Part shown: piece after piece, positions 1 to 64,000 of the stretch
How positions within the stretch are numbered: the stretch's first letter is position 1
Layout: each line of letters opens with the position of its first letter
NCBI GenBank assembly: GCA_949298825.1
Contig: CASFYB010000003.1
Location: 62,001 to 126,000 of the forward strand
Length of the DNA: 64,000 bases
Reading direction: 5' to 3'
Origin: an uncultured Helicobacter sp.
GTDB taxonomy: Bacteria > Campylobacterota > Campylobacteria > Campylobacterales > Helicobacteraceae
Translations under genes and position numbers: made by a program
The notes under the pieces: generated by a model
Database searches by the model: none
The model's input: only the letters and a program-made list of their open reading frames with translations
Told to the model about the DNA's origin: nothing

Positions 1-915
1 GCCATTTGTATCTGTGATGATTAATGCTTGGATCTTATTTTGCTCAATAAGCTTTAGCGCATCATAGGCAAGCATCTCTGGATTATTGCAAGTTTTGGGA
101 TTTTTTGTAGCATAGTTGATGGCCTTGGCATCTAGGTTGAAATCCTCTCTCATCATCGCTCGTCTTAAATCCCCATCGCTCAAAATTCCGCATACATATT
201 GCTCAGAATCAAGAATGATAGCATTTCCAAGTCTGCATTCACTCATTTTTATAATCGCCTCTTTAAGCGGGGTTTGCTTAGTGATTATAGGGAGGCTTTG
301 GGTTTGCATCAAGTCTTTGATTTTCACAAAAAGTCGCTTACCAAGCGCTCCTCCAGGATGAAATGAAGCAAAGTCTTTTTGAGTAAAATCCCTAGCCTTC
401 ATTAGACATACTGCTAAAGCATCCCCTAGGGCTAGAGTGAGGGTGGTTGAAGTGGTGGGGGCTGTATTAAGTGGGCAGGCTTCACGCTCGATGAACAAAG
501 GAATGAAGAAATCTCCTTGGGAGGATAGAGGGGTATTTTGATTTTTGCTCATAGTGATGATGGCCTTGCTAAGGCGCTTAAGGTGGGGCATGATGGCTAA
601 AAGCTCATCGCTTTGACCACTATAGCTAATAGCTAGGATCACATCTTTGTCTTCTACCATGCCAAGATCCCCATGAAGTGCCTCTGTAGGGTGCAAAAAG
701 AAGCTAGGAGTGCCTGTAGAGGCAAGTGTGGCAGCTATTTTTGCGCCTATTAGACCGCTTTTGCCCACGCCAGTTGCTATGAGCTTGCCCCCTGAATCTA
801 AGATCACATCAACAATGCCCTTCCAATTGATCTTGTTGCAATCAAGCCTATTTAATGCTAGAGCCTCGGCTTCTAGTACTTCTTTGGCGATAAGTCCAAA
901 ATCTAGATTCTGCAT
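1..915 (-). CDS. kdsD: Arabinose-5-phosphate isomerase (SIS + CBS domains), C-terminus cut by window edge
   Basis: Interconverts ribulose 5-phosphate and arabinose 5-phosphate, the first committed step towards Kdo of LPS. I translated the minus strand from the ATG at 915, which follows a good AAAGGAG ribosome site. The N-terminal SIS domain includes ATGVGKSGLIGAKIAATLAS and SYSGQSDE, followed by FHPGGALGKRL. Two CBS-type segments begin at about residue 210. The frame stays open to base 1, giving 305 codons, so only a short C-terminal piece (family length about 320-330) is missing. It heads away from rnj on the same strand, the order known from H. pylori. The product's pathway partner KdsA is encoded at 27.5-28.3 kb. 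Confidence 0.9.
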   Translation of the reverse strand, partial: MQNLDFGLIAKEVLEAEALALNRLDCNKINWKGIVDVILDSGGKLIATGVGKSGLIGAKIAATLASTGTPSFFLHPTEALHGDLGMVEDKDVILAISYSGQSDELLAIMPHLKRLSKAIITMSKNQNTPLSSQGDFFIPLFIEREACPLNTAPTTSTTLTLALGDALAVCLMKARDFTQKDFASFHPGGALGKRLFVKIKDLMQTQSLPIITKQTPLKEAIIKMSECRLGNAIILDSEQYVCGILSDGDLRRAMMREDFNLDAKAINYATKNPKTCNNPEMLAYDALKLIEQNKIQALIITDTNG

Positions 916-933
916 GAGGCTCCTTTGTTTGGG

Positions 934-2973
934 TTATTTGACATATGAATGCACAACAATAGTGGGGTATTTTTTAGTCTTTTTGAATAAAAACTTTTTA
1001 AGCAAATGTCTTAAATCGGTTTCTAAATTTTTAGCACTATTTAGGATTTCTGGTTTTAGATTCTTAATATGCAACTCTAAAAGCTCTCCAATCTCTTTGC
1101 TAAAGGCTTTTTCATTTTTAGGGTTAATGATGCCTAGCGAAGTGATTTGAGAATCTTTTAGGAATTTTTGGCTAGATTTTTCGATCATGGCCATGACGAT
1201 CAAAAGGCCACTTTCTGCTAAAGTCTGGCGCTCAGTAACCACGATATTATCGATTTCTGTACCCACTTGGTTGTCAATAAAGACCTTGCCACTCTTAATG
1301 GATTTAACCTTGCGGATATAGCTTGGATTAACTTCAATTTGATCGCCATCTTCCATCAGGTAGATATTTTTTTCTAAAACACCGCATTTAATAGCTGTTT
1401 CTTTATGTTTAGCAACATGGTTATACTCTCCATGCACAGGGAGGAAGAACTTAGGTTTAATAAGACGTAGCATTAGCTTTTGTTCTTCTTGTGCGGCATG
1501 TCCACTGACATGGATCTCACTAAAGTCTTGGTAGGCCACACGTGCACCAGCTTTGATAAGGAAGTTTAGCACAGCTGAGACAGACCCTTCATTTCCCGGG
1601 ATTGCTTTAGCTGAGATGATGACCATATCAGTAGGCTTGATCTTAACATGACGATGCTCATCTGTAGCCATGCGATAAAGCGCACTCATTGTCTCACCTT
1701 GCGATCCTGTAGTAACTATCAAAACTTCAGAATCAGGATAATTATTTACCTCATGCGCCTCAATAAAAATATTGCCAGGAAGCTCAATATAGCCAAGCTC
1801 GCGAGCAATATCGATATTTTTTTCCATAGATCTACCAATAACTGCTACCTTGCGCCCATATTTGATGCCATAATTAATCGCTTGATAGACGCGGTGGATA
1901 TTGGATGAAAAGGTGCTCATGATAACGCGCCCCTCAGCACTTTTAAACAGGGCATCAAAAGTAGGCCCTACACTAGCCTCTGATGCAGTCGATCCACTTT
2001 TATGCGAGTTGGTAGAATCGCTTAATAAAAGCATGACCCCTTGCTCACCATAATAGGCTAGTCGATGTAAGTCAGTAGGGATGTTATCAATAGGAGTGTG
2101 ATCGATTTTAAAATCCCCAGTGTGGATGATGATCCCTGCTTCTGTTTTGATAGCCAACGCACTAGAATCAATAATAGAATGGGTTATGTGAATCCACTCA
2201 ATCTCAAAATCACCAATGGGAATGGGATGGCGCTTTTGGACAATTTTAAAATAAGATCTATATTGTTTTAGCCCATGCTCATCAAATTTATTGCCAATCA
2301 TGCCTAGAGCTAGAGGTGTGCCATATAGTGGAAATTGTAGCTGTTTGAAAAGATAAGGCACTGCGCCAATATGATCTTCATGAGCATGCGTGATGATGAT
2401 CCCTACAATCTTTTCTTTAATCGCATGTATATAGCTAAAATCTGGTATGAGGATATCAACACCATGCATATTTTCTTCAGGGAAGCTCATGCCCACATCA
2501 ATGATGATAGCAGAGTTTTCTGTCTCCATCACCATCATATTTCCGCCAATCTCTCCAAGACCACCTAGAGGGGTGATTCTGACCTTTGCTTTTGTGTTTA
2601 GGTTGAGTTTGTAGTGAGGGTTGAGGCTTGATTTTTGGACACGATTATTAGCCTCTACGCCTTTTTTTAGCTCTTTATGGAAGCCTAGATTCCCCCTTTC
2701 ATTTACGCTTAAAATATCACGTGTCCCATCGATGCAAGGGGCACTTTTTACATCATGAGATTCTTTATTTTTATGGAAGCGATTTTTGCTTTCTTGTTTT
2801 CCTTCTTTTGCTTCTCTATCTTCTTTGAAGTTCCATTTTCTAGGGCGCTCAGGTCTTTCTGGTCGCTCTTGATTGTTGCTTTTTTCTCCCTCATCCTTTT
2901 TGTGGCGAGGTTTGAAAAAGCGCCTTTTTTCTGGTTTGTTTTCCGGCTTATTCTGGTTTTCGTTATTTTCCAT
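934..2973 (-). CDS. rnj: Ribonuclease J (metallo-beta-lactamase/beta-CASP)
   Basis: An exo/endoribonuclease for mRNA decay and rRNA processing. The metal-binding motif HAHEDH is at residues 196-201 within a beta-lactamase fold starting near residue 130. Beta-CASP signatures such as TTGSQGE, SGHAAQEEQ and PVHGEYNH follow. Residues 1-125 form a low-complexity Lys/Arg/Glu/Asn-rich extension with an ERPERPERP repeat. A similar basic N-terminal extension is a known trait of Helicobacter RNase J and is absent from Bacillus RNase J. The 679-aa length fits this architecture. The start overlaps the 3' end of ksgA by 11 bases, so the two are probably translationally coupled. kdsD lies 18 bases downstream on the same strand. 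Confidence 0.95.
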   Translation of the reverse strand: MENNENQNKPENKPEKRRFFKPRHKKDEGEKSNNQERPERPERPRKWNFKEDREAKEGKQESKNRFHKNKESHDVKSAPCIDGTRDILSVNERGNLGFHKELKKGVEANNRVQKSSLNPHYKLNLNTKAKVRITPLGGLGEIGGNMMVMETENSAIIIDVGMSFPEENMHGVDILIPDFSYIHAIKEKIVGIIITHAHEDHIGAVPYLFKQLQFPLYGTPLALGMIGNKFDEHGLKQYRSYFKIVQKRHPIPIGDFEIEWIHITHSIIDSSALAIKTEAGIIIHTGDFKIDHTPIDNIPTDLHRLAYYGEQGVMLLLSDSTNSHKSGSTASEASVGPTFDALFKSAEGRVIMSTFSSNIHRVYQAINYGIKYGRKVAVIGRSMEKNIDIARELGYIELPGNIFIEAHEVNNYPDSEVLIVTTGSQGETMSALYRMATDEHRHVKIKPTDMVIISAKAIPGNEGSVSAVLNFLIKAGARVAYQDFSEIHVSGHAAQEEQKLMLRLIKPKFFLPVHGEYNHVAKHKETAIKCGVLEKNIYLMEDGDQIEVNPSYIRKVKSIKSGKVFIDNQVGTEIDNIVVTERQTLAESGLLIVMAMIEKSSQKFLKDSQITSLGIINPKNEKAFSKEIGELLELHIKNLKPEILNSAKNLETDLRHLLKKFLFKKTKKYPTIVVHSYVK

Positions 2974-3760
2974 TTTTATCCTTTAGTTTTTCAAAAATTT
3001 GGTGATACATTTGCGTTGATAGCTCGTGTGCTCTAGTTTGTTCAGAGATGCCTAAAGAAGCAAATATAGAATCTACAAGCACCCTATCAAAGTGTGAAGT
3101 CAGGTTTTTAGAAAGTTTTTTTCTTGGTGCGCTAAAGGCTATTTTTAGAAAGGATTCTAGTTTTTGTAGTTCAAAAAAATCCTTATTTTTCTTTAGCATA
3201 AAAACAGCAGATGTTACTTTGGGCTCTGGGTTGAAAGCCTCTTTGGGAACATCAAAAAGATATTCTACCTCTCCCATAGTCTGTGCTAGTACGCTAAGTG
3301 CACAAAAATCACTATTGTTAAAAGAAGCGCAAAATTTTAGCGCGACTTCTTTTTGCACCATTACAATAAAACCCTTGCATAAAGGATCCCTAAGTGCCTT
3401 TAAAATAATATGCGTAGCAACATAGTAGGGGAGATTTGACACCAGGATGTAAGCTTCTGGATGCAACCATCCAGTGCTTTCTTTGAGCTCACAGACATCC
3501 TGATGCACAAGTGTGAAATATCCACTTTCTAAAACCTTATCATACTTTTGCCTAAGAAAAGAACATAAATCGCTATCGATTTCATACGCTTTTAACGGAT
3601 AAAGTTTAAGTAACTCATCACTTAAATCACCCAAGCCAACCCCAATTTCAATAATCTGCTCGCTATTAAGAATCTTGGGAATGGATTGGACAATTTTTTG
3701 GACAAAATATTTATCTTTTAAAAAGTTTTGCCCGAACTTTTTTTTTGCCTTATACTGCAT
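2963..3760 (-). CDS. ksgA: 16S rRNA (adenine1518-N6/adenine1519-N6)-dimethyltransferase KsgA
   Basis: Dimethylates two adjacent adenines of helix 45 in 16S rRNA late in 30S assembly. The protein starts QYKAKKKFGQNFLKD, the family's N-terminal signature. Motif I is IEIGVGLGDLS and the catalytic motif IV is NLPYYV. I place the start at the ATG at 3760 (265 aa) because the homology begins there and a GGAG lies about 13 bases upstream. An in-frame ATG at 3799 has no visible ribosome site. It is first of a minus-strand set with rnj (11-base overlap) and kdsD. The region 3800-3894 separates it from a divergent gene and must hold both promoters. Confidence 0.93.
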   Translation of the reverse strand: MQYKAKKKFGQNFLKDKYFVQKIVQSIPKILNSEQIIEIGVGLGDLSDELLKLYPLKAYEIDSDLCSFLRQKYDKVLESGYFTLVHQDVCELKESTGWLHPEAYILVSNLPYYVATHIILKALRDPLCKGFIVMVQKEVALKFCASFNNSDFCALSVLAQTMGEVEYLFDVPKEAFNPEPKVTSAVFMLKKNKDFFELQKLESFLKIAFSAPRKKLSKNLTSHFDRVLVDSIFASLGISEQTRAHELSTQMYHQIFEKLKDKNGK

Positions 3761-3894
3761 TGTATCTGGAATGCTCCAAAATTTTCTAGATTCTATCATT
3801 TTTTTGTAATTTAAAGCTAGTTGCTTTTAAAATTTAAAATATGGGCAAATAGTGCGATTATAGATAATAATCACAAAACAATCAGGGGTATGAA

Positions 3895-4476
3895 ATGAGA
3901 AAAGATGGCGGACTTTTTGTATGTGCTGGCAGGGGAGAAGATTTTAGCTTTGCTAAAAGTATTGGCGTGGGACTCATAGAAAGTAGTATTACGCTTACGC
4001 AAATTTGCCAAAACCAAAAACCAAAATTTTTAGTTTTTATAGGAAGTGCTGGAAGCTATGACAAAAAAATAAAACTACTAGACTTATTTATTTCAAATAG
4101 TGCTACACAAATAGAGATTTCTCACTTGCAAAATAAAAGTTATACACCATTAAAAAATCAAATCAATAGCATTGATAGTGTTTCATGTGAAACTATAAAT
4201 AAAATAGATTCTTTGGGATTGCCTAGAGCCATAGTAAATTCTAGTAATTATATCAGCACAGATTTTCTTTATGCTCAAAAAATGCGAGAAAAAGGAATCT
4301 TGCTAGAAAATATGGAGTTTTTTGCTGTGCTTAGTGTAGCAAAAAGATTTCAGATTCCTGCTAGAGGAATCTTTTGTGTCAGTAATTATTGTGATACCTT
4401 TGCACATCAAGATTTTTTGAAAAATCAAAGAGAGGTAATAGAAAAACTCTATTCCTCATTGAATAGTTCTACATAG
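3895..4476 (+). CDS. Purine nucleosidase/phosphorylase superfamily protein
   Basis: Small (193 aa) member of the PNP/UDP superfamily. Visible hallmarks are FIGSAGSYD near residue 48, in the position of the phosphate/ribose-binding loop, and LLENMEFFAVLSVA near residue 142, matching the ME(G/M) nucleoside-binding segment. The family also contains MTA/SAH nucleosidase and futalosine hydrolase. The protein is shorter than a typical MTAN (about 230 aa) and lacks much of the N-terminus, so I cannot assign the substrate. It diverges from ksgA, and its last 28 bases overlap the convergent lipoprotein gene. The start ATG follows an AGGGG. Confidence 0.65.
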   Translation: MRKDGGLFVCAGRGEDFSFAKSIGVGLIESSITLTQICQNQKPKFLVFIGSAGSYDKKIKLLDLFISNSATQIEISHLQNKSYTPLKNQINSIDSVSCETINKIDSLGLPRAIVNSSNYISTDFLYAQKMREKGILLENMEFFAVLSVAKRFQIPARGIFCVSNYCDTFAHQDFLKNQREVIEKLYSSLNSST

Positions 4477-4934
4477 ATCTGTTTTTTATCATCGGTTAGT
4501 TGTATGGAGTAATAGATATCTTGTGGCCGAGGTATTTTAAAAGCCCCAATGTCTCCCAAGCTTACAATACTACCTTCTTTCATGGTGGCTCTACAGAATC
4601 TTTTTTGAGATTTTTCATCAAGTTTATCTGTTCGGAAATTGTCATAAACGATTTTTGTTTTCATTTTTTTCTCTATAAAAACATCAGAGAGTGTTGGTTG
4701 CTTTTTTTGTTGTGTCATAGCACTTACCCAGTTTTGAAGGAGATCTTCTTGTTTTAAGGCTAATTTGAATTGAGCTTTTGTAAGTTTAGAAAAGGGTTCA
4801 TTTACAGATTCTTCTTGCAATTGAGCTAAAAGCTCGATTGCATCTTTATCATTGCATGCAATGCTTGTGATATCATTCTTGTTGCACCCATTTAAGAATA
4901 ATGCTCCTATGATTAATAAATAATATTTTTTCAT
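4449..4934 (-). CDS. Predicted lipoprotein of unknown function
   Basis: A 161-aa protein with a lipoprotein signal peptide: KK charge, hydrophobic core and an LNGC lipobox with the lipidated Cys at residue 17. The mature part is charged, carries two further cysteines (CN near residue 27 and FCRATM near residue 113) and has no domain I recognise. It begins one base after the DUF805 gene, so it is the last gene of a three-gene minus-strand unit starting at 5521. The 3' end overlaps the convergent nucleosidase gene by 28 bases. If the C tract at 5570-5583 controls the unit, this lipoprotein would be expressed variably. Function unknown. Confidence 0.7.
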   Translation of the reverse strand: MKKYYLLIIGALFLNGCNKNDITSIACNDKDAIELLAQLQEESVNEPFSKLTKAQFKLALKQEDLLQNWVSAMTQQKKQPTLSDVFIEKKMKTKIVYDNFRTDKLDEKSQKRFCRATMKEGSIVSLGDIGAFKIPRPQDIYYSIQLTDDKKQIYVELFNEE

Positions 4935-4935
4935 T

Positions 4936-5304
4936 CTATTCTCCCGCTTCTTGTTGAAATTTATCGTCTAGTTTTTGAGGAAGACATACAAAAATAAAAA
5001 GAATAATCGCACCTATAAATGGTACTAGACTTAAAAGTTGCCACCAGCCACTTTTGCCAATATCATGCAATCTTCTTGTTGTAAGTGAAATGACCGGAAA
5101 TATACCAATAAAAAGATATGTATAAGCAGGGATAGATGCAAGTATTAGAACAGTTTCGTTTGTTTCATCTATTAAACATATCGGTATCATCAGAATTAAA
5201 TAGATAATGTAGTGTAAAAGTATCGCCAACCAATAATCTTTCCTAGAAGAGATACCCCCATAGTTAAAAGTATTTTTCCACATTTTTAGATATGCTTTTA
5301 TCAT
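4936..5304 (-). CDS. DUF805 family inner-membrane protein
   Basis: A 122-aa protein with the DUF805 pattern: an N-terminal amphipathic stretch (YLKMWKNTFNYGGISSRKDYW), then about four hydrophobic segments (residues 28-45, 52-68, 92-110 and flanks). It has the diagnostic TTRRLHDIGKSGWWQLL motif between the middle and last helices. The family is widespread, often in repeated copies, and has no established function. The start follows a perfect AAGGAG. It is the middle gene of the unit with the 65-aa protein (19-base gap) and the lipoprotein (1-base gap). Confidence 0.85.
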   Translation of the reverse strand: MIKAYLKMWKNTFNYGGISSRKDYWLAILLHYIIYLILMIPICLIDETNETVLILASIPAYTYLFIGIFPVISLTTRRLHDIGKSGWWQLLSLVPFIGAIILFIFVCLPQKLDDKFQQEAGE

Positions 5305-5323
5305 TCTTGCTCCTTTTTAAAGT

Positions 5324-5521
5324 TTAACCTACATATTTTTGATGAATTTCTCTATTTTTTTCATCATACACTTTTAAATATTTATCTTTAATGATACTTA
5401 CGCTAGAGTTGGTAAATCCTTGCAAAATACCATCGCCTAGATATCTTTCAAAAAGAGTTTTTCCTTTTTCATCATAGACTACTACATACTTGTTTTTTAC
5501 TATTGCTGAGCCAATTGCCAT
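5324..5521 (-). CDS. Small repeat protein (65 aa), two tandem beta-rich repeats
   Basis: Residues 7-29 and 43-65 are two copies of the same module, each built on K-x-KY-x-x-VYDEK and ending Y-x-G. They are identical at 11 of 23 aligned positions and joined by a Gly/Ser/Asn-containing linker. Alternating hydrophobic and charged residues suggest beta strands. There is no signal peptide and no cysteine. The start ATG has an AAAGG site. It is the first gene of a three-gene unit with DUF805 and a lipoprotein, directly downstream of a TAGAAT element that abuts a 14-base C tract. I do not know a function for this family. Confidence 0.7.
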   Translation of the reverse strand: MAIGSAIVKNKYVVVYDEKGKTLFERYLGDGILQGFTNSSVSIIKDKYLKVYDEKNREIHQKYVG

Positions 5522-5563
5522 TTTTTATCCTTTGTTATTTGATTGCTCAATAGAGCGGATGCT

Positions 5564-5583
5564 ATTCTACCCCCCCCCCCCCC
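5564..5583 (-). promoter_or_regulatory. Candidate phase-variable promoter: TAGAAT next to a 14-base homopolymer tract
   Basis: On the minus strand a run of 14 G (5570-5583) is immediately followed by TAGAAT (5564-5569), a good Campylobacterota -10 hexamer. It lies 43 bases upstream of the 65-aa gene. The tract therefore occupies the spacer next to the -10, where slipped-strand changes would alter promoter geometry. Homopolymers in promoter spacers cause phase variation in other bacteria, and long G/C tracts are the usual contingency sites in Helicobacter and Campylobacter. That this one acts as a switch is inference. Confidence 0.6.
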
Positions 5584-5590
5584 TTAAAAA

Positions 5591-5620
5591 TTGCTTAATT
5601 TTACTTTGCCTTGTTAGAAT
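5591..5620 (+). promoter_or_regulatory. Probable rlmN promoter
   Basis: TTGCTT at 5591-5596 and TAGAAT at 5615-5620 are separated by 18 bases, with a TG dinucleotide just upstream of the -10. The predicted start falls about 20 bases before the rlmN ATG at 5648. The same spelling, TGTTAGAAT, recurs before the SurA-like gene at 31.9 kb. Confidence 0.5.
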
Positions 5621-5647
5621 TACAGGATATTTTAGTCAAGGGGCTAT

Positions 5648-6748
5648 ATGCACAATATTTATGGTTATACCTTAGAGGAGTTAGAGGCTAGATTCTCCCC
5701 ATCATTTCGCGCTAAGCAGATTTATAACTGGCTGTATACGCGCTATGAAAATGGGTTTGATAAAATGGAAAATCTACCAAAGTCTTTGCGTCAGGAGCTA
5801 TCTAGAGACTATAGCGCGCAGAATCTAGAGCTCATCAGACTGGAAGAATCAAGTGATGGGACAAAAAAATACCTTTTTAAAACTCATGATGGGCATACCT
5901 TTGAGAGCGTCTTTTTAAAAATGAAGGATAAAAAGAAAGATGAAAACAATCAAGTGATCGAGGGAGAAAAATATACTTTCTGTCTTTCTAGTCAGATTGG
6001 TTGTAAGGTTGGTTGCACTTTTTGCTTCACGGCCAAAGGGGGATTTGTAAGAGATCTTAGTGCTGGAGAGATTGTCGAGCAGGTTGTGATTTTAAAAAGA
6101 GATAATGCTTTGGCAGCGCACAAACGCGTGAATATAGTATATATGGGGATGGGTGAACCGCTGCATAATCTGGCTAATGTTGCTAAGGCTATCAAGATTT
6201 TAAGTGAATTGGAAGGGCTTAGTATATCAGCTCGTAGACAGACTATCTCAACTAGTGGCATCGCTCCTAGAATCAAAGAGCTGGGGAAATTAAACTTAGG
6301 TGTGCAGCTAGCTATTTCTTTGCATGCAGTGGATGATGCTTTGCGTTCACGTTTGATGCCGATTAATAAGGCTTATAATATAGAGAGTATTATTGAAGCT
6401 GTGCGTGAGTTTCCCATAGATGCTAGGAAGCGAGTGATGTTTGAATATTTGGTTATTAAAGATGTAAATGATGATCTTATGTCTGCTAAAAGGCTTTTGG
6501 CACTACTAAATGGAATCAAGGCCAAAGTAAATCTAATCTTATTTAATCCTCATGAAGGGTCTGAATTTCAGCGTCCAGAGATCTCTAAGGTTAAGGAATT
6601 TGCCGATTTTTTGGTCAAAAGGGGACTTTTGGCTACGATTAGGGAATCTAAGGGCATTGATATATCAGCAGCCTGTGGCCAGCTTAGAGAAAAAGAAAGC
6701 AGCGGTGATTTTAATGTGCGCACTAGAGCTAAAAGCAATAAAATCTAA
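5648..6748 (+). CDS. rlmN: Dual-specificity 23S rRNA/tRNA C2-adenosine methyltransferase RlmN
   Basis: Radical-SAM methyltransferase for A2503 of 23S rRNA and A37 of some tRNAs. The cluster motif CKVGCTFC (C-x3-C-x2-C) lies near residue 118, followed by [20 protein letters not shown] is the SAM-contact segment, and the C-terminal ISAACGQL supplies the methylated cysteine. The N-terminal part carries the usual [10 protein letters not shown] helix. The 366-aa length is typical. The start ATG follows AAGGGG. It diverges from the putative phase-variable cassette, and 48 bases downstream lies a tiny membrane ORF and then queH, so a co-transcribed tRNA/rRNA-modification unit is possible. Confidence 0.96.
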
Positions 6749-6753
6749 GTTTA

Positions 6754-6769
6754 TGTTTCATATGAAACA
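6754..6769. repeat. Perfect 16-base palindrome (candidate operator)
   Basis: TGTTTCATATGAAACA is a perfect inverted repeat with no spacer. It sits between the rlmN stop and the 29-aa ORF, 27 bases before that start. It has no T-tail, so it looks more like a protein-binding dyad than a terminator. No regulator is assigned. Confidence 0.35.
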
Positions 6770-6796
6770 ATATCAACTATGGGATAAAGGAAGAAA

Positions 6797-6886
6797 ATGG
6801 ATATTTTAGATTCTGCTTTGATGATTTTTTTGATCGTGGTTTTGGTTGTGGGGATGGCTTATTTTATTTATATGGTTAGAAAATAG
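6797..6886 (+). CDS. Tiny single-span membrane protein (29 aa)
   Basis: ATG at 6797 and TAG at 6884-6886 enclose 29 codons: a short acidic start (MDILDSA), one hydrophobic helix of about 19 residues rich in Val, Ile, Met and Leu, and a basic end (MVRK). The positive-inside rule predicts N-out/C-in. A strong AAAGGA lies six bases upstream of the start. Its stop codon is shared with the AGGAGG ribosome site of queH, so the two are tightly packed and probably coupled. I recognise no family. Coding status rests on the ribosome site, the clean helix and the spacing. Confidence 0.55.
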   Translation: MDILDSALMIFLIVVLVVGMAYFIYMVRK

Positions 6887-6900
6887 GAGGAAATAAGATA

Positions 6901-8043
6901 ATGTTAGTGCATATTTGTTGTTCTGTAGATAGTCATTATTTTTTAAGTGAGCTGCAAAAGGTTTATCCAGATGAAAAGCTAGTAGGCTATTTTTATAATC
7001 CCAATATCCATCCAAAAGCAGAACATGATTTAAGATACTATGATGTAAAGAGAAGCTGCGAGATGCTTGGCATTGAGCTTTTTTTGGGTGAATATGATGA
7101 GGCAAAATGGTGTGAGGGTGTGGTAGGACTGGAGGATGAGCCAGAAAAGGGCGAGCGATGTGTGAAGTGCTTTGATATCAGATTGGTTAAAAGTGCAAAA
7201 AAAGCGCATGAGCTAGGAGAGAGAAGGTTTACAACCACGTTGCTTTCAAGTCCGATGAAAGAGCAGCAAAGGCTATTTATTGAAGGGGATAGAATCGCAC
7301 AAGATCATGGACTTGAGTTTATAAAAATCGATGTGAGATCAAAGGGAGGGGTACAGCGTCAAAATGCACTGGCCAAAAAAGACAATCTTTATCGTCAAAA
7401 TTATTGTGGTTGTAAGTTTGCACTATCCAAACAAAGGGATAAACAGCAAAAAGTCTCGCTTGAGATGATGAGTGATATCTCTCAAAAAGCCCAAGAGCAG
7501 CAGCTAGGTGGTATACAAGAGCGCATACATACTTTTGGTTTGCGCGATGATTTAGATGCTAAAAATAGGGGGTACATCCTAGCCCAAAGAAGATTTTTAG
7601 TCTATAGGGTATTAAAAGCAAGACTTCTAGATTCTCAAAATCAGATAATACCTAGCTATATTTTAAGCTACTCACATAGTAAAAAGCGCACCAAAATACC
7701 AGAAATAATTTGGGCAAAGCCAGAGCTATCATTGCCAAAAAATTTGCTTGATCAATATTTAAAAAGTGATATTTCTTTAGGATTTTGTATGCAAGATTCT
7801 GCTATTTTTATGCCACTTTCTGCGTTAAATTTTTTGCTAGATAAGGAGTTTAAAAATATCAGCGAGCTAAAAAATACTCCAATGAGCCTAGATGAAGAGT
7901 GCGAGCTGCGCAAAATAGTAAGTGGGGATCACAGTCAAAATCCCATTATCATCATAGATAACGTATTTGATGGTGAGGTGAGCTATGAGATTGAGAGTAT
8001 TTTTCAAGAGGAAAATATTTTCCGTGTTGTACCCCTTATGTGA
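6901..8043 (+). CDS. queH: Epoxyqueuosine reductase QueH (DUF208), with C-terminal extension
   Basis: Catalyses the last step of queuosine synthesis on tRNA, reducing epoxyqueuosine, in organisms without QueG. Family cysteines are in place: HICCSVDSHY at residues 4-13, CVKCFDIRL near residue 86 and NYCGCKFAL near residue 170. GYFYNPNIHP and TTLLSSPMK are also typical. The core ends near residue 200, and about 170 further residues of mixed composition form a C-terminal extension I cannot assign. The start follows a perfect AGGAGG. QueF of the same pathway is at 41.7 kb. Confidence 0.88.
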   Translation: MLVHICCSVDSHYFLSELQKVYPDEKLVGYFYNPNIHPKAEHDLRYYDVKRSCEMLGIELFLGEYDEAKWCEGVVGLEDEPEKGERCVKCFDIRLVKSAKKAHELGERRFTTTLLSSPMKEQQRLFIEGDRIAQDHGLEFIKIDVRSKGGVQRQNALAKKDNLYRQNYCGCKFALSKQRDKQQKVSLEMMSDISQKAQEQQLGGIQERIHTFGLRDDLDAKNRGYILAQRRFLVYRVLKARLLDSQNQIIPSYILSYSHSKKRTKIPEIIWAKPELSLPKNLLDQYLKSDISLGFCMQDSAIFMPLSALNFLLDKEFKNISELKNTPMSLDEECELRKIVSGDHSQNPIIIIDNVFDGEVSYEIESIFQEENIFRVVPLM

Positions 8044-8113
8044 TTCTGTACCAAAAATTAAGCTTATTTTTGTTAAAATTTTTGACAAATTTTTTTGAAG
8101 GATTTTATAGATC

Positions 8114-8566
8114 ATGATGGATATTAATATAATTAAGAAGATTCTGCCTCATCGCTATCCCATGCTTTTGGTAGATAGGGTTGTCGAGCTAAAGGAGAAT
8201 GATAGTATCTTAGCCTATAAAAATGTGACAACTAATGAAGAGATTTTTAATGGGCATTTTCCAGATCAGCCAATTTATCCTGGTGTGATGATCATTGAAG
8301 GGATGGCACAGGCTGGCGGACTTTTAGGTTTTGTTTCTATGTCTGGGCATAATTATGAGGAAGCCAAAAATAAAATCGTGTATTTTATGACAATTGATAA
8401 GGTAAAATTTAGAATCCCTGTAGTGCCTGGAGATAGACTAGAGTATCGCGTGAGTGTTATTAAGAGCAAAGGGGCTGTATGGCAGTTTGATGCTAAGGCT
8501 TATGTTGATGATAAAATGGTGGCAGAAGCAGAGCTTAAGGCAATGATTGCTGATAGGAAAGAGTGA
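8114..8566 (+). CDS. fabZ: 3-hydroxyacyl-[ACP] dehydratase FabZ
   Basis: Dehydrates (3R)-hydroxyacyl-ACP in type II fatty acid synthesis, competing with LpxA for the same acyl-ACP pool. The hot-dog fold motifs are HRYPMLLVDRV, then HFPDQPIYPGVMIIEGMAQAGG with the catalytic His and Glu. The 150-aa length is normal. Two ATGs are adjacent, and the first follows an AAGGA at a proper distance. It starts a tightly spaced plus-strand unit continuing through lpxA, clpX, mreB, mreC and two glycosyltransferases. Confidence 0.97.
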   Translation: MMDINIIKKILPHRYPMLLVDRVVELKENDSILAYKNVTTNEEIFNGHFPDQPIYPGVMIIEGMAQAGGLLGFVSMSGHNYEEAKNKIVYFMTIDKVKFRIPVVPGDRLEYRVSVIKSKGAVWQFDAKAYVDDKMVAEAELKAMIADRKE

Positions 8567-8575
8567 GGTTTTGGA

Positions 8576-9370
8576 GTGAGAAAAATTGCAAAAACAGCCA
8601 TAATTGAGGATGGGGCAATTTTAGGCGATGGTGTTGAGATTGGTGAGTTTTGCGTTATTGGTGCGGGTGTGAAAATTGGCGATGGTTGCAAGCTTTATAA
8701 TAATGTGACTATTTTGGGCAATACAACTTTAGGAAAGAATAATACGATTTTCCCTTATGCAGTGCTTGGGACAATACCTCAAGACCTTAAATATAAAGGA
8801 GAGGAAGTAGAGCTTATCATCGGTGATGAGAATCTTATCCGTGAGCATTGCATGTTTAATCCCGGTACTGAAGGCGGAGGGAGCAAAACGGTGCTAGGTA
8901 GCCATAATCTTTTTATGGCTTATGTGCATATGGCACATGATTGCATCGTGGGTGATCATTGTATTTTTGCTAATAATGCTACTTTAGGTGGACATGTAGA
9001 GGTTGGTGATTATGTAAATTTTGGTGGATTATCTGCAGCACATCAGTTTGTAAAGGTCGGGGATGGTGCTATGGTGGCTGCTGCTAGTTTGCTTACCCAA
9101 GATGTGCCACCATATTGTATGGCTGAGGGAAATCGCGCCGTGATACGCGGTCTAAATCGTCATCGCTTAAGGCTGCTTTTTTCTCATGATGAGGTTGATG
9201 AAATAGCTAGAATCTACAAAAGACTTTTTGCTAAAACAGATACCATTACTAATCTAGCTAGAAATGAAATTGCCAATCATCCAGATAATCCTCATGTCCA
9301 GAAAATTTGTAATTTTATCCTAAGCTCTAATCGAGGAATCCCTCTTAAAAAGGCGTCTTATGAATCATAA
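8576..9370 (+). CDS. lpxA: UDP-N-acetylglucosamine acyltransferase LpxA
   Basis: First enzyme of lipid A synthesis. Left-handed beta-helix hexapeptide repeats run from residue 5 to about 185 (for example [20 protein letters not shown]). The catalytic segment is [16 protein letters not shown], with His in MAHD, followed by GGHVEVGD and AAHQFVKVG. The C-terminal helical domain contains [12 protein letters not shown]. It has a GTG start at 8576, nine bases after the fabZ stop. The last 11 bases overlap clpX, which suggests coupled translation. Confidence 0.96.
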
Positions 9371-10619
9371 AAATGTGCGTTGTAGTTTTTGCGGAAAGCA
9401 GTGTGGAGAGAGCGATATTTTTATCTGCGGGAATAAGGGGGAGGATGGTAGAGATGCTTATATTTGTAAATCTTGTATGACATTTTTATACCAAAATCTT
9501 GTAGGAGAAGAATCTAAAAGCACTAAGATAGGGGGGTCTTTGGCATTAGAGAGCATACCATCGCCAAAAGAGCTTAAGGCAATTTTAGATGATTATGTCA
9601 TGGGTCAAGAGCGAGCCAAAAAAGTATTTTCTGTGGCTATTTATAATCACTATAAGCGTCTTTTATCTAGAGAAGATGAGGATGATGATATTGAGATTGC
9701 AAAGTCTAATATCCTCTTTATAGGACCTACTGGTAGTGGAAAAACCTTAATGGCACAAACTATAGCAAGGGCATTAGATATCCCCATTGCTATTGCAGAT
9801 GCCACTAGCCTTACAGAGGCTGGATATGTCGGAGAGGATGTAGAAAATATCCTAACACGTCTTTTGCAGGCAGCAGATGGTGATGTAGAGAGGGCTCAGA
9901 AGGGGATTGTGTTTATTGATGAGATTGATAAGATCTCTAGACTTTCTGAAAATAGGTCCATCACACGCGATGTATCTGGTGAGGGTGTGCAGCAAGCGCT
10001 TTTGAAAATTATTGAAGGCAGTGTGGTAAATATCCCACCAAAAGGAGGGCGCAAGCATCCAAATCAAGACTTTATCCAAATGGATACTAATGATATTTTA
10101 TTTATCTGTGGCGGTGCTTTTGATGGTCTAACAGATATGATTAAAAAGCGTCTTGGTAATACTACCCTTGGTTTTGGTGGCGAGAAAAAAACGAAGATTG
10201 ATGAAAAAGAAGATGTGCTGCATTTAGTAGAGTTTGATGATCTAGTAGCTTTTGGTATGATTCCAGAGTTTATAGGTAGATTGCATGTTATTGCTACATT
10301 AGAGCCTATTAGCAGAGAAGCTATGATTAATATCATGACTAAGCCAAAAAACTCTATTATCAAGCAATATCAAAAGCTTTTTGCTTTGGATGAAGCAGAG
10401 CTTATATTTGAGCCTGAAGCATTAGAGAGGATGGCAGACTTAGCCATTGCGCGCAAAACTGGTGCACGCGGGTTGCGCAGTATTGTTGAGGAGATTTGCA
10501 CAGATGTGATGTTTGATCTACCAGAGATGAGGGGATATAGTGTGATTATCAGTGCAGATGTAGTCGATGGTAAAAAAGAACCCATTTTAATTAAAAAAAC
10601 TAAAGCAAAAAGGATATAA
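9360..10619 (+). CDS. clpX: ClpX, ATPase subunit of the ClpXP protease
   Basis: AAA+ unfoldase that feeds ClpP. The N-terminal zinc domain has C-x2-C pairs at CSFC (residues 8-11) and CKSC (near residue 38). Walker A is GPTGSGKT and Walker B is VFIDEIDK. The sensor/Arg region includes [11 protein letters not shown], and the pore loop is [16 protein letters not shown] corresponds to the ClpP-contact IGF-loop neighbourhood. Length 419 aa is normal. It overlaps lpxA by 11 bases and abuts mreB directly: the stop ends at 10619 and the ATG begins at 10620. Confidence 0.97.
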
Positions 10620-11657
10620 ATGTTACTAGATAGAATAATTGGACTTTTTTCATATGATATTGCCATTGATTTGGGTACGGCAAATACGGTTGTATCTGTG
10701 CGTGGGCAAGGGATTGTCATTAATGAGCCTTCAATCGTTGCTGTGAAGACTGATCGCTTTGATGGGCATGGAGCTGTGCTAGCAGTGGGGCATGAGGCTA
10801 AGGAGATGGTGGGTAAAACCCCAGGAAGCATCAAGGCTATCCGCCCTATGAAAGATGGAGTTATTGCGGATTTTGATATTACAGAGAAGATGATTCGCTA
10901 TTTTATTGAAAAAGCACATAAGCGAAAATCACTAATCAGACCTAGAGTGATGGTGTGCGTGCCCTATGGCCTTACTGGTGTTGAAAGAAAGGCTGTTAAA
11001 GAATCTGCAATGAGTGCTGGAGCTAGGGAAGTCTTTTTGATAGAAGAGCCTATGGCAGCAGCTATTGGTGCAGGACTTCCTATCCGTGAGCCTCAAGGAA
11101 GTTTGATTGTAGATATCGGTGGGGGTACTACAGAGATTGGAGTGATTTCACTAGGTGGGCTTGTGATCTCTAAATCTATCCGCACAGCTGGCGATAAGAT
11201 TGATTGTGCGATTGTGGATTACATCCGTAAGAAATATAATCTTGTGATTGGTGAGCGTACGGGCGAGGATATTAAGATTGAAATTGGTTGTGCTTATCCC
11301 TTAAATCCACCTCTTACAATGCAGGTAAAGGGCAAGGACCAAGTAAGCGGACTTTTAAACTCTATTGAGCTTAGCAGTGAGGATGTGCGAGAGGCGATCA
11401 AATACCAATTACAAGAGATTGGTAATACATTAAAAAATATTTTAGAGGTGATCCCACCAGATTTAGCAGGAGATATTGTTGAGAATGGTGTGATTTTGAC
11501 AGGTGGTGGTGCACTTATCCGTGGATTAGATCGTTATTTATCAGATGTAGTTAAGCTGCCTGTGGCAGTAGGTAATGAGCCTTTGCTTGCTGTAGCAAGG
11601 GGGACTAGCGAAGCATTAGATAATCTAGATTTGTTGCAAAACCTTAAATATGACTGA
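10620..11657 (+). CDS. mreB: Rod-shape-determining actin homologue MreB
   Basis: Cytoskeletal filament that orients cell-wall synthesis. Actin-fold motifs are DIAIDLGTANTVV (phosphate 1), VDIGGGTTEIGVISLGG (phosphate 2) and VILTGGGALIRGL (adenosine). LFSYDIAID near the N-terminus is the usual membrane-proximal start. Length 345 aa is normal. It follows clpX without a gap and shares its final base with the mreC start, as in a continuous operon. Confidence 0.97.
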   Translation: MLLDRIIGLFSYDIAIDLGTANTVVSVRGQGIVINEPSIVAVKTDRFDGHGAVLAVGHEAKEMVGKTPGSIKAIRPMKDGVIADFDITEKMIRYFIEKAHKRKSLIRPRVMVCVPYGLTGVERKAVKESAMSAGAREVFLIEEPMAAAIGAGLPIREPQGSLIVDIGGGTTEIGVISLGGLVISKSIRTAGDKIDCAIVDYIRKKYNLVIGERTGEDIKIEIGCAYPLNPPLTMQVKGKDQVSGLLNSIELSSEDVREAIKYQLQEIGNTLKNILEVIPPDLAGDIVENGVILTGGGALIRGLDRYLSDVVKLPVAVGNEPLLAVARGTSEALDNLDLLQNLKYD

Positions 11658-12430
11658 TGCGATATAAGTTTTTATTCTTATTGTTTTTTTGCTTTTTAAG
11701 TCTGTTTGTGCTTTTTTGGCTCAATCAGAGTGCTAGAAAGTTGATATTTGGCCTTACAGATGGTATTAAGACTGGTTATCATCATGGAGTGAGTTTTCTT
11801 AGTGAGCGTCGCGAAAGGTTTTTTTCTCAAGCTAAGGTCATTGCTAAGTATCAAGAAAAAATGAAAGAATATCAGGAGCTTAAATTAAAGCTTGTTGAAG
11901 CACAAAATCAAGTGGATTTAATGCTTAGATTCTATCCACAATTAGATTTATTTCAAAAAGCTGTATTTGAGCCAGCTTTGGTAATCTCTTATGTAGAGAT
12001 GGCAGAGTATGATAGGGTATGGCTTAATACTGATTTAGAGTATAAACCTGATAAGATATATGGTATTGTGCGGGATGGATATGCGCTGGGGATTGCAATG
12101 ATGAAGAATGGACGTTTGATGGGGATGTTTAATGGTGATGAAAATTGTAGCTATGGCGTATATATCGGAAAAAATAAAATACCAGCTTTTATCCACTATG
12201 ATCCAAGTGATCACAAGAAGATTCTAGCAGACTATATCCCCCAGTATATGAAAATCAATATCGGAGATGAGGTCTATACTAGTGGTCTAGATCATGTATT
12301 TAGTGCAAATATCCCTGTAGGTAGAGTAGAGGCGATCTTTGATAAAAATGGCTATATCACAGCCTCTATCACTCCTTATGCTAATAAACAATCTCCAGAA
12401 TATCTTTGGATTATTAATAGGAATGACTAA
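11657..12430 (+). CDS. mreC: Rod-shape-determining protein MreC
   Basis: Periplasmic scaffold linking MreB to the elongasome. There is one N-terminal membrane helix (residues 4-22, FLFLLFFCFLSLFVLFW), then a coiled coil (about 45-90). A beta domain follows with YDRVWLNTDLEYKPDKIYGIV and GDEVYTSGLDHVFSANIPVG, the characteristic GL(D/G)-xx-(F/Y)P(x)G region of the family. Length 257 aa is typical. It overlaps mreB and the following glycosyltransferase gene by one base each. Confidence 0.92.
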   Translation: MRYKFLFLLFFCFLSLFVLFWLNQSARKLIFGLTDGIKTGYHHGVSFLSERRERFFSQAKVIAKYQEKMKEYQELKLKLVEAQNQVDLMLRFYPQLDLFQKAVFEPALVISYVEMAEYDRVWLNTDLEYKPDKIYGIVRDGYALGIAMMKNGRLMGMFNGDENCSYGVYIGKNKIPAFIHYDPSDHKKILADYIPQYMKINIGDEVYTSGLDHVFSANIPVGRVEAIFDKNGYITASITPYANKQSPEYLWIINRND

Positions 12431-14487
12431 TGGATGAATTAAGGCTTTTATTAGAAAATGCTAATAATAAACATAGCTTAGATCTTGCTATGAATAGGCT
12501 TTTAGAGATAATTGAAAATGATAGATTAGCCCAGTTAGATTCTATGAAGCCTGAGATATGCGAGCTTTTTAGAGATAAGCTTTATAGTGTTATTACTCAA
12601 GGGGATATGCCAAATAAACTTTATTTATCGCTTTATGGATTATTTGATGGCATGAAGGAGGATGATCGTTTTGCTAGATTGAGTGAGATAGGCAAGCAGG
12701 GGCTTTTTGATGAGGGTGTGAGTGATAATGAAAATATCATGCTTATTGAGCTTGTTTGTTTAGCAAAGATACTTTTGGGTAAGCCTGATGAAGGCCTTAG
12801 CTTTTATTTGCAAAATATTATGCGCACAGATATCCACTGCATAGAAGCTCAGCGCAGTAGTGAATTTATCCTTTCTTTTTTTAAATATTTGCACATTCCT
12901 TTTGAGCGTTATAGATTGGATTTAGAGGTTGTATTAAAGCAGACTTTTCATTCCCTAACCTATAAGCAAAAGCGTTCAGTTTTTAATTGGCAATTGCATG
13001 TTTTTTGGAATATTAAGCATTTTTATAATCATAAAGGTTGGCTAGAGTTATATGATACTTGGCGAGACATATTTTATGCAGAATTAGCTATTAATAGCGT
13101 AGAGAGCATAGACTTTGCAATGTATCTGCAATTTTTCATCTATCATCTATGTGGCAATAATTTTTCTAGTCAAAAAGAATGGTTGGTTTTTAATAAAGAA
13201 ATAACAGATTATGCTAGCAATTTTTATATGCATTTTGGCAAGACACATCATTTAGCTATGCCAACACAAGATAAAAAGCCTAAAAAAGTTTTAGCTATTT
13301 TGCGTGATAGGATGGTGGAGAATTCACCCCATAAAGTGGAATATAGCTTTTTAAAAAGTTTGATGAATAATAAGGAGTTTTGCCAAAACTATGAGCTTAA
13401 AGTCTATATCATGAGTCTTGTAGAAAAAAGTGATAATGATCCAAGGCTGATAAAAAACTATCAAGATTTGGGTATTGAAGTGATTGATATTGGCCTAGAG
13501 CATAATCAAGCCCTTTATTATAACTCTCATCTTGCTAAGGCATTGGCTTTGCGAGAGCGAATGATAAATGATGGCATAGATTTGCTTATTAGCCCTAATA
13601 ATGGCTATGGAATCTCTGATTTTTTATTGGCTACACGCACGGCCAAAAAACAGATTTTTTGGAGCCATGGAAATTTTGTATATGATAGTCCTTTTATAGA
13701 TTTAAAAATCACTCATATCTGCGGCAATGAAAAGCAGATCATCCATGAGGGGCATAGATTTTATGGCATCCCTGTAAAAATGGATAGTGTTTATTATAAT
13801 CCGGTTATTCCTGATGCTTTGATTGAAAAAGAGCGCTTAAAATACCCTAAAGATGCTTTGATACTAGGTGTTATTGGCCGCTTGGTAAAGATTGATTCTA
13901 AGCCGTATTTAGAAGTGGTTGCCAAGATTTTAAAAGAGAGTAAAAATGCTATATTTTTGGCTTGTGGGATTGGCAATGAGCAAGAGATTAAAGAAAAAAT
14001 TAGAGAGATTGATGAGGGCTTGTTAAATAGGTTTTATTTCCCTGGGTTTGTAGATAGCGGGATTTATGGGCATATCATTGATATTTGGTTAGATTCTTTC
14101 CCTATGGAGCAGGGAGAATCAAGGATTGAATATGCAGCCAAAAATCGCCCTTCACTTGTTCTTGCAAAAGAAGATAGTGATTCTAGATTAGAGCGTCTTA
14201 CTAGCTTTTATGCTAAAAATGAAGAAGTTTTTAGGCTTATTGCCAAACAAAATAATCAAGATTTAGAGGAGCTAAAAGAGTTTTTTTTACAGGATATAAG
14301 TCTGGTGGCTTTTAGTCAAAATGAATATATAAAAAAGGCTTTAGCGCTTATTGATGAGATTAGAAATAATCCTGAAAAAATGAAGCTTAAAATGCATCTG
14401 CAAGCAAATATCAAAGCTATTAATGACTTTTTAAAAGAACGTGATGGTGTGAATAATTTTCTTGCAGTTTTAGGACAAGAACAATGA
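12430..14487 (+). CDS. Large GT-B glycosyltransferase, GT41/HMW1C-like C-terminal half
   Basis: A 685-aa cytoplasmic protein with no signal peptide. Residues 1-250 are alpha-helical with no clear repeat. Residues 280-670 look like a two-domain GT-B enzyme. KKVLAILRDRM opens the first Rossmann domain, QIFWSHGNF sits mid-way, and LILGVIGRLVKIDSKPY starts the donor domain. IWLDSFPMEQGESRIEYAAKNRPSLVL (split here only by wording) matches in style the nucleotide-sugar-binding segment of OGT/HMW1C-like enzymes. The substrate is unknown; protein or LPS glycosylation are both open. It lies in the mre unit and overlaps the next glycosyltransferase by 4 bases. Confidence 0.6.
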   Translation: MDELRLLLENANNKHSLDLAMNRLLEIIENDRLAQLDSMKPEICELFRDKLYSVITQGDMPNKLYLSLYGLFDGMKEDDRFARLSEIGKQGLFDEGVSDNENIMLIELVCLAKILLGKPDEGLSFYLQNIMRTDIHCIEAQRSSEFILSFFKYLHIPFERYRLDLEVVLKQTFHSLTYKQKRSVFNWQLHVFWNIKHFYNHKGWLELYDTWRDIFYAELAINSVESIDFAMYLQFFIYHLCGNNFSSQKEWLVFNKEITDYASNFYMHFGKTHHLAMPTQDKKPKKVLAILRDRMVENSPHKVEYSFLKSLMNNKEFCQNYELKVYIMSLVEKSDNDPRLIKNYQDLGIEVIDIGLEHNQALYYNSHLAKALALRERMINDGIDLLISPNNGYGISDFLLATRTAKKQIFWSHGNFVYDSPFIDLKITHICGNEKQIIHEGHRFYGIPVKMDSVYYNPVIPDALIEKERLKYPKDALILGVIGRLVKIDSKPYLEVVAKILKESKNAIFLACGIGNEQEIKEKIREIDEGLLNRFYFPGFVDSGIYGHIIDIWLDSFPMEQGESRIEYAAKNRPSLVLAKEDSDSRLERLTSFYAKNEEVFRLIAKQNNQDLEELKEFFLQDISLVAFSQNEYIKKALALIDEIRNNPEKMKLKMHLQANIKAINDFLKERDGVNNFLAVLGQEQ

Positions 14488-15659
14488 GAATCCTTGTGCT
14501 TTGTGCAGCCAATCCTGCGACTAACCCAAGACCCTCACGTCTTATTAATTTTTTGAAAAAAAATCATAGCATAACGGCTATGGGTATTAATGCAAGCATT
14601 ATTAGCGGTGTTGAGGTGATTAGTTATAGTGCGTATAAAAAGCGTAATATTTTCCAAGAAATATGGCTGTATTTTAATGTGTTTCTTAAGCGATGGGATC
14701 GTCTAATATTTACTAAAAATCGTCGTGAAATCTCAGCATTTTTAAAAAAACGAGAGTTTGATTTTATTGTTTGTCATGATTTGGTGCTTCTACCTATTGT
14801 GCTTGGAGATAAGAAGGGGGCTAGGGTTTTGTTTGATGCTCGTGAGTTTTATCCTAAGCAAAATACCACCTCTTTGCGTTGGAGGATTTTATTTGAGAGG
14901 TTTAATGACTATCTGTGTAAAACCTACCTTCATCAAGTTGATAAGATCACAAGTGTCTCTAGCGGGATTAAAAAGCTTTATGCGCAATTTTATGGCATTA
15001 ATAGCGAAGTGTTGTATTCATTAAGTGAATACTCTGAGATTACTCCAAGTGTGATGGACAAAAATAGAATCAAAATGATATATCATGGGAGTGCTAATAC
15101 TGCTAGGGCGATTGAAAAGACAATTTATATTATAGATTATTTGCCAGATGAGTATAGTTTGGATTTGATGCTAGTTTTTGACTGTAGTCCTGCTTATGAA
15201 AGGTTTTTGAGAAATCTAGTTAAAAAGCGTGCAGCTATCGGGAAGAAAATTAGGATCATCCCACCAGTTCCATTTTCTGATCTTGTAAGTTTTAGTGCAA
15301 ATTATGATATTGGCATTTATGCGCTTGCAGATTCCACGCTTAATCTTAAATATGCCATGCCTAATAAATTTTTTGAATATATTCAATCGCGCCTTGCTCT
15401 AGCCATATTCCCTCATGCTGAAATGGAAGCATTTTTGAGAAAATATCAAAATGGTGTAGTGGCAATGGATAAAACTTCAAAATCAATAGCCCAGGCAATC
15501 TTAAGCATAGATCGCCAGAGATTGATGCAGATGAAAATAAAATCTCATATAGCTTCAAAGGTTCTTAACTATGGGCAAAATGAGAAAAAAATGCAATCAA
15601 TTATGCGTGAGTTGTTTTTTAAGATCCCAGAAGAAAAAGAAGAAGTAGAATATATATAA
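14484..15659 (+). CDS. Glycosyltransferase family 4-like protein
   Basis: A 391-aa GT-B protein. The N-terminal segment RILVLCAANPATNPRPSRL is the opening strand and loop of the acceptor domain. LFDAREFYP is a typical acceptor-side motif. The donor side has NKFFEYIQSRLALAIFP, the usual N-K-x-x-E-Y motif of GT4-type enzymes. No membrane segment is visible. The start overlaps the preceding glycosyltransferase by 4 bases (ATGA), so both are very probably made together and may act in one pathway. The acceptor is unknown. A 50-base gap follows before the next gene. Confidence 0.75.
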   Translation: MRILVLCAANPATNPRPSRLINFLKKNHSITAMGINASIISGVEVISYSAYKKRNIFQEIWLYFNVFLKRWDRLIFTKNRREISAFLKKREFDFIVCHDLVLLPIVLGDKKGARVLFDAREFYPKQNTTSLRWRILFERFNDYLCKTYLHQVDKITSVSSGIKKLYAQFYGINSEVLYSLSEYSEITPSVMDKNRIKMIYHGSANTARAIEKTIYIIDYLPDEYSLDLMLVFDCSPAYERFLRNLVKKRAAIGKKIRIIPPVPFSDLVSFSANYDIGIYALADSTLNLKYAMPNKFFEYIQSRLALAIFPHAEMEAFLRKYQNGVVAMDKTSKSIAQAILSIDRQRLMQMKIKSHIASKVLNYGQNEKKMQSIMRELFFKIPEEKEEVEYI

Positions 15660-15709
15660 AATATTATTTCTAAAAAACTACAATACTCCTAGACTTATCA
15701 GGAAGAAAA

Positions 15710-16750
15710 ATGCATATAGAATTTTTACACAATCCACCACTTAATAAAAAAGCTAATGAGATTCTGATTAATTTGGATTTCCCAAATGAAAATATTTTTT
15801 TGCCCTCAACTGCTAAGGAAAATAAAGCAAAAATTTTGCAAAAGATTGGAAAGAAAGATGCGCTGCAAATTGGTTTTGATTCTTTGAGCTTGCAGGGACT
15901 TTTTGCACATTTAGCAAAGAGATTTGATTCTAAGATTTGCCATGGAATTGGGAATCACCAGCAGGTTTTTTTGGCAGCTAGTATGCTTGGATCGCTAGAG
16001 ATTTCCTTGCTTAAGGATGGCAGTATAGATTTTGATTTATTAAATCAAGCGATTATTGCAGGTTGCAAGGTGTTTATTTTCCCCTCAATCAACCAAGATA
16101 TTTTTAGCTTAAATGATTTGCGTGAAGTGTTTGGCTTTATTAAAGATCGCATAGATGATTTTTGTTTGATTTGGGATGTGAGCTTGTCTTTTTTACAGGG
16201 CTATAATCCTAATTTTATGGATGATCGTATCGCTTATTTGGTAAATACAGAGATGGTGGGTCTTACACGAGGCTTGGGGGCATTTTTCTATAGTTTGGAT
16301 TTAGGTTTTTGTCATATAAGCGAAGGGGCAAGATTTTTTGAAGCACTTGATTATGCCCTAAAAGATTGCTGTGTATTTTTAGATAAAAAAAATATAGAAG
16401 AATTTAATAGGGATAAGTTATTAAAACATTTAGAGGAATCTTTAGGAGAATCTATTAGTCTTTTTATCCCTATTGAAAATAGTGCACCCAATACATTGGC
16501 GCTAAGATTTGCTGGTATCAAGGCTAGACTTTTATTGCAAGATTTATTTATTAAAGAGGTTTATGGTGCAAATGGGCAAGAGTGCCTTTTTGGTCTTTTT
16601 AGGCCATCTTTTGTCTTGCAAAAAATGGGATATAGTGAGAATGAGAGTAGAGAGCTCATATCATTCTCAATAAAATCTGCCTGTGATCCACAAAAGCTGG
16701 CTTTAATGTTGGCCCAAAGTTATAGGCAAATTAAAGCCATGGGGCTTTAA
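15710..16750 (+). CDS. Cysteine-desulfurase-like (NifS/class V aminotransferase fold) protein, apparently lacking the PLP lysine
   Basis: A 346-aa protein whose layout follows NifS/IscS: DGSIDFDLLNQAI in the place of the helix after the small turn, FIFPSINQD in place of the SI-NNETG segment, and LIWDVSLSF with the PLP-pyridine Asp at about residue 156. The family's S-x-HK then GPKGIGAL segment appears as NTEMVGLTRGLGAFFY (residues 179-194). The Schiff-base Lys is therefore replaced and the preceding Gln is Ser. Either the enzyme is dead or it has a new role. It is not frameshifted. It converges with fliW, sharing 4 bases. Confidence 0.6.
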   Translation: MHIEFLHNPPLNKKANEILINLDFPNENIFLPSTAKENKAKILQKIGKKDALQIGFDSLSLQGLFAHLAKRFDSKICHGIGNHQQVFLAASMLGSLEISLLKDGSIDFDLLNQAIIAGCKVFIFPSINQDIFSLNDLREVFGFIKDRIDDFCLIWDVSLSFLQGYNPNFMDDRIAYLVNTEMVGLTRGLGAFFYSLDLGFCHISEGARFFEALDYALKDCCVFLDKKNIEEFNRDKLLKHLEESLGESISLFIPIENSAPNTLALRFAGIKARLLLQDLFIKEVYGANGQECLFGLFRPSFVLQKMGYSENESRELISFSIKSACDPQKLALMLAQSYRQIKAMGL

Positions 16751-17136
16751 GCGCTTTTTTTGATAAAGCCATAAAGAGGAGCTGTGAAATCAAAATCTGG
16801 ATAGTCCTTCATGGCTAGAGGTATTTGAGCAGCTGTATTATTATCATGATTGAAAACAATGGGTGCTAAGAAGTTAACCAAAGAGTTTTCTAAATCTTTT
16901 TGTAAAACTAGTACGCAATAAACTTCTACCTGTGAATTTGTCTTGAGATCTAATAGAAGCTGGATATTTTTAGGAATATCAAAAGAGTATTCTCTTAAAG
17001 CATACGGATTTACTAGATAGATTTCAAATTGCTCTGATTTGCTCTGTATTTTAGCCAGGATAGAATCAATCTTTACTAACTGTACATTAGATAGGTGCTC
17101 AAATCCCAAGATGGGTGATTTTAATTCATAAGTCAT
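16747..17136 (-). CDS. fliW: Flagellar assembly factor FliW
   Basis: Binds the regulator CsrA and flagellin to couple flagellin translation with secretion. The 129-aa protein shows the family pattern: SPILGFEHL near residue 8, FEIYLVNPYALREYSFDIP in the middle and NFLAPIVFNHDNNTAAQI near residue 95, matching the NL-x-AP-(I/V)-x-(I/F)N signature. The start follows AAAGGAG. It diverges from valS across a 78-base gap, and fliW beside valS is an arrangement I know from H. pylori. Confidence 0.93.
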   Translation of the reverse strand: MTYELKSPILGFEHLSNVQLVKIDSILAKIQSKSEQFEIYLVNPYALREYSFDIPKNIQLLLDLKTNSQVEVYCVLVLQKDLENSLVNFLAPIVFNHDNNTAAQIPLAMKDYPDFDFTAPLYGFIKKSA

Positions 17137-17214
17137 AAAAACTCCTTTTTGATGAACATTTGATATACTAGCTTAAGCAAAACCCATACCACTTCAATCA
17201 CCAAGGATGTAATA

Positions 17215-19845
17215 ATGAGCGAGCAAAAAAAGCTAAATGATGAACAGATTTATGCGCTATGGGAGGCTAGAGGTCTGTTTGAATTAGATGGGAATAAAAA
17301 GATTCAAAAGCCTGATAAAAACTTCAGCATCATGATGCCTCCACCTAATGTTACAGGAGTATTGCATATAGGACATGCCCTTACTTTTTCTTTGCAAGAT
17401 ATTATGGTGCGTTATAAGCGCATGAGGGGGTTTAAAACACTTTATCAACCAGGGCTTGATCATGCTGGGATTGCTACACAAAATATTGTAGAAAAGCAGC
17501 TTTTGGCAAAAGGCATTAGCAAAGAATCTTTAGGACGTGATGAGTTTGTTAAAAAAGTATGGGAGTGGAAAGAAGAGAGTGGAGGCAAGATAATCCATCA
17601 AATGCGCAAATTGGGAATCTCCCCTGCCTGGTCTCGTCAAAGATTTACAATGGATGAGGGGTTAGAGAATGCAGTTAGAGAAGCCTTTGTAGAGTGGTAT
17701 GAAAGAGGACTTATCATACAGGGTGATTATATGGTTAATTGGTGTACCCATGATGGAGCACTATCAGATATTGAAGTAGAGTATGAAGAGAATAATGGCA
17801 AGCTTTATTATTTGCGCTATCCTATTGTAGGGAGTGATGAGCATCTTATCATAGCCACTACACGCCCAGAGACTTATTTTGGTGATGTGGCGGTGATGGT
17901 GCATCCAGATGATTCTCGCTATCAACATCTAATTGGCAAAAAAGTGATCCTGCCACTTATTAATCGAGAGATAGAGATTATTGCTGATAGTTATGTGGAT
18001 ATGGAGTTTGGTACTGGCTGTGTGAAGGTCACACCAGCCCATGACATCAACGATTATGAAGTGGGCAAACGCCATCAATTAGAATCAATTGTGGTTTTTG
18101 ATTCTAAAGGGATTTTAAATAGTAATGCTGGAGAGTTTGAGGGGCTAGAGCGCCTTGAAGCTAGAGATAAGATCATTCAAAAGCTAGAGTTAAGTGGCTA
18201 TGTAGAGGCCATACAAGAGCATAAAAATCAGATTGGTAAATGCTATCGCTGTGGCAATGTCGTAGAGCCCTATATATCTAAGCAATGGTTTGTAAAAGCA
18301 GATATTGCTAAAAGCAGTATTGAGAAAATCGCACAAGGGAAGATGAAGTTTTTCCCAAAAGAGTGGAAGAATAATTATGATGCATGGATGAGGGATTTAC
18401 GCGATTGGTGTATTTCCAGACAGCTTTGGTGGGGTCATAGGATCCCTGTTTGGTATTGTGAGGATTGTGGAGAGAAGATAGCAAGTAGGCAGTCTTTCTT
18501 GCAAGCCTGCCCTAAATGCCAAAGCAAGCAGATTCACCAAGATAGCGATGTGCTAGATACTTGGTTTAGCTCTGGGCTCTGGGCTTTTAGCACACTTGGC
18601 TGGGGGAACAAAACAGATGATAATCTTTTCAACCCAAATGATATAAAAGATTTTTATCCAAATTCTTTATTGATCACTGGATTTGATATTTTATTTTTCT
18701 GGGTAGCTAGGATGGTATTTAGCGGGGATAGTCTTATGGGCGAGCTTCCTTTTAAGGATGTATATTTGCATGCATTAGTAAGGGATGAGAATGGCCAGAA
18801 GATGAGCAAAAGTCGTGGCAATGTGATCGATCCTTTGGATATGATAGAAAAATATGGCGCTGATAATTTACGCTTTTCTCTAGCCATCTTATGTGCACAA
18901 GGCAGAGATATCAAGCTTTCTAGTAAGAGACTAGATGATACTCAAGCCTTTATTATCAAGCTAGAAAATGCGCTTAAATTTTTAGAGCTTTATGCCAGTC
19001 AGCAAGATGGTAATTTTAAGCATTTTAAAGAGCTAAAGAGGCTTGATGAGTATCAAACCTTGCTTGGTAGATATATGAAAAGTCGTTTTAATACAGTGGC
19101 TAAGAAAGTGGCAAATGAGCTTGATAGTTATCGCTTTAATGATGGAGCAATGAGTATTTATAGCTTTTTGTGGATGGAGTTTTGTGACTGGGGTATTGAA
19201 CTGGCTAAAGAGCAGAAAGAGGCTGTTTTTGAGCTAGGGTCAATCTTTATGGAATCTATGCGTCTTATTCACCCATTTATGCCATTTTTAAGCGAAAGGC
19301 TATATCACCAGCTAAGAGGAAGTGATATAGAGAGTAGTGATTCTATTATGGTTTGTGAGTTTCCTGATGATTATAGTCAGGATGAGCAGCTAGAGATGGA
19401 GTTTGATGTTATTAAAGATTGTATTGTTTCTGTACGCAGGGTAAAAAGCTTGTTAGATTTTGGGGATAGATTGATAGATCGTGTTGCCATTAAGCTAGAA
19501 AAAGAGGTAGATCTAGATCTTTTAAGTAGATTTGTAAGAAAATGTGCCAAAGTCACAGATTTAGAAATAGTGGATGCAAAGCCACAAAACTGCGTTGCAG
19601 ATGTAAGTGAGTTTTGTCAAAGCTTTTTAAGCTTAGAAGGCCTAGATCTTAGTGGTATAAAATCGCGCCTAAATTCTCAAGAGAGCAAATTGCTAAAAGA
19701 GATACAAAAATTAGAAGGCATGCTTAATAATCAAAACTTTATCCAAAATGCGCCAAAATCTGTACTAGAGCAGAATCAGCACAATCTACAAATAGCACAA
19801 GAAAAATTAAAAAAGGTAAAGCAAGAGATATTAGCATTAGGCTAA
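17215..19845 (+). CDS. valS: Valyl-tRNA synthetase
   Basis: Class I synthetase charging tRNA-Val. The HIGH motif is in PPPNVTGVLHIGHAL near residue 50, and KMSKSRGN lies near residue 528. The editing domain includes IATTRPETYFGDVAVMVHP. A zinc-like pair of C-x2-C elements (CEDC, CPKC) sits near residue 420. The C-terminal coiled coil (about 815-876, rich in Lys/Glu/Leu) is the tRNA-binding arm. Length 876 aa is normal. One base separates its stop from the convergent putP. Confidence 0.98.
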   Translation: MSEQKKLNDEQIYALWEARGLFELDGNKKIQKPDKNFSIMMPPPNVTGVLHIGHALTFSLQDIMVRYKRMRGFKTLYQPGLDHAGIATQNIVEKQLLAKGISKESLGRDEFVKKVWEWKEESGGKIIHQMRKLGISPAWSRQRFTMDEGLENAVREAFVEWYERGLIIQGDYMVNWCTHDGALSDIEVEYEENNGKLYYLRYPIVGSDEHLIIATTRPETYFGDVAVMVHPDDSRYQHLIGKKVILPLINREIEIIADSYVDMEFGTGCVKVTPAHDINDYEVGKRHQLESIVVFDSKGILNSNAGEFEGLERLEARDKIIQKLELSGYVEAIQEHKNQIGKCYRCGNVVEPYISKQWFVKADIAKSSIEKIAQGKMKFFPKEWKNNYDAWMRDLRDWCISRQLWWGHRIPVWYCEDCGEKIASRQSFLQACPKCQSKQIHQDSDVLDTWFSSGLWAFSTLGWGNKTDDNLFNPNDIKDFYPNSLLITGFDILFFWVARMVFSGDSLMGELPFKDVYLHALVRDENGQKMSKSRGNVIDPLDMIEKYGADNLRFSLAILCAQGRDIKLSSKRLDDTQAFIIKLENALKFLELYASQQDGNFKHFKELKRLDEYQTLLGRYMKSRFNTVAKKVANELDSYRFNDGAMSIYSFLWMEFCDWGIELAKEQKEAVFELGSIFMESMRLIHPFMPFLSERLYHQLRGSDIESSDSIMVCEFPDDYSQDEQLEMEFDVIKDCIVSVRRVKSLLDFGDRLIDRVAIKLEKEVDLDLLSRFVRKCAKVTDLEIVDAKPQNCVADVSEFCQSFLSLEGLDLSGIKSRLNSQESKLLKEIQKLEGMLNNQNFIQNAPKSVLEQNQHNLQIAQEKLKKVKQEILALG

Positions 19846-19846
19846 T

Positions 19847-21610
19847 TTATTGCTTATGCTTGATTTCTTGTAACATTGCATTAAAGGCCTTTTTGGTGCC
19901 TTGGCGCACCTTAGTAAAATAGCTTACAACAACAATAGCAATAAGCGCACTTATAAAGCCAGGCACAATCTCATATAAAGGAATATCAAGCCTAATGGCT
20001 AAATAGTTTTTCCATGCTACTACCATAATAGCTCCTGTGATCATCCCTGCTATCGCACCAAGTCTGGTCATCCTACTCCAAAAAAGTGAAACTAAAATAA
20101 CACTTCCAAAGCTTGCTCCAAATCCAGCCCACGCATAGGCGACAATCTCAAGCACACTAGAATCTTTATCTGTCGAAATAACAAAAGAAACCATAGATAC
20201 GACTAAAACCCCTAGTCGGCTTAAAAACATTACTGATTTTTCAGAGGCATCTTTTTTTAACACGCGACGATAAAAGTCTTCAGCAATCGTAGCGCTTGAA
20301 ACTAAGAGTTGTGAACTTGCTGTGCTCATAATGGCTGCTAAAATTGCACTTAGTAAAATACCTGCAAGCCATGGGTTAAAAAGAGTTTGACTCATAGAGA
20401 TGAAAATTTTTTCTGGATCATTGAGCAAAAAGTTAAATTTGTTGATGTAGGCGATACCAAATAGTCCAATGCAGCATGCAGCAATAAGACTTATTGCCAT
20501 CCAGGATATCCCTATAAATGTGGCTTTTGGGATATCTTTGATTGAAGCAATAGACATAAATCTCACTAGGATATGTGGTTGACCAAAATAGCCAAGACCC
20601 CAGGCTATGGCTGAAATAATACCAAAGATAGAAATACCATCAAATAGGCTTAAACGATCAGTTTTGTTTGTATCCAAGGTTTTAATCTTTTGCAAAATAG
20701 ATATGATCTCATCCCAGTTTTTATTAGATTCTAATTTATTGGAGGCTTGCTTTAGCTCAGAATAAATATTGTGCACAGATTGTGTGTGACTAAGTGTAGC
20801 ATCTTGCATATTTTGTAGGATCAAAATAAGATCTTGTAATTTTTGTTGGGTAGATGGGGCATTGGGATTAGTGTTGATGAGGTTGATCATATCTTGGATT
20901 TCATAGGTTTGAAGCTGTTGTTGTGCATGATCTGAGCTTGAAATATAGTGTTTAATCTCAGAAAAGCCACCAATATGAATAAACATCATAATGGCAATAA
21001 TAACTAATGCCCCCATCATCAATAGCCCTTGGATAAGATCTGTCCAGCATACTGCCCTATAACCACCAAAAAAAGTATAAGCCACAATAATCGCAGTGCC
21101 AATGCTTAAGGCATAATTGTAGTTTAGAGAAAAGATTGCTTCAAATAGCTTAGCTCCACCAACAAGCCCAGCTGAAATATAAAAGGTAAAAAATATCAAA
21201 ATCACAATAGCACAAATTACCCTTAGAATGTGCTTATCATCACTAAAACGCGTTTCAAAATAATCGGGTATTGTAATAGAATCTGCAATGACGCTAGTAT
21301 AGATTCTTAGACGTTTGGCGATAAATATCCAATTTAGGCTAGCCCCAATAGTAAGCCCTATAGCAATATAGGAATTGATCAGCCCCCCTACATATAAGGC
21401 CCCAGGTAGTCCCATTAAAAGCCAGCCACTCATATCCGAAGCCCCAGCAGAAAGTGCACTCACTACAGGTCCTATATTCCTATCCCCAAGAAAGTAGTCT
21501 TCTGTAGTTTCATTGCGTTTGAAAAAATAAAATCCAATACCTAGCATGATGAGTGCATATAGTATGAACATAGTTATAATAGGCATACTAAATATAACTG
21601 TTTCATTCAT
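19847..21610 (-). CDS. putP: Sodium/proline symporter PutP with a large loop insertion
   Basis: Na+-coupled proline uptake across the inner membrane (SSS family). [21 protein letters not shown] at residues 50-70 holds the sodium-site Asp and Ser (split here only by wording). [17 protein letters not shown] and [19 protein letters not shown] are diagnostic. About 13 membrane segments are visible. The protein is 587 aa against about 500 for E. coli PutP. The excess is a hydrophilic helical insertion of roughly 90-100 residues (about 222-320) rich in Gln, Asn, Lys and Leu. It has its own upstream region and converges with valS. Confidence 0.9.
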
Positions 21611-21827
21611 TGGATTCTCCTTGCTTGGCTGGATTTATAATGACTTTTTATACTATATAGTACAGTATTTCAAATTAAGTTTGCTTTTGAATAACTTAAG
21701 ATTTGGTCATGAGTTTTAAGAAATATTTTAATTTAAATAATTTTGCCCTATGTAGCTAAACGGTACATTTGACAAAATATATTAAAAAGTAAAATAAAAT
21801 TTTAAAAAATTATAGAAATCAAAGTAG

Positions 21828-21833
21828 TATAAT
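21828..21833 (+). promoter_or_regulatory. Probable -10 element of frdCAB
   Basis: TATAAT, 30 bases before the frdC ATG, preceded by a strongly AT-rich stretch with phased T/A runs typical of Helicobacter sigma-70 promoters. No clear -35. The rest of the 253-base putP-frdC gap shows only AT-rich sequence and the short dyad TACTATATAGTA at 21651-21662. Confidence 0.5.
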
Positions 21834-21863
21834 GAGATCATTTAAATCATAAGGAGAATAGGC

Positions 21864-22643
21864 ATGCAAGAAAAAAATATCATAGAGGGCTATTTGGGTA
21901 TTACGCCTGAAAGAAAGCTTAGTAAGGCCCCTGCAAGACTTGATTTTTGGCAAAGTGCAACTGGATTATTTTTAGCACTTTTTATGATCGCTCATATGTT
22001 TTTTGTCTCAAGTATTTTACTTGGCGAAGATGTGATGTATAAGGTATCAAAGTTTTTTGAGGGCAGCGCCTTTTTAGAGCATAATCAGCCCTATTTGGTT
22101 AGCATAGTGGCTTTTATTGTCATTGTCGCATTTGTCGTGCATGCTTTTTTGGCTTTAAGGAAATTCCCTATAAACTACCGTCAGTTTAAAATCTTAAAGG
22201 CACATAAATATGTAATGCGTCATAGTGATACAAGTTTATGGTTCTTGCAGGCTGCAAGCGGCTTTGCGCTTTTTTTCCTTGCTAGTATCCACCTTTATGT
22301 TATGCTTGTGCAGCCAGATACTATCGGGCCAAATACTTCTGCCTATCGCTTTGTTCATCAACATTATTGGTTGCTTTATATCGTATTGTTATTTGTAGTA
22401 GAGATTCATGCTTCTGTTGGACTATATCGTTTATGTGTGAAATGGGGATGGTTTGAGGGTTTAGGATTATCTACTTTAAGGGCTATTAAGTGGGCGATGA
22501 GTGTATTTTTTATTGCGTTGGGATTGATTACTTTTAGTGCGTATGTAAAGATTGGTCTTTCTCAAAATGCCATACCAAAATCTCATCAGACTATGGAATT
22601 TTTTAAACAATATGACAATATTAAATACGGGAAAGGAAATTAA
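21864..22643 (+). CDS. frdC: Fumarate reductase cytochrome b subunit FrdC
   Basis: Membrane anchor of menaquinol:fumarate reductase, carrying two haem b groups. The 259-aa length and five hydrophobic helices (near 30-52, 77-98, 125-148, 168-190 and 208-230) match the diheme Wolinella/Helicobacter type. Candidate haem-ligand histidines are in [26 protein letters not shown] and [15 protein letters not shown] precedes the ATG. It is first in the C-A-B order usual for this phylum, with a 2-base gap to frdA. Confidence 0.96.
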
Positions 22644-22645
22644 CC

Positions 22646-24619
22646 ATGAAGATTACTTATTGTGATGCTTTGATTGTTGGGGGAGGGCTTGCAGGACTTA
22701 GGGCGGCAGTATCTGCCAGGAGAAAAAACCTAAATACAATTGTTTTAAGCTTAGTGCCCGTGCGCCGCAGTCACTCTGCAGCAGCACAAGGAGGGATGCA
22801 AGCTAGTCTTGGTAATGGAAAGATGAGTGAGGGGGATAATGAGGATCTGCATTTTGCAGATACTGTTAAAGGCAGTGACTGGGGATGCGATCAGAAGGTA
22901 GCTAGGATGTTTGTTACCACGGCTCCTAAGGCTATTAGAGAATTGGCTAGCTTTGGTGTGCCATGGACTAGGATTAAGGCTGGAGATAGGGGGGCTGTGA
23001 TTAATGGTGAGCATGTAACTATCACTGAGGATAAGGAGAGAGAGGGCTATATCCAAAGTCGTGATTTTGGAGGGACAAAAAAATGGCGCACTTGTTTTAC
23101 TGCTGATGCTACTGGTCATACTATGCTTTATGCTGTGGCAAATGAAGCCTATAAAAGTGGAGCAGATATCCAAGATAGAAAAGAGGTGATCTCACTTATT
23201 CATCATAACGGTACTTGCTATGGTGCTGTAGTTAGGGATTTGATTAGTGGAGAGATTTCAGCCTATGTAGCTAGAGGGACATTGATCGCTACTGGTGGAT
23301 ATGGGAGAATCTATGCTAATACCACTAATGCTGTGATCTGTGAGGGTATAGGCTTGGCTGTGGCTATGGAGACTGGCATAGCTAAGCTCGGTAATATGGA
23401 GGCAGTGCAATTCCACCCAACTTGTCTTGTGCCAAGTGGTATTTTGATGACTGAAGGATGCAGGGGAGATGGCGGTGTGCTTAGAGATAAGGATGGCTAT
23501 CGTTTTATGCCAGATTATGAGCCAGAGAAAAAAGAGCTAGCTAGCAGGGATGTGGTAAGCCGCAGAATCTTAGAGCATATTAAAAGTGGCAAGGGTGTAG
23601 ATTCTCCATATGGCAAGCATGTGTGGTTGGATATTTCAATTTTAGGACGCGCACATATTGAGAAAAATTTGCGTGATGTACAAGATATTGCCATCACTTT
23701 TGCAGGGCTTGATCCTGCTGAAAAGTGGGTACCAATCCGCCCTATGCAGCATTATTCTATGGGAGGGATTAGGACTGACCATACAGGGCATACACACTTA
23801 AGAGGGCTTTTTGCTGCAGGTGAAGCTAGCTGCTGGGATCTACATGGTTTTAATCGCTTGGGAGGCAACTCTGTAAGTGAGGCAGTTGTAGCTGGTATGA
23901 TTATTGGAGATTATTTTGCTATGTATTGTGAAGGTGCAGATATTTCTATTGATACCAATATTATCAAGCAAGCTATTTCTAAGCAAGAAGAGTATATGCA
24001 AAGTTTGCTTAATGGCAATGGAAATGAGGATATTTTTGCCATTAAAAAAGCAATGAAAGAGATCATGGATGATAAGGTGGGGGTTTTCCGTGATGGAGCT
24101 GGCTTGAGTGAGGCAGTTGTCGAGCTAGAGGAGCTATATAAAAAATCTCGCCATGTACAGGTAAAAAATAAAAAGCTTCATAACAACCCAGAGCTTGAAG
24201 AGGCCTACCGTGTACCAAAGATGTTAAAACTAGCTCTTTGTGTGGCTAAGGGTGCGCTAGATAGAACAGAATCTCGAGGGGCACATACAAGGATAGATTA
24301 TCCTAAGAGAGATGATGCCAATTGGCTAAAACGCACACTTGCTAGTTGGAGCGATGAGAATCAAACAATGCCTACTATAGAATACGAACCTCTAGATGTC
24401 ATGGAAATGGAGATCACTCCTGATTGGCGTGGATATGGGGCTAAGGGGAATTTCATACCTCATCCTGATAAAGAAAAACGTGATGCAGAGATTGCAAAAA
24501 TTACTCGTGAAAATGAAGAGAAGGGTGGAGATAGATATAGCCTACAAGAGGCTTTAATGCCATTTGAGCTACATGCAGAATATAAAGTAAAAAATCAAAG
24601 ATTGGGAGACAAAAAATGA
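22646..24619 (+). CDS. frdA: Fumarate reductase flavoprotein subunit FrdA
   Basis: Catalytic subunit reducing fumarate to succinate with covalent FAD. The N-terminal Rossmann motif is [15 protein letters not shown]. The flavinylated His is in [17 protein letters not shown] (near residue 43). The active-site region includes [11 protein letters not shown] and the capping-domain Arg in [12 protein letters not shown] and ASRDVVSR. The C-terminal [18 protein letters not shown] is diagnostic. The 657-aa length is that of epsilonproteobacterial FrdA. The stop overlaps the frdB start by 4 bases. Confidence 0.98.
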
Positions 24620-25362
24620 GTGCACCACAAACACAAGGAAGAATCTTAACTATCAGAGTTTTAAAGTTTGATCCACAGAGTGCTGTAAGTAAGCCACACT
24701 TTAAGGAATATAAAATCCAAGAGGCCCACTCTATGACTATTTTTATTGCACTTAATATGATTAGAGAAAAGTTTGATGCAGATTTGAGCTTTGATTTTGT
24801 TTGTAGGGCAGGGATTTGTGGTAGCTGTGGGATGATGATAAATGGCAGGCCACGTCTAGCGTGCAAAACTTTGACCCAGGATTTTAAAGATGGTGTGATC
24901 ACACTGATGCCATTGCCAGCATTTAAATTGATCAAAGATCTAAGTGTAAATACTGGAGAATGGTTTGCTGGTATGACTAAGCGAGTGGAGAGTTGGATTC
25001 ACACTAATGAGCAGGTAGATATTAGCAAGGTTGAAGAAAGGATTGATCCTGATGTGGCTCAAGAGGTTTTTGAGCTAGATCGATGCATTGAGTGTGGCTG
25101 CTGTATAGCTAGCTGCGCGACAAAGTTGATGAGAGAAGATTTCATAGGTGCTGCTGGCATGAATAGAATCGTGCGCTTTATGATAGATCCTCATGATAAG
25201 AGAAGCGATGAGGACTTTTATGAGCTTGTAGGTAATGATGATGGTGTGTTTGGTTGTATGAGTTTGCTAGCTTGCCATGATACTTGCCCAAAAGAGCTAC
25301 CCTTGCAAAGTAAGATTGCCTATTTGCGTAGAAAAATGATCGCTATAGGCAGCAAGAAATAG
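24616..25362 (+). CDS. frdB: Fumarate reductase iron-sulfur subunit FrdB
   Basis: Transfers electrons from the cytochrome b haems to FAD. The [2Fe-2S] ligands are in [12 protein letters not shown] plus the downstream RLACKTL. The two C-terminal clusters use [11 protein letters not shown] and [12 protein letters not shown]. Length 248 aa is typical. The ATG overlaps the frdA stop (ATGA). Its stop lies one base from the convergent MscS gene, so no room exists for a separate terminator between them. Confidence 0.98.
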
Positions 25363-25363
25363 A

Positions 25364-26635
25364 CTATTTTGGCATTGATTCTACATAAAGACTTTGAGAA
25401 GGAAAGGCAAAGCTAAGCGAGTGCCTTTCTACAATCTCCATAATTTTAAAAATTACATTTTGTTTAGCCGCCATATATTCAACTTTTTTGATGCTTTTGG
25501 TATAGCAGTAAATTAGGATATTAATACTACTGTCTGCTAACTCATCAAGACCTACATAAAGATTATGTTTATAGCCTAAAAAATCTTCCATACTGACTAC
25601 ATTTTGCTTAAAGGCTAGCTCATAGTCGCTAAACTCTATAGCCTGTGTATCTGTGGCAATATCTGGATGGGAAAGTAGCATAGCATGAATCTCTTCAATC
25701 ACTTTTTTGATCTCTTCTCTTGGAGAATCATAAGTAAGCCCTATGCTAAATTTGATTCTCCTTCCCATTTTGCGTCTAGTCCAGTTGGTGATGGGTTTAT
25801 CAGATAGGGTGATATTTGGCATAGATATGAGAGCATTTTCAAAAGTACGGATGATGGTGCGTCTAAGTCCGATTTCTACAACCGTGCCTTCTATACAATT
25901 GCACTCTATCCAGTCTCCTTGTGAAAATGAATTTTCAAAAAGAAGCATTACAGATGCAAAGAAATTTGCTAACATATCTTTAAGTGCAAAGGCTACTGCT
26001 AAACCACCAATCCCTAGCGAAGCAAGAATAGCTGATACATTAAATCCCATCTCTTTAAGTGCTATTAAAAGCCCAATGACAGAGATAGCAAAATAGCTGA
26101 TTTTTAAAATAAGATTAATAGCTTCTTTGCGCATCCCTTGTTTTGTATTTATAGCCTTTCCCATTAGCCCTGTGCCATAGGACTTTAAAAGTACGATGAT
26201 AAACCAAGTTGCAAGTCCAATATAAAAAAGACTAAATAGCTCCCTTATCTTTAATGGTAAAATCTCTGGGTAGTACAAAATCTCTATAGCAATATCAATA
26301 CAAATGGCTATGGAGATATAGATGACAGGGCGGATCATCCCTTGGCAAATAGATTTTTTGATACTTTTATCTTTGGTGGATAGGCGCAAGAAAAGATTCA
26401 TAATATAAAAAATACCCGTCACAATCACTCTGCCTAAACTAAGGGCAAATAGGAAGGTCAGACTTGATAAAATGAGCTTAGCTAGAGTTGGTGAGCTGAT
26501 ATGAAGTAAACTAAGCTTATTAAGCCCCCATCCAATAAATGGCGTTAAAAGACTATGGATCACATCTTGTGATTGGGTGAGGGTATCTGCAGCAAGGTAG
26601 CCAATCATGATTAAGAAGATAAAAAGCTTTTTCAT
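25364..26635 (-). CDS. MscS-family mechanosensitive ion channel
   Basis: A 423-aa channel with an N-terminal signal-like hydrophobic segment, then about four more helices (45-68, 93-112, 130-150 and 172-192). The pore helix ASLGIGGLAVAFALKDMLANF, with the Gly/Ala packing typical of MscS TM3, is at about 205-225 (split here only by wording). The beta domain begins with ENSFSQGDWIECNCIEGTVVEIGLR. It is larger than E. coli MscS (286 aa) because of extra N-terminal helices. The stop of nusB overlaps its start by 4 bases, so both belong to the minus-strand nusB-ribH-kdsA unit. Confidence 0.88.
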   Translation of the reverse strand: MKKLFIFLIMIGYLAADTLTQSQDVIHSLLTPFIGWGLNKLSLLHISSPTLAKLILSSLTFLFALSLGRVIVTGIFYIMNLFLRLSTKDKSIKKSICQGMIRPVIYISIAICIDIAIEILYYPEILPLKIRELFSLFYIGLATWFIIVLLKSYGTGLMGKAINTKQGMRKEAINLILKISYFAISVIGLLIALKEMGFNVSAILASLGIGGLAVAFALKDMLANFFASVMLLFENSFSQGDWIECNCIEGTVVEIGLRRTIIRTFENALISMPNITLSDKPITNWTRRKMGRRIKFSIGLTYDSPREEIKKVIEEIHAMLLSHPDIATDTQAIEFSDYELAFKQNVVSMEDFLGYKHNLYVGLDELADSSINILIYCYTKSIKKVEYMAAKQNVIFKIMEIVERHSLSFAFPSQSLYVESMPK

Positions 26636-27030
26636 TTTGTCGACCTAATAGAATCTAAAATGCCATTGATAAGTTTTGGAGCCATTTCTTCTGTGTAGTT
26701 TTTGGCCAGCTCAATGGCTTCATTAATCACTACCGGACGATCAGTTGTAGTAAACAATAGCTCATAGCTCCCTAATCTTAAGATCGCTCTCTCTAGTCCG
26801 CCAAGCTTATCAAAATCCCAGTCTTTAAGATATTTTTTGATTTCGCAATCAAGATTTTTTAAGTTTGCCAAAACTCCCTCAAAGAGATCCATGGCAAAGT
26901 CTTGTTGCTTGTGGCGGATCTTTTTGTCTTCTAGCATTTCACGAGCTAGCTTTGTGATATCTTTATTGCCACTATCATAGGCATATAGCAGCGCTATGAC
27001 TGCCTCTCTGGCTTGTGAGCGCGTTGCCAT
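26632..27030 (-). CDS. nusB: Transcription antitermination factor NusB
   Basis: RNA-binding component, with NusE, of rRNA antitermination complexes. The 132-aa all-helical protein starts ATRSQAREAVIALLYAYD, the family's Arg-rich N-terminal helix. It ends RPVVINEAIELAKNYTEEMAPKLINGILDSI, with the usual (I/V)NEAVELAK-x-F segment. It abuts ribH with a one-base overlap. nusB-ribH-kdsA-can in this order is the known Helicobacter arrangement. Confidence 0.96.
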   Translation of the reverse strand: MATRSQAREAVIALLYAYDSGNKDITKLAREMLEDKKIRHKQQDFAMDLFEGVLANLKNLDCEIKKYLKDWDFDKLGGLERAILRLGSYELLFTTTDRPVVINEAIELAKNYTEEMAPKLINGILDSIRSTK

Positions 27031-27503
27031 TAAAGCTTCTTATATAGATTGATAAGCTCAATTAGCGAGCTCATAGCCTCAAAGCCTTTATTCCCAGCCT
27101 TAGACCCAGCTCTCTCAATAGCTTGCTCGATATTATCAGTAGTGAGTAGTCCAAAAGTGACAGGCTTACCAAACTTCAAAGTAGTATTGGCAATACCTTT
27201 TGTCGCTTCTGCACTTACATAATCAAAGTGAGGAGTGGCTCCACGGATAACAGCCCCTAGTGTGCAAATACCATCATATTTTTTAGATTCCAAAACTCTC
27301 TCTAGCACAAATGGAATCTCATAGGCCCCAGGTACCAAAATAAGGCTTAGATTCTTTTCCTCTCCTCCATGACGCAAGAAGCTATCGCGTGCACCTTCGA
27401 TCAAACGGTCTGTAATAATGTGATTAAAGCGAGAGGTGATAATAGCTATTTTTTCATCACCATTTAGAGTGATTTTTCCTTCTATGATATTGATATGATG
27501 CAT
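27030..27503 (-). CDS. ribH: 6,7-dimethyl-8-ribityllumazine synthase
   Basis: Condenses the riboflavin pyrimidine intermediate with 3,4-dihydroxy-2-butanone 4-phosphate. Family signatures are IITSRFN at the substrate site, VPGAYEIPF, and [15 protein letters not shown] with the catalytic His. [14 protein letters not shown] is followed by NKGFEA. The 157-aa length is standard. A good AAGGAG is absent, but GGAG lies upstream of the ATG. Nine bases separate it from kdsA. Confidence 0.97.
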
Positions 27504-27512
27504 ATTGTCTCC

Positions 27513-28325
27513 TTAATCTAAAATTTCTCTAATTTTTAACATTTTTTCTACCAAGCCACTTAGCTCGCTGGTAGGAATCATATTAGGCCCATCACTTAGC
27601 GCATTTTTAGGATCATAATGAGTTTCAGCAAAAAGTCCATCAACACCTACAGCCCCAGCAGCTCTAGCTAAAATAGGAGCAAAGCTAGAATCCCCGCTAC
27701 TCTTTCCATTAGCCCCGCCTGGCATCTGCACACTATGGGTAGCATCAAAAATCACAGGTGCAAAGTTGCGCATTATGCTAAGGGAGCGCATATCAACGAC
27801 TAAATTTCCATAGCCAAAGCTAGAGCCGCGTTCAGTAAGGCATATTTTATACTTTTTTGATTCCTCATAGCTTGGGGTATCGCCACTAAAGCCACGAGTT
27901 TTTAGTGCTTTTAGTACAGAGTATGACATATCTTTTGGATTCATAAACTGACCTTTTTTGATATTAATGATGCAGTCTTGTTTGGCCACTGCTACAATAA
28001 GATCAGTCTGGCGGCATAAAAAAGCAGGAATCTGAATAATATCTGCAACCTTGGCAATCTCATCTGCTTGGTAAGATTCATGAATATCAGTAATGATTTT
28101 ATAGCCAAATTTTTGTTTGATTTCTTGAAGCATTTCTAGGCCTTTGTGTAGTCCAGGTCCGCGGTAAGATTCTAAGCTTGTACGATTGGCCTTATCAAAG
28201 CTAGCTTTGAAGTAAAAATCAATTTGATTGTGATTGGCTAAGGGTTTTAAATCTGTAGCAATTCTCTCTAATTGCTCCATGCTCTCAATCACACAAGGTC
28301 CGCTAAGTAGCATCATTTTTTCCAT
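27513..28325 (-). CDS. kdsA: 2-dehydro-3-deoxyphosphooctonate aldolase (Kdo-8-P synthase)
   Basis: Condenses phosphoenolpyruvate with arabinose 5-phosphate, the product of KdsD encoded at the start of the window. Motifs are [41 protein letters not shown], and [11 protein letters not shown], plus [14 protein letters not shown] at the C-terminal end. The first sequence carries a Cys (GPCVIE) typical of the metal-dependent class. The 270-aa length is normal. It is third in the nusB-ribH-kdsA-can unit read from the left. Confidence 0.97.
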
Positions 28326-28337
28326 GTATTCACCTCA

Positions 28338-28991
28338 TTATTTGGAGTTGTTTTCATCTTTTTTAATGGGTTTAAATTCTTTGGTGATCATATTATAGTT
28401 GTAAATCTCACCAGTAGGAATGATGTAATACCATCCATAAATACGTAGCTCACCGCGATCAAAACGTTCTTCTACAAACGGGTAAGTCATAAGATTCTCC
28501 AATTGTTGTTCTATATTAAATTGCTCGGTTAGCCACATACGTTTAATTTTACTCTTTGGTTTTAAATCAAGTACCTTTTTTTTGACTGGTTCTAGTAGCT
28601 CTACCCATTTTTTGACATAAGGAGCACGATTTAAAACCTCTTCATCTTCATAAATCGCGCTGCATGCTCCACAATCACTATGCCCACAGATAATAATGTT
28701 TTGGATTTTAAGCACGCTTAATGCATATTCTATGGCTGCTGTTGTAGCCAGATAGCCTTCTCTTAGGCTTGAATCTTGTGTATAAGGAGGGACAATATTT
28801 CCTACATTTCTAATAACAAACAAATCGCCTGGTAAAGAGTTGGTAATGAGATTTGGCACGACCCTAGAATCAACACATGTAAGAAAAAGTGTATGAGGCT
28901 CTTGATGCCTTTTTAGGCTCTGGTATAGATCTTTATAGCGTTCAAAATCATCTTCTAAGAATTTGACTGCACCATCAAAGAGTTCTTTCAT
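28338..28991 (-). CDS. can: Beta-class carbonic anhydrase
   Basis: Hydrates CO2 with a zinc site formed by Cys, His and Cys. TCVDSRVVPNL near residue 39 supplies the first Cys and the Asp-Arg dyad. ICGHSDCGACSA near residue 100 supplies the His and second Cys. IRNVGNIVPPY is the third family block. Length 217 aa is typical of the cytoplasmic beta enzyme in Helicobacter. It is the first gene of the minus-strand unit and diverges from pyrF across 98 bases. Confidence 0.95.
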   Translation of the reverse strand: MKELFDGAVKFLEDDFERYKDLYQSLKRHQEPHTLFLTCVDSRVVPNLITNSLPGDLFVIRNVGNIVPPYTQDSSLREGYLATTAAIEYALSVLKIQNIIICGHSDCGACSAIYEDEEVLNRAPYVKKWVELLEPVKKKVLDLKPKSKIKRMWLTEQFNIEQQLENLMTYPFVEERFDRGELRIYGWYYIIPTGEIYNYNMITKEFKPIKKDENNSK

Positions 28992-29061
28992 TGATTATTC
29001 CCTTATAAAAATGTTTCAAAAATTTTTGCATTATATCAAAGTAATAATATACAATTACTGC

Positions 29062-29067
29062 GATAAT
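29062..29067 (+). promoter_or_regulatory. Probable extended -10 for pyrF
   Basis: TGCGATAAT ends at 29067, 22 bases before the pyrF start, giving an extended -10 (TG-x-GATAAT). No -35 is obvious. It sits in the 98-base divergent gap shared with the carbonic anhydrase gene. Confidence 0.4.
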
Positions 29068-29089
29068 TTACTCTTTTTAAGGAGATGCT

Positions 29090-29800
29090 ATGCAGCTTTG
29101 TCTTGCTCTTGATCTAGAAAGCATGGAGGAGAATCTAGCGCTTTTATCTAAGCTTAGTTCACTTCAATCTGACTGTTTTTGGGTAAAGGTGGGTTTGCGT
29201 AGTTTTATTCGTGATGGCGTTAGGCTTATTGATGAGATTAAGGCACTTGGTTTTAAAATCTTTTTGGATTTAAAGCTATATGATATCCCAAATACGATGG
29301 CAGATGCAGCCTATTCTTGTGCCTTGCTTGGTGTGGATATGATCACTATCCATACATCAAGCGGAAGAGAGGCTATGAGTGGAGTGATGGCGCGTTTAAA
29401 AGAGATGGAGCAAAAAGAGGGCAAAAAGCGCCCGCTCGTATTTGGGGTGAGCGCACTTACTAGCTTTGATGATGCAAGTTTTTCTGAGATTTATCATGCA
29501 CCTATTGATACACAGGCCACTATCCTTGGTATCATGGCTTATGAAAGTGGGTTAGATGGGATTGTGTGTTCTGTGTTTGAAAGCTTAGAGATAAAAGCAG
29601 CTACTAATCCTAGCTTTTTGACACTAACACCAGGGATCAGGCCTTTTGCAGAATCTAGTGATGATCAAAAGCGCGTGGCTAGTATCACCCAAGCCAAAGA
29701 GAGTAAATCAGACTTTTTAGTCATTGGTAGGCCTATTTATAAGAATGATAATCCACTTGCTATCACGCAAAAAATCCTACAAGAGATCCAAAGTTTATAA
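29090..29800 (+). CDS. pyrF: Orotidine 5'-phosphate decarboxylase
   Basis: Final step of de novo UMP synthesis. The TIM-barrel motifs are LCLALDLE at the N-terminus, and FLDLKLYDIPNTMADA with the catalytic Asp-Lys-Asp array. MITIHTSSG, CSVFE and LTPGIRPF precede the phosphate-binding DFLVIGRPI. Length 236 aa is normal. AAGGAG precedes the ATG. panC follows after 15 bases. Confidence 0.97.
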   Translation: MQLCLALDLESMEENLALLSKLSSLQSDCFWVKVGLRSFIRDGVRLIDEIKALGFKIFLDLKLYDIPNTMADAAYSCALLGVDMITIHTSSGREAMSGVMARLKEMEQKEGKKRPLVFGVSALTSFDDASFSEIYHAPIDTQATILGIMAYESGLDGIVCSVFESLEIKAATNPSFLTLTPGIRPFAESSDDQKRVASITQAKESKSDFLVIGRPIYKNDNPLAITQKILQEIQSL

Positions 29801-29815
29801 GCCTAGGAGAGAGTT

Positions 29816-30643
29816 ATGGAAATATTAAAAAGCATTGATGATTTGGTCGCATATAGAAAGAGTTTAGGTGATCAAGAGGTTGGCTTTGTGCCAACTATGG
29901 GAGCACTTCATGATGGGCATGCAAGTTTGATTGAAAGATCAAGAGGGCAAGATAGATATACGATTGTAAGTATTTTTGTCAATCCTACGCAATTTGGTGC
30001 TAATGAGGATTTGGATAAATACCCTAGGACTTTTGAAAAAGATTCTGCTTTGTGTGAGAGATTGGGTGTATCAGCCATCTTTGCTCCTCATGCTAAGGAT
30101 ATGTATAGGAAAGAAGATGAAATAACACTTAATCCTCCAAAATCTATGGCAAATGTCTATGAGGGGGCATTGAGGATGGGGCATTTTAATGGCGTATTGC
30201 AAGTGGTATTAAAGTTGTTTTGTTTAGTAAGGCCTAAGAGAGCTTATTTTGGGCAAAAGGATGCACAACAGCTTTTAATTATTAAGCGGATGGTAGAGGA
30301 TTTGTTTTTGGATTTGGAAATCATACCATGCCCTACAAAAAGAGATTTTGATACTCTGGCGCTTAGCTCAAGAAATGTCTATTTGAGTGAAATAGAGCGT
30401 AAAAATGCCTTGCAAATCCCTCAAGCCCTAGAGATGATAAAAAAAATGGTAGATGAGGGGGTGAGAGATAGCAATAAGCTTGTTTTAGAGGCTAAGAAAT
30501 GTATCAAGGATTTAGAGCTAGATTATCTAGATATCGTAGATTTTGATTTGCAAAAGCTATCAGAGGTTGCTTTGGGAAAAAGCATTGTGCTTATTGCTGC
30601 TAGAAGTGGAAACACAAGACTTTTAGATAATTTGTGGCTATAG
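29816..30643 (+). CDS. panC: Pantothenate synthetase
   Basis: Joins pantoate and beta-alanine using ATP. The nucleotidylyltransferase motif is PTMGALHDGHASLI, with the HIGH-like DGHA. The pantoate site is IFVNPTQFGANEDLDKYPR. KDAQQLLIIKRM and LALSSRNVYLS complete the family blocks, with SSRN carrying the KMSKS-equivalent. Length 275 aa is normal. It follows pyrF in the order known from H. pylori. Confidence 0.97.
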   Translation: MEILKSIDDLVAYRKSLGDQEVGFVPTMGALHDGHASLIERSRGQDRYTIVSIFVNPTQFGANEDLDKYPRTFEKDSALCERLGVSAIFAPHAKDMYRKEDEITLNPPKSMANVYEGALRMGHFNGVLQVVLKLFCLVRPKRAYFGQKDAQQLLIIKRMVEDLFLDLEIIPCPTKRDFDTLALSSRNVYLSEIERKNALQIPQALEMIKKMVDEGVRDSNKLVLEAKKCIKDLELDYLDIVDFDLQKLSEVALGKSIVLIAARSGNTRLLDNLWL

Positions 30644-30651
30644 GGGCAAAT

Positions 30652-31860
30652 ATGGCTAGGATAGCATTTATCTTATTAGTATCTTTTAGTTTTCTTTATA
30701 GCTATGATAGTATTGATGAGGCATTGAAGAATGGTATTACTAAGGGGGATGTTATTTTTTATGGTGATTGGCAACATAAAAGCGCAAATGCCCTAACTGC
30801 ATCTCAAGGCTATGGAAAGAATCTGGCCACTTATGGTTATTTGGGTAATATGGGCTATCTTTTAGGTAGTGTAAGACTTGGGTATACATCAGGCTTTTAT
30901 AAGAATGTACGTGCTTCTATTTCTTTTGCAAGTTCGCTTTCTTTTTATGATCATCACAAGGATTTAAATATTGGTTATAGTAGTGGCCATAGAGATTCTC
31001 AAGCAGATTTCTTTGATGGCAATGAAGCTAGCCTTGGAGAAAGCTTTATAGAGTATTTTGATGGGGATACAAGCATTAAAGCTGGGCGTATTGGGATTAA
31101 TAATGAGTGGAGCAATATGCTAAGTGATGGAATCTGGATTCGCAATAAGTCATTTGAGAGACTTTTGATTGAAGGATTTTGGGTTGGAGATAGTGGTAGG
31201 ATTGATTATTTTCAGATGACAGATTTTAGGCGACTAAATTTAAAAAATGCATCTGGAGTAATGAATCTGGGCATAAAGTACTACTTTTTTGATGAGCTTT
31301 TAGCCCTAAGGGCTTATAGCTATTTTGCTCCTGGAGTTTTTTATGCTTTTGGTAGCAGGGTAAGTAGTGATTATGTAGGAGAGAAGTTTAAGGTCGGTGC
31401 ACAGGCAGGTATAACTTATAGTTTTGAGACTATGCTGCCTAAGAATGCCTATGAGGTTGATCTATCTATGTATGCTGGATGGGGAGATTTGCTAAACTTT
31501 AAGTTAGGTTATATACGTACGGATAAAAATAGCGGTCTTGGTAGCCTAAATATTATGGGGGATAATCTAGCTCCATTTTTTATCTGGGGAGGCAAAGCTT
31601 TTAGAATCTATAATGATGCTAATTTATTTTATGGGATGCTAAGCTCAAAAATCAAACTTTTTAATTTTTTCATCACTTATGCTACGACATCATTTTCAGA
31701 TGGCAAGCTTTCTTCTCGCCAAAATGAAATAGATTTTTCTACTGAGATTAGTGTTACAGAAAATATTTTTGTTTTATTTAATCTTATGAATACTCATTTA
31801 GATTCTAATATTTTGCCTACGCTTACCCAAATTAATGGTGGCATTAGGATGAAGTTTTAG
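30652..31860 (+). CDS. Outer-membrane porin, Helicobacter/Campylobacter Opr-like
   Basis: A 402-aa protein starting at the ATG at 30652, which follows AGGGGC and opens a clean signal peptide (ARIAFILLVSFSFLYS, cleavage near residue 17). An ATG at 30634 lies within panC and lacks the signal pattern. The mature part starts DSIDEALKNGITKGDVIFYGD, the usual Opr N-terminus. It alternates aromatic/Gly-rich beta strands with short polar turns. The last residue is Phe (GGIRMKF), as for BAM substrates. The substrate is unknown. It is adjacent to panC but probably functionally separate. Confidence 0.82.
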   Translation: MARIAFILLVSFSFLYSYDSIDEALKNGITKGDVIFYGDWQHKSANALTASQGYGKNLATYGYLGNMGYLLGSVRLGYTSGFYKNVRASISFASSLSFYDHHKDLNIGYSSGHRDSQADFFDGNEASLGESFIEYFDGDTSIKAGRIGINNEWSNMLSDGIWIRNKSFERLLIEGFWVGDSGRIDYFQMTDFRRLNLKNASGVMNLGIKYYFFDELLALRAYSYFAPGVFYAFGSRVSSDYVGEKFKVGAQAGITYSFETMLPKNAYEVDLSMYAGWGDLLNFKLGYIRTDKNSGLGSLNIMGDNLAPFFIWGGKAFRIYNDANLFYGMLSSKIKLFNFFITYATTSFSDGKLSSRQNEIDFSTEISVTENIFVLFNLMNTHLDSNILPTLTQINGGIRMKF

Positions 31861-31888
31861 GCCAAACAAAGTATTTTTTTCTTTGTGT

Positions 31889-31894
31889 TAGAAT
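31889..31894 (+). promoter_or_regulatory. Probable -10 before the SurA-like gene
   Basis: TAGAAT preceded by TGT, the same spelling as the rlmN promoter. It lies 28 bases before the start at 31922, in the 61-base gap after the porin gene. An imperfect ACAAAG/CTTTGT hairpin around a T run just upstream (31865-31886) may terminate the porin transcript. Confidence 0.4.
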
Positions 31895-31921
31895 TAATTT
31901 AATAATACTAGAAGGGATTTT

Positions 31922-32746
31922 ATGCGAAATCTATGCATTTTTTTATTATGTGGGGCGATGCTTTTAGCTAGGGTGGTTGCAGGTGTGGCTATCACTGTGA
32001 ATGGAGATCCTATTACGCTTTATGAGATTGAGCAAACACAAAAAGAGAAAAAGCTTGATAAAAAAGCTGCTATTGATTTTTTAATCTCTCAAAAAATAAA
32101 AGATCAAGAGCTAGAGCGCTTAAAAATTGATGTTTCTGATTCTCGTATTGATAGTGAGATACAAGAGATGGCACATAGGAATAATTTAAGCATGGATGCT
32201 TTTTTAAGAAAAGTACAGATCCAAGAAAGGATGTCTATAAAAGAATATAAAAAACAGCTCAAAGATCAGATTAAAACACAGGAGCTAATGAGGGCTGTTT
32301 TATCAAACAATATGGCAGGGGAAGATGAAATAAGGGCTTATTATAATAAGCATCAAGATGAGTTTAATGTCGCCAAAGAGATCATAGCTATGCGTTTTAG
32401 CTCCAATAAAAAGGAGCTATTAGAGGAGGCTATCAAGCAACCTAATGTAGCAACTAGAGGTGTAGAGAGGGCAGAAGAAAAGATCCCTACTAACACATTG
32501 CCGCCACAAATTGTCGGGATTTTTTCTAAGGCAAAAGTCGGAGAGTTTACAGAGATTTTAAATGGCGGAAATGGCAACTTTATGGCCTTTTTGATTAAAG
32601 AAAAAAAGGGGGAAGAGGAGATGGGATATCAGCAGGCTAGAAATATTATCGCACAAAAGCTTGTTGAAAAACGTCAAGATAGAATCCTTGAAGATTATTT
32701 TGAAAAAATCAAACAAAAGGCTAGCATCATCACTCTAAGAGATTAG
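31922..32746 (+). CDS. Periplasmic SurA-N-type peptidyl-prolyl isomerase/chaperone
   Basis: A 274-aa exported protein with a signal peptide (RNLCIFLLCGAMLLARVVAG, cleavage near residue 21). It opens with AITVNGDPITLYEIEQ, the SurA N-terminal domain pattern. Residues 30-145 are helical. The C-terminal half (about 145-255) resembles a reduced parvulin domain: NVAKEIIAMRF and FTEILNGGNGNFMAFLIKEKKG. Likely role is folding of outer-membrane proteins. It is followed one base later by the LapB-like TPR gene, and this pair ahead of rnhA, rnc and aroC is conserved in H. pylori. Confidence 0.75.
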   Translation: MRNLCIFLLCGAMLLARVVAGVAITVNGDPITLYEIEQTQKEKKLDKKAAIDFLISQKIKDQELERLKIDVSDSRIDSEIQEMAHRNNLSMDAFLRKVQIQERMSIKEYKKQLKDQIKTQELMRAVLSNNMAGEDEIRAYYNKHQDEFNVAKEIIAMRFSSNKKELLEEAIKQPNVATRGVERAEEKIPTNTLPPQIVGIFSKAKVGEFTEILNGGNGNFMAFLIKEKKGEEEMGYQQARNIIAQKLVEKRQDRILEDYFEKIKQKASIITLRD

Positions 32747-32747
32747 A

Positions 32748-33809
32748 ATGGAAAATTTTGTACTCTTTTATCGTGATCCACTTTTTGGGATCATTATTTT
32801 TATCGCTATTATTGCTTTAATAGCACTTTTAGATTATTCAAGAAATAGAGTACGTGCTCAGAAAAAAGAACAGTCATTAAAAGATCTGGCTAAATCCTAT
32901 GAATACACCACACTTAATGATGATATTGCTAAATTTATCCAAATATCTCCCAATGCCCTGCAACCATTAATGCTAATGGCAAAGTCTTATGCGCAAAGTG
33001 GGGATAATGAAAGTGCTATACAAATCTATCTTAGCGTCTTAGAATCTCTTAAATCATCCAAGGATAAGATTTTGGTGCTTGAGGGGCTTGGTGAAGTGTA
33101 TTTGCAGGCTGGTTTTTTGCAGCGCTCTAAGGATATTTATACACAGATCTTGCGCACCTATCCTCGCAATCCTCACGCGCTAAAATCCCTCATGCAAGCC
33201 TATGAGAAAATGGGTGAGTATGAAAAGGCACTAGAAGTTTTAGAATGCCTTGATGAGGTGCAAAATGCTCAAAATAATATCCCTGGCTCAAGCGATATGG
33301 AAGAGTTTAATAATTTTGTCCAAAAATCTCAAAGTTATTTTTATCTCATGATGCTTTTGCAATCCCATGATATTCCCTTAGTTTTAAAACTAAAAAATCT
33401 AAAAGAGATTGGCAAGAATCATCCCATGTTTAATAAAGTGATTTTAAAGTTTTTGAAAGCCAATGATAAAAATGCATTTTGGGAATATGCAAAGGGATGT
33501 GAGGATGTGTACAACTATATTGATATTTTTTATACTTTTGATGAATTTCCAAAGGATATAAAAAACTATCCAAGAATCTATGAAATCTTTGTCGCTAAAG
33601 GCATGATAGAAGATGATATGATTTGTGAGGTTTTTGAGCTTGAGATTTTGCATAGGTTGAGGGCTATTAAAAAGGCTTATTTAGGATTTGAATACAGATG
33701 CCACAGCTGCAAGGGAATCTTTCCTTTTGATTCCCTGCGATGTCCACAATGCAGTGAGCTTGGCGAGATGGATTTGATTATTAAGGTTTTAGAAAATAGG
33801 AGCCTTTAA
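32748..33809 (+). CDS. Membrane-anchored TPR protein with C-terminal Cys4 metal site (LapB/YciM-like architecture)
   Basis: A 353-aa protein with one N-terminal membrane helix (residues 13-27, LFGIIIFIAIIALIALL). It has at least four TPR-like helical pairs between 50 and 175, for example LMLMAKSYAQSGDNESAIQIY and KSLMQAYEKMGEYEKALEVLE. The C-terminus has C-x2-C ... C-x2-C at 318, 321, 332 and 335. That layout is the one of E. coli LapB (YciM), which controls LpxC turnover with FtsH. Whether this is a functional counterpart is inference. It is tightly linked to the SurA-like gene and rnhA. Confidence 0.7.
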   Translation: MENFVLFYRDPLFGIIIFIAIIALIALLDYSRNRVRAQKKEQSLKDLAKSYEYTTLNDDIAKFIQISPNALQPLMLMAKSYAQSGDNESAIQIYLSVLESLKSSKDKILVLEGLGEVYLQAGFLQRSKDIYTQILRTYPRNPHALKSLMQAYEKMGEYEKALEVLECLDEVQNAQNNIPGSSDMEEFNNFVQKSQSYFYLMMLLQSHDIPLVLKLKNLKEIGKNHPMFNKVILKFLKANDKNAFWEYAKGCEDVYNYIDIFYTFDEFPKDIKNYPRIYEIFVAKGMIEDDMICEVFELEILHRLRAIKKAYLGFEYRCHSCKGIFPFDSLRCPQCSELGEMDLIIKVLENRSL

Positions 33810-34259
33810 GTGAAATTTGTCGAGATTTTTTGTGATGGTTCCTCTTTGGGGAATCCGGGTTATGGCGGGTATTGTGCGATTTTACGTTACCAGAGGCCAG
33901 AAGGCTGTGTAGAAAAAATAGTTTGTGGTGCACGCAAGGATGTGACAAACAATCAAATGGAGCTTTTGGCAGTTATTGAAGCTTTAAAGGTGTTAAAAAG
34001 CCCTTGTCAGATTAAGCTTGTTTCTGATTCTAGATATGTGTGTGATGGGATTGCTAAATGGATTTTTAATTGGGTTAAAAAGGATTTTAAGGGCGTTAAA
34101 AATCCAGATTTATGGAAGGAATATTTGCTATTATCTAGTAAGCATAAGATATGCCCTGAATGGGTAAAGGGGCATAGCAGCCATATTGAGAATGAAAAAT
34201 GCGATACAATAGCAAGAGAACAAGCCACAAAATTAAAGGAAGATGATGCAAAAGCTTGA
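33810..34259 (+). CDS. rnhA: Ribonuclease HI
   Basis: Cleaves the RNA strand of RNA-DNA hybrids. The four carboxylates are visible: Asp in FCDGSSLGNPGYGGY, Glu in NNQMELLAVIEAL, Asp in LVSDSRYVCDGI and Asp in NEKCDTIAREQA. His in VKGHSSHIENE is the catalytic-loop His. Length 149 aa is typical. It uses a GTG start directly after the TPR gene's stop and overlaps rnc by 17 bases. Confidence 0.96.
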   Translation: MKFVEIFCDGSSLGNPGYGGYCAILRYQRPEGCVEKIVCGARKDVTNNQMELLAVIEALKVLKSPCQIKLVSDSRYVCDGIAKWIFNWVKKDFKGVKNPDLWKEYLLLSSKHKICPEWVKGHSSHIENEKCDTIAREQATKLKEDDAKA

Positions 34260-34977
34260 AAAAATCATAGGTTATCATTTTAAGGATACCTCTTTGCTTG
34301 CTTTAGCTCTTACTCATAAAAGTTATAGAAAAGATTCTAATAATGAACGTTTAGAGTTTTTAGGTGATGCAGTCTTGGATCTTTTAGTGGGTGAATATCT
34401 TTACTCTGAATTCCCAGATAAAAATGAGGGCGATTTATCTAAGATGCGAGCAGCACTTGTGAATGAACAAAGCTTTATGCGTTTTGCTAAAGCAATACAT
34501 CTAGATGAATTTATTATCATCTCTGCAAATGAAGAAAGCAATAAAGGGAGAGAGAAATCCTCAATCCTATCTAGTGCTTTTGAAGCATTAATTGGGGCTA
34601 TTTATTTAGAGAGTGGATTAGAGAGGGCTAGGGAGCTTACCTATAATATCTTAAAAAAGATTTATCCAAAGTTAGATTCAGAGGTTTTGTTTTTGGACTA
34701 TAAGACTGCCCTGCAAGAAGAGACGCAGGCACTTTTTAATGAGATACCTCAATATCATTTAATCCAAGAGATCGGACCAGATCACTGTAAGCAGTTTGAG
34801 ATGGCATTGGTGATTAATGGCATAGAAGTGGCGCGCTGCTTTGGATCAAGCAAAAAGTCAGCCCAGCAAAATTGCGCCAAGGTTGCCTATCAGCAGATTA
34901 TGCAAAAAAAGCTAGATTCTAAGGTGACCTTAGAGATTAGCTCATCTTGCACAGCCCCACAAGGAAAAGATAAATGA
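34243..34977 (+). CDS. rnc: Ribonuclease III
   Basis: Processes rRNA precursors and double-stranded RNA. The signature [20 protein letters not shown] lies near residue 34, with the second acidic cluster in [16 protein letters not shown]. The dsRNA-binding domain occupies about 155-225 ([13 protein letters not shown] ... [18 protein letters not shown]). Length 244 aa is standard. The start overlaps rnhA by 17 bases and the end overlaps aroC by 4, so the three are one unit. Confidence 0.97.
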
Positions 34978-36050
34978 ATACTTTTGGCCTACATCTTAGG
35001 GTAAGTACTTTTGGAGAGTCTCATGGCAGGGCTATTGGTTGTGTGATAGATGGTTTGCCAGCAGGGCTTTGGATTGATGAGGATAGGATTGTTCTTGAGT
35101 GTGAGCGTAGAGGTGGAGGTAGAAGCCATTTTACTACCCAGAGAAAAGAGGCAGATAGAGTAGAGATTTTAAGTGGGGTGTTTGAAGGTAGGAGCACGGG
35201 CACTCCTTTGGCAATGGTGATTTATAACCAAGATGTAAAAAGTCGTGATTATGCAGATATTAAGGATATTTTTCGTCCTTCTCATGCAGATTTTACCTAT
35301 TTTCATAAATATGGCTTTAGGGATTATCGTGGAGGGGGGAGGGCTTCTGCTAGAGAGAGTGTAGCACGCGTGGCAGCAGGGGCAGTAGCTAAGATGCTTT
35401 TAGAGCATTTTGGTATTTTTTGTGAGAGTGGAGTTTATGCAGTTGGAGGGATTGAGGCTAAGAATATTAATTTTGAATATGCTAGAGAAAGTGAGATTTT
35501 CTCTCTAGATAGGGAAGTAGAGAGTGCACAAAAAGATCTTATCAGTGAGGTAAGAAGATCGCATGATAGTATCGGGGGGAGCGTGCTTGTTAGGGCAAGG
35601 GGAAAGATACCTATTGGGCTTGGCGAGGGGCTTTATTATAAGTTAGATTCTGCTCTTGGGGCGATGATGATGGGGTTTAATGGAGTGAAGGCTTTTGAGA
35701 TTGGAGCAGGCATAGAGGCTGCCTATAAAAGAGGGAGTGAGAATAATGACTGCATGGATGAAAAAGGATTTTTAAGCAATCATAGTGGGGGAGTTTTAGG
35801 TGGGCTTAGTAGCGGCGAAAATATTGACTTAAAGGTTCATTTTAAGCCCACACCAAGTATTTTTTTGCCACAAAAAACAAGAGATATTGAAAATAGAGTT
35901 GTTGAGTTTAAGTTAAAGGGGCGTCATGATCCTTGCATTGCTATTCGTGGGAGTGTAGTATGCGAGGCAATGCTGGCATTAGTTTTGGCAGATATGCTGC
36001 TTTTAAATACAAATTCAAAGTTAGAATATTTAGAGAAAATATATAAGTAA
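34974..36050 (+). CDS. aroC: Chorismate synthase
   Basis: Converts EPSP to chorismate using reduced FMN. Signatures are [21 protein letters not shown], with conserved His, and [33 protein letters not shown] and [10 protein letters not shown] are also present. The 358-aa length is normal. The start overlaps rnc (ATGA). It supplies chorismate for PheA, encoded at 52.6-53.7 kb. A hairpin at 36053-36072 follows the stop. Confidence 0.97.
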
Positions 36051-36052
36051 GA

Positions 36053-36072
36053 TTCTGGGCCTTAGCCCAGAA
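36053..36072. terminator. Hairpin between convergent aroC and fldA
   Basis: TTCTGGGC-CTTA-GCCCAGAA is a perfect 8-bp stem with a 4-base loop in the 25-base gap between the two convergent stop codons. There is no long T-run on either side, so it may be a weak bidirectional terminator or an RNA 3'-end stabiliser. Confidence 0.55.
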
Positions 36073-36075
36073 CAT

Positions 36076-36579
36076 TTAGCTAAATAGCGGGGTAATATCT
36101 TTGACCCAGTTTGAGATTCTTTGCTCATTTAGCTCCTCTTGATTATCATAATCAAGAACTAGCCCCATAAACTCTCCAGAATCTAAAATCGCCTTGCTAT
36201 CACTAAAGTCATATCCTTCAGGGGAAGTCTTCCCAATGACATTGCCCCCCTTAGCTTTTTCATAAAGATAGGATAGACTATCACAAAAAGTATCACTATA
36301 AGTATCGCTATCACCTATGCCCACAAGAGCGATAGTTTTATCTTTAAAATCAGCTTCATTAAAGCTATCAATCTTATCTTCCCAATCCCCTTGCAAATCA
36401 CCACATCCATAAGTAGAAGTTACTAAGATTAAATTATTAAAACCTAAAACTTCCTCTTTGCTAGCTTTAGCAATATCTTTTATTTCTATATTTTCTTCCC
36501 CTATCAATTTGGCAATATTTTCAGCTGCATTGCGAGCATTACCACTATCAGTTCCATAAAAAATTCCGATTTTTTTCAT
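36076..36579 (-). CDS. fldA: Flavodoxin
   Basis: Low-potential FMN electron carrier. In Helicobacter it accepts electrons from pyruvate:flavodoxin oxidoreductase. The phosphate-binding loop is GIFYGTDSGNARNAAENIA. The isoalloxazine loops are VTSTYGCGDLQGDWE and GIGDSDTYSDTFCDSL. At 167 aa it is a long-chain flavodoxin. Its position 91 equivalent, where H. pylori carries a small residue rather than Trp, cannot be settled without alignment. It converges on aroC, and 59 bases upstream lies a DedA gene on the same strand. Confidence 0.96.
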   Translation of the reverse strand: MKKIGIFYGTDSGNARNAAENIAKLIGEENIEIKDIAKASKEEVLGFNNLILVTSTYGCGDLQGDWEDKIDSFNEADFKDKTIALVGIGDSDTYSDTFCDSLSYLYEKAKGGNVIGKTSPEGYDFSDSKAILDSGEFMGLVLDYDNQEELNEQRISNWVKDITPLFS

Positions 36580-36638
36580 TTTTGATCCTTTATAAATTAT
36601 TTTACAAAAAGCTTATAATAAAAAAGAATTAACAAGCC

Positions 36639-37211
36639 TTAATGTTTTTTCTTGCTTAGGGCTTGAATGCCCACAAAAATAAGGGTCAAAAATACAAATA
36701 AAATAAGTATGATTTTCCAGCTTTCTATTTTTTCAATCTTAGAGAAAAGCTCTAGCATCCAATTGCTGGCAAAAAAGCTTACCAGTCCTATGCTCACTGT
36801 AAATACCCCGCAAGCAGGAATATTATAGAATATAAATTTTTTTAAACTATAGTGGCTAAGGCCAATGCCAAGTGGCACGATGGTTTTTATTCCATAGATA
36901 AATTTGCTAAAAAAAATAAGCCAGATTCCATATCTTTGCATATAAACATGGGTGAGGGCTAGTTTTCGTCTATGTTTTTGCAATAGCCTTGTAAAATCTT
37001 TTTTCTGCATGCGAGCTAGATAGGCTAGCAGGCTAGATCCTATGCAATTACCTATAAAAGAGATTAATAAAGAAAGGTTTATATCCAGTTTGCCAAGTGC
37101 ACAAAATACCCCAGCAGCCACGATGGCTGTATACCCACCCCCAAAGCTAGCAAAAAATAATAAGAGATACCCCCAGTGCTCTAGGCTTGTCTGAAAACTC
37201 GCAATATCCAT
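36639..37211 (-). CDS. DedA/SNARE-associated family membrane protein
   Basis: A 190-aa inner-membrane protein with the DedA core: GGGYTAIVAAGVFCALGKLD near residue 24, the re-entrant region LTHVYMQRYGIWLIFFSKFIYGIKTIVPLGIGLSHYS near 90-120 (split here only by wording), and a final helix at 165-183. Family members are implicated in undecaprenyl-phosphate or phospholipid translocation. The usual Arg-rich F-x-R-F motif appears as FFSKFIYG, with Lys instead of Arg. A near-perfect Fur box lies 26 bases upstream of the start, suggesting iron regulation. Confidence 0.82.
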   Translation of the reverse strand: MDIASFQTSLEHWGYLLLFFASFGGGYTAIVAAGVFCALGKLDINLSLLISFIGNCIGSSLLAYLARMQKKDFTRLLQKHRRKLALTHVYMQRYGIWLIFFSKFIYGIKTIVPLGIGLSHYSLKKFIFYNIPACGVFTVSIGLVSFFASNWMLELFSKIEKIESWKIILILFVFLTLIFVGIQALSKKKH

Positions 37212-37236
37212 AGAAAGACCTTAAAATTTAGGTTAA

Positions 37237-37251
37237 TGATAATCATTATTA
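37237..37251 (-). promoter_or_regulatory. Fur box upstream of the DedA gene
   Basis: TGATAAT-C-ATTATTA matches the 7-1-7 Fur consensus TGATAAT-C-ATTATCA at 14 of 15 positions. It ends 26 bases from the DedA start. On the minus strand a TATAAT at 37248-37253 overlaps its edge, so Fur binding would occlude the promoter. The next gene on the plus strand, pyrC, is 147 bases away with its own -10, so the DedA gene is the likelier target. Confidence 0.65.
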
Positions 37252-37363
37252 TAATTTTAAAAAATTAATTTATAATAAATTTTTATAAGCACCTATGGGC
37301 TTTATTGGATTTATTTAAATAGCTTTGAAGGTTTTTATTTCAGGCTAATAAACAAGCTTTTGT

Positions 37364-37369
37364 TATAAT
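37364..37369 (+). promoter_or_regulatory. Probable pyrC -10 element
   Basis: TATAAT preceded by TGT, 28 bases before the pyrC ATG and following a T-rich stretch. Typical Helicobacter sigma-70 promoter with no clear -35. Confidence 0.5.
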
Positions 37370-37397
37370 TATTTAATTTCAATCAAAGGTTTTTGCG

Positions 37398-38414
37398 ATG
37401 AATAGCATCACTTTAAAAAATCCATTTGATATGCATTTGCATTTACGCCAAGGGGATATCTTAAAAGCAGTATTGCCTTTTAGTGCACAGAGTTTTAGCG
37501 GGGGTGTGGTAATGCCAAATCTAAAAACCCCAGTCACAACACTAGAGCTAGCAAATAGCTATAAAGAGCAAATCAAAGCCTTAGCACCAGACTTCTTAGC
37601 ATTGATGACTATTTATATTACTGATTCTCTTAATAAGGAGAGTTTAGGGGATTTAAGTGAGGCTGGTATTAAAATATTAAAGCTTTATCCTAAGGGAGCG
37701 ACGACTAATTCAGATTCTGGAGTGAGTTCTATTTTAAACCCAAATCTTTTAGAGATTTTAAAGGTAGCAGAGGATTTGGGGATGATTTTAAGCATCCATG
37801 GCGAGAGTGATGGATTTAGTATGGATAGGGAATATGAGTTTTTAAAGGTTTTTGAAAGCCTGGCTGTGAGGTTTCCTAGACTTCATATTATTTTAGAACA
37901 TATGAGCGATCATAGAAGCATCCAGGTTTTAGAAAACTTTAAAAACATCACTGCTACGCTTACCTATCATCATATTACGATGGATTTAGATTCTCTTTTA
38001 GGGAAGAATCTAAACCCTCATCATTTCTGTAAACCCATTTTAAAAACACCAAAGGATAGGGAAGCCCTTTTAGACTTGGCTTTAAATGCGCATAAAAAAG
38101 TAAGCTTTGGTTCAGATTCAGCACCTCATCTAACAAGTAATAAATATAGTCCAAATGCCTTTGGCGGGATCTTTAGTGCACCAAACTTGCTACCTAGACT
38201 GGCTGAACTTTTTGAAAAACATAATAAGCTAGAAAATCTGCAAGCCTTTGTGAGCGATAATGCTATAAGAAACTATAAATTAAGTCCAAAAAAGGACAAA
38301 GTAGTTATGCTAAAAAAATCACCATGCAAGATACCAGAGACTATCCCTGTTTTAGATTCTCAAATCATCCCGCTTTTTGGGGGCGAGGATGTGAGTTGGC
38401 AGCAGCTGGACTAA
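37398..38414 (+). CDS. pyrC: Dihydroorotase
   Basis: Third step of pyrimidine synthesis. Metal ligands are visible in PFDMHLHLRQGD, ILSIHGES, ILEHMSDH and FGSDSAPHL. VVMPNLKTPVT is the substrate-binding block. The carboxylated Lys is in KLYPKGAT. The 338-aa length is that of the E. coli-type (class II) enzyme. It stands alone, with a promoter at 37364 and a convergent pepD 57 bases downstream. Confidence 0.95.
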   Translation: MNSITLKNPFDMHLHLRQGDILKAVLPFSAQSFSGGVVMPNLKTPVTTLELANSYKEQIKALAPDFLALMTIYITDSLNKESLGDLSEAGIKILKLYPKGATTNSDSGVSSILNPNLLEILKVAEDLGMILSIHGESDGFSMDREYEFLKVFESLAVRFPRLHIILEHMSDHRSIQVLENFKNITATLTYHHITMDLDSLLGKNLNPHHFCKPILKTPKDREALLDLALNAHKKVSFGSDSAPHLTSNKYSPNAFGGIFSAPNLLPRLAELFEKHNKLENLQAFVSDNAIRNYKLSPKKDKVVMLKKSPCKIPETIPVLDSQIIPLFGGEDVSWQQLD

Positions 38415-38471
38415 AAGATTTTGGGATATTAAGGGCATCCATCAAGTTTTATTAAATTTTAATACCTTAAA

Positions 38472-39740
38472 TCACTTCATGCCTACAATTTCAAACACCA
38501 CTTTTGAGATCCTCTCTATCGAGCTAAGCTCACATCGCTCATCTGTAGAATGGGGATTATAAATGTTTGGTCCAATAGAGCAACACTCAAGCCCTGGGAT
38601 TTTTGCTCCGATGACCCCGCACTCTAGCCCTGCATGGATAGCATAGTAGCGTATATTAGGGTTATAAGTTTTCATTAGTTTTAATACTTCCTCAGAGAAC
38701 TTGCTCTCTTTGCATTCCCAAGGAGGATAGAAACCACCTGATCTTGCTTTTGTATCAAAATTTGAGAAAAACTCCAAAGTCTCAAACTCAATCGCTCTAA
38801 GCTCCCCCTCATCATTGGATCGTGCAAATAACTGGATCCTCCCTTCCCCCTCCTCTAGCTTGGCGATGGCAAGATTGATACTTGTCTGGGCGATCCCAAA
38901 CTCAAGGTTGTAGCTTCTTAGCCCATGAGAAAATCCATTGAGCATCGCAAGAAACTCCGCACTTTTATTGCAAACCCTCTCCTTCCCCCTCCCCAAAGGC
39001 TTGATCCTGATGTGCTCCTCTTCTTTGGGGATCTGCTTGAAGATGACTTTGGCTTTGGCGTGTTTGGGGATGGAATTGATCCTCTCTCCTCCATAAAATG
39101 CGACAATCTCTCCGCCATTTCTTTTGATGAAAGAGGCTAGGGTTTTGATGGCATTGGTCGGATTGCTCAAGATATCCACCCCTGAGTGCCCCCCTTTGAA
39201 TCCATACACTTCCACCTCGCACACCTCTCCCTCTCGATCCACGCTCTCACTCTCCATCTCTACAAAAATATCCACCCCTCCCGCACAACCAATAGTTACC
39301 TCTGTGTCGTGCTCGTGGTCAAGATTGAGGAGGCGTTTGGATTTGAGGGTGTGCTCCAAGCCATTAGCACCGATTAGTCCGACCTCTTCATCATTGGTAA
39401 AAAGGCATTCGATGTTCTCAAACCTCTTTATTGCCTCCATCATGATCGCACAACCTATGCCATTATCCGCCCCAAGGCTAGAATCTTTGGCTCTAAGATA
39501 GCCTCCCTCCTCATAGACCTCTATCTTGGGTGCCTCTCCCATACACACCATATCATAGTGGCTTTGCAGACACACCTTAGGCTCTCCTTTGTAAGCATGG
39601 ATGTTTCCTGCACTATCCACACTGACCTCACACCCACACCCCCTAGCATACTCCACCAAAAACTCTCTCATCTTCTCAGTCTCAAAACTACAATGCGGAA
39701 TCTTGCTAAAATCTTCGAAATGATTGATAACTTCTTGCAT
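38472..39740 (-). CDS. pepD: Aminoacyl-histidine dipeptidase (PepD, M20 family)
   Basis: Zinc dipeptidase (carnosinase-like). Motifs are LQSHYDMVCMGE with the first metal His and Asp, SLGADNGIGCAIMM with the bridging Asp, and FTNDEEVGLIGANGL with the catalytic Glu pair. NLDHEHDTE carries the next ligand and YNPHSTDERCELSSIE the last His. At 422 aa it is shorter than E. coli PepD (485). Composition is unlike its neighbours: long stretches are near 60% GC (for example 39181-39240) and it has long open frames antisense to it. Transfer from another genome is likely. Confidence 0.9.
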   Translation of the reverse strand: MQEVINHFEDFSKIPHCSFETEKMREFLVEYARGCGCEVSVDSAGNIHAYKGEPKVCLQSHYDMVCMGEAPKIEVYEEGGYLRAKDSSLGADNGIGCAIMMEAIKRFENIECLFTNDEEVGLIGANGLEHTLKSKRLLNLDHEHDTEVTIGCAGGVDIFVEMESESVDREGEVCEVEVYGFKGGHSGVDILSNPTNAIKTLASFIKRNGGEIVAFYGGERINSIPKHAKAKVIFKQIPKEEEHIRIKPLGRGKERVCNKSAEFLAMLNGFSHGLRSYNLEFGIAQTSINLAIAKLEEGEGRIQLFARSNDEGELRAIEFETLEFFSNFDTKARSGGFYPPWECKESKFSEEVLKLMKTYNPNIRYYAIHAGLECGVIGAKIPGLECCSIGPNIYNPHSTDERCELSSIERISKVVFEIVGMK

Positions 39741-39862
39741 ATTCTCTCCTTAGATTCTCTTAGCAAACTTATTTTAAAAACTAAAGCCTTTATTATCTTT
39801 ATCTTTTTTCTTAAATTAAGTGATAATCAGACTGGAATTGGGCTAAATTGCTAGCAAGATTG

Positions 39863-41707
39863 TTAATTTGTATCTTTGTTTTTCTTAAATTCTTGCGCAT
39901 TTTTTAAAATTTCTTCATCTTTTTGTAAATCATAGAATCTAAAACTCTCACCACTTTGGCGCGCACCGCTTAAGAGATCCCCACTGTTTCTATATTTTAA
40001 GTCAAGCTCAGCAATATCAAAGCCACTAAGTGTGGCGCTAAACTCTTCTAGTCTTTGACTTTTTGGAAGATTGGTATATAAAAAGCAGTATCCCTTAAGT
40101 CCATTGCGGCTTACTCTACCGCGCAACTGATGGAGCGTGGCTAGTCCTAAGCGCTCTGGAGCTAGGATGATGATGGTAGTTAGCCTAGGTAGGGAGATAC
40201 CCACTTCAATAAGTGTAGTGGCTAGTAAAATATCCCCCTTTTGTCTAAACTCTTTTAAAATCTCATCTTTATTTTTGTCTTGACCATGAGTGATATAAAC
40301 ATTATCAAAATGCTTTTGCCAAAAAGGAGCCCCTTCTTTTATCGAAAGATAATCAATGTGCTCACTCTCTTCTACAAGTGGATAGACGATGATGGTTTGA
40401 TGCTTATTTTTTATTTGTTCTTTGATGTGGGCGATGAGGTTTGGGAAATCATTTTTATGGATGATTTTAGTATTTATATCTTTTTTGAAAGGCAGATCAG
40501 TAATAAGACTAAAGTCAATAAAGTTTGATTCTATCATACCTAGTGTGCGAGGGATAGGAGTGGCAGAAAATTGAAGGAAATGAGGTTTTTTAGATGGAGA
40601 GGAAGGGCTTAGCATATTTTGAAGGGCTTGGCGTTGGTTGGTACCAAAGCGATGCTGCTCATCTATCATGATAAGGGCAAAATCTAGAGAGTTAAAATTT
40701 TGATGCAATAGTGCTTGTGTGCCGATGAGAAAATGTGCTTTTGTGGAATCTTCACTTTTATGGCGAGATTGACTAAGGATGAGAGAGGTGGAAATATGGC
40801 TTGGTAAAAACTTTTTTGCCTCAGCAAAAATCTGCTCTGCCAAAATGGTAGTAGGCACCATGAGGACAGATCTTTTAGGATAGGCCATAACTACGCTGCA
40901 TAAAATAACCATTGTTTTGCCGCAGCCTACATCCCCCATAATGATACGACGTGCAGCAGTTTTTGATGAGAGGTCTTTAGCAATATCCTTGATTGCATTT
41001 ATCTGGGATGGCGTAAGATTGAAGGGCAGAGATTGGATAAAACTTTGATGCTCTCCATCGCAGATAAATTTAGCTTCAAAATATCGACGTTTTTTAGATA
41101 GACGTGAGATGTGCTGATAGATCTCAATAAATTTAAGAGCATCAAGACTATCTTTTGGCAAGGTTTTATATCTTTGAAAATAGGATAAAAAACTAGAATC
41201 TGGATAGAATATTTTTAAAAGCGGATGGATGATATTTATAGGGAGAATGGGGGCTAGATTTTCTTTTGTGATGTATTTATTGATGATGGTTTTTAGAGTG
41301 GAATCTTTAATTTGATTTAGTTTAAAATGTGGGGTGATTGTATTTATCTCATAGATAACTTTAGGTTGTGTGATGGATGGAGCTGGGTTAAACTCTAGGG
41401 TGCCATGGATAAATATCGTTTTGTTTGGGATAAAAATATTTTTATGATAGCTTTTTGGGTGAAAGATAAAGAGGTTAAGAGGGGCATCAAGATTGATGAT
41501 ATGGGCAGGGATTTTAAGTAGCTTGGCTCCATGTTTTGGTGCATTATAAGGGAGGATTTTGATCTCTAGCGCACCAGTTTGATTGGCCTTTAGCTTTGAG
41601 ATTATTGTCGTATCTGTATAGGATTTGGGTATACATAGACATAGGTCAAGGAGGCTTTTTATACCTATTTTTTCTAACTTGATATAATCATTTTTTTGAA
41701 ATTCCAT
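39863..41707 (-). CDS. recG: ATP-dependent DNA helicase RecG
   Basis: Branch-migration helicase for stalled forks and Holliday junctions. Walker A is GDVGCGKTMV, motif II is DEQHRFG (DEQH), motif III is FSATPIPRT, and motif VI is HQLRGRVSRNG. The C-terminal segment FDIAELDLKYRNSGDLLSGARQSGE is diagnostic (split here only by wording). The 614-aa length is short compared with E. coli (693), with the N-terminal wedge region reduced, as in related Helicobacter. It diverges from queF across only 32 bases. Confidence 0.94.
   Translation of the reverse strand: MEFQKNDYIKLEKIGIKSLLDLCLCIPKSYTDTTIISKLKANQTGALEIKILPYNAPKHGAKLLKIPAHIINLDAPLNLFIFHPKSYHKNIFIPNKTIFIHGTLEFNPAPSITQPKVIYEINTITPHFKLNQIKDSTLKTIINKYITKENLAPILPINIIHPLLKIFYPDSSFLSYFQRYKTLPKDSLDALKFIEIYQHISRLSKKRRYFEAKFICDGEHQSFIQSLPFNLTPSQINAIKDIAKDLSSKTAARRIIMGDVGCGKTMVILCSVVMAYPKRSVLMVPTTILAEQIFAEAKKFLPSHISTSLILSQSRHKSEDSTKAHFLIGTQALLHQNFNSLDFALIMIDEQHRFGTNQRQALQNMLSPSSPSKKPHFLQFSATPIPRTLGMIESNFIDFSLITDLPFKKDINTKIIHKNDFPNLIAHIKEQIKNKHQTIIVYPLVEESEHIDYLSIKEGAPFWQKHFDNVYITHGQDKNKDEILKEFRQKGDILLATTLIEVGISLPRLTTIIILAPERLGLATLHQLRGRVSRNGLKGYCFLYTNLPKSQRLEEFSATLSGFDIAELDLKYRNSGDLLSGARQSGESFRFYDLQKDEEILKNAQEFKKNKDTN
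41683..41688 (+). promoter_or_regulatory. Candidate queF -10 inside the recG start region
   Basis: TATAAT, preceded by TTGA, lies 51 bases before the queF ATG and within the first codons of the divergent recG gene. The recG-queF gap is only 32 bases, so a promoter inside recG is needed if queF has its own. No preQ1 riboswitch is seen. Confidence 0.35.
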
Positions 41708-41739
41708 GAAGATTATTTTAGCAGATTAAAGGGTTGGAA

Positions 41740-42207
41740 ATGTTGAGTGTTTTGGGCAATAAGGATGTGAAATATAGCTTTGAGTATAATAAAGATATTT
41801 TAGAGGCTTTTGAAAATCGTCATAGGGATAATGACTATTTTGTAAAATTCAACTGTCCGGAATTTACTTCTTTATGCCCGATTACTTCTCAGCCAGATTT
41901 TGCTACGATTTATATTAACTACATCCCTGATTTGAAAATGGTTGAGAGTAAGTCCTTGAAGCTTTATTTATTCTCATTTCGTAATCATGGGGATTTTCAT
42001 GAAAATTGCATTAATGTGATTATGAAAGATTTGATTGAGCTTTTAGATCCTCGTTATATTGAAGTATGTGGGAAATTCTTGCCACGTGGCGGTATTAGTA
42101 TTGATCCATTTGCTAATTATGGTCGCAAGGGGACTAAATATGAGGAGATGGCAAACTACCGCTTATTAAATCATGATTTAAATTTTGAAAAAGTAGATAA
42201 TCGCTAA
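41740..42207 (+). CDS. queF: NADPH-dependent preQ0 reductase QueF (unimodular)
   Basis: Reduces the nitrile 7-cyano-7-deazaguanine to preQ1 in queuosine synthesis. The nucleophilic Cys is in [16 protein letters not shown], and the substrate motif [16 protein letters not shown] with HENC follows. [24 protein letters not shown] closes the domain (split here only by wording). I use the ATG at 41740 (155 aa) because AAAGGG lies six bases upstream. A TTG two codons earlier is also in frame. It shares one base with the thioesterase gene. Confidence 0.95.
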
Positions 42208-42611
42208 TGGCCAAGTTTAGCTATGTGCAAGAAGTAGAATTTGTAGATGTGGATTCTATGGGGGTGATGTGGCATGGAAATTATGTTAGGAAGATGGAGC
42301 TAGCACGTTGCAAATTTTTAGATTCTCTAAACTATGGCTATAAACGTTTGCAGAGTCTTGAGTATTTTTTCCCTGTAGTAGAGATGAATATTAAATATTT
42401 ATTTCCTGCTAGATATGAAGATGTGATAGAGATATTTGTGCAAGTGCTTGAAGCAAAAGTATATGTAGGCTTAGAGTATCAGATGCATGTTGGAGATAGG
42501 CATATTGCCACTGGCTATACCCGTCATATTTTAGTAAATGCTAAGAATAATAAGGCATTAAGAAAAATCCCTCAAGATTTTCTAAAAGCTTTATTAGAGT
42601 TTAAGGAGTAG
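42207..42611 (+). CDS. YbgC/4-hydroxybenzoyl-CoA-type acyl thioesterase
   Basis: A 134-aa hot-dog protein. EFVDVDSMGVMWHGNYVRKMELARCKFL carries the catalytic Asp (DVDSMGVMWH) and the central-helix pattern of the 4HBT/YbgC family (split here only by wording). Helicobacter homologues hydrolyse acyl-CoA or acyl-ACP. The start overlaps queF (ATGG, one base), and the LolA-like gene follows after two bases, forming a three-gene unit. Confidence 0.87.
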   Translation: MAKFSYVQEVEFVDVDSMGVMWHGNYVRKMELARCKFLDSLNYGYKRLQSLEYFFPVVEMNIKYLFPARYEDVIEIFVQVLEAKVYVGLEYQMHVGDRHIATGYTRHILVNAKNNKALRKIPQDFLKALLEFKE

Positions 42612-42613
42612 GT

Positions 42614-43147
42614 ATGAAGGCTTTTTGTAGATATTTTTGTTATTTTTTTCTTTTATCTTTGAGTTTGAAGGCTATGGATGTAGCTCAACTCAAAGAGATA
42701 TTTTCCCATCATTATCTTAAGGGGGATTTTAGCCTAGATCGAGTGGATGTCAATCTTCCTATCCCTATGAGATTTGAAGGGGTTTTTGAGATAAAAAATA
42801 ATCAGCTTTTTGTCCAAGTAAGGACGCCTTTACAAATGAATTTAAGGCTAGATTCTACAGGAGTGTTTTATCAGACTACAGGGGATTATCAACGTTTTAA
42901 TGGCGAGTTTGATTCTGCTCTTTTTAATATGGCTATAAATTTTGACCTTTTGAGTTTGGGGCAGTACTTTTCAATCCGTCCTAATGGTGATGAGAAGTAT
43001 TGGACAGTGCAGCTAGTACCTAGGCAGAATATGGGCATCAGCGTTATTGAGATAGATGGGGATAGTTTTATAAAAAGTGTTTTTGTAAAAGAGGCTAATG
43101 GCAGCTCTAATACCTTGAGGCTAAGCTCAATAAAATTTTTAGATTAG
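42614..43147 (+). CDS. LolA-like periplasmic lipoprotein carrier (putative)
   Basis: A 177-aa exported protein with a signal peptide (KAFCRYFCYFFLLSLSLKA, cleavage near residue 20). The mature part is beta-rich with repeated phrases such as MRFEGVFEIKNNQLFVQVRTP and LRLDSTGVFYQTTGDYQRF, consistent with the open LolA barrel. Similarity is one of pattern and size, not of a strong motif, so I leave the symbol empty. It is the last gene of the queF-thioesterase unit and converges on cysS with a 4-base overlap. Confidence 0.55.
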   Translation: MKAFCRYFCYFFLLSLSLKAMDVAQLKEIFSHHYLKGDFSLDRVDVNLPIPMRFEGVFEIKNNQLFVQVRTPLQMNLRLDSTGVFYQTTGDYQRFNGEFDSALFNMAINFDLLSLGQYFSIRPNGDEKYWTVQLVPRQNMGISVIEIDGDSFIKSVFVKEANGSSNTLRLSSIKFLD

Positions 43148-44562
43148 GCCTTTTCCCAAACGCTGCCATCAGCCGTATCTAAGATCATGATGCCCATAGA
43201 TTCTAATTTGGATCTGATTTCATCAGCCTTTGTGTAGTCTTTTTGCTTTTTGGCCTCTGATCTTTGTTCAATAAGTGCTTGTATTTCTAACTTTTGTTTC
43301 TCATCCACACCAAGCTGAAAATATTCATTTGCATTCATCACACCAATGCCAAGCAAAGAGGCGATAAATTCAAGATTTTGTGCGATTTCATTTTTGAGTG
43401 TTTTATCTTTTGGTGAGGCATCGATTTTTTGGTTAGATTCACTAAGCATAGATTCTAGGATTGCTAGAGCTTTTGATATATTCAGATCATCACATAGTGC
43501 TTCTAGGAGACTATTTTGAAAATCGTTTTTAGGCATTAAATCTTTTTGGGAATCAAAACAAGCAATAAATCCAATACGCTTTTTAAGGCGGTAGATCTTA
43601 TCTAGACGTTTTTTAGAGCTTAATAGGTCCTCTTGACTAAAGCTAAGGATGGAGCGGTAGTGTGTAGAGATTAGGTAGTTGCGCAAGATTTCTCCATGAT
43701 AGTGTTTTAGTGCATCTTTGATAAAAAAGCTATTGCCCAGCGATTTGCTCATCTTCTCACCATTGATATTGACAAAGCCATTATGCATCCAATATTTAGC
43801 GATCTCTCTACCTGTAGCGCAGCGAGTTTGAGAGGCTTCATTTTCATGATGAGGGAAGAGAAGATCTGCCCCACCCCCATGGATATCAATGCCAAATTCT
43901 TCATCCTTATAGGCCAGATGCTTTTCAATCATAGCTGAGCATTCTATATGCCATCCAGGTCTCCCAAATCCAAGAATACTTTCATATCCTATATCATCTT
44001 CGCCCTTATAGGCTTTCCATAAGGCAAAGTCTCTAGGGTCTTTTTTTTCTTCATTTTCTTTGATTCTGGCTTGAGATTCTTCATCATTGCCTCTCATAGA
44101 TAGATTGCCATAGTTAGGGTCTTTGGCGACTTCAAGATAGATATCACCATTTGTGCTTTTGTATGCAGCACCTTTTTGCATCAAGGTTTGTATCATTGTT
44201 GAAATTTCAGGGATGCTCTCTGTGGCTTTTGGCTCTATATCAGCTTGTTTTACACCAAGAGCAGCCATATCTTTTAGATAGGATTGTATATAGGCTGTAG
44301 TGATTTGGGTGATTTCTTGGTTGCTTTCTTTGGATTTATTGATGATCTTATCATCGATGTCTGTAAAGTTTTTAGCCAGGGTTACTTTGTATCCAGATGC
44401 TCTAAAAACTCTAGCTAAGAGGTCAAAAACAAGAGAAGAGCGCGCATGTCCTAGATGAGCATCATCATAGACTGTAGGCCCACAGACATAGATTCTTACT
44501 TCACCTTCTTTAATGGGCTTAAAATCAAGTTTCATCTTAGCTTTGCTATCATAGATCTTCAT
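43144..44562 (-). CDS. cysS: Cysteinyl-tRNA synthetase
   Basis: Class I synthetase with a zinc site. The HIGH region is YVCGPTVYDDAHLGHARSSLVFD (split here only by wording), with the first zinc Cys. GWHIECSAM, HGGGADLLFPHHENE and ARCATGREIAKYWMHNGF give the other ligands. KMSKSLGN is present. I use the ATG at 44562 (472 aa), which follows GGGGAAG and begins MKIYDSKAK. An ATG at 44598 would add 12 residues. murJ ends upstream on the same strand at 44634. Confidence 0.96.
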   Translation of the reverse strand: MKIYDSKAKMKLDFKPIKEGEVRIYVCGPTVYDDAHLGHARSSLVFDLLARVFRASGYKVTLAKNFTDIDDKIINKSKESNQEITQITTAYIQSYLKDMAALGVKQADIEPKATESIPEISTMIQTLMQKGAAYKSTNGDIYLEVAKDPNYGNLSMRGNDEESQARIKENEEKKDPRDFALWKAYKGEDDIGYESILGFGRPGWHIECSAMIEKHLAYKDEEFGIDIHGGGADLLFPHHENEASQTRCATGREIAKYWMHNGFVNINGEKMSKSLGNSFFIKDALKHYHGEILRNYLISTHYRSILSFSQEDLLSSKKRLDKIYRLKKRIGFIACFDSQKDLMPKNDFQNSLLEALCDDLNISKALAILESMLSESNQKIDASPKDKTLKNEIAQNLEFIASLLGIGVMNANEYFQLGVDEKQKLEIQALIEQRSEAKKQKDYTKADEIRSKLESMGIMILDTADGSVWEKA

Positions 44563-44633
44563 AATAACTTCCCCAATCATGGATAAAATAAGCTTCATTC
44601 TATCCTAAAATGAGTAATCACTAATGATCAAAT

Positions 44634-46067
44634 CTATAAAGAATAAAACATTAAAAATATTTTTAAAATTATTATCTCTACAGCTAAGATCCCTATAAGG
44701 ATAAACCAGGCTTTTTTAAATAATAGGATGGCTTTAAATTCTTTTAGCCCAAATTGTTTGATCGTAAGGGCAAAAAGTACAAATCCCCCTATGCTTGAAG
44801 CAAGTGCTAGGCCATATAGGGCAAAAAATTGCATCAAGATGACAGAGATGATAAAACTTGTGCCTAGTGATATGGCAGATATCTTTGCTGCTTTTCCCTG
44901 TTTTTTATGGGCATAGAGCCAAAGTGAAAAAATCTTAGCCAGTCCAAATGGCAGTAGGCCTAAAAGATAGAGCGCAAAAACATTAGCAGTAGTTAGGGTA
45001 TCTTGTCGTAAAAAATTACCCCTTTCAAAAAGGATGAAAATAATCTCATTTTTAAGCATAATGCCACCACATACACATATAGCTAGCGCGATTAATAAAA
45101 ACCAAAAAGTATTTTTTAAAAGCTCTCTAGCTTTTTGTTCTTGATGATTTTTGATAGCTTTCGCAATAGTTGGAAATAAGGCTGTAGAAATGGCAATAGC
45201 AAATATGGCTAGGGGAAGTTGAAAAATACGATTAGCATAATAAAGGTAGGAAATGCTACCAGAGACAAGAAAGCTGGCTAATATCGTGTCTAAAAATGCA
45301 GCAATTTGTGCTGTGGAGCTGCCAAGGAGTGCTGGGAAGAATTGAGCAAAAAATCCTTTGATGCTTTTTTCATAAGCAAGCTTGATGTTGCTTTTGGCTC
45401 TTTTTGTAATGAGTAGATATAAATCCTTAAGCCCAATATAAAAAAGCTTGAGAAATCGTTTTTGATATAGAGGGTAAAAATGAATAAGAATCTGAGCTAT
45501 GCCTCCGCATAAAACCCCATAGCTAAGGAAATATACAATCTCCATGCCTTCTTTATTGCGTGCTAAAAAAAGCGAAAGGATCATAAAGATATTTAAAAGA
45601 GCAGTATTATAAGCACTTACCCAAAATACATTTTTGTATTGCAAGAGTGAGCTAAAAAAGGTCGTGATAAATACTAGTTCTAAATACCAGAAATTAATCA
45701 CCACAATAGGGCGAGTAAGCTCAAACTTTGTATCATCAAAGCCATAGGCCAAAATCCGTGTAAAAAAGCCAGAAAACCACCATACAAGCAAGCTTAAAAG
45801 TAGAATAACGCATACAAAGATAAAAAAGGTAGCAACAATAAATATCCCTTTTCGTTTAGTAGCAATGAGTGAGGGTAAAAAGCTTTGCACAAACGCGCCT
45901 TCGCCAAAAATCCTGCGAAAGAGATTGGGAAATTTAAAAGCAGCAAAAAAAATGTCTGAAAACATACCAGCCCCAAGTATATGGGCTGTAAAAATATCGC
46001 GCAAGAAGCCAAAAATGCGTGAACATAAGATCCCGCTACTGTTTGTAAAAAAAGCTTTTTTTAGCAA
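44634..46067 (-). CDS. murJ: Lipid II flippase MurJ
   Basis: Translocates lipid II across the inner membrane. About 14 hydrophobic helices are visible. Conserved motifs are KKAFFTNSSGILCSRIFGFLRDI at the N-terminus (split here only by wording), FKFPNLFRRIFGEGAFVQSFLP and YYANRIFQLPLAIFAIAISTALFP. I choose the TTG at 46067 (477 aa), because AAAGGGG lies five bases upstream. Another TTG at 46082 gives five extra residues but lacks a ribosome site. It diverges from the FapA-like gene across 116 bases. murJ-cysS adjacency is known in Helicobacter. Confidence 0.94.
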   Translation of the reverse strand: MLKKAFFTNSSGILCSRIFGFLRDIFTAHILGAGMFSDIFFAAFKFPNLFRRIFGEGAFVQSFLPSLIATKRKGIFIVATFFIFVCVILLLSLLVWWFSGFFTRILAYGFDDTKFELTRPIVVINFWYLELVFITTFFSSLLQYKNVFWVSAYNTALLNIFMILSLFLARNKEGMEIVYFLSYGVLCGGIAQILIHFYPLYQKRFLKLFYIGLKDLYLLITKRAKSNIKLAYEKSIKGFFAQFFPALLGSSTAQIAAFLDTILASFLVSGSISYLYYANRIFQLPLAIFAIAISTALFPTIAKAIKNHQEQKARELLKNTFWFLLIALAICVCGGIMLKNEIIFILFERGNFLRQDTLTTANVFALYLLGLLPFGLAKIFSLWLYAHKKQGKAAKISAISLGTSFIISVILMQFFALYGLALASSIGGFVLFALTIKQFGLKEFKAILLFKKAWFILIGILAVEIIILKIFLMFYSL

Positions 46068-46142
46068 AAAATCCCCTTTCAAAATATCAATAGATTGTGA
46101 ACATTCGTAATTTTATTTTTGTAAGTTGGCATAATTATGAAT

Positions 46143-46148
46143 TATAAT
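46143..46148 (+). promoter_or_regulatory. Probable -10 for the FapA/ruvA unit
   Basis: TATAAT within GAATTATAATATCG, 36 bases before the TTG start at 46184. The flanks are AT-rich and no -35 is clear. The opposite strand of this gap would have to carry the murJ promoter. Confidence 0.4.
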
Positions 46149-46183
46149 ATCGTAAAATTTAGGTTTGCCATGAAGGAGTATTT

Positions 46184-47980
46184 TTGAAATTCCCCCCACA
46201 GTTAGTTAAACAATGTAGTGATATTCGTATAGAGTTAGCAAAGGTTGCTGATACTTTTAAGGTGGATCCACAATTTGTAGGATTTGAGCTTTTGGCCGTA
46301 GAAGTCCTGCTTGATCGAAATGATAAAAATGGCTTTCAGGTCGTCACAAAAGAAGAGATGCAGCAGCTTGAAGATGAGGAGCTTTTTAATACAGATAGCT
46401 TTAAAATCAAACAGCGCTATGATATACGCATCAAACCTGTAGAATCTCAACCCCAAATCTCACTTAGAATCTCACCTTTTGGTGATAAGATGCGCTTGCG
46501 TTTTGGTGAGGGGGTAAGTTTATTAGATGAGGATATATTTTATGAGGAGATGATGCGCGAGATTGAAGCGCAAATGGCTTTTGAGGGTATCATCATCCGT
46601 AGAAGAAATGATATAAAGCAGCGTTTAATATCTGAAGTCAAAACCTTAATACAAAATCAAACTCTCCCACCTTGCGAGATAGATATTTTAGAATCAGTCG
46701 TGTATTCCCCCCATCGCGAAGCCTATAGTGAGTTTTTGATCCCTTGTGAGGATAGATATAGGGATTATAAGGAAGCTTATTTTGCTGTCAATAAAGGAGA
46801 GGATATCGTAGCCTTCCATAAGGCAAAGCCATCATCTAGTGGACGAAATTTATATGGCGAGTTTATCTTGGCTACGCAGATTGATTTGATGCATACTCAT
46901 AGTTTCCCAAAATTTAAAAACGATGAGGTAGAGCAGATAGAGCATGGTGAGTGTGTCTTTTTTAGATCATTGATTGATTCTTATGTGAGATTGAAGAGCA
47001 ATGAAATTGACTTTTATCGTCAAAATGAGTTTAGTCATATTAATGCAAACTCTACCCCACCATTACTAGGTGGTATGGGCAAGAATCTAACACTTACAAT
47101 CAGGGCTTCTAATAGCTCTCAAGATGCAATAGGTGAAGGGGTGGTTTTAGAGGCTGCTAATATTAAGATTATCGGTAATGTGGCTAAGAATGCAAGAATC
47201 CAGGCAAATGAGATTGAGATTGAAGGTAGTACACATCAAGAATCAGAAATCATTGCCAATCGAGCAAAGATCAAAACACATTGTGGCAATCTTATTGCTG
47301 ATGAGGCGATGATTGAGACTTTGGATCAGGGATTTGTGCAGTCAGAGAGTATTTATCTTGATTTGTGCCAAGAAGGAGAAGTCTTATCTAAAGAAGCAAA
47401 TATTAAAAAAATTGCAAGTAATAATAAAGTAACTATTAGTTATCGTTTGCATGTTGGAAATATCGAGGGGGAAAATAATATCATCACTATCTCTTCTTTG
47501 GCCTATCATAAGACAAAAGATTTGATTGATGTTTTGGTTAAGAAAAAGAATTTTTTGATTAATAGCGCTAAAGAGGTGTATAGCAAGTATCATAAGATCC
47601 TGGCTTCTGTTAAAAAGAGTAAGCCATTAATAGAGCAGATTGAAGGTGCGCAGGAAGTGATACGTGAGCAGATGATGCAGAATAAAGATATTGCTGAAGC
47701 ATATGGAAGACATCATACGATGATAAAAGATTTGCGTATGTTTAGACAAGAGCTTTTTGATTATCAACAGTTTATTGAGAAAACTGTCAATAACCTTGTG
47801 CAAATTGATGAAGAGGTTTTAAATGCACAAATTTATTGTGATAAGTCATGGGGTGAGGATACTAAGCTTGTCTATCAAAGAGAGTTTCCTAAAAAACAGG
47901 TAAAGAGCTTGAATGTGGATAAGGATTTTAAGGGTGGTTATAGGATTGATTCAGAGACTGAAGAGTTTGTGGGTATGTAG
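46184..47980 (+). CDS. FapA/DUF342 family protein
   Basis: A 598-aa cytoplasmic protein of the FapA family. Residues 180-215 carry the marker FHKAKPSSSGRNLYGE. The middle (about 300-400) is a right-handed beta-helix-like stretch, for example AANIKIIGNVAKNARIQANEIEIEGST and IIANRAKIKTHCGNL. A coiled coil lies at about 450-560. Members are linked to flagellar placement or polysaccharide regulation in other bacteria. The role here is unknown. It uses a TTG start at 46184 that follows GAAGGAG at six bases. ruvA starts 15 bases downstream. Confidence 0.8.
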   Translation: MKFPPQLVKQCSDIRIELAKVADTFKVDPQFVGFELLAVEVLLDRNDKNGFQVVTKEEMQQLEDEELFNTDSFKIKQRYDIRIKPVESQPQISLRISPFGDKMRLRFGEGVSLLDEDIFYEEMMREIEAQMAFEGIIIRRRNDIKQRLISEVKTLIQNQTLPPCEIDILESVVYSPHREAYSEFLIPCEDRYRDYKEAYFAVNKGEDIVAFHKAKPSSSGRNLYGEFILATQIDLMHTHSFPKFKNDEVEQIEHGECVFFRSLIDSYVRLKSNEIDFYRQNEFSHINANSTPPLLGGMGKNLTLTIRASNSSQDAIGEGVVLEAANIKIIGNVAKNARIQANEIEIEGSTHQESEIIANRAKIKTHCGNLIADEAMIETLDQGFVQSESIYLDLCQEGEVLSKEANIKKIASNNKVTISYRLHVGNIEGENNIITISSLAYHKTKDLIDVLVKKKNFLINSAKEVYSKYHKILASVKKSKPLIEQIEGAQEVIREQMMQNKDIAEAYGRHHTMIKDLRMFRQELFDYQQFIEKTVNNLVQIDEEVLNAQIYCDKSWGEDTKLVYQREFPKKQVKSLNVDKDFKGGYRIDSETEEFVGM

Positions 47981-47995
47981 ATTTGGAGTTTTAGC

Positions 47996-48556
47996 GTGAT
48001 TTTTGGGCTAAATGGAGAGATTTATCGGCTTGAGCCAGCTAGGGTTTTGCTTAAGGTAGGCGGGATTATCTATGATGTGGCTATCTCTATGCAGTGTTCA
48101 TCACGTTTAGCTAAAGAAGGCGAGGCTTTTTTATATACCACACAGATTATCCGCGAAGATGCGCATCTTTTATTTGGCTTTTATGATGAGATGGAAAAGG
48201 GGATGTTTGATCGGTTGATTAAGATTAATGGCGTCGGACCAAAAGTGGCGCTAGCCATCCTTTCTACCTATGAATCTAGCGAGATTTTAGAGATTATTAA
48301 GAGAAAAGATGTTGCCGCATTACAAAGAGTGCCAGGGATTGGTGCTAAGGGTGCTGGTAAGATTATGGTGGATTTGAGTGGTTTTTATGTGGATTTACTT
48401 CCAAAGACAAGCACTCCAGATTCTATCTATCAAGAAGCCAAAATGGCATTAGAATCTCTTGGCTTTAAGACTAGTAATATTGATAAAGTATTTAAGGATA
48501 TTAAAGCCACAACCACACAAGATATCATCAAGGAAGCATTAAAAATTTTACGCTAA
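47996..48556 (+). CDS. ruvA: Holliday junction DNA helicase subunit RuvA
   Basis: Binds four-way junctions and loads RuvB. The N-terminal OB domain includes MIFGLNGEIYRLEP and LLKVGGIIYDVAIS. The helix-hairpin-helix pair is in LIKINGVGPKVALAILSTY and LQRVPGIGAKGAGKIMVDL. The C-terminal three-helix domain (about 137-186) ends TTQDIIKEALKILR. It uses a GTG start at 47996, shortly after the FapA-like gene. The tRNA-cluster promoter starts 26 bases after the stop. The partner ruvB is not in this window. Confidence 0.96.
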   Translation: MIFGLNGEIYRLEPARVLLKVGGIIYDVAISMQCSSRLAKEGEAFLYTTQIIREDAHLLFGFYDEMEKGMFDRLIKINGVGPKVALAILSTYESSEILEIIKRKDVAALQRVPGIGAKGAGKIMVDLSGFYVDLLPKTSTPDSIYQEAKMALESLGFKTSNIDKVFKDIKATTTQDIIKEALKILR

Positions 48557-48582
48557 TACCCTTAAAGAAGATAGGTATTTTC

Positions 48583-48612
48583 TTGACAATGGGTCTGATT
48601 TTTAAGTATAAT
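48583..48612 (+). promoter_or_regulatory. tRNA cluster promoter with full consensus boxes
   Basis: TTGACA at 48583-48588 and TATAAT at 48607-48612 are separated by 18 bases. The discriminator that follows (CGGCCCTC) is GC-rich, as in stable-RNA promoters subject to stringent control. Consensus -35 boxes are unusual in Helicobacter, so this is probably a strong promoter driving tRNA-Pro and the following tRNAs. Confidence 0.75.
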
Positions 48613-48636
48613 CGGCCCTCAAGACTTTTTAGGTTT

Positions 48637-48714
48637 CGGGGCGTAGCGCAGTCTGGTTAGCGCACTTGGTTTGGGACCAAGGGGTCGAAGGTTCGAATCC
48701 TTTCGCCCCGACCA
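48637..48714 (+). tRNA. tRNA-Pro (TGG)
   Basis: A 78-base cloverleaf with a 7-bp acceptor stem (CGGGGCG with CGCCCCG), D-arm GCGC...GCGC, and anticodon stem CTTGG/CCAAG around TTTGGGA (anticodon TGG). The T-arm is GGTTCGAATCC, and CCA is encoded. First gene of the cluster, 24 bases after the -10. Confidence 0.97.
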
Positions 48715-48736
48715 TTGTCTAGTTATTATTGCTCAT

Positions 48737-48814
48737 GGTGGGTGTAGCTCAGTTGGTTAGAGCATCAGGTTGTGGCTCTGAGGGTCGTGGGTTCGAGCCC
48801 CATCACCCACCCCA
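48737..48814 (+). tRNA. tRNA-His (GTG)
   Basis: Includes the extra 5' G (position -1) opposite C73, the identity element of tRNA-His, followed by acceptor stem GTGGGTG/CATCACCCAC-type pairing. The anticodon loop is TTGTGGC (GTG). The T-loop is GGTTCGAGCC, and CCA is encoded at the end. 22 bases separate it from tRNA-Pro. Confidence 0.97.
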
Positions 48815-48856
48815 TAGACAAATGAATAGATAATAATATTTATACAATAATAACTT

Positions 48857-48933
48857 GCGTTCGTAGCTCAATTGGATAGAGCACCAGACTTCGGATCTGG
48901 GGGTTAGGGGTTCGACTCCCTTCGGGCGTACCA
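48857..48933 (+). tRNA. tRNA-Arg (TCG)
   Basis: Cloverleaf with anticodon stem CCAGA/TCTGG around loop CTTCGGA (anticodon TCG). The T-arm is GGTTCGACTCC and CCA is encoded. The acceptor stem GCGTTCG/CGGGCGT contains several G-T pairs compared with the following tRNA. 42 bases separate it from tRNA-His. Confidence 0.95.
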
Positions 48934-48960
48934 CCTAGCTCTCATTTGTCTGGTTCATTC

Positions 48961-49037
48961 GCGCTCGTAGCTCAGCTGGATAGAGCAACAGCCTTCTAAG
49001 CCGTAGGTCGCAGGTTCGAATCCTGCCGGGCGTACCA
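48961..49037 (+). tRNA. tRNA-Arg (TCT)
   Basis: Cloverleaf with acceptor GCGCTCG/CGGGCGT and anticodon stem ACAGC/GCCGT (one A-C mismatch) around CTTCTAA (anticodon TCT). The T-arm is GGTTCGAATCC and CCA is encoded. Last tRNA of the cluster, followed by TTTTTT at 49050-49056 but no added hairpin. Confidence 0.96.
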
Positions 49038-49120
49038 CCCTTTCTACTCCCTTTTTTATTGCTTATTTGTTTATATCTTACATTCTAGACATTCTGTTTT
49101 TACATATAATCCTTATTTTC

Positions 49121-49149
49121 TTGACTTTTTATTCATATTTTCTTATATT
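49121..49149 (+). promoter_or_regulatory. Probable promoter of the gluconate-dehydrogenase-like pair
   Basis: TTGACT (49121-49126) and TATATT (49144-49149) are separated by 17 bases, 56 bases before the start at 49206. The rest of the 168-base gap after the tRNAs is AT-rich with no other signal seen. Confidence 0.5.
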
Positions 49150-49205
49150 AATATTTTAACTTTTATAAAATAAAGTTAATTTTTATTTAATAAAAAGGAG
49201 AATAT

Positions 49206-49922
49206 ATGATTATTGATAGACGTAATTTCTTTAAACTATCAGCTTTGGCTAGTGGGGTAGTGGCAGGAGCATTTAGCTCGCCTTTAGCAGCCAAAGAAAA
49301 GGCAGAGCCAGAGATGAGAAAATCCCATGAGCATGCCTTAAACTCTAGTCCAAAATTACAAGGTAGGATGTTTTTTCAAAAAGATATCGATTTTGAAAAT
49401 TTGGGTGCAGCTTGTCAGAGAATCTGGCCAAAAGATTCTACGCCTGGGGCCAAAGAGCTTGGCGTGCCCTATTTTATTGATAATCAACTAGCCTCTGGAT
49501 ATGGCTTTAATGCTACTCTTTATATGCAAGGTCCATTTTTTGAGGGTACACCACAGCAAGGCTTGCAGTCTCCTTTAAATCGTAGAGATATGATGCTTTT
49601 AGGATTAGAAGGCTTGGAGCAAAATGCGCAAAAGCTTTATCATAAAAGTTTTTATAGTCTTAGTGATGAGCAGCAAGATGAGATTTTAAAGAGTTTTGAG
49701 GAGGGTAGAGTACAGATAGATGGCTTTGGTTCATCATCATTTTTTGGTCTACTTTTTGAGATGACAATGGCAGGTGTTTTTAGCGATCCTATTTATCAGG
49801 GTAATGAAAATAAAATCGCATGGCGTTTGGTTGGATTCCCTGGTGCGCAGATGAGCTATACAGAGTATATTACAAGAGACAAATATAAGCCTATTGAGCC
49901 TATGGGCATTTCTGATATGTAA
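49206..49922 (+). CDS. Tat-exported gluconate 2-dehydrogenase subunit 3 family protein
   Basis: The 238-aa small subunit has a twin-arginine signal (DRRNFFKLSALASGVVAGAFS, Arg pair near residue 5). The mature part is helical with FENLGAACQRIWPKDSTPGAKELGVP and FIDNQLASGYGF, typical of subunit 3. The large FAD subunit next door has no signal of its own and would be carried out as a folded partner. C. jejuni has a similar two-gene gluconate dehydrogenase. The start follows AAAAGGAG. The stop is 10 bases before the large-subunit gene. Confidence 0.85.
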   Translation: MIIDRRNFFKLSALASGVVAGAFSSPLAAKEKAEPEMRKSHEHALNSSPKLQGRMFFQKDIDFENLGAACQRIWPKDSTPGAKELGVPYFIDNQLASGYGFNATLYMQGPFFEGTPQQGLQSPLNRRDMMLLGLEGLEQNAQKLYHKSFYSLSDEQQDEILKSFEEGRVQIDGFGSSSFFGLLFEMTMAGVFSDPIYQGNENKIAWRLVGFPGAQMSYTEYITRDKYKPIEPMGISDM

Positions 49923-49932
49923 GGAGTTTGTG

Positions 49933-51648
49933 ATGAAGGTATTAAAGAAAGTAGATGTTCTGACAGTAGGGGCTGGCTGGGCAGGTAGTATTGTAGCGCT
50001 TGAGGCAGTCAAAAATGGACTAGAGGTATTAAGTTTAGAGCGTGGTGGTATGCAGGGGATAGAGAATTTTCAGCATTTGCATGATGAATGGCGCTATGGG
50101 ATTAACTATGGTTTGATGCAAGATCTATCTAAGGATACTGTTACAGTAAGAAATACCATGGATCAAAGAGCACTTCCTTATCGTAAGATGGGATCTTTCT
50201 TGCTTGGTAATGGAGTGGGTGGTGCAGGAGTGCACTGGAATGGCTGGACTTTTAGATTTATGCCTTATGACTTTGAGATCAAAACTCAAAGCAAAAAAAG
50301 ATATGGCAATAAGCTTGGAGATGAGTATTTATTGCAAGATTGGGGGATTAGCTATAAAGAGATGGAATCTTATTATGATAGATTTGAAAAGCTTTGTGGT
50401 ATAGCTGGAGAGCCAAATCCATTGGAGAAAAAACTAGGTACATTTAGAAGTAGCCCCTATCCTCAAAAACCACTTGAAAATACAAAGATTTTGAAATATT
50501 TTGATGAGGCGGCTAAGCTTTGTGGTCTGCATACTTATCGTATGCCTGCAGCAAACTCTAGTGGTAGCTATACAAATCCAGATTCTGCTGTGTTAAACCC
50601 ATGCCAATATTGTGCATTTTGCGAGCGTTTTGCTTGTGAATATAATGCCAAGGCAAGTCCTATCTCTACGACTATCCCAGTGGCGATGAATACAGGTCGC
50701 TATACTATCCGCACCTATGCAAATGTAACCAAAGTGGTGAAAAAAGGCGATAAGGCAGTGGGCGTAGAGTTTGTAGATCTAAAAACAATGCAGACTTATT
50801 TCCAGCCAGCCGATATTGTGGTTTTAAGCAGTTTTGTCTTAAACAATGCTAAGATCTTGATGGTAAGTCAAATAGGTCAAATATATGATCCAAAAACTGG
50901 CAAAGGGACTTTGGGTAAAAATTATTGCTATCAGATAAATGCAGGTTGTGAAGCCTTTTTTGATGAGCAGTTTGATACATTTATGGGTGCTGGAGCATTG
51001 GGCGTGGCTAGTGATGACTTTAATGGGGATAACTTTGATCATAGTAAGCTTGATTTTTTACATGGTGCGGGTCTTTATTGTGTGCAGTCAGGAAATAGAC
51101 CTGTGCAATATCGTCCTGTACCAGAGGGGACCCCTAGCTTTGGTCTGGAATATAAAAAGGCTGTAAATTATAACTTTACACGTAGTATTTATGTAGGTGC
51201 GCAAGGGGCTAGCCTGCCTTATAAATATAATTATTTGGATTTGGATCCTACCTATAAAGATGCCTTTGGATTCCCGCTTTTGAGGATGACTTATAACTTT
51301 ACAAATCAAGATAGGGCATTGCATCGATATTTTGTTGATAAGACTGCAGAGATTGCTAAAAAGCTTAAGGGTGTAAAGAGTATAAGAAAAGAAGGCTATA
51401 TTACAGATTATAGCGTGGTGCCTTATCAGACATCACATAATACGGGCGGGACTACAATGGGCAGTGATCCTAAAATCAGCGTAGTTAATACTTATTTGCA
51501 GCACTGGGAATGTGAGAATCTGTTTGTCGTAGGGGCTGGAAACTTCCAACATAATAGTGGATATAACCCAACAGATACTGTAGGTGCATTAGCCTATCGT
51601 TGTGCTGAAGGTGTGCTAAAGTATCATAAAGGCCAAAAGCTGGCCTAA
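49933..51648 (+). CDS. GMC-family FAD oxidoreductase, gluconate 2-dehydrogenase large subunit-like
   Basis: A 571-aa periplasmic sugar-acid dehydrogenase subunit. The FAD-binding motif is LTVGAGWAGSIVALEA, and GNGVGGAGVHWNGWTFR is the family's active-site region. A Cys cluster NPCQYCAFCERFACEYN near residue 222 resembles the [3Fe-4S] ligands of FAD-dependent glucose/fructose dehydrogenases. HNTGGTTMGSDP and NFQHNSGYNPTDTVGALAYR close the C-terminus. I use the ATG at 49933, which follows AAGGAG, rather than 49894. No cytochrome c subunit is adjacent, so the electron acceptor must be encoded elsewhere. The exact substrate is not visible from sequence. Confidence 0.85.
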   Translation: MKVLKKVDVLTVGAGWAGSIVALEAVKNGLEVLSLERGGMQGIENFQHLHDEWRYGINYGLMQDLSKDTVTVRNTMDQRALPYRKMGSFLLGNGVGGAGVHWNGWTFRFMPYDFEIKTQSKKRYGNKLGDEYLLQDWGISYKEMESYYDRFEKLCGIAGEPNPLEKKLGTFRSSPYPQKPLENTKILKYFDEAAKLCGLHTYRMPAANSSGSYTNPDSAVLNPCQYCAFCERFACEYNAKASPISTTIPVAMNTGRYTIRTYANVTKVVKKGDKAVGVEFVDLKTMQTYFQPADIVVLSSFVLNNAKILMVSQIGQIYDPKTGKGTLGKNYCYQINAGCEAFFDEQFDTFMGAGALGVASDDFNGDNFDHSKLDFLHGAGLYCVQSGNRPVQYRPVPEGTPSFGLEYKKAVNYNFTRSIYVGAQGASLPYKYNYLDLDPTYKDAFGFPLLRMTYNFTNQDRALHRYFVDKTAEIAKKLKGVKSIRKEGYITDYSVVPYQTSHNTGGTTMGSDPKISVVNTYLQHWECENLFVVGAGNFQHNSGYNPTDTVGALAYRCAEGVLKYHKGQKLA

Positions 51649-51654
51649 AACTTT

Positions 51655-51684
51655 AAAGTCCTAAGAGTTTATGCTTAGGACTTT
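51655..51684. terminator. Bidirectional terminator hairpin
   Basis: AAAGTCCTAAG (51655-51665) and CTTAGGACTTT (51674-51684) form a perfect 11-bp stem with an 8-base loop and a T-run on either side. It lies between the convergent GMC gene and the DUF2156 gene. It overlaps the last codons of the DUF2156 gene. Confidence 0.75.
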
Positions 51685-52566
51685 TGCCTCATATTTATCG
51701 ACAAGAAAAGCAGGGTTGTAGCTCATCTTAGCCTTTCTTAATCCCTCAATCCCTAAGTCTTCTTCACGATTAGCATATTCATATTTGCTGAAGCTATTTT
51801 TTAGGAGTTGTTGGTTGATGATCTGATAGGCACCATGGATGCTAGAATCTGCTTTTTCAATATGGATGACGACCATTTTTTCATTGATCACTTCACCAAA
51901 GCTAAAGGCGATGATTTTCCCATCTATGCGCACTATCCCACCAATAAAATCTAGTTCATTCCAGTGATTTAGTGCATTTTGGATGCCAATAAATTCATTT
52001 TTTAAGCCATCGCTTGGATCTGGTGTAGCCTCAAACCATTGTTGATAGGTTTGATTCAGCTCATTGGCATTTTGGGCAGTAATCTCTTCATAGCTAAAGT
52101 GAGGATAGGTTTGTAAAAATTTATTCAGGTGATTTTTTTTCTTATGATATTTGCGTCCAGAGAGATTTATAAGCTCAGAAATATTATAAACATAATCACT
52201 TCTATCGCGATTGAGAAAAGATTCTAGTTGAAAATGTGCTTTAAGAAAGTCTAGATTTTCTAGCTCTAAAGAGTGAAACTCCAAAACCTCGCCTCTAGTC
52301 TGTGCATAAGTAAATAGGCTTTTTATAGCACCAAGTTTATCACCCTTACCAATTGGGAAAAAATAAAATGGATTTTTATTCTCATATGTAGTTTGTATGA
52401 TAAGACAGTCAGATAGGATCGCATAGCTTATTTTACGAGCCTTATGCCAAAGGTAGAGATTACCAAAGTTGATATCTGATATTTGATATTGATCTTGTGA
52501 TAAATAGGTTTCAAAGATTTGTTTATCTTTGAGAGTGATATCTTTAAAGGTGATTTTGCATTCCAT
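51661..52566 (-). CDS. DUF2156 (LysX/MprF C-terminal-like, GNAT fold) protein
   Basis: A 301-aa cytoplasmic protein with no membrane helix. The family pattern is a GNAT-like pair: DINFGNLYLWHK near residue 33, LSGRKYHKKKNHLNKFLQTYP near 135, and GGIVRIDGKIIAFSFGEVINEKMVVIHIEKAD near 205-235 (split here only by wording). NREEDLGIEGLRKAKMSYNP is at the C-terminus. The relatives in MprF transfer aminoacyl groups to lipids, but stand-alone copies like this have no known role. It ends in the terminator stem. pheA lies 21 bases upstream on the same strand. Confidence 0.78.
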   Translation of the reverse strand: MECKITFKDITLKDKQIFETYLSQDQYQISDINFGNLYLWHKARKISYAILSDCLIIQTTYENKNPFYFFPIGKGDKLGAIKSLFTYAQTRGEVLEFHSLELENLDFLKAHFQLESFLNRDRSDYVYNISELINLSGRKYHKKKNHLNKFLQTYPHFSYEEITAQNANELNQTYQQWFEATPDPSDGLKNEFIGIQNALNHWNELDFIGGIVRIDGKIIAFSFGEVINEKMVVIHIEKADSSIHGAYQIINQQLLKNSFSKYEYANREEDLGIEGLRKAKMSYNPAFLVDKYEAKVLSINS

Positions 52567-52587
52567 TTTTAATGTCCAATTTTAAAA

Positions 52588-53664
52588 TTAAGATGATTGA
52601 TCACAAGCATAGCTACCTAGCCATTTTAGCTCATCTGGTCTTTTGGCAAAAAGTCTAGCTATATTTTCATCATCCCTATGTCCAAAAAAATCGATATAAA
52701 AGCCAAAACTAAAGTTGCTTTTACTCTTAATAGGACGAGAATCAATTTTGCTAAGATTGATACCATGATCCTTAAAGTCTTTAAGCAGCTCTAAAAGCAC
52801 CCCAGGCCTATCTTTTAGTGTAGCAAAGACAGAGGTTTTATCTTGCTGGCTAGGAGCATTGTAAAAATCGCTAATGACAATAAAGCGTGTTTTATTATCA
52901 TCTTTATCTTCGATATTTTCAAACATAATAGGGATATTATAAAGCTTTGCGGCAATCTTAGAGCAAATAGCAGCGCTATTTTTTTCTTTTGCTACAAGAC
53001 TAACTGCCTTAGCAGCGGAATCTACAGGTATCCATGCAATATTTTCTAGCTCATGGGATTGTAAAAAGATATCACACTGCCCAAAAGCGATATCTTTAGA
53101 ATAGATAGTTTTGATATTTTTTAGACTTTCTTCTGTGCTAGCAAAGCAATGATGGATGGGCAAGATGATTTCAGAGATGATTTTAAGATCGCTTTGTGTA
53201 AGACAATCAATGCTTTCACCAATAGTCCCATTACTATTATTTTCTATTGGGATGACGCCATATTTGGCCCTACCTGATTTGATAGCACTAAAGACAGCAG
53301 AGATATTATGCATAGATACATATTCACTCATTGCACCAAATCTCTCTTCTGCTGCTTGATGCGTATAGCTGCCAATAGGTCCTAGAAAGGCGACTTTTTC
53401 TCTTTTTTCTAGATTCCTTGAGATGGCAAAGATCTCTAAGAATATAGCATCAATAGCCTTGGAATCTAGATGAAGGGTTTTATTTTTCTTAAGGCGATTT
53501 AAGATCTCTTTTTCTCTATCAGGACGATAGATGCTCATATTATTTTTGATTTTTTGAAAGCCAATTTTTTTTACATACTCCATACGAGTATCTAATAGTT
53601 CTAAGAGCTGATCATCTAGTTTATCAATCTGATCCCTTAGATTCTGGATGTTATTTTCTGGCAT
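52588..53664 (-). CDS. pheA: Chorismate mutase/prephenate dehydratase (P-protein)
   Basis: Fused enzyme for phenylalanine synthesis. The chorismate mutase domain (1-90) has LRDQIDKLDDQLLELLDTRMEYV and YRPDREKEIL. The dehydratase domain starts KVAFLGPIGSYTHQAAEERFG and has PIENNSNGTIGESID and DKDDNKTRFIVIS. The ACT domain is TSVFATLKDRPGVLLELLKDF with INLSKIDSRPIKSKSNFSFGFYIDF (split here only by wording), for Phe feedback. Length 358 aa is normal. lysA ends 2 bases upstream, an arrangement I recall from H. pylori. Confidence 0.96.
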   Translation of the reverse strand: MPENNIQNLRDQIDKLDDQLLELLDTRMEYVKKIGFQKIKNNMSIYRPDREKEILNRLKKNKTLHLDSKAIDAIFLEIFAISRNLEKREKVAFLGPIGSYTHQAAEERFGAMSEYVSMHNISAVFSAIKSGRAKYGVIPIENNSNGTIGESIDCLTQSDLKIISEIILPIHHCFASTEESLKNIKTIYSKDIAFGQCDIFLQSHELENIAWIPVDSAAKAVSLVAKEKNSAAICSKIAAKLYNIPIMFENIEDKDDNKTRFIVISDFYNAPSQQDKTSVFATLKDRPGVLLELLKDFKDHGINLSKIDSRPIKSKSNFSFGFYIDFFGHRDDENIARLFAKRPDELKWLGSYACDQSS

Positions 53665-53666
53665 AT

Positions 53667-54911
53667 CTATCCTCTTGAGTTTAGTATATCCTCAAGTATA
53701 GCAAGTCCTTGTAGCTCATTTTCAAATAATTGGTCTATTTCTTCTCTGGGTTTGATAATATAAGCATTATTCTCAATAATACCAATCTCACAGGCTCTAG
53801 CCCGGGTATTGTAGTTGCTTGACATAGAATATCCATAAGCACCAGCATTTTCAAAAACGATTAAATCACCATTTTCTATCTCACCAAGCAATACATTTTT
53901 TGCCAAAAAGTCACCAGATTCACAAATAGGACCGACAATATCTACGGGTTTTAGATTGTTTGCTTTGTTCTCTTTTTGTGGAAGGTGGTTTGGATGATGG
54001 TAGGCATCATAAAGACTAGGACGTAATAAGTCATTCATCGCACCATCTATGATCACAAAATGTTTATTTTTGTGTTGTTTTTGGGAAATAACTTTGGTGA
54101 TAAGATAGCCACACTCTCCTACAACACTGCGCCCAGGCTCGCAGATAATAGTAACATCTAATCCTTTAATAGCAGCTAAAATACCTTGTGCATAGTCATA
54201 GAGATCTATAGTGTTTTCATCTTTATAGCAAATACCAATGCCCCCACCCACATCAAAAAATTTGATATCAAGTCCCAATGCAATAAGGCTTTTAGTAAAG
54301 CTAGCAATTTTTTGGGCTGATTGTAAGATGGGTTCTAGCTCTGTAAGTTGAGAGCCTATGTGAAAGTGGATGCTAATAGGAGAGAGAAAGTCTGATTTAT
54401 GCGCATAAAGATAGAGTTTTTTTGCCTCCTCTATCTCTACTCCAAACTTATTTTCACTTAGCCCTGTAGAGATATAGGGATGAGTTTTTGGGTCTATATC
54501 TGGATTCACTCGGATGGAGATTCGTGCATTTTTGTTATTTTCTTTTGCAATCGCTTCGATCCTTAGCAGTTCATCACTGCTTTCTACATTTAAAAATAAT
54601 ATTTCAGAATCTAAAGCCTCTTTGATCTCATCATCCCTTTTGCCCACACCGCTAAAAATGATTTTATAAGGTTTGATACCTGCTTTGAGTGCGCGCCTTA
54701 CCTCGCCAATAGAGACGCAATCTGCTCCACCTTCTAAGGCTGCTATTTGAGCAAGTATAGAGAGGTTTGAGTTTGCTTTAAGCGCATAGCAGATGAGGGA
54801 TTTTCTAGCATGAAAGGCATTTTTATAGGCCAAAAAGTTATTTTTGATCTTTTCAAAGTCATAAACATAAAGCGGCGTACCATATTGCTTAGCTAAAGTC
54901 TTGAAGTCCAT
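53667..54911 (-). CDS. lysA: Diaminopimelate decarboxylase
   Basis: PLP enzyme making lysine from meso-DAP. The PLP lysine is in CYALKANSNLSILAQIA near residue 44. GGADCVSIGEVRRAL, FHIGSQLTE, FFDVGGGIGICY and CEPGRSVVGECGYL are family blocks, and GPICESGDFLAKN supplies the active-site Cys. NAGAYGYSMSSNYNTRARA is near the end. Length 414 aa is normal. It is first of the minus-strand lysA-pheA-DUF2156 unit and diverges from the clpS-clpA unit across 62 bases. Confidence 0.97.
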   Translation of the reverse strand: MDFKTLAKQYGTPLYVYDFEKIKNNFLAYKNAFHARKSLICYALKANSNLSILAQIAALEGGADCVSIGEVRRALKAGIKPYKIIFSGVGKRDDEIKEALDSEILFLNVESSDELLRIEAIAKENNKNARISIRVNPDIDPKTHPYISTGLSENKFGVEIEEAKKLYLYAHKSDFLSPISIHFHIGSQLTELEPILQSAQKIASFTKSLIALGLDIKFFDVGGGIGICYKDENTIDLYDYAQGILAAIKGLDVTIICEPGRSVVGECGYLITKVISQKQHKNKHFVIIDGAMNDLLRPSLYDAYHHPNHLPQKENKANNLKPVDIVGPICESGDFLAKNVLLGEIENGDLIVFENAGAYGYSMSSNYNTRARACEIGIIENNAYIIKPREEIDQLFENELQGLAILEDILNSRG

Positions 54912-54938
54912 AATTCTTAATAAAGTCCTAATTTTTGC

Positions 54939-54944
54939 TATAAT
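54939..54944 (+). promoter_or_regulatory. Probable extended -10 for the clpS-clpA unit
   Basis: TGCTATAAT ends at 54944, an extended -10 (TG-x-TATAAT) 29 bases before the TTG start at 54974. It lies in the 62-base gap shared with the divergent lysA. Confidence 0.5.
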
Positions 54945-54973
54945 TTTACCTAAAAAATAAAAGGTTATGCAGC

Positions 54974-55369
54974 TTGATTAGTCCAGATGGTGTGTTTATG
55001 GTGACGTGTTTTATAGGCGTAGGTTTACTTGTGGCCTTGACGCTTTTTTATTACCGTTCACCTAGGAATAAAAAAATACCTCAAGAAATCAAAAAAGATG
55101 AGCTAGATTGCAATAGCATTATTTCATTTTTAAAGATTTCTAGTAGTACAAAAGATGATCTGTATTTTCTAGTTGATCTTTTTTTAAAGGATTATTCCCA
55201 GCTTAATCCCACATCCCAGCAGGTTAAAGATTTTCTTAAAGCAGTGTGCTTGCATCGTCATACCAATGCACAAATCATCCTTCGCACACAAGAGACACTC
55301 TCTGAGCTAAATCCAGCGCTAAAGTCCCAGTTAAATAAGATAGTAGAGATTAGAGCAGGGATTATTTAA
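54974..55369 (+). CDS. Small membrane-anchored protein of unknown function ahead of clpS
   Basis: A 131-aa protein with one N-terminal hydrophobic helix (residues 8-26, FMVTCFIGVGLLVALTLFYY) and a soluble helical part of about 100 residues. It has no signal cleavage site and no domain I recognise. An uncharacterised gene in this position ahead of clpS is also present in H. pylori. The TTG start at 54974 follows AAGG at nine bases. An internal ATG at 54998 would remove part of the helix. It shares its last base with the clpS start. Confidence 0.65.
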   Translation: MISPDGVFMVTCFIGVGLLVALTLFYYRSPRNKKIPQEIKKDELDCNSIISFLKISSSTKDDLYFLVDLFLKDYSQLNPTSQQVKDFLKAVCLHRHTNAQIILRTQETLSELNPALKSQLNKIVEIRAGII

Positions 55370-55674
55370 TGCCTCAGGTTTTTTTAGAGGAAAAGACTTC
55401 TCTTAAACTGCAAGAGCCTAGGATGGCAAAGGTTTTGATGCTTAATGATGATTATACGGCTATGGATTTTGTCGTAGAGATTTTGATGGAGATTTTTGAA
55501 AAGTCTAATCAAGAGGCTTTAAAGATCATGCTGGATGTACATAATGCAGGGAGTGGCGTGTGTGGAATCTATCCTTATGATATTGCTGAGCTAAAGGTGC
55601 AGCTAGCTAAAGACAGGTCTAGAGAGAAGGGATATCCACTAAATTTTGAGATTATCTATGAGGCTAAGGATTAG
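55369..55674 (+). CDS. clpS: ClpS adaptor for ClpAP (N-end rule)
   Basis: Delivers N-degron substrates to ClpA. The fold's core is KVLMLNDDYTAMDFVVEILMEIF, with the NDDYT substrate-pocket motif (split here only by wording), followed by ALKIMLDVHNAGSGVCGIYPYDIAELK. Length 101 aa is standard. It overlaps the preceding gene by one base, and clpA starts 9 bases downstream. Confidence 0.96.
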   Translation: MPQVFLEEKTSLKLQEPRMAKVLMLNDDYTAMDFVVEILMEIFEKSNQEALKIMLDVHNAGSGVCGIYPYDIAELKVQLAKDRSREKGYPLNFEIIYEAKD

Positions 55675-55683
55675 GACTAGATA

Positions 55684-57846
55684 ATGGAAAATCTACTTTC
55701 TAAAAACTTTTCTCAGATTATCAATCAAGCTGTTAGCATTAGCAAAAAAATGCAGCATAATATTTTAAGCATTGAGCATATTTTTTTGGCCATTTTGCAA
55801 GATAATCAGAGTGCAAAAATCTTTCGCAATTCTGGTGCAGAGCTTCCAGAGCTTCAAGAGAATCTAAAAAACTATCTTTTAAAATACATCCCTACTCAAA
55901 ACCACCCAAATAACTCTATCCCACATCAGACCCCAGCACTTCAGCGTGTATTTTCTAATATGCTAAATCATGCTGCTAGTGCAAATGCAAAAGAGATTAA
56001 TGCTAGTGATTTTTTAATCTTTGTATTACAAGAAGAGCATAGCTATAGTGCTCAGATTCTAAGATTTTTAGGGTTAGATGCAATGGAGATTTTACAAAAT
56101 AGCAGCGAGAGTGAAGAAGAGGAGCTTTTAGAAACCTATGCAAAGAATCTAAATGCCATAGCTAGAGCCGGAAAGATCGATCCTATCATCGGAAGAGAAA
56201 AGGAGATTGTGCGTTTAAGTGAGATACTTTGTAAGCGCAAGAAGAATAATGCAATCTTAGTGGGTGAAGCAGGTGTGGGTAAGACGGCAATTGCTGAGGG
56301 TCTGGCCCTGCTTATTATCAATAAACAATGTAGCCCTATGCTATTTGGTTTTGAAGTTTATAGTCTAGACTTGAGTGCGATGGTAGCAGGAAGTAAGTAT
56401 AGAGGAGATTTTGAGAAGCGCTTAAAGGGTGTGATTAAGGCATTGCACGCAAGAAAAAAGGTAATTGTCTTTATTGATGAAATACATATTTTGATGGGGG
56501 CAGGGAGCAGTGGTAGTGGCAGTATGGATGCGGCTAATATTTTAAAACCCCTACTTACAAATGGGAATCTTCGCTGCGTAGGAGCCACTACTTTTAATGA
56601 ATACAAAAGTAGCTTTGGTAAGGATAGAGCATTATCTAGACGTTTTGTAAGTATAGAGGTGGCTGAGCCTGATTTTGAAGATTGTCTAGAGATCTTAAAA
56701 AAATCTGCCCCACTATATGAGCGCTATCATAATGTCAGCTATACTGATGAGGCGCTAAGGGCTTGTATAGAGCTATCATCGCGTTATATTAATGATAGAT
56801 TCTTGCCAGATAAGGCTTTGGATCTGATGGATGAGTGCGGGGTGAATCTCAAGCGCAATTTAAAAATATCAGCCAAGCCAAGGGTGATTACTAGGGCAGA
56901 TGTGGAAAACTCACTATCTCGCTTTATCAATATCCCTAAAGAAAAGCTAAAAGTAGAAGAGAAGCTCAAACTAAAAAACTTAGATTCTATTTTGAAGAAA
57001 AAGATCTTTGCTCAAGATGGGGCTATTGATGAGGTAGTAAGAGCCATTAAGATAAATAAAGCAGGGCTTAGCAGTCTTAAAAAGCCTATAGGCAGCTTTT
57101 TGTTTTTGGGAAATAGTGGAGTTGGGAAAACAGCTTTAAGTGAAGAGCTGGCCAATGCGATGGGTATTGATTTTATAAGATTTGATATGAGTGAATATCA
57201 TGAAGCCCACAGTATCGCAAAGCTTATTGGAGCGCCAAATGGCTATGTAGGATATGAGCAGGGCGGACTTTTGGTAGATAAGATTAGACGCACTCCACAT
57301 TGTGTGCTTTTGCTTGATGAGATTGAAAAGGCTCATCCTGATGTGTATAATCTCCTTTTACAGGTGATGGATGGGGCTATCTTGAGTGATAATCTTGGCA
57401 ATAAAGCAGATTTTAAAAATGTGATTTTGATCCTTACTTCAAATGCAGGGAGTGGAGATTTAAAGCCCATTGGATTTGGCTCTAAGCAAAAAGAAAATAG
57501 AGTTTTAAAAGAGATTTTTAGCCCAGAGTTTAGAAGCAGACTAGATGCAATCATACAATTCAATCCTTTGGGCATATCTGAGATGAAAAAGATTGCTAAG
57601 AAGTATATTGATCAGATCAACACTCAGATCAAATCCAAAAATATCGCCCTAAAAATAGATAAAAAAGCTTTGGATTTTGTGGCAAATTTAGCTCTAGATC
57701 CATCTCTTGGTGCTAGAGAGATTTATAAAGTTATTGATAGGGATATTAAGGCGGATTTAAGTGAGTATATCTTATTTAAAGATGATAAAAAGTCGCATCA
57801 AGACTTGCAGGTTGTCTTAGCAGATGGTCGCTTAAAGCTGAAATGA
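55684..57846 (+). CDS. clpA: ClpA, ATPase subunit of the ClpAP protease
   Basis: Two-ring AAA+ unfoldase. The N-domain (1-145) has the helical double repeat that binds ClpS ([14 protein letters not shown]). The first AAA domain has Walker A GEAGVGKT near residue 196 and [13 protein letters not shown]. The second has GNSGVGKT near residue 477, [28 protein letters not shown] (split here only by wording) and [19 protein letters not shown]. The ClpP loop area contains [11 protein letters not shown]. Length 720 aa. It directly follows clpS. Confidence 0.97.
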
Positions 57847-57919
57847 TCTCTAAACTTTGAGTAGGATCAATTTTTATATCAATCTTTTGGAATAAAATCT
57901 CTAAAAATAAGGAGATTTT

Positions 57920-58360
57920 ATGCAGGATTTTTATGTACTTTTTTTGATCATTCATTTATTTTGTGCGATTATTTTTGTTGGCTATTTATTCTATGATGTG
58001 GTGTTTGTCAGGATTGCTAAAAAGCGATTTTTAAAAAACAAGATTGACCCTAGTTCATTTTTTGAAACTATTGGCGGTGTGATCTCAAGATTTATGCCCT
58101 TTGTTGTTTTGCTGCTTTTTATAAGTGGAGGGATTTTATCATCTAGCTATTTGAAATCAGAATCTTTTGGCATGATGAAAGCTTTGTTATTAGCTAAGAT
58201 TGCTTTGGCTAGTTTGATTTTCTTGCTTGTTATTTTTTCTCTTAGTTGTCATTATATTTTTAAATGCAAGAATCCTTTAGGAAGATTTATTCATCCTATC
58301 GTGCTTAGCATTGCTATTGCCATAATTTTATTGGCCAAATTGATGTTTTATATTCAGTAA
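57920..58360 (+). CDS. CopD-like four-helix membrane protein
   Basis: A 146-aa inner-membrane protein with four hydrophobic segments (about 3-26, 51-72, 84-107 and 123-144). His in LIIHLFCAII and Phe/Tyr-rich helix ends are in the style of CopD/DUF2269 family proteins. A histidine in LSCHYIF and another in RFIHPIVL could bind haem or copper, which is inference. The start follows AAGGAG. The last 7 bases overlap the convergent TonB-dependent receptor gene. Confidence 0.6.
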   Translation: MQDFYVLFLIIHLFCAIIFVGYLFYDVVFVRIAKKRFLKNKIDPSSFFETIGGVISRFMPFVVLLLFISGGILSSSYLKSESFGMMKALLLAKIALASLIFLLVIFSLSCHYIFKCKNPLGRFIHPIVLSIAIAIILLAKLMFYIQ

Positions 58361-60441
58361 TGATATATAAAACGCAGGCCAAAATTAAATGGGGCATTAG
58401 TGATATAGGCACGACCTTGACTATCCCAAAGTGCTGTGGTAAAGATGCGGGTATTAGTTAGATTCTGTGTATAGAAGATAAGCTGATAATGCTTTAAAAA
58501 ATCATAATTTATACTCGCATCCAAAGTGGCATAGGCTTTTTGGATGAGATCTTTTTCGTGGTTAAAATCATCTAGGAAATACGAGCTTTGTGTATTGAGT
58601 AAAAAAGAGAGGCTAAGACTTTGTTTTTCCTTTTTTAGCATGGTGATATCAATGCCTGCATTGAGGCTAAAAATAGGAGCAAACTTTGGTATAAGGCCAG
58701 AGAGATTATAGTTGCCTGTTTGTCCTAGTATCGTGATGCTTCCTATATTTTTACCCCCCTGGCTGAATCTAGATGCATTGAGATTGGTATTGATAAATAT
58801 ATTTAAGATCTTCCAGTTTAGACTAAGATTTGCATCCAGTCCATATGCATAGGCACCGCCAATATTTTTGATGCTTTTATAATAGCCTACACCCACATAG
58901 CTTTGCACATCATCTCGCCAGATACCATATAAGGCGACTTTAAGCCATCCCTTTTTTTGCGCGAAGTGAGTTTGTATCCCTAGCTCTGTGCTATAGATAG
59001 ATTCTTCAAGATAGGGGATGGTATCTGTATCTGCAAAAGGAAATTTAGCAAATCCTCCTGGCTTTGTAGTGCTTGAGGCTTGCAAGTAGATCCTGCTTTG
59101 TTTTAAATCATAAGATAGAAGTAAAAATGGATTAAACGCATGAAAGATTTGGCTATTACTATAGGGGCTTATCTCTGTGATGGGTGGTTTTTTAGATTCT
59201 ATATAGTTGTGAAAAAACTGATAGCGAGCTCCTAGATTGAATCCAAAATGTTTTTTCTGATAGCTAAGTGCACCAAAGAGAGCAAAGCTATTTATACTCT
59301 CTTTTGCATTCCATGTACCAAAGTATCCTAGAGCGCTTGTATCTACGCCATTCATGCCATTATCTAGCAATAAGTATTTATAAAACATCCCCCATGTACT
59401 TTTGAAATCATGATGATGCCCCTCAAGTCTAGCTTCAGAGATTATTTGTGTAGTATTGTAATAATAGCCTTGTGAATGTTCATCTTTGACATAGATTCCT
59501 GGATATTCATTAGCCAAGGATGTAGCCTTTTGAATAGCAGTGATGAGATTAAAGTCAAAATTTTTTATTCCATGATCAAGTTTTATAGAAGCATTATGGG
59601 TTTGAGCATAGTTATAGGGATTGATATTTAGTATTTTATCCTGCTCCCCATTTGTAAAGTCACTCCAGCTTGCAAGATCATCTGCTTCTAGTTTGAGGCT
59701 TAGGGCTTGCTTTTTTGTGAGATAAAAGTCTTTATGGCTATTTAAAAGTTGATAGTCATAATGTGTTGTTATAATCGTAGAATCTAAAATCTGTGCATAT
59801 AAGCTCCCTCCTACAATAAGAGAATCTGCATTATTTAAAAGTTTGTTGCTATGGCGTATGTATCCATTATCATGGATATACTGTGTGCTTATTTTCCCCC
59901 AAAGTTTATTTTTGATAAGCTCATTTCCTATGTTAAAACTTATCTTTTCTTGCAATCGGCTAAAAGTGGCTTCTGATAAAATATAGTTGCCTTGCATGGG
60001 GTTATGTGTTTTGATATCTATGATCCCAAGTGGAGCATTCTCACCATAGAGCAGGCCAAGTGATCCGGGGATTATATTAATGCTTTTTATATCACTAAGA
60101 TTTTGGATCAAAAAGTTTGGCGCTTGAGGTATGCCATCTATATAGATACCCAGGATAGATGAGTAGTAGTCAGGACTAGAGATACCACGAAATGAAACCA
60201 TAGGAAAGGTATCTGATCCTTGAGGGTAGATCCTAAGAGAAGGGATGATTTTATGGATATCTACAGTTGAGTTGATAAGATATTTTGTGCTCTCTTTTTC
60301 AGAGATGCTATCTTTATTTAGCATAGATTCTAGGCTTGCTTCTTGAGTGGCCATCGCTTCTATGGAATCTAGATTTTTTGATTCTATATTATCTGCTTGT
60401 AAGATTTGTAGTATAGAGATAGATAAGATTGCTTTTTTCAT
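58354..60441 (-). CDS. TonB-dependent outer-membrane receptor under TPP riboswitch control (probable thiamine-compound importer)
   Basis: A 695-aa receptor. The signal peptide is KKAILSISILQILQA (cleavage near residue 16). The plug domain spans about 35-150 and includes VDIHKIIPSLRIYPQG, MVSFRGISSP and NIIPGSLGLLYGENAPLGIIDI (split here only by wording). The rest is a 22-strand barrel pattern ending in aromatic residues (RFIYHY). I use the ATG at 60441, which follows AAAGGG at six bases. The leader carries a TPP riboswitch (60495-60581), so the likely cargo is thiamine, its phosphate or a precursor. No thiamine gene is adjacent. It converges on the CopD-like gene with a 7-base overlap. Confidence 0.85.
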   Translation of the reverse strand: MKKAILSISILQILQADNIESKNLDSIEAMATQEASLESMLNKDSISEKESTKYLINSTVDIHKIIPSLRIYPQGSDTFPMVSFRGISSPDYYSSILGIYIDGIPQAPNFLIQNLSDIKSINIIPGSLGLLYGENAPLGIIDIKTHNPMQGNYILSEATFSRLQEKISFNIGNELIKNKLWGKISTQYIHDNGYIRHSNKLLNNADSLIVGGSLYAQILDSTIITTHYDYQLLNSHKDFYLTKKQALSLKLEADDLASWSDFTNGEQDKILNINPYNYAQTHNASIKLDHGIKNFDFNLITAIQKATSLANEYPGIYVKDEHSQGYYYNTTQIISEARLEGHHHDFKSTWGMFYKYLLLDNGMNGVDTSALGYFGTWNAKESINSFALFGALSYQKKHFGFNLGARYQFFHNYIESKKPPITEISPYSNSQIFHAFNPFLLLSYDLKQSRIYLQASSTTKPGGFAKFPFADTDTIPYLEESIYSTELGIQTHFAQKKGWLKVALYGIWRDDVQSYVGVGYYKSIKNIGGAYAYGLDANLSLNWKILNIFINTNLNASRFSQGGKNIGSITILGQTGNYNLSGLIPKFAPIFSLNAGIDITMLKKEKQSLSLSFLLNTQSSYFLDDFNHEKDLIQKAYATLDASINYDFLKHYQLIFYTQNLTNTRIFTTALWDSQGRAYITNAPFNFGLRFIYHY

Positions 60442-60447
60442 CAAATG

Positions 60448-60475
60448 CCCTTTAGATAAAGTGGCAAATGAAGGG
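60448..60475 (-). promoter_or_regulatory. Candidate ribosome-site-sequestering hairpin
   Basis: On the minus strand CCCTT (60471-60475) can pair with the ribosome site AAAGGG (60448-60453) of the receptor gene, with a 17-base loop. It lies directly between riboswitch and start codon, so it could be the expression platform controlling translation. The pairing is short and unproven. Confidence 0.35.
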
Positions 60476-60494
60476 TGGTAGTAGATTTTGAAGT

Positions 60495-60581
60495 GGTCCC
60501 GACGCTGGCATTATCCAGATCCGGTGCGGTCAAAGTCTGCGCTTACTCTCAGCCAAAAGGCTCCCGTCACTTGCAGGGGAC
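60495..60581 (-). ncRNA. TPP riboswitch (THI element)
   Basis: The minus-strand RNA has all the core landmarks of the thiamine pyrophosphate aptamer. P1 is GTCCC with GGGAC at its two ends. GGGAGCC, a TTTT loop and GGCTGAGAG give the first sensor arm, with the invariant CTGAGA at 60547-60552. The second arm is ACCGGATCTGGATAATGCCAGCG, which matches the invariant GATCTGG-TAAT-CCAGCG core (split here only by wording). It ends 53 bases before the receptor start and points the same way. The riboswitch's own promoter must lie in the first tens of bases on the xerH side. Confidence 0.92.
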
Positions 60582-60626
60582 ATTATGCCATAAATGCTAA
60601 AATATTTAAAAATTTTGGAGAAGGCA

Positions 60627-61700
60627 ATGAGATATGCTTTAAATAGTAGTGGCGATGAACTAAAAGATATGCTGCTTTGGATATGTAGATATTTACGTTA
60701 TAAAGCCACCACACTATCTAATAGGCTTGTGCATGATCGTGAGATTTTTCAAAACGAGTTAGAGAATCTATCCTCTAATATCAATAGCAAAAATGATTTA
60801 GAAAAAAGTATTAAAAGATTGAGAAATATAGGACTAATAGGTATTAATACTTATGCCAAACCTCTTTTAGCCCTGCTAGATTTTTTAGAGAAAAAGACAA
60901 AGTTTAGATTGATTGATATTGATGATGAGATGTTGAGCGATTTTTTGGCTATTCATACAAGTACGCTTTCTATGCAAAGTAGGAAAAACTATCGCATGGC
61001 CCTGCTAAATTTTTTTAAATACATAGATGAGAATCAAGATTCTAAAAATGCTCATATTTTTGGGATCAAGCTTGAGATAAACTCTCTTAAAAGTTTGAAA
61101 TCAAAATTGCCAGCCTATCTTAAAGAAGATGAGATTAAAGCTTTTTTATCAGCACTAAAAACTTTTCCATTTTCACCAAAATTGAGAGCTAGAGATATGC
61201 TTATTATTTTGCTGATTATGCATACAGGAGCTAGGGTAAGTGAGATTTTGCTTTTAGAAAAAAAGCATTTTGTAATTAATGAAGATCTGTGCTTGCTTCA
61301 TATCATCGGCAAGGGTGGGAAGTCTCGCAATGTCGCTGTATTAAAAGAGACAATAAGCCAGCCCCTAAAAGCTTGGCTTTTAACTAGAAACAAGTTTAAA
61401 GATATCAAAAATGATCTTTTATTTTGTAATCAAAAAGGTGAGGCTCTATCTCAAGCCTATGTGTATAAAAATCTCAAGAGTATTTTGCAATATGCAGGTA
61501 TTAAAAAGCCAAAAATGGGAGCGCATTTATTAAGGCATTCTTTTGCCACACTTTTGTATCAAAAGCATAAAGACCTGATCTTAGTTCAAGAGAGTTTGGG
61601 GCATGCAGATTTAAATACAAGCAGAATCTACACCCACTTTGATAAAGATCAGCTAAAAATCACAGCATCACTTATCCCCAATGTGGATAAGACAGATTGA
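60627..61700 (+). CDS. xerH: Tyrosine recombinase XerH
   Basis: Single-subunit Xer recombinase of Campylobacterota that resolves chromosome dimers at difH. Catalytic residues are visible: Arg in TGARVSEIL, Lys in GKGGKSRNV, His-Arg in HLLRHSFATLL, His in LGHADLNTS and the nucleophile Tyr in SRIYTHF. I start at the ATG at 60627 (357 aa), which follows GGAG. An ATG at 60594 lacks a site. It diverges from the receptor and its riboswitch. hsdM begins 58 bases downstream. No obvious dif-like site was found beside it. Confidence 0.92.
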   Translation: MRYALNSSGDELKDMLLWICRYLRYKATTLSNRLVHDREIFQNELENLSSNINSKNDLEKSIKRLRNIGLIGINTYAKPLLALLDFLEKKTKFRLIDIDDEMLSDFLAIHTSTLSMQSRKNYRMALLNFFKYIDENQDSKNAHIFGIKLEINSLKSLKSKLPAYLKEDEIKAFLSALKTFPFSPKLRARDMLIILLIMHTGARVSEILLLEKKHFVINEDLCLLHIIGKGGKSRNVAVLKETISQPLKAWLLTRNKFKDIKNDLLFCNQKGEALSQAYVYKNLKSILQYAGIKKPKMGAHLLRHSFATLLYQKHKDLILVQESLGHADLNTSRIYTHFDKDQLKITASLIPNVDKTD

Positions 61701-61758
61701 TTTTTAAGTTTTTATATAAAAGGGTAAAATTTATAAATTTAGATTTTTTGGAGCACTT

Positions 61759-63669
61759 ATGGATACCGCAGAATTCCAACCCATTATCAATTTCATTTGG
61801 AGCGTGGCAGACGACCTCCTTCGCGATGTCTATGTCAAAGGAAAATACCGCGATGTGATTTTGCCGATGACTGTGATCAGGCGACTTGATGCGATGCTTG
61901 AGCCCACCAAGGAAAAAGTGCTGAAGACTTACAACGCCTACAAGGACAAGCTAGAAAATGTCGATTCTCTCCTCACAGGATCTCAGGCCAGTGGGATGAG
62001 CTTCTACAACCATTCCAATTTCACCCTCCGATCCCTCTGTGATGATCCTAGAAACATCCGAGCAAATTTTGAAAACTACCTTGATGGATTTAGCCCCAAT
62101 ATCCAAGATATTATCGCAAAATTCAAGTTCAAAAACCAGCTTGATACCCTTGATGAGGCAGGGATCCTCTATGAAGTCATCGAGCGTTTTTGCTCTCCTA
62201 AGATCAATCTCTCCATCAACCCCACTCAAGACCATCAGGGCAATATCCTCCACCAAGGGCTAAGCAACCTTGGGATGGGCTATGTCTTTGAAGAGCTGAT
62301 AAGGAGATTCAACGAAGAAAACAACGAAGAGGCAGGGGAGCACTTCACCCCACGAGAGATCATACAGCTGATGACTCATCTCATCTTCCTCCCCATCAAA
62401 GAACACATCAAAGAAGGCTCATTCCTCATCTATGACAATGCGTGTGGAAGTGGCGGGATGCTCACAGAATCCAAAGACTTCATCACCAACCCTGAGGGAG
62501 AGATTGCTTCCAACGCCACTATCCATCTCTATGGCCAAGAGATAAACCCTGAAACTTACGCCATCTGCAAAGCCGATATGCTTATCAAGGGCGAAAATCC
62601 TGACAATATCAAATACGGCTCTACCCTTAGCGAAGATAAGCTAGGGCACTTACAGTTTGACTTTATGCTCACCAACCCTCCCTATGGCAAATCGTGGGAG
62701 AAAGATCAAAAAGCCCTAGGCGTAGAGAAAAAGGGAGGCAAGACTCTCTGCTCTGACTCTAGATTCCAAGTGGGGATCACAAGCAAGAGTGATGGGCAGA
62801 TGATGTTTTTGCTCAATATGGTATCCAAGATGAAGCAAACCCCTCTAGGCTCTCGCATCGCCTCAGTGCATAATGGAAGCTCTCTTTTCAACTCAGACAG
62901 CGGACAAGTCGCCATCCGCAAACACATCATAGAAAACGACTACCTTGAAGCCATCATCGCTTTGCCTACAAATATGTTTTATAACACAGGGATTCCGACA
63001 TTTATTTGGATCATCACCAACAGAAAAAAAGAAGAGAAAAAAGGCAAAGTCCAGCTCATCAACGCCACAAGCGAGAAATACTACTCCAAGATGAAAAAAT
63101 CCCTAGGCGACAAACAGCACCAAATGGACTCCTCTCATATCGAGGCGATCACAAAGCTATTTTTGGACTATGCTTGTGAGGGAGATGCCCTAGTGCTAGA
63201 CAATGAAGACTTTGGCTACACCAAAATCACAATAGAGCGACCTAGAAGCACCCAAGACTTGCTAGAAGATGAGAAGTTTAACTCCCTAGCTCAAAAAGAA
63301 GCTCTCCTAGAAAAACTCACCCACCTAGAATCCCACCCCCAAGACTTCAAAGACAAAGCCCACTTCCTCTCCTATCTAGGAGTGAAACTCAGCAAAGCCG
63401 AAGCCAATCTCCTCATCGATAGTGATAAAACAAGCAATACAGAGAAAATCCCTCTAAAAGTGGATATCGCCTCTTACTATGAGAGCGAAGTCAAACCCTA
63501 TGTGCCAAACTCTTGGGTGGATTGGCAGAGTGCAAGTGTAGGCTATGAAATCCTTTTTAACAAATATTTCTACACCTACACACCCCCACGAAGTATGGGA
63601 GAAATCAAAGCAGAGCTAGAGAGCCTAGAGAGCGAAGTGCAAAGCTTGCTTAGTGAGATTTTACAATGA
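61759..63669 (+). CDS. hsdM: Type I restriction-modification system methylase subunit HsdM
   Basis: N6-adenine methyltransferase subunit of a type I system. Motif I is DNACGSGGML near residue 224, the catalytic motif IV is NPPYG near residue 305, and EHFTPREIIQLM precedes them. The N-terminal helical domain is IWSVADDLLRDVY. At 636 aa it is longer than a typical HsdM (about 500-540), with an extra C-terminal region. Codon use is C-rich (AAC, ATC, TTC and CTC are frequent), unlike the T/A-ending codons around it. The stop overlaps hsdS by 4 bases (ATGA). No hsdR is in the window. Confidence 0.92.
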   Translation: MDTAEFQPIINFIWSVADDLLRDVYVKGKYRDVILPMTVIRRLDAMLEPTKEKVLKTYNAYKDKLENVDSLLTGSQASGMSFYNHSNFTLRSLCDDPRNIRANFENYLDGFSPNIQDIIAKFKFKNQLDTLDEAGILYEVIERFCSPKINLSINPTQDHQGNILHQGLSNLGMGYVFEELIRRFNEENNEEAGEHFTPREIIQLMTHLIFLPIKEHIKEGSFLIYDNACGSGGMLTESKDFITNPEGEIASNATIHLYGQEINPETYAICKADMLIKGENPDNIKYGSTLSEDKLGHLQFDFMLTNPPYGKSWEKDQKALGVEKKGGKTLCSDSRFQVGITSKSDGQMMFLLNMVSKMKQTPLGSRIASVHNGSSLFNSDSGQVAIRKHIIENDYLEAIIALPTNMFYNTGIPTFIWIITNRKKEEKKGKVQLINATSEKYYSKMKKSLGDKQHQMDSSHIEAITKLFLDYACEGDALVLDNEDFGYTKITIERPRSTQDLLEDEKFNSLAQKEALLEKLTHLESHPQDFKDKAHFLSYLGVKLSKAEANLLIDSDKTSNTEKIPLKVDIASYYESEVKPYVPNSWVDWQSASVGYEILFNKYFYTYTPPRSMGEIKAELESLESEVQSLLSEILQ

Positions 63670-64000
63670 GTCTAGCACCACAGAGCGTTGCTTACAAAGA
63701 GAGTGGGATCCCTTGGGTGGGGAAGATTCCAGAGCATTGGGAAATGAGAAGGGTTAAACACATTGCAAGAAAAATCATTGGAGGAGGAACACCAGATACA
63801 TCAGTATCTAGCCATTGGGCAACAGAGAAAAAAGATTCTTATCTATGGGTATCAATTGAAGACATTACAAAATCTAATTTCATAAGGGATACAAAAAAAT
63901 ATATTACAAAGAGTGGATTAGAATCATCATCAGCAAAAATAATCCCACCATTTTCAATTTTATATTCAATCTATGCTTCTTTAGGAAAAATTGCATATTC
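63666..64000 (+). CDS. hsdS: Type I restriction specificity subunit HsdS, 3' end outside window
   Basis: The first 111 codons of the target-recognition subunit. SGIPWVGKIPEHWEMRRVKHIA is the characteristic N-terminal opening of an HsdS target-recognition domain (split here only by wording), followed by GGGTPDTS and YLWVSIEDITKSNFI. The reading frame runs to base 64000 without a stop. It starts at the ATG overlapping the hsdM stop. Its later part returns to AT-rich composition. The target sequence cannot be read from this. Confidence 0.9.
   Translation, partial: MSLAPQSVAYKESGIPWVGKIPEHWEMRRVKHIARKIIGGGTPDTSVSSHWATEKKDSYLWVSIEDITKSNFIRDTKKYITKSGLESSSAKIIPPFSILYSIYASLGKIAY

Follow-up and report, generated by a model that had tools for sequence, protein, structure and literature searches.

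A TPP riboswitch aptamer precedes a FyuA-like TonB-dependent receptor, a predicted thiamine importer, in thiamine-auxotrophic Helicobacter

In the literature found by our search, which left subscription papers largely outside, a TPP riboswitch has been reported in Helicobacter only upstream of pnuC, in H. pylori (PMC2258182, PMC8322730), while the C. jejuni riboswitch precedes thiC (PMC3847290). The stretch of DNA analyzed here, 64,000 nucleotides of contig CASFYB010000003.1 from an uncultured Helicobacter sp. (GCA_949298825.1) and referred to below as the window, comes from a relative of bird Helicobacter. Its sequence suggested a switch of the same class, in the same phylum, placed instead on the gene for a TonB-dependent outer-membrane receptor (Table 1). 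Which compound does this receptor import, and how would TPP control it? The best explanation, which we consider very probable, is that a TPP riboswitch controls a single-gene TonB receptor through which a thiamine-auxotrophic lineage of Helicobacter takes up thiamine, either intact or as a phosphate. This substrate prediction goes beyond the iron, nickel, and cobalamin set that is usual for TonB receptors in Helicobacter work.

Table 1. Features of the receptor gene and its leader (window positions)
Feature	Position	Strand	Basis
TonB-dependent outer-membrane receptor, 695 aa, FyuA-like, predicted thiamine receptor	58354..60441	(-)	Pfam Plug, E 9.8e-9
Predicted sequestor hairpin UGCC-A-CUUU / AAAG-GGCA, burying the Shine-Dalgarno sequence	60446..60466	(-)	Folding prediction
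Shine-Dalgarno sequence AAAGGG, 6 nt 5' of ATG	60448..60453	(-)	Read from sequence
Putative anti-sequestor strand (CCCUUCAUUUGC)	60464..60475	(-)	Complementarity in all nine receptor leaders
P1 5' strand and P2 start (GCAAGUGACGGG), alternative partner of the anti-sequestor strand	60563..60574	(-)	-16.1 kcal/mol duplex with 60464-60475
TPP riboswitch aptamer	60479..60577	(-)	RF00059, 52.2 bits, full length
-10 box CATAAT; transcript start at about the aptamer 5' end	60582..60587	(-)	Read from sequence

The sequence-only reading had placed an aptamer core on the minus strand directly before the receptor gene and had proposed an Infernal search with the TPP model. That search returned a match to RF00059 with the expected coordinates and strand. 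The match spans all 105 model positions (E = 1.2e-9 in a local scan of the window) and is the sole TPP match at E ≤ 10 in the 1.42-Mb genome (E = 1.3e-9 in the genome-wide scan). In the full-length alignment, the window aptamer has the conserved core and secondary structure of the TPP riboswitch (CUGAGA, GAUCUGG, P1 to P5), and the helices are kept in 13 related aptamers, with three pairs changed on both sides. The score counts against the assignment, as it is 2.1 bits short of the Rfam gathering score of 54.3. This score is a curation limit, and the aptamer is missed by a default Rfam scan of the window, which returns tRNAs only, because it scores below that limit; an E-value scan detects it. 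Aptamers at the same locus in relatives score above 54.3 (G100, 58.6; G094, 58.4; G095, 57.3; G093, 55.3; G092, 54.7; G099, 54.6). From these alignments, we conclude that the window leader holds a genuine TPP aptamer in the correct orientation, which is predicted to bind TPP.

TPP matches were found in 32 of the 121 Helicobacteraceae genomes searched, and three kinds of gene lie behind them: pnuC/pnuT followed by thiamine pyrophosphokinase, thiC, and the window-type TonB receptor. The same type of aptamer lies closely upstream of an orthologous receptor in nine genomes of two genera. The window's genus contributes five of its six genomes (the window genome, G096, G098, G099, and G100) and a second genus contributes four (G092, G093, G094, and G095). 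The aptamers of the receptor leaders, including that of the window, are of the type seen before thiC in the related genomes G052, G084, G085, and G087 and are unlike the pnuC type. The sixth genome of the window's genus, G097, is equally auxotrophic and gave no receptor match, a point against the proposed function; its TPP switch precedes its pnuC-like gene instead. In G092, the receptor gene (L058:6941-9133 (-)) contains an in-frame stop that divides it into frames of 261 and 458 aa, through either gene decay or an error in sequencing, and this too counts against the explanation.

Thiamine gene content was assessed by family searches of the 121 genomes, on which the gene losses described here rest. 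ThiC is present in 90 of them but is missing throughout the window's genus and the second genus, each with six genomes. ThiE is present in 108; the window's genus again lacks it throughout, and within the second genus only G093 has it. The best ThiE match in the window genome is a 53-position fragment under the cut-off (E = 0.004). Among the nine genomes with both aptamer and receptor, ThiC is absent from all nine and ThiE from eight. Fisher tests uncorrected for ancestry associate the receptor with the absence of ThiC (P = 1.8e-6) and of ThiE (P = 1.2e-8), although the independent evidence is far below these values because just two genera are involved. ThiE joins HMP and thiazole; without it, a cell can neither make thiamine de novo nor assemble it from salvaged HMP and thiazole. 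The absence of ThiC and ThiE from these genomes therefore means that finished thiamine or its phosphates must be imported.

A route for such import can be assembled from the remaining gene content. All 12 genomes of both genera encode a PnuC-family transporter. In the window genome, its gene lies directly 5' of a thiamine diphosphokinase gene (TIGR01378, above the cut-off) on a separate contig, C8, and has no detectable TPP switch in the genome-wide scan (E ≤ 10). NCBIfam names the transporter PnuC; its reading as a thiamine-specific PnuT rests on the kinase neighbor and the literature (PMC5613172). TonB is represented by two TonB_C matches above the cut-off. The receptor would carry intact thiamine or thiamine phosphate across the outer membrane, the PnuC-family (PnuT-type) carrier would pass thiamine across the inner membrane, and thiamine pyrophosphokinase would then make TPP. 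Uptake of a thiamine compound through a TPP-controlled receptor, as put forward from the sequence alone, is thus supported jointly by the conserved aptamer, the missing ThiC and ThiE, the transporter and kinase pair, and TonB. It would make this a clade wholly dependent on imported vitamin B1, in which the outer-membrane step is the one detectable TPP-regulated step of the window genome.

The same reading had listed a precursor among the possible substrates, and this part fares worse. TPP switches govern precursor transporters elsewhere, and the receptor genes of G094 and G095 are followed after 9 to 14 nt by a gene for an NCS2 nucleobase/xanthine-type permease (L057:10506-11864 and L050:4805-6148), which is probably under the receptor's TPP switch. 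No NCS2 gene is present at the window locus, and precursors could not be joined in the eight of nine genomes that lack ThiE. Because the enzyme that joins HMP and thiazole is absent, import of either precursor is unlikely, and we regard the alternative as a whole, in which the receptor takes up a precursor or a degradation product, as very unlikely.

The receptor gene itself is intact, with its ATG at 60441 and its stop at 58354-58356, and it stands alone behind the aptamer, with no pnuT or thiamine kinase gene in the operon. Its product has an N-terminal plug domain (PF07715). Pfam gives no match to a C-terminal barrel in this protein, and the AlphaFold model (mean pLDDT of 69.9, mostly 80 to 90 in the barrel) aligns over its length with TonB receptors, indicating on structural prediction that the receptor has a C-terminal beta-barrel. 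A sequence search of the PDB matched only FyuA (4epa), the ferric-yersiniabactin receptor (E = 1.7e-23), and Foldseek likewise ranks FyuA first for the model (E = 5.9e-29; TM, 0.73/0.79). The two proteins are therefore related in sequence and fold, but they are only about 19% identical in the fold alignment, and the window receptor differs in its TPP control and in having no siderophore genes nearby.

A maximum-likelihood tree groups the eight TPP-linked receptors that it covers from Helicobacteraceae in one clade (support, 100/100). Its sisters are non-TPP receptors of G042 (H. saguini), G089, and G060, beyond which receptors from Ruminobacter branch off. A TPP aptamer was not found at the three sister receptors or at two Ruminobacter-like loci. 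The receptor genes of G042, G089, and Ruminobacter adjoin siderophore-type genes, namely, those for AraC regulators, RhtX/FptX-family MFS carriers, and/or YbtPQ-like ABC half-transporter pairs. Together with FyuA as the nearest solved relative, these neighbors favor an alternative in which metal or siderophore import remains the receptor's task and the TPP switch only couples that import to thiamine status. However, genes for siderophore import or its regulation are absent beside the window receptor, whose neighborhood holds genes for a tyrosine recombinase and a small membrane protein together with Clp-type genes, and siderophore-type neighbors are likewise absent at the other TPP-linked loci. 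Furthermore, the TPP-linked receptors are a clade of their own and are confined to genomes without ThiC. This lineage makes no thiamine, so the iron demand of thiamine synthesis would not explain the control. We therefore find continued metal or siderophore import quite unlikely.

For a receptor of thiamine, the tree suggests recruitment from a FyuA-like siderophore lineage rather than membership in an established thiamine-receptor family. We have moderate confidence in the fuller evolutionary account, in which a yersiniabactin-type siderophore receptor took on vitamin B1 as its substrate in Helicobacteraceae auxotrophic for thiamine, by way of a thiC-type TPP riboswitch and separately from the thiamine TonB receptors that other Campylobacterota carry. 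The locus would then offer a testable case of substrate change from siderophore to vitamin that can be compared with close non-TPP sisters.

Those other receptors were found in five genomes of other Campylobacterota families (G286, G290, G317, G330, and G377). As in the window, a TPP aptamer lies directly 5' of a TonB receptor gene; unlike it, the receptors belong to a separate lineage, are about 25% identical, and are followed in their operons by either thiBPQ (thiB equivalog above the cut-off) or a pnuC-family gene and a kinase-like gene. A single family comprising all TPP-linked TonB receptors of the phylum was rejected (common clade, AU test, P = 9.3e-6), indicating recruitment at least twice. 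On this phylogenetic evidence, we conclude that TPP control of TonB receptors arose at least two times in the Campylobacterota, and one of the two origins has independent operon evidence for thiamine.

Several further TPP-linked arrangements were seen in the phylum. An aptamer, a TonB receptor, and thiBPQ or pnuC-like genes occur together in G284 as well as in the five genomes named above (L203/L215, L210/L216, and L211-L214), and some of these loci add a protein of 84 to 92 aa; one such protein was searched and had no Pfam match. In G318 and G299, a TPP aptamer lies directly 5' of a gene for a TRAP-type (DctP-like) substrate-binding protein (L164; L208:2445-3491 (-)), a possible candidate for a thiamine-related transporter component. 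In G244 (L181), the gene behind the aptamer encodes a 467-aa membrane protein that by eye resembles sodium:solute symporters.

As the sequence-only reading had noted, TPP-regulated TonB receptors are already known in Bacteroidetes, and our literature search, with most subscription papers outside it, found no report of one in Helicobacter, where only the pnuC switch appears. The known case is OMthi (BT2390) of B. thetaiotaomicron, a TonB-dependent receptor preceded by a TPP riboswitch, for which genetics show a part in thiamine acquisition: a mutant that lacks both it and the biosynthesis operon needs more thiamine (PMC5613172). In most gut Bacteroidetes, OMthi shares a single operon with pnuT and tnr3, an operon that is split in B. 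thetaiotaomicron (PMC5613172). Compared by description, OMthi resembles the window receptor in being a TonB receptor behind a TPP riboswitch and differs in that its host makes thiamine, whereas the window host is an auxotroph with a lone receptor. A 2009 cluster analysis had placed predicted thiamin TonB receptors, assigned by colocation with PnuT, in several separate clusters, one of them in the yersiniabactin-receptor region, and names no Helicobacter in its main text (PMC2771747). The window receptor is likened to these by description, and its own assignment comes through the TPP aptamer.

The leader also suggests how TPP might act. The aptamer ends about 40 nt upstream of the receptor gene, and a TATAAT-like box is equally spaced from the aptamer in most related leaders. 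In all nine receptor leaders, a strand located between the aptamer and the start codon offers a pairing partner for the P1 5' strand together with the P2 GGG. Dinucleotide shuffles matched this duplex in 9 of 1,000 cases for the window, 0 of 1,000 for G098 and for G094, and 1 of 1,000 for G099; it is weak in G096, where 107 of 1,000 shuffles equal it, which counts against the proposed control. The hairpin predicted to sequester the Shine-Dalgarno sequence was equaled by 1 of 300 shuffles in the window and is strong in most leaders, with G100 and G093, where it is ordinary, as a further point against. With the aptamer removed and the platform folded alone, the predicted unpaired probability of the window Shine-Dalgarno sequence drops to 0.02 from 0.58 in the whole leader. 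The minimum free energy of the whole leader is not unusual relative to shuffles (z = -0.47), so the argument stands on the two competing elements and not on total stability.

Since the leaders can form either the pairing of the anti-sequestor with the P1 strand or the hairpin hiding the Shine-Dalgarno sequence, these folding models predict that control is probably translational OFF by TPP. At low TPP levels, the P1/P2 5' strand would bind the anti-sequestor strand, leaving the Shine-Dalgarno sequence exposed and the receptor translated. When TPP is plentiful, the aptamer would keep P1, and the freed anti-sequestor strand would join the hairpin that buries AAAGGG, turning translation off. Alternatively, the aptamer could be real and the control transcriptional, or the receptor uncontrolled. 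This would fit the B. thetaiotaomicron TPP-linked receptor, whose transcript barely responds to thiamine (PMC5613172), and the unequal strength of the platform folds between leaders. A constant mRNA level is equally compatible with translational control, however, no U-run terminator was seen between the aptamer and the ATG, and the anti-sequestor complementarity is retained in nine of nine leaders, all of which makes this alternative rather unlikely.

Two neighboring genes in the window share their placement with H. anseris (L054). A divergent tyrosine recombinase gene (60594-61700 (+)), XerH-like by eye, begins 7 bp from the receptor -10 box, so that the sequence upstream of it runs antisense to the aptamer, an arrangement that H. 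anseris retains. Convergent with the receptor gene, 57920-58360 (+) encodes a predicted membrane protein of 146 aa with no family match in Pfam or NCBIfam, and a homolog occupies the equivalent place in H. anseris (L054:10580-11017).
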